From: Halovenus carboxidivorans
GTDB lineage: Archaea; Halobacteriota; Halobacteria; Halobacteriales; Haloarculaceae
DNA length: 34,232 nt
Direction of reading: 5' to 3'
Assembly: GCF_009831575.1 (NCBI RefSeq)
Contig: NZ_WUUT01000009.1
Location: 1 to 34,232 of the forward strand
Below the pieces are notes generated by a model, which saw nothing but the letters and a program-made list of their open reading frames with translations, ran no database searches and was not told where the DNA came from. The stretch's first letter is position 1, and each line of letters begins with the position of its first letter. This document shows, in pieces, positions 1 to 34,232 of the stretch. The position numbers and the translations under genes were made by a program.

Positions 1-366
1 GGTCATCCGAAAAATGGGGAGTCTGACGCATAATAGTTTCGCATTTGCACGTGCTTGTTGGGCTTCCCGGAACTCACTTTTTGGTTTACAAAGAAAATAT
101 TTTCTAAAACCGCGGAATCGGGCGGTACAGCCACCGGAAAAACCGTGTGAAACTCTCTCTAACACCGCTCTACGCAGGAATTTGTGCTCCGTCCGTAGCG
201 CGGTAAGCGAGAGCCCGATAGAAATCGGATCACACCGACGCGGCGGGAGGGTCGACAGCCACGCGGTGGGATGGGTACTCACGCGGTGGACTCGAGACGG
301 GAATCTGTCCGCAGGGGAATTTCTCCCGTGCCGCAGAACCCCCTCGCAGTTTCCAGCCAGAGTCGG
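1..366. other. AT-rich spacer without a convincing gene
   Basis: No open frame here has the acidic composition or family resemblance of the surrounding genes. Positions about 60-120 are clearly richer in A and T than the rest of the window and contain a perfect 14-base palindrome at 92-105 (AGAAAATATTTTCT). This could be the promoter or operator region of a gene beyond the left edge. The remainder, up to the 3' end of the DNA polymerase gene, shows nothing recognisable. Confidence 0.5.
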
Positions 367-3114
367 TCACATGAACTCGCCGAGGCCTTTCTGCTCCTGA
401 CCGGATTTGACCTCCTCCCAGGAGACGCCGAGCGCTTCGAGGATGCGCTCGATCGGCCCCTTCAGCGTCTTGTCGAGCATCTTCTCCCAGTCGATCTCGA
501 ACTCCTCGGGGAGTTGATCGGCGTACTCGAAACAGATCACGTCGGGGTTGCGCTTGAACTCTCCGTACAGCGGATCCTCGCTGACGCTGAGCCCCTCTTC
601 GTCCTCGATTCGCTCGAAGAAGTCGGCGTGTACCCGGTCGAGATAGACGCGTTTCGGCTTCGATCCGCGGTCGAAGTTCGTCCCGAGCAGGAGGTTCGCG
701 TACTTCGCGCCGCGGACCTGCGCGGTGTCGGTGTCGTAGTTGTCGAGTCGCTTTCCGATGCCGCCCGGGATACCGATCTCCTCGGGGCTGACCTCGCCGT
801 TCTGGAACTCCTCGATCACCTCGGTGACGTAGCGTTTGATCGACTCGATGTCCTCGCCGGTCACGATTCGGTCGATCACCTCCTTCTGGACCTCCTTTGT
901 GATCGGCGCGATGTCCGAGCGCTGGTGCTCGAAGCCCGTGATGTCGATATCGTCGACATCCTTGCCCTCCTTCCAGACGATGTGTCCGGCGTAGCGTTTC
1001 TTCTTGCCGGCCTGGAAGAAGCGCCGGTAGAGCTTCTCGAACTCGATCTCGAAGCGGTGTTCGGCTGCGTTCAGTTCCTCAGCGGCGAACTCGTCGTACG
1101 ACTCGTTGATCTCCCCCTCTAGCTCGAACGACTGCTCGATTGCCTCCTCCTTCGAGACACCGCCGCCGAGTTCGATCATCACCGAGTCGGTGTCACCGTA
1201 GACCAGTTCCAGATCGAGACCGTCCGTGATCTCCTCGGTGAAGTCGATCACCTCTCGGCCGGTCGCAGTCACCGCGGCCCCCATCTCTCGGTCGTACAGC
1301 CGGAACCGATCCCATCCCAAAACCCCGTATAGAGAGTTCATTATGACCTTCACGGCCGCCTGCTGGCGGTCGTACTGGTCGTACTCGGGTTCCTCGGGGT
1401 CGTGTTCGTCGCGGAGGGCTTTCTTCTGCTCGCGCTCTTCGAGCAGTTCGTCGACCATCTCGCGGATCGCACCGTCGGGTTCCTTGCGGAACCGGGTGCC
1501 GTTCGGTGCGCGGAAGGTCTCGCCGTCGTACTCCTCTGGGTCGACTTTCGTCTCCGGCGAGGCGTTGATCGTCACCATGCACATCGGATAGAGACTCTTC
1601 AGGTCGAGCACGCTGACGTTCTCTCTGACGCCTGAAATGGGGTCGAACACGGCCCCGCCCTCGTACTCCTCGCTCTCCTGTTGGCCCTTCGAGGGCAGCG
1701 CGTACTGGTCGTGGAGTTTGTGGAGGACGTACATGTCCACCGCGTCGCCGGGCGTGGTCGCGTCTTCGATCTTACAGCCGACGAACTGTCGGACCTCGTT
1801 CCAGAAGGCGATGATCTCCTGGTCGCGGTCGAGTTCGACACAGAGCTCCACGTCCCGGAGGTTGTACTCCAGCAGTCGCTCGGGGTCGTTCTCCCAGAGG
1901 TCACCGATATCGCCGGGGTAGCGCTCCTTGCCGATCCCGAGTTCGCGCTGCCCGACATCTTCCAGCCGGTAGGAGTCGAGTTCGGTGAACTTCGTCCGCT
2001 GGTAGGCGTACAGGAGGTCGAACATCACCCGGCCTTTCACGTCCGGCCCCTGCCAGTCGCTGCGCCAGACCTCGTTCACCCGCGAGAGGCGGTTGAGATC
2101 CAGGTCGTGGTCCGTCTCGTCGTCCAGAACGTCGAGTCGGTCCAACAGATACGGCGCGTCGAAGTCGGTGAAGTTCCACCCCGTCGCCAGGTCGGGTTCG
2201 GTCTCCTCGAAGTAATTCAGGAAGGCGTCGAGCATCGCCTCCTCGGTCTCGAACGAGCGGATGTCGTACTCGAGTTGGCGGGTGGCACCGCCGTCGACGT
2301 CGATCGGCTCGTAGTCGGGTATCTCCTCGGGAGGCTGTTCGCCCTCGGGCGGATCGAACAGCCAGAGGACGTACTCGTCGGTGTAGGAGTCGTGACTGGC
2401 GATACAGATGATCGGTTCCTCGCCGTCCTCGGGGAATCCCGAGCGGTCGTCGACCTCGATGTCGAAGGTGTTGACCCGGGGGCGGGCATCGACATCGACC
2501 GGTTCGACCTCGTCGTGGTGGACGCGGACGGTGCGCGCGTCGTTGGCCGTCCCCCCGCTCTCGACGTCGCGGGCGGGAATGCTGATCCCGCTGGTGATGT
2601 CCTTGTCGATCAGAAACCGGTTCGGGAAGAGAATGTCCGCCTCGTAGTGATCGAAGTCGTCGCGGATCTGGCCCACGTCCCGCGGGGTCTGGCCGAAGAT
2701 TTTCGTGAGTCGCTCCCCCCGGATCGACTCGTACGGGTCGCCGTCTTCGTCGGTCTCCTCCCAGTCGGTGATCCGGTCGTACTCCCGGAGGCGGCTCTCG
2801 GTGACGTTGTCCGTCGGCGCGTAGAAGTACGGTTTGAACTCGAAGACCTTGGCGTGGACGAGTTCCTCTTCGCTCGTCCGGCCGAAGACGTGGATGATCG
2901 GATACTCGTCGTCACCCCGCCCTTCGACCGTGTAATCGACCTGCATGACGGCAATTTCGAGCGTCTCCTCGACGGCGGGAAAGAGCTGTTCGCTGGTATC
3001 GACTTCGGCGGCGTTGGTCGCGCCGCTGGAGCCAGCGACGGCGCGCGCCTCGGCGGCGGGGCGGTCGCCGTCCTCGTCGGCGTCCTCGAAGGCTCCGAGG
3101 TCGGTCTGGGACAT
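367..3114 (-). CDS. polB: Family B replicative DNA polymerase (PolB1-type), intein-free
   Basis: This is a 915-residue DNA-directed DNA polymerase with 3'-5' proofreading exonuclease. Exo I is at 218-220 (DIE), Exo II near 314-318 (NFTDF) and Exo III at 417-421 (YNLRD). Polymerase motif A is DLKSLYPM near 504-511, motif B is K589 to SLYG, and motif C is YGDTDS at 639-644, followed by KKKRY near 704-708. The three motifs where archaeal PolB inteins usually sit are uninterrupted. The protein ends in a PIP-box-like string, Q908-L911-F914-M915, suggesting binding to the PCNA clamp. A methionine three codons upstream (3123) is possible. I prefer 3114 because a TATA-like box at 3139-3146 places the transcription start at about that codon. 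The gene is divergent from the MgtE pair. Family assignment is very secure. Confidence 0.97.
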   Translation of the reverse strand: MSQTDLGAFEDADEDGDRPAAEARAVAGSSGATNAAEVDTSEQLFPAVEETLEIAVMQVDYTVEGRGDDEYPIIHVFGRTSEEELVHAKVFEFKPYFYAPTDNVTESRLREYDRITDWEETDEDGDPYESIRGERLTKIFGQTPRDVGQIRDDFDHYEADILFPNRFLIDKDITSGISIPARDVESGGTANDARTVRVHHDEVEPVDVDARPRVNTFDIEVDDRSGFPEDGEEPIICIASHDSYTDEYVLWLFDPPEGEQPPEEIPDYEPIDVDGGATRQLEYDIRSFETEEAMLDAFLNYFEETEPDLATGWNFTDFDAPYLLDRLDVLDDETDHDLDLNRLSRVNEVWRSDWQGPDVKGRVMFDLLYAYQRTKFTELDSYRLEDVGQRELGIGKERYPGDIGDLWENDPERLLEYNLRDVELCVELDRDQEIIAFWNEVRQFVGCKIEDATTPGDAVDMYVLHKLHDQYALPSKGQQESEEYEGGAVFDPISGVRENVSVLDLKSLYPMCMVTINASPETKVDPEEYDGETFRAPNGTRFRKEPDGAIREMVDELLEEREQKKALRDEHDPEEPEYDQYDRQQAAVKVIMNSLYGVLGWDRFRLYDREMGAAVTATGREVIDFTEEITDGLDLELVYGDTDSVMIELGGGVSKEEAIEQSFELEGEINESYDEFAAEELNAAEHRFEIEFEKLYRRFFQAGKKKRYAGHIVWKEGKDVDDIDITGFEHQRSDIAPITKEVQKEVIDRIVTGEDIESIKRYVTEVIEEFQNGEVSPEEIGIPGGIGKRLDNYDTDTAQVRGAKYANLLLGTNFDRGSKPKRVYLDRVHADFFERIEDEEGLSVSEDPLYGEFKRNPDVICFEYADQLPEEFEIDWEKMLDKTLKGPIERILEALGVSWEEVKSGQEQKGLGEFM

Positions 3115-3138
3115 ACTACCCATAAGTGCGTGCCCGGG

Positions 3139-3146
3139 TAAAAACA
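3139..3146 (-). promoter_or_regulatory. TATA-like box of polB
   Basis: On the minus strand a TTTTTACC box lies about 28 bases before the ATG at 3114, the spacing expected for a leaderless haloarchaeal mRNA. It argues for the 3114 start over 3123. Confidence 0.5.
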
Positions 3147-3192
3147 TCCGCGGTCCGTCCTCCCGGCCGGTCGTCGTCACCGGGTTCCCGTC

Positions 3193-3199
3193 ACCTTTA
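3193..3199 (+). promoter_or_regulatory. TATA-like box of the split mgtE operon
   Basis: CTTTAAC lies roughly 28-30 bases upstream of the ATG at 3226. No Shine-Dalgarno sequence is visible, so a leaderless transcript is likely. Confidence 0.45.
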
Positions 3200-3225
3200 A
3201 CCGAACACTTACCGATTTCAACAGC

Positions 3226-3798
3226 ATGGACGTTCGCGCGGAGGCGACGACGATATACCGCGAGACGCTTCCGATTCTCGTCGTCTCTCTCGGCGGCGGC
3301 CTGTTTTCCGGCCTCGTTCTCGAAGGACTGCTCGACAGCGTCGCGGAGTTTCCGGGTCTGCTCGTGATGGTGCCGGTCTTTCTGGCGACCCGCGGGAACG
3401 TCTACGGGGCTCTCGGGGGTCGGATCGCCAGCGGCCTCCACCAGGGGCTGATCGAACCCCGACTCCAGTACGACGAGCGGCTGGTGAACGCCGCGGTCGC
3501 CTCCTTCGTCAACGGGACCGGTATCTCCGTCGTGATCGGCGTCATCACGTGGCTGGTGCTGACGCTGCTGCCGAACTGGGAGCCGGCGATGCTCGTCGAA
3601 CTGGTCGGGATCATGTTCGTCGCGGGCGTACTGACATCGCTTCTCATGATCGTCGGGATGCTCGTGCTCATCTTCGCCGGCTTCAAGTACGGTTACGATC
3701 CCGACAATCTGGTCGGCCCCATCGTGACGACGCTCGGTGATATCTTCGGGATGGTCTTTCTGGTACTGTCGGTCTGGCTGGTCGGGGTGGTCCTCTGA
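3226..3798 (+). CDS. MgtE-like divalent cation transporter, half 1 (membrane domain only)
   Basis: This 190-residue integral membrane protein corresponds to the five-helix channel domain of MgtE/SLC41 Mg2+ transporters. Visible features are a hydrophobic first helix (about 15-35), the segment VPVFLATRGNVYGALGGRIA (about 48-67), and the last helix containing PIVTTLGDIFG. The Asp of that motif (D172) matches the pore Asp of the PxVTTLxDxxG signature in MgtE. The N-terminal superhelical and CBS domains that gate bacterial MgtE are absent. The stop overlaps the start of the next gene in TGATG, implying translational coupling and equal production of the two halves. Substrate (Mg2+ or another divalent ion) is inferred from the family. 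Confidence 0.88.
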   Translation: MDVRAEATTIYRETLPILVVSLGGGLFSGLVLEGLLDSVAEFPGLLVMVPVFLATRGNVYGALGGRIASGLHQGLIEPRLQYDERLVNAAVASFVNGTGISVVIGVITWLVLTLLPNWEPAMLVELVGIMFVAGVLTSLLMIVGMLVLIFAGFKYGYDPDNLVGPIVTTLGDIFGMVFLVLSVWLVGVVL

Positions 3799-4373
3799 TG
3801 AGCGCACGCGGCGATTCGCTCGGCAGTTGGAGGTGGACCCGGATCGTCCGCACGATGTTCCCCCTGTTGGTCGTCCTCTCGGTGATCGTGCTCTGGGCGG
3901 GTCTCACCCTCGAAGGCGCACGGTCGTTGCTCGAAGAATTTGGCATCCTCGCGATCATGGTGCCGACGATGGTCGGGACCGGCGGCAATCTCGGTGCGAC
4001 GCTGAGTTCGCGTCTCTCGACGCGGTTTCACCTCGGGACGACGACGCTCGATCCCCGCGACCGGGTGCTGTGGGCCAACGTACTCGCGATTCTCGCGTTA
4101 GCGGCGTCGATCTTTGCCGCCCTGGCGGTCGGTGCGTATCTGCTCGGACTCGTCGTCGGGTCGACGCTGTCCTTTCCGACGCTGTTTCTCATCTCGATGG
4201 TCAGCGGGATGTCCGTCGCCGTCGTCGCAATCGTGTTCAGTTTCGCCGCGACCTACCTCTCCTATCGCGCCGGAATCGATCCCGACGACACCACGATCCC
4301 CATCGTGACCAACGTCGTCGACGTGTTCGGGATGCTCATCTTTATCGGTGTCTCCACGCTGGTGTTGACCTGA
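3798..4373 (+). CDS. MgtE-like divalent cation transporter, half 2 (membrane domain only)
   Basis: This 191-residue membrane protein is a paralogue of the preceding gene. It carries the parallel motifs VPTMVGTGGNLGATLSSRLS (about 55-74) and PIVTNVVDVFG near the C-terminus, with D175 at the pore position. Helices cover most of the chain and there is no CBS or N domain. The two halves have diverged but keep the same length and motif order, which suggests a heterodimer replacing the homodimer of bacterial MgtE, comparable to the two fused repeats of eukaryotic SLC41. The gene overlaps the previous one by one base and ends one base before the stop of a convergent PhoU/RCK_C gene. Confidence 0.88.
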   Translation: MSARGDSLGSWRWTRIVRTMFPLLVVLSVIVLWAGLTLEGARSLLEEFGILAIMVPTMVGTGGNLGATLSSRLSTRFHLGTTTLDPRDRVLWANVLAILALAASIFAALAVGAYLLGLVVGSTLSFPTLFLISMVSGMSVAVVAIVFSFAATYLSYRAGIDPDDTTIPIVTNVVDVFGMLIFIGVSTLVLT

Positions 4374-4374
4374 G

Positions 4375-5577
4375 TCAGGCGGCCGTTTCGAGCAGTTGTT
4401 CCGTCGCGTTCCACGTCCCGCGGACGATCAACACGTCTCCGGCCGCGACCGTCTCCTCGCCGTCGGGGTAGAAGATCCACTCCCCGTCGGCCTCGTGGAT
4501 CGCGATGATCGAGACCCCCGGTGTCTCGTCGAGAATCGTCCCGACGGTCCGGCCCGCCAGCGAACTGTTCGGCCCGAGTTCGGCCCGCCGAACCGCAACG
4601 TCGCTCTCCCGGACCGACTCGGCGATCACCGGGTGGGTGTCGATATCGCGGAGGATCCCCTCGGTGATCTCCAGCGCGGCGTCGCTGATCAGTTCGCTGC
4701 TGCTCGCCAGCCGGAGCAGTCCCCGTAACGACACCGGGTCGTCGACGTCAGCCGCGGCCTGCAACGCCCACGCTTCGAGCCGAGAGTGGAGGCTGTCGAC
4801 TTCGACTTCGAGGGAGTTCACCTCCTCGGCGAGTTCCTGGTCGTCGAACAGCACGCTCGCGTATGCGAGGTCGACCGCGAGTTCGCTGACGTTTTTCATC
4901 AGGACAATCGTATCGACTGCCCGTTCGAGGTTCCCGAACTCCGCCTCCGTCGCTTCGGGCTGTTCGTATCGCTCCGTAGTGATCCGCTGGTACACCTCGG
5001 CAACGCTGTCCTCGTCTCCCCGCAACAGCAGGCTGTCGCCGACGTCCAGCCGACTCTCGCTGTCCGGATCCAGTTCCCAGCCGTTCTCGCCCCGGATCCC
5101 GATCACCCGGACGCCGGTCTCCGTTTCGAGGTTGATCTCCCCGAGCGTCTTTGCGGCGTAGATCGAGTCCTCGTCCACCGTGGCCCGTTCCAGCACCTCG
5201 ATGGCCTCCGGCAGGGCCGTCTGGATCGACCCCGGCAAGGTCTCCTCGCCGAGAACGAGACCGGCGATATCGCCGGCAGCGTCGCTGATCTTCTCGGCCG
5301 CACCGATGATCCCCAGCACCGGCGCGAGTTGGCGGGCGTCGTCGGGGTTGCGAGTCGCCATCAACATGTTCATCCGCGCCTGCAACTGGAGGAGATCCAT
5401 CTGTTGTTCCAGTTGCAGTACCTCCTCGGCCAGATTCTCGCTGTTGTGCAACAGCGCGGAGTACGCCAGGTCGACGATCAGCTCTGAGCTGTCTTTCATC
5501 GCGCTCAGAAGATCCTTGACGCCGATGGGCTCGTAGGTTACCGTCTCCGAGTCGGCGTCGGCACCGAAAGCGTCCAT
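4375..5577 (-). CDS. PhoU / RCK_C (TrkA-C) tandem-repeat regulator
   Basis: This is a 400-residue soluble protein made of two similar halves. Each half has a PhoU-like helical segment (about 20-110 and 218-310) followed by an RCK_C/TrkA-C ligand-binding domain (about 112-200 and 315-398). The repeat is visible in SSELIVDLAYSALL against VSELAVDLAYASVL, in EKISDAAGDI against ELISDAALEI, and in VIGIRGENGW against IIAIHEADGEW. RCK_C domains bind small ligands and gate ion channels and transporters. The protein has no pore helix of its own, so database names such as potassium channel protein would mislead. It lies tail to tail with the split MgtE pair (1-base gap), and I infer that it may regulate that transporter. 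The start at 5577 is the first methionine with the typical acidic composition; upstream sequence in frame is Arg-rich. Confidence 0.85.
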   Translation of the reverse strand: MDAFGADADSETVTYEPIGVKDLLSAMKDSSELIVDLAYSALLHNSENLAEEVLQLEQQMDLLQLQARMNMLMATRNPDDARQLAPVLGIIGAAEKISDAAGDIAGLVLGEETLPGSIQTALPEAIEVLERATVDEDSIYAAKTLGEINLETETGVRVIGIRGENGWELDPDSESRLDVGDSLLLRGDEDSVAEVYQRITTERYEQPEATEAEFGNLERAVDTIVLMKNVSELAVDLAYASVLFDDQELAEEVNSLEVEVDSLHSRLEAWALQAAADVDDPVSLRGLLRLASSSELISDAALEITEGILRDIDTHPVIAESVRESDVAVRRAELGPNSSLAGRTVGTILDETPGVSIIAIHEADGEWIFYPDGEETVAAGDVLIVRGTWNATEQLLETAA

Positions 5578-5642
5578 GGATGGCCGTACTCGGTTCACCC
5601 GCTTGGTTCTATCGGCTGGTCGAGGAGTCCGACCCGGCCGCC

Positions 5643-6092
5643 CTACTGCTCGGCCGCGGCCGCCGAGCAGACCTCGGTCCACCGGCCCTGGTCTTCGAGG
5701 TGAGCCTGTAGCTCGGCCGCGTAGGCCTCGACGAGTTCGGTCGCGGCCGCCAGTTCGTCCGCGTCGACGCCGCTCCCGTTGGCGTCGCTGCTGTCGAAGC
5801 CGAGAACGCTCTTCAGCGAGTCGATGACACCGCCGCTGTCTCCGCCGCCACCGGGTCGAGCCATCCCCTGCGGGAGGTTCTCAAGCTCCGGCATGATCTG
5901 TTCGAGGTTCTCCGTGTTGGCCGTCAGCGTCGCCTCGCTCGGCGTCTCCGGACGGTCGATGTCGAGCTCGACGGCCGTCATAATCAGTCCCCACTCCTGG
6001 TTCGAGAACTGCGAATCGATCACCTGCTCGTTGAACTCCTGATCGACCCGCATGCGAGCGCCTGCGAGTTTGTCTCGCCAGCCGTTGCTCAT
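5643..6092 (-). CDS. DUF5799-like haloarchaeal protein
   Basis: This is a small acidic protein of 149 residues beginning MSNGWRDKLAGARMRVDQEF. I recognise it from memory as resembling the haloarchaea-restricted DUF5799 family, whose function is unknown. It has no signal peptide, membrane segment or catalytic motif. A Gly-rich linker (near residues 80-90) separates an N-terminal region, including QFSNQEWGLIMTAVE, from a helical, Ala/Glu-rich C-terminal half. It lies 65 bases upstream of the PhoU/RCK_C gene on the same strand and 48 bases downstream of the OsmC gene, so one transcript could cover all three. The reading frame is secure, the family name less so. Confidence 0.75.
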   Translation of the reverse strand: MSNGWRDKLAGARMRVDQEFNEQVIDSQFSNQEWGLIMTAVELDIDRPETPSEATLTANTENLEQIMPELENLPQGMARPGGGGDSGGVIDSLKSVLGFDSSDANGSGVDADELAAATELVEAYAAELQAHLEDQGRWTEVCSAAAAEQ

Positions 6093-6140
6093 ACTCGTAG
6101 TTGGGGAAAACGGCTCAAATGGGTTCCGGCTGCTCGGTCG

Positions 6141-6539
6141 TCAGAAGTCCACGCCGTCCTCGACGCTGATCTCCGCCTGTAACTCCTCGCGTAGCGCCGC
6201 GTGGACGTGACAGATTCCCTCCGCTCGCTCGACGATATCGCTCACCGAATCCCCGAGTGACTCCTCGACGTGCAGGTCGAAAGAGACGTACTCCAGGTCG
6301 TCGTCCTCGTCGAGGTCCGCGCCGACATCGACCTCGATCTGGCCGATATCGTCGAATCCCTCCTTGTTCGCGCCGACGCGGAAGGCCGGGATGAAACAGG
6401 AGGCGTAGGTCGCGACCAGCGCCTGGTTCGGACTCGGTCCCTGCTCTTCGGTCGCGTCGACGCCCAGTTCCCACTCGCCGATGAGGTTCGTCGTTGCGTA
6501 CCCTTCTTCACTGATGCTCGTGACTTCGATGTCAGGCAT
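6141..6539 (-). CDS. OsmC/Ohr-family peroxiredoxin-like protein
   Basis: This 132-residue protein of the OsmC/Ohr family uses thiols to reduce organic hydroperoxides. Both catalytic cysteines are present: C48 in ATYASCFIPAF (peroxidatic) and C110 in EGICHVHAAL (resolving). The length fits the family. The enzyme is cytoplasmic and probably takes part in defence against oxidative damage. The start at 6539 gives the expected N-terminal strand, MPDIEVTSI. It is followed by the DUF5799-like gene on the same strand. Confidence 0.9.
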   Translation of the reverse strand: MPDIEVTSISEEGYATTNLIGEWELGVDATEEQGPSPNQALVATYASCFIPAFRVGANKEGFDDIGQIEVDVGADLDEDDDLEYVSFDLHVEESLGDSVSDIVERAEGICHVHAALREELQAEISVEDGVDF

Positions 6540-6621
6540 AGATGGAGCTACGACCGCCCGGGTGAAAACAGTACGTGTCTATGCAGCCCGAGCGGCTGCG
6601 GACGACACGGGCGCCGACCAG

Positions 6622-7338
6622 TCAGTACTCGAAGCTCTCGTCGCCGTCGAGGATCACGGCCTCCGCTCCGGGCGCGTTGCCGTCGACCGCCCGCACGAAG
6701 TCGTCGGTGTCGATCTCGATCGGCGGGAACGAGTCGTAGTGCATCGGCATCGCGTACTCGACATCGACCCAATCGGCCGCGATGCCGGCCTGTAGCGGCC
6801 CCATGGTGAAGTGATCGCCGGCGGGCAGCGCCGCCACGTCGGGTTCGAGGTACGGACCGATGACGTCTTTCATCTCGGACATCAGTGCCGTATCCCCGGC
6901 GTGATAGAAGGTCTCGGACTCCTCGTCGGCGACTTTCGTCGGGTTCGTGTCCGAGACGACGAAGCCGGCGGGCATTCCGCCGGTGTTCTGGTAGTCAGTG
7001 TCCAGTCCGTTCGTGTGGTCCGCCCGGACCATCGTCACGAAGGCATCGCCCAGTTCGATGGTGCCGCCGATGTTGAATCCGGTCGTGTCGTCCTCGTCGA
7101 CCCCGTACTCCGCGGCGACGTAGCCGGCCAACTCCGGCGTCGTCGCGACAGTCGCGTCGTCGAATTCACCGACGTGGGCGATGTGGTCGGCGTGACCGTG
7201 CGTGAGCAGGACGTACTCCGGGTCGAGTTCCCCCGGCGAGACGTCCGTCTTCGGATTGTCGAAGAAGGGGTCGATCAGAAGCGATGTCTCTCCGAGTTCG
7301 ACGCCCCATGTCGAGTGACCGTACCAGGTAAGTTCCAT
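6622..7338 (-). CDS. UPF0173 metal-dependent hydrolase (metallo-beta-lactamase fold)
   Basis: This is a 238-residue member of the UPF0173 branch of the metallo-beta-lactamase superfamily. Metal ligands are visible in order: THGHADH (H47, H49, D51, H52), H108 in RADHTNG, D149 in HAGDT and H200 in MPMHYD. It has no signal peptide, so it is cytoplasmic. The physiological substrate of this family is unknown. The start at 7338 ([11 protein letters not shown]) is preferred over longer in-frame options because the family begins here and a TATA-like box at 7367-7374 sits about 30 bases upstream. Confidence 0.92.
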
Positions 7339-7366
7339 TGCGATTGGTGTTTCGCTCACCGGACAC

Positions 7367-7374
7367 TTATAAAT
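7367..7374 (-). promoter_or_regulatory. TATA box of the UPF0173 gene
   Basis: The minus strand carries ATTTATAA, centred about 32 bases before the ATG at 7338. This is a near-consensus haloarchaeal box and indicates a leaderless mRNA. Confidence 0.65.
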
Positions 7375-7477
7375 AGTCCAACCGGCGAACCTGTGTTGCT
7401 TCGGGCTACGAGCGGTCTGAGAGCGGGCTGATCGTACCCGCGTGGGATTTATTTCGCTTCCGACCAAAATGAGAGTT

Positions 7478-8593
7478 ATGCCAGAGAAGCGGCAGTCCAG
7501 GCGGAGGTTTCTCACCGCGTCCGGAGTGGCCCTCACGGCCGCGCTCGCCGGTTGTACGTTGAACCCACCACAGGGCTCCGGACAGGAATCCTCGAACAAT
7601 TCGGGGTTCCCCGACGACCCGGTTACCCCTCAAACACAGGAGGAAATCCCCGCTTCGTCCCAGTTCAGCGAGGTCTATCAGGAGACCATCGACTCCGTTG
7701 CCGCCGTCAGGGCCACCGGAGCGAGTTCCTCCTCCGGAGGGACTGCCTGGGTGTACGACGACTCACACCTCGTCACGAACGCCCACGTCGTCCGGGACGC
7801 GACAGAGATCTACCTGCGGTTCCGCCAGTCCGGCTGGCTCCAGGCTGAACTCGTCGGCTCCGACGGCCACAGCGACCTCGCCGTCCTCCAAGCGGACCTG
7901 CCCGACTCGGCGACGCCGCTCGAACTCACAGACCAGCCTCACCCCGTCGGCACGCGGGTCGCGGCGCTGGGCAACCCGTTCGGACTGACCGGGTCGTTCA
8001 CCACCGGCATCATCAGCGGGCGAAACCGGACCATTTCGATCCCGAACAGCCGGTTCTCGACGCCGGACGGGATCCAGACCGACGCCGCGGTCAACCCCGG
8101 CAACAGCGGCGGCCCGCTGATCACCCTCGACGGAGTCGTCGTCGGCGTCGTCAACGCCACGCAGGGGGACAACGTCGGGTTCGCAATCTCCGCGGCCATG
8201 GTCCGGCGAGTCGTCCCCGAGCTCATCGAGACCGGCAACTACGACCACTCGTATCTGGGGATCGCACTGTCGGATGTCACGCCGGCGCTGATCGAGGCCA
8301 ACGACTTCGGCAACTACACCTTCGGCGTCTACGTCAACGGGACCGCCCCCGACGGCCCCAGCGACGGGATCCTGCAGGGATCGGAGACGACGACGACCAT
8401 CCGCGGCCGCGAGGTGGAGGTCGGCGGCGATCTCATCGTTCGGATGGGCGAGTGGACGATCCAGAACCGCGAGCGACTGTCGGCGTATCTCGCGCTCGAG
8501 ACCCGACCCGGAGACACGGTCGATATCGAAGTCGTCCGCGACGGCGAAACCCGGACGGTACAGGTGACCCTCGGCACCCGTCCGGAGCTGTAA
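7478..8593 (+). CDS. HtrA/DegP-type S1C serine protease, Tat lipoprotein
   Basis: This 371-residue extracytoplasmic trypsin-like protease probably handles misfolded exported proteins. The N-terminus has a twin-arginine motif (RRRF, residues 8-11) and the lipobox LAGC with C26, so it should be Tat-exported, lipidated and anchored at the outer face of the membrane. A Ser/Asn/Gln/Pro linker follows. The catalytic triad is H103 (TNAHVV), D133 (HSDLAVL) and S210 (NPGNSGGP). A PDZ domain covers about 255-368. An alternative ATG at 7469 adds three residues. A weak TATA-like TTTATTT at 7448-7454 fits 7478 slightly better. The gene abuts the stop of the convergent sensor kinase. Confidence 0.93.
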
Positions 8594-10006
8594 TCACGCG
8601 GGGTCGAGTCGCGGGAGTTCGACCGTGAGCGTCGTCCCCCCGTCCGTCTCACTGGCCGAGAGCTGTCCGCCGAGTTCGCTCGCGAGAATGTCGGCGTGTG
8701 CCAGACGCATCCGACTACCGTGGAGCAGCGCCGCCGATTCGTCGCGGTTGAGAAAACCCCGTTCGCCCTCTGTCAGAGCCTCGCGCTCGTCGGTGATCGA
8801 GACCGCGATCCGCCTGTTGACTGCCGCGTCGACGGCGACCGCCGGCCGCTCGCTGTCGCTGTGTTCGATCGCGTGATCGATCAACTCTCCGAAGATCGTC
8901 CGGGTGATATCCGGGACGGAGACTGACGGGAGTTCCTCCTCGAGCGTGATCGACGCCTCCGGATGCTCCTGTTCGAGGTCGTCGTAGAGGCCGTGCAGCA
9001 TCGCATCGAGCGCGACCGGAGCGGGCGACTCGACGCGGCGGAGATCGTTGTTGATCCGCTCGGCCTGGTCGCTGAGACGGATCAGTTCCTCCGTCGCATC
9101 GATCAGCCTGTCGGAGAAGTCCTCGTCGCCGACGGGGTTGTCCTGATCGGCGACGAGTTGTTCGCCCACCGCGTAGATCACGTTCAGTTTGTTCCGGAGG
9201 GTGTGCCGCATGATCCGGTGCAGCACGCTGAGATGCTGTTCGCGCTGTTTGAGCGCCGTGATATCGATTGCCGAGACGATGATCGAACTGACATCGCCGC
9301 CCTCCCTGAGCGGATGGGCGTACAGTTCGACCTCGACGAGCGAGCCGTCTCGGCCCTGGTGTGTGGTTTCGAGTCCGACAATCCGTTCCCCAGATAACAC
9401 CCGCTCCATGAACGCCTCTCGTGTCGACGGCTCCGTGAACAGCGGATACTGCTCGCCGGTGACCGTCGCCCCCTCCCACCCGAAGGTCGTCGTCGCCGCG
9501 CGGTTCCACCGCTCGATCGTTCCGTCGGCGTCGAGAACCATCATCGGAACCGGAGAGGCCTCGAAGAGGGCTTCGAGGCGGGCGATCGTCGTTCGAAGGG
9601 TCTGCTCGCGCTCGATCCGTTCGCTGATCTCCCGTAGCTGACAGAACAGAAAGGACTCCCCACCGTCGTAGATACGCTCGATACTGAGTTCGACCGGCCG
9701 ACGCTCACCGGCCAGCGTCTCGATTCTGATCGGCGCGCCGTCGTCGAACCGGTCGAGTCGCTCCCCGGGTGGCTCCTCGATCAACCCCGTGAACGCCGCC
9801 CGGTCGTTGTCGGGACAGCAGTCCCCCCAGCGTTGGCCGAGGAGGGCTTCCGTCCGGCAGTCGAACAGGTCCCCCGCGGCCTCGTTGAGCTCGGTGATTC
9901 GTGAGTCCTCGTCGACCAACAGCACCGGATCGGGAATGCTCTCCAGAATCGTCTCCAGTGGCACATACGCGGTCTCCGTCGTCCCCGCCGTGTGCCGATC
10001 ATCCAT
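8594..10006 (-). CDS. PAS-PAS sensor histidine kinase with degenerate ATP-binding motifs
   Basis: This 470-residue soluble two-component sensor has PAS domain 1 at about 16-130, PAS domain 2 at about 145-255, an H-box with H268 (IMRHTLRNKLN) and a C-terminal HATPase-like domain (about 355-468). The H-box and overall order match haloarchaeal PAS kinases. The ATP site does not. The N-box reads ELIDHAIEH with His378 where the Mg-binding Asn is expected. The G1 motif DxGxG is replaced by TDEREAL near 405-411, and the G2 motif GSGLGL is replaced by GSRMRL (430-435). It may have lost kinase activity while keeping the phospho-acceptor His. There are no membrane segments. A TATA-like box at 10032-10039 lies about 30 bases before the start. 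Confidence 0.88.
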   Translation of the reverse strand: MDDRHTAGTTETAYVPLETILESIPDPVLLVDEDSRITELNEAAGDLFDCRTEALLGQRWGDCCPDNDRAAFTGLIEEPPGERLDRFDDGAPIRIETLAGERRPVELSIERIYDGGESFLFCQLREISERIEREQTLRTTIARLEALFEASPVPMMVLDADGTIERWNRAATTTFGWEGATVTGEQYPLFTEPSTREAFMERVLSGERIVGLETTHQGRDGSLVEVELYAHPLREGGDVSSIIVSAIDITALKQREQHLSVLHRIMRHTLRNKLNVIYAVGEQLVADQDNPVGDEDFSDRLIDATEELIRLSDQAERINNDLRRVESPAPVALDAMLHGLYDDLEQEHPEASITLEEELPSVSVPDITRTIFGELIDHAIEHSDSERPAVAVDAAVNRRIAVSITDEREALTEGERGFLNRDESAALLHGSRMRLAHADILASELGGQLSASETDGGTTLTVELPRLDPA

Positions 10007-10031
10007 CGCTAGCGTGTCCTGCTCGCGTGTA

Positions 10032-10039
10032 CTTAAATT
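10032..10039 (-). promoter_or_regulatory. TATA-like box of the PAS sensor kinase gene
   Basis: The minus strand carries an A/T-only box (AATTTAAG) centred about 30 bases before the ATG at 10006. It indicates that the kinase is transcribed separately from the ribosomal operon that ends at 10189. Confidence 0.5.
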
Positions 10040-10188
10040 ATTCCGCGAGTATCAACGACGAGATTCGATCGCGCCGGGGAGTTCGGAGTTCTCAGTACCC
10101 CACCTCCGCCAGGTCGTGGGACGGACCTGTTGCTAATTGGTGTCGTGATAATCAGCGCCGCTACTACGGAGTCAGAAGTACGTCGCCG

Positions 10189-10959
10189 TCAGATGTCGCT
10201 CTCGAAGTCTTCGAGGCTGTAGGCTGGCTCGGCGCCCCGGCGGTCGAGCGTCTCGTTGGCCAGCAGCCAGTAGACCACCGACAGCGCCTTTCGGCCCTTG
10301 TTGTTCGTCGGAACGACCAGATCGACGTTGCTGGTCGTGTTGTTGGAGTCGCACATCGCGATCACGGGGATACCGACGGTGATGGCCTCCTTGACGGCCT
10401 GGGAGTCACCGATGGGGTCCGTGACGACGATGACATCGGGTTCGATGTAGCCTTCGTACTGCGGGTTAGTCAGCGTGCCCGGGATGAACCGGCCGGTCCG
10501 CGCTCGCGCGCCGACCGCATCGGCGAACTTCTCGGCGGGGAACCGACCGTACTGTCGCGAGGATGCGACGAGGATCTGTTCGGGATCGTAGTTAGCCAGG
10601 AAGTCCGCCGCCGTCCGGATCCGACTGTCGGTCATCGACACGTCGAGGACGTACAGGCCGTCGGTCCGGACGCGGTGGATGAACCGCTGCATGTCCTTGG
10701 TGTTCTGCTGGGTGCCGATGTGGACACCGGCACCGAGATAATCCTCGACGGGAATCAGGAGGTCGGCCTCCTCGTCGGACATGACATCCTCGTCGAGTTC
10801 CGGTCCGTCGTCTGCTTCGGCCGCGGCTTCCTCGGCCGCGGCGGGCTGTTCGGCTTCGTCGGTAGTCTCGGCGTCCTCGTCGGCTGCGACTGGCTCCTCA
10901 CCGGCGGGGTCGACATCCGACTCGGTTGCGTCGAGACCTTCGTTATCGTTTCCGCTCAT
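10189..10959 (-). CDS. rpsB: 30S ribosomal protein S2 (uS2)
   Basis: This 256-residue small-subunit ribosomal protein S2 has family motifs [19 protein letters not shown], the segment [16 protein letters not shown], and [14 protein letters not shown]. The first roughly 58 residues form an extremely acidic Asp/Glu/Ala-rich extension, common in haloarchaeal S2. The start overlaps the enolase stop by four bases (ATGA), so translation is coupled. It is the last gene of the informational operon. In many haloarchaea known to me a mevalonate kinase gene follows S2, but here the next gene on the strand is an unrelated sensor kinase. Confidence 0.97.
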
Positions 10960-12158
10960 ACGTTGTGTTCGATTCTGATTAGTTCGTTCAGTTTTGCCGT
11001 TCGCTCGCCACCGACGGCCCCCGTCTTGATGAACGGGGCACTCGTCGCCGTGGCCAGGTGTGCGATCGTCGTGTCCTCCGTCTCGCCGCTACGGTGGGAG
11101 ACGACTGCATCGTAGCCGCTCTCGGTCGCCAGTTCGATGGCGTCGACGGTGTCGGAGAGGGTGCCGATCTGGTTAGGTTTGATAAGGATGCTGTTCGCCG
11201 CACCCTGCTCGATCCCCTCCTCCAGACGGTCGACGCTCGTGACGAACAGATCGTCACCGCAGATCAGCGTATCCGTGCTGATCCGGTCGGTCAGTTCCGC
11301 GAATCCGGCGAAGTCCTCTTCGTCGAGAGGATCCTCGACGTAGACGAGGTCGTACTCCTCGATCAACTCTGCGACGTATTCGATCTGCTCGTCGCGGCTC
11401 CGGTCGCCGTCGATGTACTGGTAGACACCCTCGTCGCCGTCGTACAGCTCCGCCGCGGCCACGTCGAGACCGAACCGCATCTCGAAGCCGACTTCTTCCT
11501 CGACCGCGTCGACGGCTCCCTCGACGATCTCGAACGCCTCCGCGTCGGAGACCGACGGTGCCCACGCGCCCTCGTCGCCTTTCCCGCAGGCGTGACCGCG
11601 CTCTTCGAGGATGTCGGCCACCGCGGCGTGGGCGGCCGCGTTCGCGAAGACCGCGTCTTCGACGGAGGGAGCACCGACAGGCGCGACCAGAAACTCCTGG
11701 ATGTCCGTCGCGTCGGCAGCGTGTTCGCCGCCGCCGAGGACGTTCCCGAGCGGCGTCGGGAGTTCGTCGCCCCGGAAGGTACCACCGAGATGCTGGAACA
11801 GCGGCGCACCCAGCACGTCCGCGGCGGCCTTCGCGGCGGCCATCGAGATCGCGACGGCCGCGTTCGCACCGATGCCGGAGAAGTCGTCCGTCCCGTCTGC
11901 GGCGTGCAAGGCGGCGTCGACCGAGCGCTGGTCGCCGGCGTACACCTCACCGACCAGCCGCGGGACCGCCTGCTCGCGGGCGTTGGCGATTGCCTCGCTG
12001 ACGGGCAGTTCGATGGCCTCGTGCTCGCCCGTGCTCGCTCCGGAGGGGGCCTTCGCGCGGCCGAATCCACCGCTTTCGGTGTGGACGTCGGCCTCGACGG
12101 TCGGGTTCCCCCGCGAGTCGAGCACGCGCCGCAGTCCGACCTCGGTGATGAGCGTCAC
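10956..12158 (-). CDS. eno: Enolase (phosphopyruvate hydratase)
   Basis: This 400-residue glycolytic/gluconeogenic enzyme interconverts 2-phosphoglycerate and phosphoenolpyruvate. Diagnostic motifs are the N-terminal DSRGNPTVE, the flexible loop GASTGEHEA, the metal-binding region EDPLDEEDF, the catalytic lysine segment [10 protein letters not shown], and [16 protein letters not shown]. It is full length for the archaeal family. The start is a GTG that overlaps the TGA of rpoK (GTGA at 12155-12158), which is why GTG is chosen over any internal ATG. Its place inside a ribosomal/RNA polymerase operon is a conserved archaeal arrangement. Confidence 0.97.
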
Positions 12159-12334
12159 GCCTGTTCACCCCGGCGGACAGTGAACGGGAGGACGCCGGCG
12201 TCGTACTCTTCGGCCGCGATCAGGATCGGTTCGGTCTGCTCGGTGTCGATCAACACCGGCGCACCGTAGGCTACCTGCAGTGCTCGCGCACCGATGATCC
12301 GCGCCCGTTCGTAGCGGTTGTCTATCCGTGGCAT
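12155..12334 (-). CDS. rpoK: DNA-directed RNA polymerase subunit K (Rpo6)
   Basis: This 59-residue archaeal RNA polymerase subunit K is homologous to bacterial omega and eukaryotic RPB6. The conserved core [20 protein letters not shown] and the C-terminal LPFTVRRG are present. It stabilises the assembled polymerase by clamping the largest subunit. The ATG at 12334 is one base after the rpoN stop, and the gene's own stop overlaps the enolase start. Upstream in-frame extension runs into rpoN and does not resemble the family. Confidence 0.95.
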
Positions 12335-12335
12335 G

Positions 12336-12536
12336 TTATTGATACGGCGCGACGATATCGACGAGGTCTTTGTGCGAGACGAGCATCCGCCGACAGCAGT
12401 GTCGTTCGACACCGAGTTCGTCGAGTACCTCGGCCGGGTCTTCGGGATCCTCGGCCTCGCGGGTCCGATGTTTGAACTCCTCCCAGTGTTCGCCGACCAC
12501 GTTACCGCATGTGAAACACCGGACTGGTACCATCAT
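12336..12536 (-). CDS. rpoN: DNA-directed RNA polymerase subunit N (Rpo10)
   Basis: This 66-residue zinc-binding subunit of archaeal RNA polymerase is equivalent to eukaryotic RPB10. It is unrelated to bacterial sigma-54, which shares the symbol. The zinc site is visible as C7-x2-C10 (RCFTCG) and the paired C47-C48 in ERHCCRRM. Two consecutive methionine codons open the frame. I keep the first, since haloarchaeal versions commonly begin MMVPVRC. It is one base from rpoK. Confidence 0.96.
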
Positions 12537-12542
12537 GGATGA

Positions 12543-12941
12543 TCACCGATAGGATTTCTGGTAGCGCGCCCGGGCACCCGGACCGCCCCACTTTTTGGCT
12601 TCGCTCTGTCGAACGTCGTTGACCAAAAGCGACCGGTCGAACTCCATGTACGCGTCCCGCAACTCTGCGTCGTTCGTGTGCTGGACCAGTCCGCGTGCGA
12701 TGGCCGTCCGGGCGGCGTCTGCCTGGCCCATGACGCCGCCACCTTCGACGCTGACGTCGATGTCCACGTTCTCACGCAGGTCGTCGTCGGTGATGCGGAA
12801 CGGCTCCAGAATCTTCAACTGTGCCATCTCCGGGTCGACGAGTTCGACGGGCTGGGAGTCGATCCGTACCTTCCCAGAGCCGTCACGGATCGTCGCCCGT
12901 GCGATTGCCGTCTTCTTTTTGCCTGATGTGTTCGTTACCAT
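12543..12941 (-). CDS. rpsI: 30S ribosomal protein S9 (uS9)
   Basis: This 132-residue ribosomal protein S9 ends in the basic tail [11 protein letters not shown], which in this family reaches the decoding site. [19 protein letters not shown] is the conserved core. The start overlaps the last seven bases of the L13 gene (12935-12941), so translation is coupled. It lies six bases upstream of rpoN. Confidence 0.97.
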
Positions 12942-13381
12942 GTGACGTTTGCTCCGAGGTATTCGCTGATCTCCCCGAGGGAGACGAATTTGATGTTCGA
13001 CAGCCGATCCAGTGAGGTGCCGTCGAGCACTTCCGGTTCGTGCTCGTCGTCCTCGTACGGGTTGCCGAGATAGACGCGCACGTTTTCGAGCGCCTCCCGA
13101 CCGCGCGGCTTCTTGTGCGGCACCATCCCGCGGATGGAGCGTTTGAAGATCCGGTCGGGCTGTTTCGGGTACGCCGGCCCCTGATCCGAGCCGACCTCTC
13201 GCCGCTGCTCGAACTTCTCGAGAATCTGGTTCTCTCGGCCGGTGATCACCGCTCGCTCGGCGTTGACGACGGCGACCGTCTCGCCGTCCAGCGCACGCTC
13301 TGCGACGTGCGAGGCGACACGGCCGAGGATACAGTCGCGTGCATCCACGACGAGGTCGGCCTCGATTGCGCTGACGCTCAT
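12935..13381 (-). CDS. rplM: 50S ribosomal protein L13 (uL13)
   Basis: This 148-residue large-subunit protein L13 carries the archaeal/eukaryotic-type motifs [16 protein letters not shown] near the N-terminus and [16 protein letters not shown] in the middle. It overlaps L18e by four bases at the start (ATGA) and S9 by seven bases at the end, consistent with tightly coupled translation. Confidence 0.97.
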
Positions 13382-13728
13382 CGGATCACCCGTACGTTCG
13401 ATCCGTCCTGATGCTGTTCGAGTGCCTCTTCGAGTTTCATGGTATCGCCAACCTGTTCGATCTTCGTCTGCGCTGTTCCGGAAAAGTCCACTGCGGCGAC
13501 GGTGACGTCCTTCTGCAGGACACCGCTGCCGAGGACCTTCCCGGGCACCACGACCGTCTCGCCAGCCTGGGCGTACCGCTCGATGCGGCCCAGGTTGACT
13601 TCCGCGTGAGTGCTCCGGGGTTTCTCCAGTCGGTCGGCGACGTCTTGCCAGACGTCGCCCTCGGAGTTCCGGGCAGCCGACTTCAGATCGGCGATGAGAC
13701 TGTTTAGTCTCGGGTTCGTCTTACTCAT
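13378..13728 (-). CDS. rpl18e: 50S ribosomal protein L18e (eL18)
   Basis: This 116-residue eL18 protein is found in archaea and eukaryotes but not bacteria. It shows [23 protein letters not shown] and [12 protein letters not shown]. It is the first protein gene after the embedded tRNA-Leu. Unlike most genes in the window it has a strong Shine-Dalgarno sequence (AGGAGGT at 13734-13740), as expected for a cistron freed from a polycistronic RNA by tRNA processing. Confidence 0.97.
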
Positions 13729-13733
13729 GACCT

Positions 13734-13740
13734 ACCTCCT
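13734..13740 (-). promoter_or_regulatory. Strong Shine-Dalgarno sequence of rpl18e
   Basis: The minus strand has AGGAGGT five bases before the ATG at 13728, in the 21-base gap between the tRNA-Leu 3' end and rpl18e. After tRNA 3' processing this short leader would carry the ribosome binding site. Confidence 0.75.
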
Positions 13741-13749
13741 GATGAAAAA

Positions 13750-13834
13750 TGCAGGGAGCAGGATTTGAACCTGCGGACCCCTACGGGACAGCGCCCTGAA
13801 CGCTGCGCCGTTGGCCAGACTTGGCTATCCCTGC
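13750..13834 (-). tRNA. tRNA-Leu (anticodon CAG)
   Basis: This is an 85-base class II tRNA including discriminator A. The acceptor stem is GCAGGGA/TCCCTGC. The anticodon arm CAGCG-TTCAGGG-CGCTG puts CAG at 34-36, decoding the leucine codon CUG. A long variable arm (GTCCCGTAGGGGTCC region) and the T-arm with GTTCAAATC are visible. No intron and no encoded CCA. It lies inside the informational operon between rpoD and rpl18e. Confidence 0.95.
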
Positions 13835-13853
13835 ACGCATGCTGTGTTGGTGG

Positions 13854-13925
13854 CTGCCCCCCAAAACCGCTTTCGGTTTCAGCGCCGCCGCTCTCCGGCG
13901 ACGCTTGCCGTCGGGTGGGGGACAG
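13854..13925 (-). ncRNA. Candidate structured RNA element between rpoD and tRNA-Leu
   Basis: The 96-base spacer contains nested inverted repeats. An outer 10-base-pair stem pairs 13854-13863 with 13916-13925. Inside it are a hairpin pairing 13864-13869 with 13874-13879 and a second 10-pair hairpin pairing 13881-13890 with 13896-13905. The only mismatches (C13857 against A13922, and C85/A101 of the second hairpin, i.e. 13885/13901) become G-U pairs in RNA transcribed from the minus strand, the operon direction. The role is unknown: attenuator, processing signal or stability element are all possible. Confidence 0.5.
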
Positions 13926-13930
13926 TGCCG

Positions 13931-14719
13931 TCATAGCTGGATCGATTCTTTGAGTTCCGTCGCGCGGTCTTCGATCGTTCCGATCGCCTCGACGACGAGT
14001 TCGTCCACGCTGAACGAGCCATCCGTCTCGACGTCGAAGACGAACGCGCCGTCGATATCCGTCACTTCTACGTCCTTGCCGGGGTACCGGTTCGTCAGGT
14101 CGTGCTCGAAGGCCTCGGTCGGGACGAGCTGACCGTTTTCCGGCTCGTAGCCGCCCGTCTCGACGGCCGCGTCGGCGGCCTGCTCCTCGATCACGCCCCG
14201 GAGAATCTCCGGCTCCTCGTCGTCGAACTCGCCGGCGTCACCGACGACCTCGACGGCCTGGAGATGTCGGTACGAGACTGCCACGCCGCCCTGGTGTTTG
14301 GCGTGTTCCTTCCCGACATCGAGCACGGCGTCGGCTTCGAGTTCCAGCCGCTGCTCCTCCTTGAGGTCGATGATCGGGATGTTCTCGTCTGCCGGCTGGA
14401 CCAGTTCGTCGCTGGAGACCAGATCGCCCGAGTAGGCGGTCTCCGGCCCCTCGACGTCCAGCGAGAGCGTGACCTCGTCGCCGCGCTCGAACTCGCCGGG
14501 TGGCGTCGTCAGGGGGACGAGCCCCAGGCGAAGCCCGATCTGCTCGTCGAACATCACGCTCGAGTTCTCGATGAACCGGACGGTGTCGATGCTGAAGGTG
14601 GGCACGTCCGCGATCATCGCCCGCCGGATGCCGTTTGCGAACGCGGGCGTGATCGGGCGGACGACGAACCGCGCCGAACGCTCCGACCGGTCGACGAACT
14701 GGACCTCGTAATCCTCCAT
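13931..14719 (-). CDS. rpoD: DNA-directed RNA polymerase subunit D (Rpo3)
   Basis: This 262-residue archaeal RNA polymerase assembly subunit D corresponds to one copy of the bacterial alpha N-terminal domain (RPB3). It dimerises with subunit L to start polymerase assembly. The alpha-like motif [20 protein letters not shown] is near residues 23-42, and LRLGLVPL is downstream. The chain contains no cysteine at all, so the [4Fe-4S] cluster found in RpoD of several other archaea cannot be present. It sits between S11 and the tRNA-Leu. It is not a sigma factor, despite the shared symbol. Confidence 0.96.
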
Positions 14720-14722
14720 GTG

Positions 14723-15106
14723 TTAGAACCCGGCGTTTTTCGGACCGCGTGTTCCGTCGTGGGGGATCGGGGTCACGTCCTCGATCCGACCGATCTCCAG
14801 CCCTGCTCGGGCCAGCGCCCGGATCGTCGCCTGCGCGCCCGGCCCGGGGTTTGTCTGCTGGTTCCCGCCGGGGCCGCGAACGCGGACGTGGACGCCGTCG
14901 ATCCCCTGTGCCTGTACGTCCTCTGCGATCTCTTCGGCCATCTGCATCGCCGCGTACGGCGAGGCCTCGTCGCGGTTCTGTTTGACGACCGTCCCGCCGC
15001 TGGATTTCGCAATCGTCTCGGCGCCGGTCTGGTCGGTGATCGTGATGATCGTGTTGTTGAACGATGCGTGCACGTGGGCAATGCCCCATGTCTCGTCTTC
15101 TGCCAT
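14723..15106 (-). CDS. rpsK: 30S ribosomal protein S11 (uS11)
   Basis: This 127-residue ribosomal protein S11 shows the N-terminal [18 protein letters not shown], central [18 protein letters not shown] and C-terminal [20 protein letters not shown] motifs. It is separated by one base from S4 and three bases from rpoD. A Shine-Dalgarno-like GGAGG lies just upstream, inside the 3' end of the S4 gene. Confidence 0.97.
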
Positions 15107-15107
15107 G

Positions 15108-15632
15108 TTATTGTTCCTCCGCTCGTTCGGGGTGGAGTTCGTCCGTCAGCGGCGAGTTCTCGTCGAACTCGACGGTGTCTTCCTCGCTGACCTCGACCTT
15201 GTACGAGGGCACTCGGACCTGGCTCCCGTCGACGGTGATGTGACCGTGAGAGATGAACTGACGGGCCTGCTCCGGCGTGTTGGCGTATCCCTTCCGGTAG
15301 ACGACCGTCTGGAGTCGCCGTTCGAGGATGTCCGTCACGTCGAGCGCAAGCACGTCGTTGAGACCGTCTTCCTCCCCGAGCACACCGATGCGTTTGAGTC
15401 GGGTCAGGAACTCCTCGCCCTCGACGCTGGCGGCGGCGGCATCGCCGCCGGCCTCGCCGATCAGGCGTCGGGCCTCGCGGCGGAACTGTCGCAGTTCCGA
15501 CTGGGCCTTCCAGAGTTCCTCTTTGTTCTTGAGCCCGTACTTGCCCGACAGCCCCATCTCCTCGGAGATCCGCTCGCCCTGATATGGGTGATTCGGCGTC
15601 TCGTAGAACTTCGTGTTCTGTCCAAGTGCCAT
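15108..15632 (-). CDS. rpsD: 30S ribosomal protein S4 (uS4)
   Basis: This 174-residue assembly-initiating ribosomal protein S4 contains the S4 RNA-binding domain (about 105-160), visible as [20 protein letters not shown] followed by [13 protein letters not shown]. The archaeal N-terminal region ([17 protein letters not shown]) is present. It starts one base after the S13 stop, with a GGAGG ribosome binding site inside the 3' end of the S13 gene. Confidence 0.97.
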
Positions 15633-15633
15633 G

Positions 15634-16149
15634 TTATTCCTCCTCGTCGCCGCCCTCGGCGGCTTCTTCCTTGATCGCTTCGACGTTGACCCCGATGGTC
15701 CCCTCGGTACGACCGGTGGACTTCGTCCGCTGGCCGCGGACCTTCTGTCCGCGCTTGTGTCGAACTCCCTTGTAGGAGTCGATCATCTTCATGCGGTTGA
15801 TGTCCTGCCGGCGGGTGAGTTCGAGGTCGTTGCCGATCTCGTGGGTCGTCTCGCCGTCGAAGAAGTCGTTGCGGTGGTTCGCGAGCCACTCGGGGACTTC
15901 CTCTGCGAAACCTTCGACGTGGGATTTGATCTCCTCGATCTCCTCGTCTTCGAGCGCACCGAAGGTCGCTCGGCGGTCGATACCTGCCTTGTCGGCGATG
16001 ATACGCGCTGATCGCCGTCCGATACCGTCGAGTTCGGTCAGCGACCGCTCGACTGACTTGGTGCCGTCGAGGTCGGCCTGACCGATGCGGACGAAGTAAC
16101 GAATGTCCTCGTCTTCTTCCTCCGCGTCTGTGGGTTCTTCTGCACTCAT
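15634..16149 (-). CDS. rpsM: 30S ribosomal protein S13 (uS13)
   Basis: This 171-residue ribosomal protein S13 shows [19 protein letters not shown], the helix-two-turn-helix element [17 protein letters not shown], and the C-terminal [21 protein letters not shown]. Acidic tails at both ends are typical halophile additions. The start codon lies only 17 bases after the 3' end of tRNA-Ser, with no Shine-Dalgarno sequence. Removal of the tRNA would therefore leave an mRNA with a very short leader. Confidence 0.97.
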
Positions 16150-16166
16150 GGATGGTGGGTGTTACA

Positions 16167-16249
16167 CGTCGTGGCGGGGATTCGAACCCCGGAGGCATTA
16201 CGCCACATGGTTAGCAACCATGCGCCTTGGGCCGCTTGGCTACCACGAC
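16167..16249 (-). tRNA. tRNA-Ser (anticodon GCT)
   Basis: This is an 83-base class II tRNA with discriminator G. The acceptor stem is GTCGTGG/CCACGAC. The anticodon arm CATGG-TTGCTAA-CCATG places GCT at 34-36, decoding AGC/AGU serine codons. A long variable arm and the T-arm GGTTCGAATCC are present. There is no intron and no encoded CCA. It heads the ribosomal protein/RNA polymerase operon. Confidence 0.95.
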
Positions 16250-16336
16250 ACGTGTAGCTTGTATGTATTTCCGCCCATCGCTGGACTCGGGGTCCGACAC
16301 CCCTACACGATTCTATCATGTCTTCCGACGCCGGCC

Positions 16337-16344
16337 TATTTAAA
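16337..16344 (-). promoter_or_regulatory. Probable promoter of the tRNA-Ser / ribosomal operon
   Basis: The minus strand has TTTAAATA at this site, a near-consensus archaeal TATA box, about 90 bases before the tRNA-Ser 5' end. A second A/T-rich stretch near 16258-16272, just upstream of the tRNA, could be an additional tRNA promoter. Confidence 0.5.
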
Positions 16345-16426
16345 CACAACGATCCCCCGACCGCCCGGGGACCGGTCACATACGACTCAGCGAGGGCCTG
16401 GAGTTGATCTGATGCACGACGAACAC

Positions 16427-16433
16427 TTATAGG
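16427..16433 (+). promoter_or_regulatory. TATA-like box of the lipoprotein gene
   Basis: TTATAG-type sequence centred about 26 bases upstream of the ATG at 16456, suggesting a leaderless transcript. Confidence 0.5.
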
Positions 16434-16455
16434 GTATGGCTACCGTGGGCGATAC

Positions 16456-17694
16456 ATGAACCTGCGGTCCGCAAGGAAACGGACGGCGATTGTGGCACTC
16501 TGTGGAGTACTTGTCTTGCTCGCGGGGTGCAATGGGTTGTCGGCGCTCGGTGACGACGGCGCCAGCGAGGGCGAGTCGGGAGACGGAGAGGGAGTAGCGA
16601 CGCGGTTAGCGAACGTCTCGGAGACACACGCCCAGTATCTCCGGTCCGCTGGCAACGTCACAGTGACGCGGACAGTCCGGGTCAGCACCGAGGCGAGGGA
16701 TCTCACCCAGACAACACGGTGGCGGATCGACTTCGAGTCCGGTCGAGTTTACAAGGCGATGGAACCGCTCGCCGGAACCCCCTCGGAGACGTTCCGGACG
16801 GCGAACGGGACGGTCTACGAGCGCCTCGGCAGCGGGACTGAGCAGTTTGTGCCGCCGGAACAGACGGACTCGCTGGCTCTCGAAGAAGCCGTGGGGCTGT
16901 CGACGGCGCTCGGTCCCACAGTCGACCGATACGAACGCCGCGGGACCCGAACGGTCAACGGCGTGGACGCGACGGTATACGTCGCGGACGAGATCGACGC
17001 CGCACCGCGAGCGTACCGCGAGAACCTGAGTAGCGCGGATGTCAGGCGCTATCGGAGCGTCGTCGTCGTTGCCCCCACTGGGTACGTCGTCAACGAGACG
17101 GCCGCGCTCACCGTCGATCTCGACGTCGGAACGAGACGCATCCGCGAGACGGTTCGGTTCAGCGATCCGGGCCGGACCACCGTCGAGCGGCCGGAGTGGG
17201 TAGACGAGGCGCGGAGACAGGCCAGACAGCCCGGTCCCGATGACGTGGTGACTCGCACCTACAACGCCACCGGGGACGGCGGCCTCGTCGAACTGAACGT
17301 GACCGCCGAGAAGGGCGAACTCGACCCGGCGGCGACCGTCGGCCCGCAGATCTCGGAGAACCCCATCTACAGGAACGACCTCCTGAACTCGGTCCGAGTC
17401 GGCAGTATCGCCCGGTACTACTTCCTGTTAGATACCGTCGAACGCGTGGAGGTTCGCATCCACTACGACCAGAGCCAGATCGCGGCCGAAAACGAGTCGA
17501 AACTGCGCGTCGCGGTCCGGAACGACACCGACGGCTGGTGGGATCTGTTGAACACGTCCGTCGACGAACGGCGAAATGTCGTGACAGCGACGATCACTGA
17601 CCCCGAGGACCTGGAGAAGTATCAGGGGAAGACGATGATCGCGATGCGGTTCGAGACGTTCGTACAGCGACTCCGGGAGCGGTCTCGACGGTAA
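16456..17694 (+). CDS. Haloarchaeal secreted lipoprotein of unknown function
   Basis: This 412-residue exported protein has a basic start, a hydrophobic segment (about 11-23) and the lipobox LLAGC with C25, so it should be lipid-anchored on the outer face of the membrane. No twin-arginine pair is present, so export is probably by Sec. A short Ser/Gly/Glu/Asp linker follows the cysteine. The rest is beta-rich with strings such as WRIDFESGRVYKAME and TVYVADEI, reminiscent of LolA/LppX-like lipoprotein folds that carry hydrophobic ligands. That resemblance is weak and by eye only. No enzyme motif is seen. A TATA-like box lies about 26 bases upstream. Similar lipoproteins are common in haloarchaea. 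Confidence 0.82.
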   Translation: MNLRSARKRTAIVALCGVLVLLAGCNGLSALGDDGASEGESGDGEGVATRLANVSETHAQYLRSAGNVTVTRTVRVSTEARDLTQTTRWRIDFESGRVYKAMEPLAGTPSETFRTANGTVYERLGSGTEQFVPPEQTDSLALEEAVGLSTALGPTVDRYERRGTRTVNGVDATVYVADEIDAAPRAYRENLSSADVRRYRSVVVVAPTGYVVNETAALTVDLDVGTRRIRETVRFSDPGRTTVERPEWVDEARRQARQPGPDDVVTRTYNATGDGGLVELNVTAEKGELDPAATVGPQISENPIYRNDLLNSVRVGSIARYYFLLDTVERVEVRIHYDQSQIAAENESKLRVAVRNDTDGWWDLLNTSVDERRNVVTATITDPEDLEKYQGKTMIAMRFETFVQRLRERSRR

Positions 17695-17761
17695 ACAGCC
17701 GGCCGGGTGGGAAATCCGTGGGACACAATCCTTTTCTCCCGTTCGTAGCCTACAGGCAACC

Positions 17762-18820
17762 ATGACAGCGACATCTCCCACGGCGGAAGACGTCCGTGAT
17801 CGGCTCTCGACGGTCGTCGATCCCGACCTCGGCGAGGACATCGTCTCTCTGGATCTGGTCAACGCCGTCGACCTCGACCACGACGAGGAGATCATCTATC
17901 TCGATCTGACCCTCGGCGCTCCCTTCTCCCCCGGCGAGACGCAGATCGCCGACGACACCCGAGAGGCGCTTTCAGACCTCCCGTACGACCTCGAACTCTC
18001 GGCCTCCGTTGACCGCGGCCTCGACCCCGAAGACGAGATCCTCCCCCACGTCCAGAACATCATCGCCGTCGCCTCGGGCAAAGGCGGCGTCGGCAAGAGC
18101 ACGGTCGCGGTGAATCTCGCGGCCGGCCTCGCGGACATGGGCGCACGCGTTGGATTGTTCGATGCCGACGTATACGGGCCGAACGTCCCCCGGATGGTCG
18201 ACGCCGACGAACGACCCTCCGCGACCTCCGACGAACAGATCATCCCGCCCGAACAGTTCGGGATGAAACTGATGAGCATGGACTTTCTCGTGGGCGAGGA
18301 CGACCCGGTCATCTGGCGCGGCCCGATGGTCCACAAGGTGCTCACCCAGTTGTGGGAAGACGTCGACTGGGGCTATCTCGATTACATGGTCGTCGACCTG
18401 CCGCCGGGCACCGGCGACACGCAACTGACAATGCTCCAGAGCGTCCCCGTCTCGGGGGCCGTCATCGTTACGACGCCGCAGGACGTGGCTATCGACGACG
18501 CCCGGAAGGGACTCGAAATGTTCGGCGAACACGAGACCCCCGTGCTCGGCATCGTCGAGAACATGTCCTCGTTCCACTGCCCGGACTGCGGCGGCCGTCA
18601 CGACATCTTCGGCAGCGGCGGCGGCCGCGAGTTGGCCGACGACGTAGAACTGCCCTTCCTCGGAGAGATTCCGCTCGATCCGTCGATCCGCGAGGGCGGC
18701 GACGACGGCGAACCGATGGTGCTCGGTGAGGGCGAGACCAGCGAGAAGCTCAGAGAGTTCGCGCACACGACCGCGGACATGCAGGGAATCGTCCACCGCC
18801 GCCGAAAGAGCGGGCGATAG
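17762..18820 (+). CDS. Mrp/NBP35-family P-loop ATPase, iron-sulfur carrier
   Basis: This 352-residue protein has an N-terminal DUF59/MIP18 domain (about 5-85) and a ParA/MinD-type ATPase domain. The deviant Walker A GKGGVGKST is at 106-114. DADVYGPNVPRM and VDLPPGTGDT complete the nucleotide site. The CxxC pair C273/C276 (HCPDCGG) is the site where dimeric Mrp/ApbC/Nbp35 proteins bridge a [4Fe-4S] cluster. The DUF59 segment reads LGAPFSPGET and lacks the cysteine many homologues have there. It acts in the cytoplasm delivering Fe-S clusters to apoproteins. The start at 17762 is the first ATG of the frame. Confidence 0.95.
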   Translation: MTATSPTAEDVRDRLSTVVDPDLGEDIVSLDLVNAVDLDHDEEIIYLDLTLGAPFSPGETQIADDTREALSDLPYDLELSASVDRGLDPEDEILPHVQNIIAVASGKGGVGKSTVAVNLAAGLADMGARVGLFDADVYGPNVPRMVDADERPSATSDEQIIPPEQFGMKLMSMDFLVGEDDPVIWRGPMVHKVLTQLWEDVDWGYLDYMVVDLPPGTGDTQLTMLQSVPVSGAVIVTTPQDVAIDDARKGLEMFGEHETPVLGIVENMSSFHCPDCGGRHDIFGSGGGRELADDVELPFLGEIPLDPSIREGGDDGEPMVLGEGETSEKLREFAHTTADMQGIVHRRRKSGR

Positions 18821-18882
18821 GAGAAGATCGGAGCACCGGAACCCAAAGGTTCCTACCGCGCTGGCGATATACTCCGCACCAA

Positions 18883-19473
18883 ATGGCCGAGGGTCAACCG
18901 GGAGCGAGCCGAAAGAGCCGGGTAGTTCCTGATCCGCCCCGGGGATTCACTGGTCCGAGACGGCTCGGACGCTCCTCGCTCGTGCTCACCGTCGGCGGAG
19001 CCGTACTTGCGGTGGTTGCAGGTGTTGCGTTCTTTACGTTCTACGTCGGGGTTCAGTCCGGGAGCATGCGATGGGTGAGAAATCTGTGGCTGCCGCCGCT
19101 TGCGGGGCTGGTCCTGACGGTACTGTTTCACGAGGGGACGCACGGCCTCGCCTATCGGTACTTCGGGTACGACATCGAGTACGGCGTCTCCTGGAACGGG
19201 TTCTACACGGCGGCCCCCGGGCAGTTACATGGCAAGTTGGAGAGCATCGCCATCGCGGCCGCGCCGCTGGTACTCGTGACGCCGGTCGGAGTCGCGTACC
19301 TCTTCGCCCCGATCCAGCCGCTGGCGCAGGTCGGGCTCTATCTGCTAGTGCTCAACACGGCGGGGTCGATTGCTGATCTGGAGCAAATCGGCCGCCTGCT
19401 CGCGCTCCCGCGAGAGACGCTGCTCTGTGACGGCGATCAAACGTACATCTACCTGCCGGTAGAGGCGGCGTAA
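18883..19473 (+). CDS. DUF3267-type membrane zinc metalloprotease-like protein
   Basis: This 196-residue membrane protein has the zincin motif HEGTH (83-87) at the end of a membrane helix, as in DUF3267 and site-2-protease-like proteins. About four hydrophobic helices are seen (near 33-55, 69-90, 121-142 and 145-165). D165 in NTAGSIADL is a candidate third zinc ligand. No substrate is known for the family. The N-terminal 30 residues are basic and likely cytoplasmic. The gene is convergent with the threonine-synthase-like gene, with a one-base gap. Confidence 0.85.
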   Translation: MAEGQPGASRKSRVVPDPPRGFTGPRRLGRSSLVLTVGGAVLAVVAGVAFFTFYVGVQSGSMRWVRNLWLPPLAGLVLTVLFHEGTHGLAYRYFGYDIEYGVSWNGFYTAAPGQLHGKLESIAIAAAPLVLVTPVGVAYLFAPIQPLAQVGLYLLVLNTAGSIADLEQIGRLLALPRETLLCDGDQTYIYLPVEAA

Positions 19474-19474
19474 C

Positions 19475-20659
19475 TCAGATCCCTTTGCTCATCAGGTGAC
19501 TGCGCAACACGTCGGCCTCGCGGTTGGCCGTCGCGGGGTTGACCAACACGACGGAGTCGTCGCCGTCGAACACGCCCTCCTCGGCGAGTTCGGTCAGCCC
19601 AGCCACAGCCGTCGCGCCGGTCGCGCTCACTGGGACGCCGTCCTGTGAGAGGGTGGTTCCCGCTTCGAGCAACTCCTTGTCCTCGACGGCGACCGCGCCG
19701 CCGTCGGTCGCATCGAGCGCATCGAGGACGTACTCGCCCCCCTCGGGGTCCGGGATTTCCAGCGCGCCCGAGATGGTGTCCGGGTGCTCGACCGGCGTGA
19801 TCTCCGCAGTTCCCTCCGTCCACGCCTCGACGATGGGCGCACAGCCGTCTGGCTGGGCGGCGTACAGTCGCGGCACGGCCTCGATTGCACCGGTCGAGGC
19901 CAGTTCCCGAAAGCCGCGGTAGATGCCGAGCAGACCCGTTCCGTGAGCGGTCGGGTGGACGACGGCGTCCGGTGCCCCGCCGACGCTTCTGGCGAGTTCG
20001 TACGCAATCGTCTTCGCGCCTTCGTGGCGGAACGGCGTTCCGAACGGCGCGAGCGAGTACCAGTCCTCGTCCTCGCTGGCGGACTCGAAGGCCTCGGCGG
20101 CGTCGCCGTAGCGGCCGCCGACGACGTTCATCTCGCCGCCGTGGACGTTGATCATCGCCTTCGTCTCGAAGGTCGCCCGCGAGGGGACGAAACTCGTCGA
20201 GTCCAAGCCCGCACGGGCGGCGTAGGCCGCCGCGGAGTGGCCCGCGTTGCCGGTCGTCGGCAGCCCAACCTCTGTGGCACCCTGCTCGGCCGCGGCGGCG
20301 ACGGCGACGACCATCTCGCGGTCCGTGCTCCCGCCGGTAGCGTTCCGGGCCTCGTCTTTGAGATGGACTGCTCCGACGCCCGCTTCCTCGGCGAGGGTCG
20401 GACAGTCGACGGTCGGAGTGCTCCCTTCCTCGATTGTCGGGAGCGCCTCGGCTGTGAACGGCAGAACCGACGCCAACTGCGCCAGTCCCGTTCCGGTCGC
20501 GTCGTCGAACAGGCGCTCGTGAGCGTCCGCAAGCGTCTCGGCGTCGTAGACCGGTTCGAGCACACCGCCGCAGTCCTCGCATCGACTCGGCCCGTCGACA
20601 CCGAACTCCGCGTTGCAGTCCAGACACCGAAATCCGTCGAATCCGTCAGTCGTTTGCAT
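19475..20659 (-). CDS. Threonine synthase-like protein lacking the PLP-binding lysine
   Basis: This 394-residue protein has the fold type II PLP-enzyme architecture of threonine synthase. An N-terminal zinc-ribbon-like segment (C12, C15, C27, C30) precedes the catalytic region. KDEARNATG (101-109) aligns with the conserved site, and the phosphate-binding TTGNAGHSAAAYAARAG follows at 135-151. At the position of the Schiff-base lysine (consensus NPTGSFKDR) the sequence is NATGGSTDR, with Thr112 in place of Lys. By established chemistry it should not form the internal aldimine, so a non-catalytic or altered role is likely. The reading frame is open and undamaged. A TATA-like AATATGTG near 20681-20688 fits the start at 20659. 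Automatic naming as thrC would probably be wrong. Confidence 0.85.
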   Translation of the reverse strand: MQTTDGFDGFRCLDCNAEFGVDGPSRCEDCGGVLEPVYDAETLADAHERLFDDATGTGLAQLASVLPFTAEALPTIEEGSTPTVDCPTLAEEAGVGAVHLKDEARNATGGSTDREMVVAVAAAAEQGATEVGLPTTGNAGHSAAAYAARAGLDSTSFVPSRATFETKAMINVHGGEMNVVGGRYGDAAEAFESASEDEDWYSLAPFGTPFRHEGAKTIAYELARSVGGAPDAVVHPTAHGTGLLGIYRGFRELASTGAIEAVPRLYAAQPDGCAPIVEAWTEGTAEITPVEHPDTISGALEIPDPEGGEYVLDALDATDGGAVAVEDKELLEAGTTLSQDGVPVSATGATAVAGLTELAEEGVFDGDDSVVLVNPATANREADVLRSHLMSKGI

Positions 20660-20832
20660 ACGGTGGGGTTGGACTGCGCTCACATATTCCTGCCGTCTGC
20701 CGGGCCGCGGGAGCGTTCGACAACCATCGACTCTGTCGGCCCAGCTCCATTGCGGAACCCGACTGAGTTTCCACGACAGACTGACTGTCGTCAGGATACC
20801 GAGCTGTACCATCTCGTGTAGTAACAAAAATT

Positions 20833-20840
20833 CATATAAG
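20833..20840 (+). promoter_or_regulatory. TATA-like box of the membrane histidine kinase gene
   Basis: CATATAAG lies about 28 bases before the ATG at 20865, supporting that start and a leaderless mRNA over the out-of-frame ATG at 20852. Confidence 0.55.
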
Positions 20841-20864
20841 ATAGCATTACAATGTCTCGGAGAG

Positions 20865-21968
20865 ATGAGAGGTCGACGGTTGGGCGGTCACTGGCTGTTG
20901 CGCCTGGTCATCGGGCTGGGTGTGGTGCTCATACTGAGTCTGCTCGTCGAGATTGGTGCCATCATCGCGCTTCCGCTGTCGATGCCGGACGGCTACGGAA
21001 CCGGATTCATCACCTCTGGCCTCTCGGCGCTCGGACTGTTGTACGGCGGTTACTGGAGCCAGACCGGCATCATTTCGGCCGAGCGATACCGTCGTCTGTT
21101 CGGCTGGTGTTTCGGCGGCGCGGGGCTGTTTCTCGCGATCAACCTGGGATTCATCCTGACAATCGGTCCGGTGACGCCGTTCGAGACCTGGGGGTGGGTC
21201 CGCTGGGCGGTCAGTATGGGCGCGGCGATCGGACTCGCCCTCGGGCTGTTCGAGGCACGAGCAATCGAACGCGCTATCGAAGCCGAACGGAACCGTATGC
21301 GTCGACAGGAGATCAAACAGGAGCGAGACCACCTCGAAGAGTTCGCCAGTATCGTCTCTCACGACCTCCGCAACCCGCTCAACGTCGCCTCCGGACGACT
21401 GGCGCTCGCACGCGAGGAGTGTGACAGCGACCATCTCGAAGAGGTCTCCCAGTCGCTCGACCGGATGGACGAGCTGATCGACGACCTGTTGACGCTGGCG
21501 CGAAACGGGCAGGCGGTGCAGGAGCTCGAACCCGTGAACGTCGGAACCGCTGCCCAGCACTGCTGGTCGACTGTCCAGACGGAGAACGCATCGAGTGCAA
21601 TCTCCATCGACCGAGAGGTTCTCGCGGACGGGAGCCGTTTCCGACAGCTTCTGGAAAATCTCATCCGCAACGCCATCGAGCACGGGGGAGCGGACGTGAC
21701 CGTCACCGTCGGCGAACTCGAGGACGGCTTCTACGTCGAGGACACGGGGCCGGGAATCCCGGAACCGGACCGAGAGTCCGTGTTCGAGGCGGGGTACTCG
21801 ACGACCGAACAGGGCACTGGGTTCGGTCTCAGCATCGTCAGCGAGATTGTCGAGGCCCACGACTGGGAGATTCGCGTCACAGAGGGGGACGACGGGGGCG
21901 CTCGGTTCGAGATCAGAGACGTGTCGTTCGCCACGGAGGAGCCCGGAGGCCACCGGGAGAACCCGTAG
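20865..21968 (+). CDS. Membrane sensor histidine kinase
   Basis: This 367-residue two-component kinase has about four N-terminal membrane helices (near 11-36, 47-63, 79-101 and 110-129), a helical linker (130-160) and a HisKA domain with H166 (IVSHDLRNPLN). The HATPase domain is intact: N-box LIRNAIEH with N269, G1 DTGPGIP (293-299) and G2 GTGFGLS (317-323). No periplasmic-type sensor domain is present, so sensing is probably within the membrane or via the linker. No response regulator is adjacent. It contrasts with the degenerate PAS kinase at 8594-10006. Confidence 0.93.
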   Translation: MRGRRLGGHWLLRLVIGLGVVLILSLLVEIGAIIALPLSMPDGYGTGFITSGLSALGLLYGGYWSQTGIISAERYRRLFGWCFGGAGLFLAINLGFILTIGPVTPFETWGWVRWAVSMGAAIGLALGLFEARAIERAIEAERNRMRRQEIKQERDHLEEFASIVSHDLRNPLNVASGRLALAREECDSDHLEEVSQSLDRMDELIDDLLTLARNGQAVQELEPVNVGTAAQHCWSTVQTENASSAISIDREVLADGSRFRQLLENLIRNAIEHGGADVTVTVGELEDGFYVEDTGPGIPEPDRESVFEAGYSTTEQGTGFGLSIVSEIVEAHDWEIRVTEGDDGGARFEIRDVSFATEEPGGHRENP

Positions 21969-22020
21969 ACATCGAGGACGCCCTCGTAGCCGTTTTACTG
22001 GTGGACGATAACACCCGAAC

Positions 22021-23283
22021 ATGACCGATGTGATCGTCGTCGGCGCCGGTCTCGGGGGGCTCGTTGCCGCTCGTCACCTCGCGTCCGAGGGCGTAGACGT
22101 GACCGTCTACGAGGAACAGGACGATGTCGGGGGGCGAGTCCGCACCGAGCACCGTGACGGGTTCACGCTCGACCGCGGCTTTCAGGTGCTCTTTACCGAA
22201 TACCCGGCGGTCCGCGCGGAACTGGATCTCGACGCGTTGGACCTGCGCTCGTTCCGCCCCGGCGCGATACTGGCGAAACCGGGCGAGCGGTCGACGCTCG
22301 CCGATCCGCTGCGAGACCCGAAGGCGTTGACAGCCTCGTTGTTCAACCGGGACGTCTCCACGGGCGACAAGCTTCGGACCTTCGCGCTTCGCTGGCGACT
22401 CGGCCGAAAGCCGATTGCCGACATCTTCGCCGAGGATCACGAAGACATCGACAGCGCGCTCCGGAACTGGGGGTTCTCCCGGCGCTTCCGCGAGCGGTTC
22501 GCCGCGCCGTTCTACGGCGGGATCACGCTCGACCGGTCGCTGTCGACCTCCCGGGTCGTCTTCGAGTACACCTTCAAGATGCTCTCGACCGGCGAGATCG
22601 TCCTGCCGAGCGCGGGGATGCAGGCGATCCCCGAACAGCTCGCCGGGTTCGCTCGGGAGGCCGGCGCGACAATCGAGACCGGGCGGTCGGTCGATTCCCT
22701 CGACCGGGACGGTGATACTGTCCGTTGCGAGGTCGGCGGCGAGACTGTCGAGGCCGACGCTGCCGTCGTCGCGACCGATCCGAAGACCGCGCGGGAGTTG
22801 ACCGGCTGCGCGGAGATACCGACCGACGGCGACGGCTGTGTCACGCAGTACTTCTCGCTGCCGGAGACCCAGGCGCTGCGGACCGACCGGCGACTGCTTC
22901 TCAACACCGTCGACGACCGGCCGAACCAGATCGCGCCGCTGTCGGCCGTCGCGCCGGAGTACGCGCCCGACGGCGAGCAACTGTTGAGCGCGACGTTTCT
23001 GGGGACGCCCGGGGAGAGCGACGAGCAGTTGGCCACGGAAGTCCGGGAGACGCTGGCGTCGTGGTATCCGAAACACAGCTTCGGTGAACTGGAGCTACTG
23101 GAGACCCACCGGATCCCCTTCGCGCAGTTCGAGCAACCGCCCGGATTCACCGACCGACTCCCCGACGTCGACGCGCCGGACGGACCGGTCTATCTCGCCG
23201 GCGAGTTCACCGAGTGGTCGGCGATTCAGGGGGCGATGGAGAGCGGACGGACGGCGGCGCGGGTCGCCGCGCGGGAACTGTGA
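22021..23283 (+). CDS. FAD-dependent oxidoreductase, amine oxidase / phytoene desaturase-like
   Basis: This 420-residue flavoprotein begins with the Rossmann FAD motif VIVVGAGLGGLVAARHL (4-20). VYEEQDDVGGRVRT follows, the segment that binds the flavin ribose and defines the amine-oxidase/phytoene-desaturase superfamily. A second FAD contact near the C-terminus reads VYLAGEFTEWSAIQGAMESG. The substrate cannot be predicted, and there is no carotenoid gene next to it. A TATA-like GTTTTAC lies about 25-29 bases before the ATG. It abuts the convergent halocyanin pseudogene. Confidence 0.88.
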   Translation: MTDVIVVGAGLGGLVAARHLASEGVDVTVYEEQDDVGGRVRTEHRDGFTLDRGFQVLFTEYPAVRAELDLDALDLRSFRPGAILAKPGERSTLADPLRDPKALTASLFNRDVSTGDKLRTFALRWRLGRKPIADIFAEDHEDIDSALRNWGFSRRFRERFAAPFYGGITLDRSLSTSRVVFEYTFKMLSTGEIVLPSAGMQAIPEQLAGFAREAGATIETGRSVDSLDRDGDTVRCEVGGETVEADAAVVATDPKTARELTGCAEIPTDGDGCVTQYFSLPETQALRTDRRLLLNTVDDRPNQIAPLSAVAPEYAPDGEQLLSATFLGTPGESDEQLATEVRETLASWYPKHSFGELELLETHRIPFAQFEQPPGFTDRLPDVDAPDGPVYLAGEFTEWSAIQGAMESGRTAARVAAREL

Positions 23284-23610
23284 TCACTCCTCGACGACGA
23301 TTGCGCCGTGCATCCCGACAGCCTGGTGGGGGGCACAGTAGTAGAGATGTGCGCCGGGGGTCCGGAAGCCCCGTTCGAAGGTTGCGCCCTCGCTCGCGAC
23401 TACCTCTCCGCTCTGGAACTCGGCGGCGCTCTCGTCGGCCGAGACGACGTTGTGCGCGCCGCCGTTGTCCGTCTGCCTGCTCGGTGCTATTCTCCGGCGT
23501 CGTTCCCGCGCCTTCGTCGACACAGCCAGCGAGGAGGGCGATACCGGCGGCGGTACCGACCCGCCGAAGGGACGTTCGGCGATCTTCCCTCCACTATTTT
23601 TCTGACATAT
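23284..23610 (-). pseudogene. Broken halocyanin (blue copper protein) gene
   Basis: The C-terminal part reads NGGAHNVV, then YYCAPHQAVGMHGAIVVEE, which matches the end of halocyanin domains and keeps all four copper ligands (His, Cys, His, Met). Upstream, a lipoprotein signal peptide (SLRRVGTAAGIALLAGC, then an acidic linker) is readable in a different frame. The two frames meet just before NGGAHNVV. About 30 residues of the copper domain normally found between them (compare TIEVGAGGQG to TWEWTG in the intact halocyanin at 29964) are absent. The signal frame also has an in-frame TAG and no good start codon. The gene therefore carries an internal deletion with frameshift plus damage at the start. 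Confidence 0.75.
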
Positions 23611-23648
23611 ACAGATCAAACGTGTCTTGCGGAGAGTGAAAGAACACT

Positions 23649-24107
23649 TCAGATGCCTTCCAGCGCGCGGAGTTTCGAGGCGACATCAGAGGGCATGCCG
23701 CTCGGCCCGTCGCTCACGCGGTGTGTGGGGATGAAAATCGGCGCGGGATTCGCCCGAAGCGCGTCCCGGACCGCGGCGAGGTCGTCCTCGTCCTCGTCGC
23801 TCCGTCCGGGAACCATCATCGTGACCTGCCGGACCGTCCCGCTGTCGCCGTAGGGGATTTCGCGGACCTTCTCCAGCACCTCGCGGTCGTCGGTCGCCAT
23901 CGTGAGCGCGACGTTCACGTCCGCGAAGTCGTCCTCCTCGCCCTGCAGATATGCGTCGATTCGGTCGAGGAGTTCGTGCTCGGAGTCTGCCTTGGCGTTC
24001 GGTTCGTGTGGGAACTCGACGGAGAGCACCCGTGACTGCGCGACGCCGATCTCGACGTATCGATCCAAAAACGAGGACTCGCGCGCGTAGATGCCAGCGT
24101 CTTCCAT
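23649..24107 (-). CDS. MGMT/alkyltransferase-like protein without the acceptor cysteine
   Basis: This 152-residue protein resembles the DNA-binding domain of O6-alkylguanine-DNA alkyltransferase. VLEKVREIPYG (77-87) and NPAPIFIPTHRV (120-131) match family motifs. In active MGMT/Ogt the second reads IPCHRV, with the Cys taking the alkyl group. Here Thr128 replaces it, so self-alkylation repair is impossible. Such alkyltransferase-like proteins in other organisms bind damaged bases and recruit other repair. The gene is divergent from a photolyase, 85 bases apart, suggesting a DNA-repair locus. The start at 24107 follows the conserved MEDAGIYARE beginning. Confidence 0.82.
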   Translation of the reverse strand: MEDAGIYARESSFLDRYVEIGVAQSRVLSVEFPHEPNAKADSEHELLDRIDAYLQGEEDDFADVNVALTMATDDREVLEKVREIPYGDSGTVRQVTMMVPGRSDEDEDDLAAVRDALRANPAPIFIPTHRVSDGPSGMPSDVASKLRALEGI

Positions 24108-24192
24108 ACCAGTATTGTCGGCGCCCCGGGGTTTGTGTGTGTCGGGGACGGCCGAACCGGGATTTACGTGTCTGCAGTCCAACCACAGGCCG

Positions 24193-25758
24193 ATGCCTGG
24201 ACCTGTCGTCGGCACGGCCCCGGACTACGAGATGGACGGCCAGCGCGTGCCGTGGGTGCTCGGGACGCAACTACATCCCGAAGTGGGACCGCTCGGCCGC
24301 GCTCCGGCTGGAAGCCGCGTCCTCATGATCGAGGCCCGCGAGTTCGCCCGCCGGAGGCCCTACCACCACGACAAACTCACGCTCGTGTTCAGCGCCATGC
24401 GGCAGTTCCGCGACGAACTCCGCGAGCGAGGCTACGACGTCGAGTACATCACGGCCGAGACGTTCCGGGAGGGACTGTCGAGGTACTTCGAGCGACACCC
24501 TGGGGATACGCCGGTCGCGATGCGCTCGCCGAGTTACCGGAGCGGGTCGCGGATGGCCGAACTCGTCGGCGAGATCGGCGGTGACCTCGACGTGGTCGAC
24601 AACGAACTGTTCGTCAGCACCCGACGGGCCTTCGACGAGTGGGCCAACGGCGACACCGATTCGTTTCGCCACGAGAGCTTCTACCGGTGGATGCGCCGCC
24701 GGTCGGGCGTGCTCCTGACCGACGACGGGAACCCCGTCGGCGGGGAGTGGAACCTCGACGACGAGAATCAGGAGTTTCCGCCGCCGGAGTGGAGTCCGCC
24801 CGAGCGGTACGAACCCGACCACGGCGAGGCGGTCCGCGAGACCAGCGAGTGGGTCCGCGAGGAGTTCGAGACCTGGGGGGCAGACGAGGGGTTCCGCTGG
24901 CCGACGACCCGCGAGCAGGCACGGAACGTGTTGGAGCAGTTCTGTGAGCGGCGGTTGCCGGAGTTCGGGCCGTATCAGGACGCGATGCGCAGTCGGGACT
25001 GGGCGATGGCTCACGCCCTGCTCAGCCCCGCGCTCAATCTCGGCCTGCTGCATCCGTGGGAGGCGATCACCGCGATAGAGGAGGCCTACGAGTCGCGCGA
25101 GGACATCCCCCTGAACTCCGCGGAGGGGGTGCTGCGGCAACTGCTCGGCTGGCGGGAGTTCATGCGTCACGTCTACCGCCACGCGATGCCCGAACTGGCG
25201 ACGGCCAACCAGCTCGGCGCGGAACGGCCGCTGCCGGAGTTCTACTGGAGCGGGGAGACGGAGATGAACTGCCTCGCCGAGACTGTCGAAGACGTGCACG
25301 AACGCGGCTACGCACACCACATCCAGCGGCTGATGGTCCTCGCCAACTTCGCCACGCTGTGGGGTGTCGAGCCGAGGGAACTGAACGAGTGGTTTCACGC
25401 CACCTACGTCGACGCCTATCACTGGGTCACGACGCCGAACGTCGTCGAGATGGGACAGTACGGCCACGGCGTCTTCGCGACCAAGCCGTACGTCTCCTCG
25501 GCGAGTTACGTCGACCGGATGAGCGACTACTGCGGGGACTGCCACTACTACAAGACGAAAGACACGGGTGACCGCGCGTGTCCGTTCAACAGCCTGTACT
25601 GGGACTTTTTGGCCCGCAACGAGGAACAACTCCGGGGCAACCATCGGATGGGGCTGATGTACAGCCACGTCGACGACAAGCGCGAGAGCGGCGACCTGGC
25701 GGCGATTCGCGAGCGCGTCGACGACCTGCGGGAGATGGCCGACGCCGGAGAGCTGTAG
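24193..25758 (+). CDS. Iron-sulfur bacterial-type cryptochrome/photolyase (PhrB-like)
   Basis: This 521-residue member of the FeS-BCP/PhrB group of photolyases repairs UV photoproducts with FAD and light. The four cysteines expected for the [4Fe-4S] cluster are present: C360 (ETEMNCLAETV), C447 and C450 (DYCGDC), and C463 (RACPFNSLYWDF). The paired histidines in GYAHHIQRLM (H375/H376) match those needed for (6-4) photoproduct repair in PhrB. YGHGVFATKPYVSS is a family signature. I choose ATG 24193, with a TATA-like ATTTACG about 28 bases upstream. Another ATG at 24232 is possible. The gene is divergent from the alkyltransferase-like gene. Confidence 0.93.
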   Translation: MPGPVVGTAPDYEMDGQRVPWVLGTQLHPEVGPLGRAPAGSRVLMIEAREFARRRPYHHDKLTLVFSAMRQFRDELRERGYDVEYITAETFREGLSRYFERHPGDTPVAMRSPSYRSGSRMAELVGEIGGDLDVVDNELFVSTRRAFDEWANGDTDSFRHESFYRWMRRRSGVLLTDDGNPVGGEWNLDDENQEFPPPEWSPPERYEPDHGEAVRETSEWVREEFETWGADEGFRWPTTREQARNVLEQFCERRLPEFGPYQDAMRSRDWAMAHALLSPALNLGLLHPWEAITAIEEAYESREDIPLNSAEGVLRQLLGWREFMRHVYRHAMPELATANQLGAERPLPEFYWSGETEMNCLAETVEDVHERGYAHHIQRLMVLANFATLWGVEPRELNEWFHATYVDAYHWVTTPNVVEMGQYGHGVFATKPYVSSASYVDRMSDYCGDCHYYKTKDTGDRACPFNSLYWDFLARNEEQLRGNHRMGLMYSHVDDKRESGDLAAIRERVDDLREMADAGEL

Positions 25759-26271
25759 TCACGGCTCGCCGGCCGCTGTCGGAGCGACTCTCGCCGCCGC
25801 GACTGCGCCGAGTCCGCCGAACAGCGCGGGCACGAAGACGCCGACGAGGACGGTCGGGGCGACCATCCGGACGGCCGTGATCGCTCCACCCGAGAGAACG
25901 AGAGCGATGCTCGCCGCCAGTGTCAGCGGCGCGTAGCCGACGACGACGGCGCGGCCGACCCGAAACGCGTCGGCATCTGTGTCGCTCGCAGTTCCCACGG
26001 CGAACCCCGCGGCGAGGAGGAACACAGCGAACAGACCCGTATACGGGAGCATCGTCCACTGTACGGTGAACTCCCACACCGGCAGGTGGGCGACCATGTG
26101 GACGAACAGGTGCCCGACGCCGCCGGAGGTGCGCGCCCAGACACCACCGGACGGGTGGAGGCCGGTGAACTCCGCCGCCGCGATGACGCCGAGTCCGAGC
26201 AGGTACGCGACCGCACCGGCGAACGCACCGCGTGCGACCGCCGAGTTCCCCGGCCCGGAGCGAACCGACAT
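25759..26271 (-). CDS. Haloarchaeal membrane protein of unknown function
   Basis: This 170-residue protein has about five hydrophobic segments rich in Ala, Val, Gly and Leu. No charged catalytic motif is seen. An amphipathic stretch near 45-60 contains several His residues (HLFVHMVAHLP), which could bind metal or heme but may be incidental. I do not recognise a named family. It abuts the photolyase stop (convergent, no gap). An A/T-rich box near 26294-26301 on the minus strand lies about 27 bases before the start at 26271. Confidence 0.75.
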   Translation of the reverse strand: MSVRSGPGNSAVARGAFAGAVAYLLGLGVIAAAEFTGLHPSGGVWARTSGGVGHLFVHMVAHLPVWEFTVQWTMLPYTGLFAVFLLAAGFAVGTASDTDADAFRVGRAVVVGYAPLTLAASIALVLSGGAITAVRMVAPTVLVGVFVPALFGGLGAVAAARVAPTAAGEP

Positions 26272-26378
26272 ACCGGCCGTTCGTCGGAGCGGAATAAAAA
26301 GCCGTTCGGTGGACGAGGGACGGGTGCCGCGGCCACAACCCGTGGTCTTTTTACTTCCAAACGGCTTCGAGTATGACA

Positions 26379-27605
26379 ATGAACGGCAATCGATTCGGTC
26401 GGCTCTTCCAGGTGACGACCTTCGGTGAGTCTCACGGCGAGGCGATGGGCTGTACAGTCAGCGGCTGTCCGGCCGGCGTCGAACTGAGCGAGGCGGAGAT
26501 CCAGGCCGAACTCGACCGGCGGAAACCGGGACAGTCGATGATCACCACCTCCCGGGGCGAACCCGACGAGGTCTCGATCAAATCCGGACTGCAGGACGGC
26601 TACACCACCGGCACCCCCATCGGGATGGTGATCCAGAACAAGGACGCCCGCTCGGGCAAGTACGAGCCATTCGTGACCGCTCCGCGGCCCTCTCACGGCG
26701 ATTACACCTACTCCGCGAAGTTCGGGACGCGAAACTGGGGCGGCGGCGGCCGCTCTTCCGCCCGCGAGACGGTCAACTGGGTCGCCGCCGGGGCAATCGC
26801 CAAGCAGGTGCTGGACCAGTCCGAGTACGACATCCAGGTCAAGGCTCACGTCAACCAGGTCGGCGATATCGAGGCCCCCGAGGTGAGTTTCGAGGAGATG
26901 CTCGAACACACCGAGGAGAACGAGGTTCGGTGCGCTCACCCGGAGACGGCCGAGAAGATGCGCGAGGCGATCGACGAGTACCAGAAGGAGGGCGACTCCA
27001 TCGGCGGATCGGTCTACTTCGAGTGTCGAGGCGTCCCCCGGGGGCTGGGCGCGCCGCGGTTCGACTCCTTCCCCGCCCGGCTGGGACAGGCGATGTTCTC
27101 GATTCCGGCGACGACCGGCTTCCAGTTCGGGAAGGGCCGGGACGCGCGGACGATGCGCGGGATCGAACGCAACGAGGACTGGGAGTTCGACGACGGCGAG
27201 TCCCACCCCGAGACCGTCAGCGAGGAGGGCGATCCGGTCCCCGTCGGCAACGACCACGGCGGCCTGCAGGGCGGGATCACGACCGGCGAACCGATCTACG
27301 GTGAGGCCACCTGGCACGCGCCGACGAGCATCCCGAAAGAGCAGACCACGGCCGACTGGGAGACCGGCGAACGCAAGGAGATCCAGGTCGTCGGTCGCCA
27401 CGACCCGGTTCTGATGCCGCGGGCGGTGCCGGTCGTCGAGGCGATGCTCCGGCTGACGATTCTGGATTTCATGCTGCTCGGCGGGCGGATCAACCCCGAC
27501 CGACTGGACGACCGACCCGGCGAGTACGACACGGAGTACCACCCGAGCAGTCCGGTCGACGACCCCGACGACGCCGAGACCCGCGCCGAGAGCGTCGACG
27601 AGTGA
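26379..27605 (+). CDS. aroC: Chorismate synthase
   Basis: This is a 408-residue FMN-dependent enzyme of the shikimate pathway. It converts 5-enolpyruvylshikimate-3-phosphate to chorismate, the precursor of aromatic amino acids. Signatures are GESHGEAMGC near the start, RPSHGDYTYSAKFG, GGGRSSARETVNWVAAGAIA (about 120-140), and HDPVLMPRAVPVVEAM towards the end. An ATG at 26373 would add two residues; I choose 26379 because the family usually starts MNGNRFG. A TATA-like TTTTTAC at 26348-26354 suits either. The acidic C-terminal tail is a halophile addition. The stop overlaps a GTG start of the following hydrolase. Confidence 0.97.
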   Translation: MNGNRFGRLFQVTTFGESHGEAMGCTVSGCPAGVELSEAEIQAELDRRKPGQSMITTSRGEPDEVSIKSGLQDGYTTGTPIGMVIQNKDARSGKYEPFVTAPRPSHGDYTYSAKFGTRNWGGGGRSSARETVNWVAAGAIAKQVLDQSEYDIQVKAHVNQVGDIEAPEVSFEEMLEHTEENEVRCAHPETAEKMREAIDEYQKEGDSIGGSVYFECRGVPRGLGAPRFDSFPARLGQAMFSIPATTGFQFGKGRDARTMRGIERNEDWEFDDGESHPETVSEEGDPVPVGNDHGGLQGGITTGEPIYGEATWHAPTSIPKEQTTADWETGERKEIQVVGRHDPVLMPRAVPVVEAMLRLTILDFMLLGGRINPDRLDDRPGEYDTEYHPSSPVDDPDDAETRAESVDE

Positions 27606-28624
27606 GGGCCATGCTGGGACTGATCCAGGCATTCGAGGCCGCGGGAGCGGTCGCCGAGGAGACCTACAGCGAGTTCGGTCTGTTCCAGCCCGATAAGCCG
27701 AGTTCGCGGCTCGAACGGCTGTACACAGACGACAGTTCGGCGTTCGTCGAGGTCGGGGACAGCCGGATCCACTACCGGGAATCCGGCGACCCGTCGGACC
27801 CGACGATGGTGTTGCTCCACGGCACCTACTCCTCGCTGCACACCTGGGACGGCTGGGCCGGGGAACTCTCCGACAGCTACCACCTCGTCCGGCTTGATAT
27901 GCCGGGATTCGGGCTGACCGGGCCGCGGCGGCGGGGCGAACTGAGCCTCGAATATCTGATCGAGACGGTCGGGGAGTTCTGTGACGACCGCGGGCTCTCG
28001 GCGGTCACGCTCGTGGGAAACTCCTTAGGCGGCGGAATCGCCTGGCGGCTCTCGCTCGACCGGCCTGATCTCGTCTCCCGGTTGATCCTGATCGACGCCG
28101 GGGGCGCGACGCTGCTCGCCCGCCTGGCGGGGAATCTGATGTCGCTGGGGACTGATTTCGTCCCGCGGTACGCGACGCCGCGGCTGCTCATCCGACTCGT
28201 CATCCGAGACGCCTACGGGAACGAGTCGAAGGTGACCCCCGAACTCGTCCGGCGGTATCACGACCTACTGCTCCGCCCCGGAAACCGCCGCTCGGTGCTC
28301 GAAATCGCTCGGAACTACGCGGCCGATCACCCCGGTGGGAAAGCCGACGACGCGTACGGCTACCGATTTCCGTCGCTCCCGTCGTCGTACAGCCCCTCGC
28401 CACGGATCCTGGACGACTACGATATCGAGGCCGTCTCCGTCCCGACGCTGTTTCAGTGGGGCAGCGAGGACGAGTGGCTCCCGGTCTCCTTCGGGAAGGG
28501 CCTCGCCGCGAGAGTCCCGGACAGCCACTTCATCACCTACGACGGGGTCGGACACGTCCCGATGGAGGAGACGCCTGTCCCGACCGCACGGGACGCTGAC
28601 AGGTTCGTCCGGGAACGACCCTGA
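27602..28624 (+). CDS. Alpha/beta hydrolase, tandem paralogue A
   Basis: This is a 340-residue alpha/beta-fold hydrolase (339 or fewer if a later start is used). The oxyanion segment HGTYSS is near 73-78, the nucleophile elbow is VGNSLGG (Ser141), the acid is in the GSEDEWLP loop, and the catalytic His is in GVGHVPMEE. There is no signal peptide. The ester, epoxide or other substrate cannot be told. The GTG at 27602 overlaps the aroC stop (GTGA), implying coupling. ATG 27611 is an alternative start. It is closely similar along its length to the next gene, including a 101-base tract (27818-27918) that is almost identical at DNA level. Confidence 0.9.
   Translation: MRAMLGLIQAFEAAGAVAEETYSEFGLFQPDKPSSRLERLYTDDSSAFVEVGDSRIHYRESGDPSDPTMVLLHGTYSSLHTWDGWAGELSDSYHLVRLDMPGFGLTGPRRRGELSLEYLIETVGEFCDDRGLSAVTLVGNSLGGGIAWRLSLDRPDLVSRLILIDAGGATLLARLAGNLMSLGTDFVPRYATPRLLIRLVIRDAYGNESKVTPELVRRYHDLLLRPGNRRSVLEIARNYAADHPGGKADDAYGYRFPSLPSSYSPSPRILDDYDIEAVSVPTLFQWGSEDEWLPVSFGKGLAARVPDSHFITYDGVGHVPMEETPVPTARDADRFVRERP
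27818..27918 (+). repeat. Near-identical tract shared by the two hydrolase genes (copy A)
   Basis: These 101 bases match 29050-29150 with only two differences that I can find (GCC/GTC and CAC/CAG codons). Flanking parts of the two genes differ freely at third codon positions. It encodes the stretch from the oxyanion HGTYSS through MPGFGLT. Confidence 0.85.
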
Positions 28625-28732
28625 GGACACTCCGACTGTGTTCGAGATGACTGGGAGACGGAGCTCTTCGATCTGATCCGACGTTGATACGACGGCGGAC
28701 ATAGTTAAGTACGTAGAACCGCAGAATCAGCC

Positions 28733-28843
28733 ATGCGGATGTCTTGTGATTGGTCCACTCGGACCACGGAGCCCCGGAGAGGGGATGCGAATCGACGGGT
28801 CTGCCTCTGGAGTTTCGCGGCGTCGGGAGGACGAGGATGGTAG
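28733..28843 (+). CDS. Possible 36-codon leader ORF overlapping hydrolase B start
   Basis: A TATA-like TTAAGTA at 28705-28711 lies about 25 bases upstream of the ATG at 28733, where leaderless translation would begin. The frame is open for 36 codons (MRMSCDWSTRTTEPRRG...) and its TAG at 28841-28843 overlaps the hydrolase ATG at 28837, allowing coupled translation. The peptide is basic and has no resemblance to anything I know, so it may simply be an untranslated leader. It is listed because the promoter position and the stop/start overlap are both suggestive. Confidence 0.3.
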   Translation: MRMSCDWSTRTTEPRRGDANRRVCLWSFAASGGRGW

Positions 28844-29865
28844 CGTTTCCGATCGCGACGACGGTCCGGGTCGCACAGTCTGTCGTCGACGAGACGTACA
28901 GCGAACTGGCTCCGTTCCAGCCGGACCGATCCCGCCGACGGCTCGAACGGGAGTACGCCGACGAACACTCCCGGTTCGTCGACGTGGGGGGAACGGAGAT
29001 CCACTACAGAATCGAGGGGCCGGAGGGGGCGCCGACGCTGTTGTTGGTTCACGGCACCTACTCCTCGCTGCACACCTGGGACGGCTGGGTCGGGGAACTC
29101 TCCGACAGCTACCAGCTCGTCCGGCTTGATATGCCGGGATTCGGGCTGACGGGCCCTCGGGTCGGCGGACCGAACCGGCTCGAAGGCCTCGTCGAGATGG
29201 TCGGAACGTTCTGTGACGAACTCGGGCTCTCGGAGGTTGCGGTCGCCGGCAACTCTCTCGGCGGGGCGGTCGCCTGGCGACTCTCGGTCGACCGACCGGA
29301 TCTCGTCTCGCGTCTCGTGTTACTCGACGCGGGCGGCGCGACGCTGCTCTCGATACTCGGCCGGAAGTACACGCCGCTGGGAAGCGAGTTCATCCCGCGG
29401 TACCTGACGCCGCGTTCGGCGCTCAGACTCATCCTGAAAGACGCATACGCCGATCCGTCGAAGGTGACGCCCGCACTCGTCCGGCGGTATCACGACCTGT
29501 TGTTGCGGTCGGGCAACCGCGGTGCCGTGATCGAAATCGCGCGCAACTACCAGCGCGACCACGACGACAGCTACGACTCTCGGGAACGATTGAGCGTGCG
29601 CCCGCCCGCGCTTCCGTCGGACCCGGACGTTCACCCGAACGTCCAGGACGACTACGACATCGCCGACGTGTCGGCACCGACACTGTTCCAGTGGGGCGCC
29701 GAGGACGAGTGGCTGCCGATGTCCTTCGGCAGGGAACTCGCCGATCAGACCCCGGACTCGGTGTTTCAGGCGTACGAGGGCGTCGGGCACATTCCGATGG
29801 AGGAGACGCCCACACAGACCGCGGCGGACGCGGCCGCGTTTCTCCGGGCGACCCGGTCCGCCTGA
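28837..29865 (+). CDS. Alpha/beta hydrolase, tandem paralogue B
   Basis: This 342-residue alpha/beta-fold hydrolase is a paralogue of the preceding gene. Motifs are VHGTYSS near 71-77, the nucleophile AGNSLGG (Ser140), the acid loop GAEDEWLP and the catalytic His in GVGHIPMEE. The start at 28837 has a Shine-Dalgarno-like GGGAGG a few bases upstream and overlaps the end of a 36-codon open frame. A longer frame using a non-ATG start near 28750 is less likely. The substrate is unknown. It has its own promoter region, so it may be expressed independently of aroC and copy A. Confidence 0.9.
   Translation: MVAFPIATTVRVAQSVVDETYSELAPFQPDRSRRRLEREYADEHSRFVDVGGTEIHYRIEGPEGAPTLLLVHGTYSSLHTWDGWVGELSDSYQLVRLDMPGFGLTGPRVGGPNRLEGLVEMVGTFCDELGLSEVAVAGNSLGGAVAWRLSVDRPDLVSRLVLLDAGGATLLSILGRKYTPLGSEFIPRYLTPRSALRLILKDAYADPSKVTPALVRRYHDLLLRSGNRGAVIEIARNYQRDHDDSYDSRERLSVRPPALPSDPDVHPNVQDDYDIADVSAPTLFQWGAEDEWLPMSFGRELADQTPDSVFQAYEGVGHIPMEETPTQTAADAAAFLRATRSA
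29050..29150 (+). repeat. Near-identical tract shared by the two hydrolase genes (copy B)
   Basis: Partner of 27818-27918: two mismatches in 101 bases, including identical silent positions, within otherwise diverged paralogues. Confidence 0.85.
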
Positions 29866-29963
29866 TCGGGTGCCGAACCGATTCGGGTCGATGGGGTGTG
29901 ACGGTGGCTCTCGAATCGAAGCATTCAATCCGGCAAGCAAATAACTCCCATCTAGAACGATCG

Positions 29964-30542
29964 ATGACACGAGAACTGACCCGACGAGATCTGCTGGGAA
30001 TCGCCGGTGCCGCTGGCTCGGTCGCGCTGGCTGGGTGTGGCGGCGTGCTCGGTGACAAGCGTGGCGTCCCGGGAACCCCCGGAAACGGTTCGGGCGACGG
30101 GGGCGGTAACGGCGGCGGCGGCAGCCAGGTGCCGGAAGGTGTCCCGGAGGCAGTGCACACCTGGATGATGGAAGGTGACGGCGGGCAGGCAGCAAAGCTC
30201 TACTCGGACGACCCGTCGGCGGCCGATCTGACCGGCCAGGACAGCGCGACGATCGAAGTCGGTGCCGGCGGACAGGGCGTCGCGTTCGCTCCTGCAGTCG
30301 CGATTGTCAGTACCGGCACGGAAGTCACCTGGGAGTGGACCGGCAACGGCGGCGCGCACAACGTCGTCACGGACATCAACTCCAGTTCGGTCCCGGTCGA
30401 TATCGAACTCAACAGCGGATCGGCACAGGCCGGCAGCGACGTGACGTACTCCTACACCTTCGAGAACACCGGCGTCGCACCGTACGTCTGCGTCCCGCAC
30501 CGTGCGATCGGGATGATGGGCGCCGTCGTCGTCCAGGAGTAA
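29964..30542 (+). CDS. Halocyanin-type blue copper protein, Tat lipoprotein
   Basis: This 192-residue electron carrier begins with a twin-arginine signal (TRRDLLG, R7-R8) and a lipobox LAGC with C25, so it is exported folded and lipid-anchored outside the membrane. A Gly-rich linker (about 38-54) leads to the cupredoxin domain (about 95-192). Type 1 copper ligands are H132 (GGAHNVV), C176 and H179 (YVCVPHR) and M184. It shuttles electrons between membrane respiratory complexes by analogy with characterised halocyanin. A weak A/T box about 24 bases upstream suits the ATG at 29964. A broken relative lies at 23284-23610. Confidence 0.94.
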   Translation: MTRELTRRDLLGIAGAAGSVALAGCGGVLGDKRGVPGTPGNGSGDGGGNGGGGSQVPEGVPEAVHTWMMEGDGGQAAKLYSDDPSAADLTGQDSATIEVGAGGQGVAFAPAVAIVSTGTEVTWEWTGNGGAHNVVTDINSSSVPVDIELNSGSAQAGSDVTYSYTFENTGVAPYVCVPHRAIGMMGAVVVQE

Positions 30543-30560
30543 CCACTTCCTCGCCTCGCG

Positions 30561-31847
30561 CTATTCTCGCTCGTCGAACAGGTGCTCGGCCAGAATCGGA
30601 ACGAAGGTCCCGATATCGGTCACCATCCCGACGGCCTGCGCGCTCCCTCTGTCGACGAGTTGCGTCACGGTCGCCGGGTTGATATCCACACAGACGGTCC
30701 GGGTGGTCGACGGGAGACAGTTCCCGACCGCCACCGAGTGCAGCAGCGTCGACAGCATCATGACGAAATCAGCCCGGTGAGCCTGCTCGCGGATCGCGTT
30801 CTGTGCCTCGATAGCGTCGGTGATGGTCTCCGGTAGCGGACCGTCGTCTCGGATCGACCCCGCGATGACGTAGGGCACGTCGTTTCGGACGCACTCGTAC
30901 ATGACACCGGATTCGACGAGCCCCTCTTCGATTGCCTCCTCGATGCCGCCGGCGCGGATGATCTCGCTGATCGTGTAGATGTGGTGTTTGTGGCCCTTGC
31001 GCGGGTGGTCCAGTTCCTCCGTGTCCATCCCCAGCGAGGTGCCGTACAGGTCTCGTTCGAGGTCGTGGACGGCGAAGCCGTTACCGATCGAGAGCATGTC
31101 GATGTAGCCCTCTCTGACGAGGGCCGCGAGATCCTCCCGCGCCCCGGAGTGGATCAGCGCCGGACCGCAGACCGCGAGTACATCGCCGTCTTCACGTTTG
31201 GTCTCCTCGATTGCGCCGGCGATTTTGCGGATCGTCGACTCCGACGGTCGTTCCGAGGAGACGCCGCCCTGCATGAACCCGAACGCACCCTCCGAGTCCC
31301 GGGGGCGATCCGGAGGGTTGACCCGGATGCCGGCGCTGCCGGTCACGATCAGGTCACCCTCCTCGACGGCGTTGAGGACCTTCGTGTACGCACGAGGGTT
31401 GTCTCCGTGTTCTCGCGGACTCTGTCCGCTCGAATCCTCCGAGGCGCTTCGCGCCTCGCTATCCTCGACGACGACGGCACAGTCCATCTCGATGTTCTCG
31501 ACATCGATCCACTCGCCGTCGACGCGGATCTCCGTCGGGTGATTCGTCGTCGAGTAAAACCCCTTGGGGACGACCTGATCGGCGGGTGCCGGTTCGAGGG
31601 TCGCATCGGTGGGATCGGCGGGATTCGCCCCGTTCTGGTGCAGTTCGTGGATGATCGACTGCAGGGTATCCTCGTCGTCCGCCTCGACCAGCAGACGGGC
31701 GTACGATTCCTCGGTCTTGCTCCGACCGATCTGGAACTCCTCGACCTCGAAGGAGCCACCCATCTCCATGATCGTCCGGAACGACGTTTCCATCATCCCC
31801 GAGTCGATAATGTGACCGTCGAGTTCTACAGTCCGTGAGACAGCCAT
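30561..31847 (-). CDS. Archaeal-type ornithine cyclodeaminase (TIGR00300 / LOR-SDH family)
   Basis: This 428-residue protein matches the archaeal LOR/SDH-domain family whose Methanococcus member (MMP1218) was shown to convert ornithine to proline and ammonia. The N-terminal domain (about 1-125) has ELDGHIIDSGMMETSFRTIMEMGG and the C-terminal domain has SIGNGFAVHDLERDLYGTSLG, HHIYTISEIIRAGGI and VCVDINPATVTQLVDRGSAQA, an NAD-binding-like segment. A Ser/Glu-rich insertion of about 20 residues (128-149, EDSEARSASEDSSGQSPREHG) is encoded around a perfect palindrome. It probably supplies proline, though the substrate is inferred. Confidence 0.88.
   Translation of the reverse strand: MAVSRTVELDGHIIDSGMMETSFRTIMEMGGSFEVEEFQIGRSKTEESYARLLVEADDEDTLQSIIHELHQNGANPADPTDATLEPAPADQVVPKGFYSTTNHPTEIRVDGEWIDVENIEMDCAVVVEDSEARSASEDSSGQSPREHGDNPRAYTKVLNAVEEGDLIVTGSAGIRVNPPDRPRDSEGAFGFMQGGVSSERPSESTIRKIAGAIEETKREDGDVLAVCGPALIHSGAREDLAALVREGYIDMLSIGNGFAVHDLERDLYGTSLGMDTEELDHPRKGHKHHIYTISEIIRAGGIEEAIEEGLVESGVMYECVRNDVPYVIAGSIRDDGPLPETITDAIEAQNAIREQAHRADFVMMLSTLLHSVAVGNCLPSTTRTVCVDINPATVTQLVDRGSAQAVGMVTDIGTFVPILAEHLFDERE
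31441..31457. repeat. Perfect palindrome inside the ornithine cyclodeaminase gene
   Basis: GAGGCGC-TTC-GCGCCTC is a 7-base-pair perfect inverted repeat with a three-base loop. It lies in a hydrophilic insertion of the encoded protein and is read through in frame. Confidence 0.6.
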
Positions 31848-31896
31848 GCGAGAACGCTAGCGGCAGGCCGACAAGACGGTTTTGGGTCGGTGGCGA

Positions 31897-32442
31897 TCAG
31901 GTCGACTCCTGTCGGGGGTCGACCTGGCCGCTCATCTCTTCGAGGCCGGAGCCGATCTCCTCCCGTAGCTCCGCCATGTCGGAGACTAGCCGCTCGTACT
32001 CGTCGGTGCTCTCCTTGTCGGCTTGTTCTAGCGCCGCCTTCTTCGCCGCCAGTCTGAAAAACCGCTGGATCCGTCTGTCGTACTCGCTGCGTTTGAGCAA
32101 TGTATCGACGAGACCGAGCAGTTCGTCGTTGTCGATCGGCTTTGTCACGTAATCGTCGCAGGCCATCTCGACGATGTCGGTGTCCGGTTCGACCGCCGTC
32201 AGCATCGCGACCTTCGCCGCGATGCCACGCTCGACGAACTCGGCCAGGACCTGATCGCCGGACATCCCGGGCATCCGGCGGTCCAACAGAACGACATCGA
32301 CGCCGTCGTCGACCCGTTCGAGCGCCTGTTCGCCGCTCGTCGCAACCCGGGCGTCGTACTCCATCTCCACGACGGCCTCGTACGCCTCCGCGAGGCCCTC
32401 CTGATCTTCGACGATCAGGACGGTTCCATCGGTCTCGGTCAT
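31897..32442 (-). CDS. Receiver-HalX response regulator
   Basis: This 181-residue protein has an N-terminal receiver domain with the acidic pocket E12-D13, phospho-acceptor D54 (VVLLDRRMPGMSG), T82 and K101 (TKPID). A HalX domain (about 115-168, LLKRSEYDRRIQRFFRLAAKKAALEQ), a coiled-coil-like helical module found in haloarchaeal regulators, follows. No DNA-binding domain is visible, so output is probably by protein contact. No kinase is adjacent. ATG 32442 is preferred over an in-frame one five codons upstream, since MTETDGTVLIVED starts directly before the first strand. Confidence 0.92.
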   Translation of the reverse strand: MTETDGTVLIVEDQEGLAEAYEAVVEMEYDARVATSGEQALERVDDGVDVVLLDRRMPGMSGDQVLAEFVERGIAAKVAMLTAVEPDTDIVEMACDDYVTKPIDNDELLGLVDTLLKRSEYDRRIQRFFRLAAKKAALEQADKESTDEYERLVSDMAELREEIGSGLEEMSGQVDPRQEST

Positions 32443-32574
32443 ACCCGTTCGTTCCACCGGTCGTCGCCGGCGGCCCGGAAGTTGCGCTCACACCGGATCT
32501 GTCCTGCCCATCGGTGGCTCACACCCATCTCCGTACTCGTGTGGGCGATTGTGAGGATAGCTACAAGTATGTTG

Positions 32575-32887
32575 TGACTACCTTCTGTTCATAGTGTTCA
32601 GATAAGCTGATTCCACGCGAAGGCAAATTTTCGTAACCACTCGTCAGCAGTTTCTGCTTCGGCGTTGCTGAAACAGTTTGAAAACGAAGAGGTTCGTCGT
32701 TTTACTTCTCGAAAGACACGTTCAGCGCTGTTGCGATCTCCGTGACGTTCGACGCGGAGATCGAGGCCGTGACGAGAACAAGCGTCTTTCAACGAATGCG
32801 AGCCGTCGATGAGAAACACAGCGTCGTCAACGTCGTGTTTCGCGCGGAGTGTCGCAAGAAATTGTTGTGCGAGAACGCTATTTGTGG
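32575..32887 (-). mobile_element. Remnant of an IS6-type haloarchaeal insertion sequence
   Basis: This is the 3' part of an insertion sequence, recognisable from the C-terminal transposase fragment it carries. The right edge is sharp at about 32887, where sufB coding sequence begins. The left edge is not defined; a terminal repeat may lie around 32575-32597. The 5' half of the element is absent. Confidence 0.7.
32598..32887 (-). pseudogene. C-terminal fragment of an IS6-family transposase
   Basis: About 95 codons remain of an expected total of roughly 210-230. The frame reads VLAQQFLATLRAKHDVDDAVFLIDG, then ERHGDRNSAERVFREVKRRTSSFSN, then the normal stop after AFAWNQLI. The second catalytic Asp (LIDG) and the Glu region (NSAERVFREVKRRT) of the DDE domain are kept, while the N-terminal helix-turn-helix and first Asp are missing. 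The frame upstream of 32887 continues into antisense-like shadow of sufB and has no start. The fragment cannot be an active transposase. Confidence 0.8.
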
Positions 32888-33286
32888 GTACTGCGCGCCG
32901 ACGCCGGACAGCGCGTTTTTCTCGGCTTCGGGAATGCCGAGTTTGTCGAAGGTGTCCTGGATCTCCTCGGGCAGGTCCTCCCAGTCGTCGACGCCGCCGC
33001 GGGTCTCGATGTCCGGGCGGATGTACGGGACGATCTCGTCGATCTCGACCTCGCTGAGGTCGGGTGCGCCCGGCCAGTCGTCGGGCATCGGCATCTGCTT
33101 GAACTGCTTTAGGGCGCGCAGACGCCGTTCGAGCATCCACTCGGGCTCGTCTTTGTCCTCGGAGATGACTCGGATCGTCTCCTCGTCGAGGCCTTTCTCG
33201 GCCTCGAACGCGGACTTTTCCTCTTTCTTGAACTCGAAGCGCTTCTCGGTGTCCGTCTGTTCGAGGTGATCTTGGTCTGAACTCAT
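32888..33286 (-). pseudogene. sufB: SufB N-terminal fragment, truncated at an insertion-sequence junction
   Basis: Residues 1-133 match the N-terminus of haloarchaeal SufB, the scaffold of SUF iron-sulfur cluster assembly (normally about 475 residues). Typical segments are RFEFKKEEKSAFEAEKGL, EDKDEPEWMLERRLRAL and EEIQDTFDKLGIPEAE, then NALSGVGAQY. After Y133 the sequence switches to the transposase remnant, and 32 unrelated codons follow to a stop at 32789. The catalytic beta-helix core is lost, and neither the rest of sufB nor sufD appears downstream. The start at 33286 lies 12 bases after the sufC stop, with a GGGGG ribosome binding site between. Confidence 0.88.
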
Positions 33287-33298
33287 AGTAATCCCCCG

Positions 33299-34222
33299 TT
33301 AGGCCGCCTCGTAGACTTCTTCGCGGACCCAGTCGTATCCCTTGTCTTCCAGTTCCGCTGCGAGCTCCGGACCGCCGCTCTTTGCGACCTCACCATCGAG
33401 CATCACGTGGACGTGATCCGGCTCGACGTAATCGAGCACGCGCTGGTAGTGCGTGATCTGGAGAATCCCCGCGTTCTGCTCGTCGCGCAGCGCGTTGATT
33501 CCCTTCGAGACGTCTTTGAGTCGGTCGATGTCCAGCCCGGAGTCGATCTCGTCGAGCACCGCGATCTCGGGTTCGAGAATCGCCGCCTGCAGCACTTCGT
33601 TCTGCTTTTTCTCCCCGCCGGAGAAGCCGGCGTTGAGATAGCGGTTGGCGAACTTCTCGTCCATGTCCAGCTGTTCCATCTTCTCCTGGAGAATCTCCTG
33701 GAACTCCGCGACGCCGACTTCGCCCTCGTCTTCCGGCCCCTCCATCGGCGAGGAGTCGTAGCCGGCCGCGTCCTCGTTGGTCGCTTCCTCTTCGTCTTCC
33801 GCTTCCTCGTCCTCGCCCTCGAACAGCTCTTCGCGCTCTTCGAGTTTCGCGTTCAGCGCCGTGCGGAGGAAGTTGACCATCGTGACACCCTCGATCTCGG
33901 CCGGGTACTGAAAGCCCAGGAAGATGCCGAGGGCGGCTCGCTCGTTCGGTTCGAGGTCGAGCAGATCCCACTCTTTCAGGTCGTCGGTGATCTCCTCGTC
34001 GAACTCGTCGCCGTCGAGTTCGAGCGTGATCGAGCCGTCCGTGACCTCGTAGGCGGGGTGGCCGGCGATGATCTTCGCCAGCGTGGACTTCCCGCTGCCG
34101 TTGGGACCCATCAGCGCGTGGATCTCGTTGCTCGCGACTTCGAGATCGACGCCGTGAAGGATCTGTTCGCCGCCTTCCTCTGCGACTTCCGCGTGGAGAT
34201 TGTCGATTTTAAGTACTGCCAT
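33299..34222 (-). CDS. sufC: SufC, Fe-S cluster assembly ATPase
   Basis: This 307-residue ABC-type ATPase energises SufBCD for building iron-sulfur clusters. Walker [10 protein letters not shown] is at 39-47, the Q-loop FQYP near 104-107, signature SGGEKKQ at 201-207, Walker B and D-loop [11 protein letters not shown] near 221-231, and the switch His at 258. An extra, very acidic stretch (about 128-171, Glu/Asp-rich with GPEDEGEVG) makes it some 50 residues longer than bacterial SufC and is typical of haloarchaea. It is complete. The downstream partner sufB is truncated, so the operon is broken here. Confidence 0.97.
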
Positions 34223-34232
34223 AGTAATCTTA

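Follow-up and report, generated by a model that had tools for sequence, protein, structure and literature searches.

Genes and domains at the locus

The window, a stretch of 34,232 nucleotides from Halovenus carboxidivorans, is haloarchaeal chromosome and carries a gene trio: two adjoining genes for MgtE pore domains, MgtE-1 and MgtE-2, and a convergent third gene for a double PhoU-RCK_C protein, whose open reading frame ends one base past the MgtE-2 stop. The features are as follows.

3226..3798, + strand: MgtE-1, CBS-less MgtE pore domain, 190 aa (Pfam PF01769, E 6.8e-22)
3373..3399, + strand: PX6GN signature of MgtE-1, residues 50-58, PVFLATRGN (motif search)
3700..3741, + strand: P(D/A)X4PX6D signature of MgtE-1, residues 159-172 (motif search)
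3796..3800, + strand: TGATG start-stop overlap of MgtE-1 and MgtE-2, TGA 3796-3798, ATG 3798-3800 (sequence)
3798..4373, + strand: MgtE-2, CBS-less MgtE pore domain, 191 aa (Pfam PF01769, E 4.6e-22)
3963..3989, + strand: PX6GN signature of MgtE-2, residues 56-64, PTMVGTGGN (motif search)
4281..4322, + strand: P(D/A)X4PX6D signature of MgtE-2, residues 162-175, holding the second pore Asp
4375..5577, - strand: double PhoU-RCK_C protein, proposed cytosolic regulator, 400 aa (Pfam PhoU twice and TrkA_C twice; relative of PH0236)
4393..4920, - strand: PhoU-RCK_C unit 2, PhoU half at about residues 220-304, RCK_C at about 328-395
4984..5505, - strand: PhoU-RCK_C unit 1, PhoU half at residues 25-106, RCK_C at 130-198

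The initial annotation had read the first two genes as encoding the MgtE channel domain alone and their convergent neighbour as two PhoU plus RCK_C units, and both readings are borne out. MgtE-1 and MgtE-2 belong to PF01769 (78.5 and 79 bits, against a gathering cut-off of 27.6), each has five transmembrane segments as hydropathy peaks, and a Pfam profile search found neither an N domain nor a CBS domain in either; with 15.4 and 30.1 bits against 232.75 for the equivalog TIGR00400, both lie outside canonical bacterial MgtE. The PX6GN and P(D/A)X4PX6D signatures and the pore Asp are present in both halves. D172 of MgtE-1, invariant in the family alignment, aligns with Asp432 of Thermus thermophilus MgtE (2yvx alignment), which we take, from the MgtE structures, to be a pore-lining residue, and the gate residue Asn424 of bacterial MgtE is replaced in the alignment by Gly and Ile in the two halves. 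The overlap of the MgtE-1 TGA with the next ATG makes translational coupling plausible, so that translation of MgtE-2 may be coupled to that of MgtE-1; such a start-stop overlap of the MgtE genes occurs in 61 of 76 split loci, and is thus not due to chance.

The third protein has the domain order PhoU, TrkA_C, PhoU, TrkA_C (PF01895, E 8e-19; PF02080, E 9e-27). Pfam gave no match to RCK_N (TrkA_N, PF02254), which, with RCK_C present twice, sets the protein apart from the KtrA/TrkA type, and its score against the full-length PhoU equivalog TIGR02135 (31.2 bits vs 130.25) places it outside that group as well. It is a member of the PH0236-type family (E 4.8e-36; TM-score 0.88-0.89 over one unit). 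The AF2 model of the window's protein (pLDDT 85.5, pTM 0.80) was used in a fold search, in which the two PhoU halves jointly matched full-length PhoU proteins over some 300 alignment columns with a TM-score of about 0.6-0.74, and the RCK_C domains matched BusR and KhtT (KhtTU, 7agv/7ahm), the RCK_C of BusR being a sequence match too. PhoU-RCK_C is thus predicted, from this model, to be an intramolecular pseudo-dimer in which two halves make up one PhoU fold, each carrying an RCK_C domain.

The genome of the window also carries a canonical full-length MgtE of 422 aa (L001 622-1890; G000:C4, around 61710) that aligns with the N-CBS-TM architecture of 2yvx, so that the split pair is not its sole MgtE. 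Canonical CBS-MgtE occurs in some other haloarchaea, and in several Natrialbaceae the trio itself has a further neighbour, the gene for a CBS-type MgtE some 370-404 aa long (L138 8638-9849, L152 9027-10142, L154, L157, L183).

Relation to known systems

The MgtE pair shares with bacterial MgtE (T. thermophilus, 2yvx/2zy9; PF01769) a pore domain of five helices, the pore Asp, the signature motifs and, as proposed, the dimeric design, but here the two halves differ and lie on separate chains, N domain, CBS domains and plug helix are missing, and Asn424 is not conserved. SLC41 and the archaeal double-motif MgtE likewise have two MgtE domains and no CBS, with fused forms that contain one extra helix in related methanogens, whereas here two genes encode the domains and PhoU-RCK_C accompanies them. 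Archaeal and metazoan MgtE have been described as double-motif proteins without CBS that may be regulated differently (PMC9276622), and recent reviews regard the regulation of CBS-less MgtE/SLC41 as unresolved (PMC9276622, PMC13022745).

PH0236 of Pyrococcus horikoshii (1vct, 2bkn, 2bko, 2bkp), about 39-44% identical, also combines a PhoU half with RCK_C; it comprises one such unit, whereas the two fused units here are predicted to make the dimer within one chain. Like KtrA, TrkA and KhtT, the RCK regulators of K+ transporters, PhoU-RCK_C is a soluble, RCK_C-bearing protein encoded apart from a membrane transporter, but with a PhoU scaffold in place of RCK_N (TrkA_N) and a putative partner that is MgtE-like. 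Searches for the trio, PH0236 and COG3273/COG1824 found no paper on a partner of PhoU-RCK_C in the open literature, most subscription journals lying outside the search.

Ancient, distinct halves of the MgtE pair and of PhoU-RCK_C

In a tree of 54 MgtE halves and three CBS-MgtE domains, MgtE-1 and the first halves of fused proteins (M1) stand apart from MgtE-2 and the second halves (M2); M2 forms one clade (SH-aLRT 91), while the root within M1 is not fixed. This separation holds across fused and split forms throughout the phylum, and the tree indicates that the MgtE-1/MgtE-2 duplication is old, with the halves already separate before the sampled families split. Such long-standing distinctness speaks for an obligate heterodimer rather than a pair of homodimers, and supports a view of MgtE-1 and MgtE-2 as the two fixed and distinct halves of a single unit. 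The fused double MgtE of related methanogens agrees with this arrangement in having 11 rather than 10 transmembrane segments, the additional one lying between the halves (residues 198-221), since two parallel five-helix halves in a single chain need such a linker helix; an extra helix thus fits a parallel (pseudo)dimer. A phmmer search found no solved structure of a true relative of the fused archaeal MgtE. PhoU-RCK_C presents a parallel case: in a tree of units from across the phylum, unit 1 and unit 2 form separate clades with support of 100 each, from which the duplication within this protein is likewise judged to be old.

Joint presence and absence

PhoU-RCK_C turned up in 115 of the 116 haloarchaea sampled and in 215 of 247 genomes of the phylum; with few exceptions the protein has two units and about 400 aa. 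MgtE pairs proved as widespread in the genome surveys, with the MgtE family present in Haloferax volcanii among others. The trio consists of ordinary core genes of the lineage and represents the standard form in haloarchaea and several methanogen families. Near universality in haloarchaea is also what would lend weight to mere chance neighbourhood, with the co-occurrence of two core gene families carrying no further meaning, a reading that we regard as extremely improbable given the pattern of losses and the recurrence of adjacency in different layouts (see below). All 115 haloarchaea with one family have the other, and G088 lacks both; this genome is 99% complete, and the two sets of genes lie far apart in its genus. 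Among 199 non-haloarchaeal genomes, 161 have both families, 6 PhoU-RCK_C only, 2 the MgtE pair only and 30 neither, an odds ratio of 402 as compared with 3.4 for the control family DAC, where shared ancestry makes the 2x2 counts non-independent and a P value no fair probability. At least three joint absences are separable (G088 from its genus, g73 from the other f24 genera, and g79 from g95 in f25), including some between sister genera, and in f10, f17 and f19 both families are missing throughout the sample. The six genomes with PhoU-RCK_C only are at most about 92% complete, and three of the 30 with neither carry a single MgtE domain. The initial annotation had named genomes in which PhoU-RCK_C routinely occurs without the MgtE pair as a refutation of its proposal; the survey did not refute it, such genomes numbering six among the 199 and none among the 116 haloarchaea. 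Overall, the comparison of genomes argues strongly for a functional link between PhoU-RCK_C and the MgtE pair.

Some genomes depart from the one-to-one pattern. Two MgtE pairs accompany one regulator in the haloarchaea G045-G047, and at L036 (G033) pairs lie on both flanks of PhoU-RCK_C, giving two pairs per regulator. G085 has, besides the canonical copy (L097), another PhoU-RCK_C 14 kb away that is divergent (42% identical) and adjoins an MgtE pair of its own (L098). In G032, PhoU-RCK_C is shortened and the MgtE matches score like the CBS-type class, one being a confirmed CBS-MgtE; at its locus (L096), PhoU-RCK_C ends after unit 1, the split pair is gone and a CBS-MgtE lies directly next, as if by one deletion.

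Gene linkage and alternative partners

The families are retained together across the phylum, but their adjacency is often lost. Among 44 loci from outside the haloarchaea, representing about 40 genera, MgtE genes lie beside PhoU-RCK_C in 24, with 15 in the same-strand order MgtE-1, MgtE-2, PhoU-RCK_C, 8 same-strand with a fused double MgtE and 1 divergent; in the other 20, the stretch read contains no MgtE. In the haloarchaea, where 80 named loci were compared, 31 are linked (28 convergent, as in the closest named relative, Halobacteriaceae bacterium SHR40; 2 same-strand with PhoU-RCK_C first; and 1, L118, in another opposite-strand order) and 49 are without MgtE in the stretch read. Linkage that recurs in several layouts is the pattern of functional partners, and the unlinked copies imply that neither adjacency nor the convergent overlap is essential.

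The frequent loss of linkage would also suit a PhoU-RCK_C that is functionally linked to the pore without being a subunit of it, and that acts indirectly, via expression or via another transporter, for K+ or phosphate. PhoU and RCK_C domains work with many transporters, and the PDB record of PH0236 (1vct) is titled putative potassium channel related protein. Against such indirect action, no DNA-binding domain was found in PhoU-RCK_C by Pfam, its presence and its absence follow those of the MgtE pair very closely, and no other channel or transporter family recurs across lineages beside unlinked PhoU-RCK_C, whose surroundings show synteny only at the level of single lineages. In Haloarcula and relatives (L127, L129, L134, L137, L142, L146), the unlinked PhoU-RCK_C has some 2 kb upstream of it the gene for a TrkA_N/TrkA_C protein that weakly matches an ion channel, an arrangement observed in this group alone.

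Structure prediction is compatible with direct and indirect action alike. At L082, where a fused MgtE and PhoU-RCK_C lie in one frame, the concatenated translation, with intergenic stops read as Gly, was folded as one chain by AF2, and yielded confident domains with no confident interface or relative placement. This result lends some weight to indirect action; yet a pTM of 0.52, about the value for independent parts, from a shallow alignment of 48 rows, few of them paired, is no strong evidence either way on contact. A fold search with this model matched PH0236 and RCK domains, and the matches listed included no structure of an MgtE. With these points taken together, we consider indirect action quite unlikely.

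A probable three-gene transport system

We consider it rather likely that the three genes specify one transport system for Mg2+ (divalent cations), made of a heterodimeric pore and a separate PhoU-RCK_C pseudo-dimer as its regulator. MgtE-1 and MgtE-2 would assemble as a parallel heterodimer of five-helix halves contributing one pore Asp each, the counterpart of the homodimer in bacterial MgtE or of a single double-domain chain of the SLC41 kind, with Mg2+ as the presumed substrate. PhoU-RCK_C would stand in for the missing N and CBS gating domains through direct contact with the pore, opening or closing it upon binding an ion or small molecule. The MgtE pair beside the second PhoU-RCK_C of G085 speaks for such a system; the unlinked state of about half of the loci, the two MgtE pairs per regulator in G045-G047, the replaced Asn424 and the AF2 chain with its lack of a confident interface speak against it. 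The initial proposal of a heterodimeric pore with a separate pseudo-dimeric gate is partly supported, by the distinct halves, the predicted pseudo-dimer and the joint retention and loss, while contact and gating are what we infer; a physical gate by PhoU-RCK_C is plausible.

The same three proteins might instead form an SLC41-like Na+/Mg2+ exchanger or exporter, with PhoU-RCK_C tuning efflux rather than gating a channel. The two-domain, CBS-less make-up is that assigned to Archaea and metazoa (PMC9276622), and metazoan SLC41 members are reported to be Na+/Mg2+ antiporters. RCK_C proteins regulate antiporters as well, as in KhtTU, the fold match noted above, and some haloarchaea, including that of the window, possess a canonical CBS-MgtE besides. 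Against this, both halves retain the pore Asp and the motifs that mark the channel family, and no sequence feature here decides the mode of transport; we regard an exchanger as unlikely, if a serious contender.

The RCK_C domains also raise the question of the ligand. Sensing of c-di-AMP, which would make the system an archaeal c-di-AMP effector for Mg2+ transport, is suggested by the sequence and fold match to BusR RCK_C, by a convergent DAC gene adjoining PhoU-RCK_C in the methanogen genus g85 (G208:C3, G200:C43, G223:C16, G176:C20) and by the commonness of DAC in the phylum. Yet DAC tracks the system only loosely, as seen from its low odds ratio, and in G137 and other complete genomes that possess the system no DAC was detected. 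The c-di-AMP pocket of BusR comprises N157, H160, A164, T165 and P181 (PMC8517857), and a column check on unit 1 found these mostly replaced in 25 sequences, which, together with the phyletic profile, disfavours this ligand to the point of making it very improbable. The ligand is more probably an ion or a different nucleotide.

Implications

An asymmetric MgtE heterodimer under a detachable PhoU-RCK_C may represent a novel kind of gated Mg2+ transporter, serving haloarchaea and numerous methanogens as their main regulated Mg2+ system and offering a prokaryotic model of the CBS-less SLC41, a broader proposal that we advance tentatively, as close to an even call. The regulation of CBS-less MgtE/SLC41 would become directly accessible through a regulator that is a protein of its own and whose gene tracks those of the pore. 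If the regulatory role is true, PH0236, an orphan among solved structures, would gain a role, and PhoU and RCK domains would be tied to divalent cation transport in archaea that face high and changing Mg2+.
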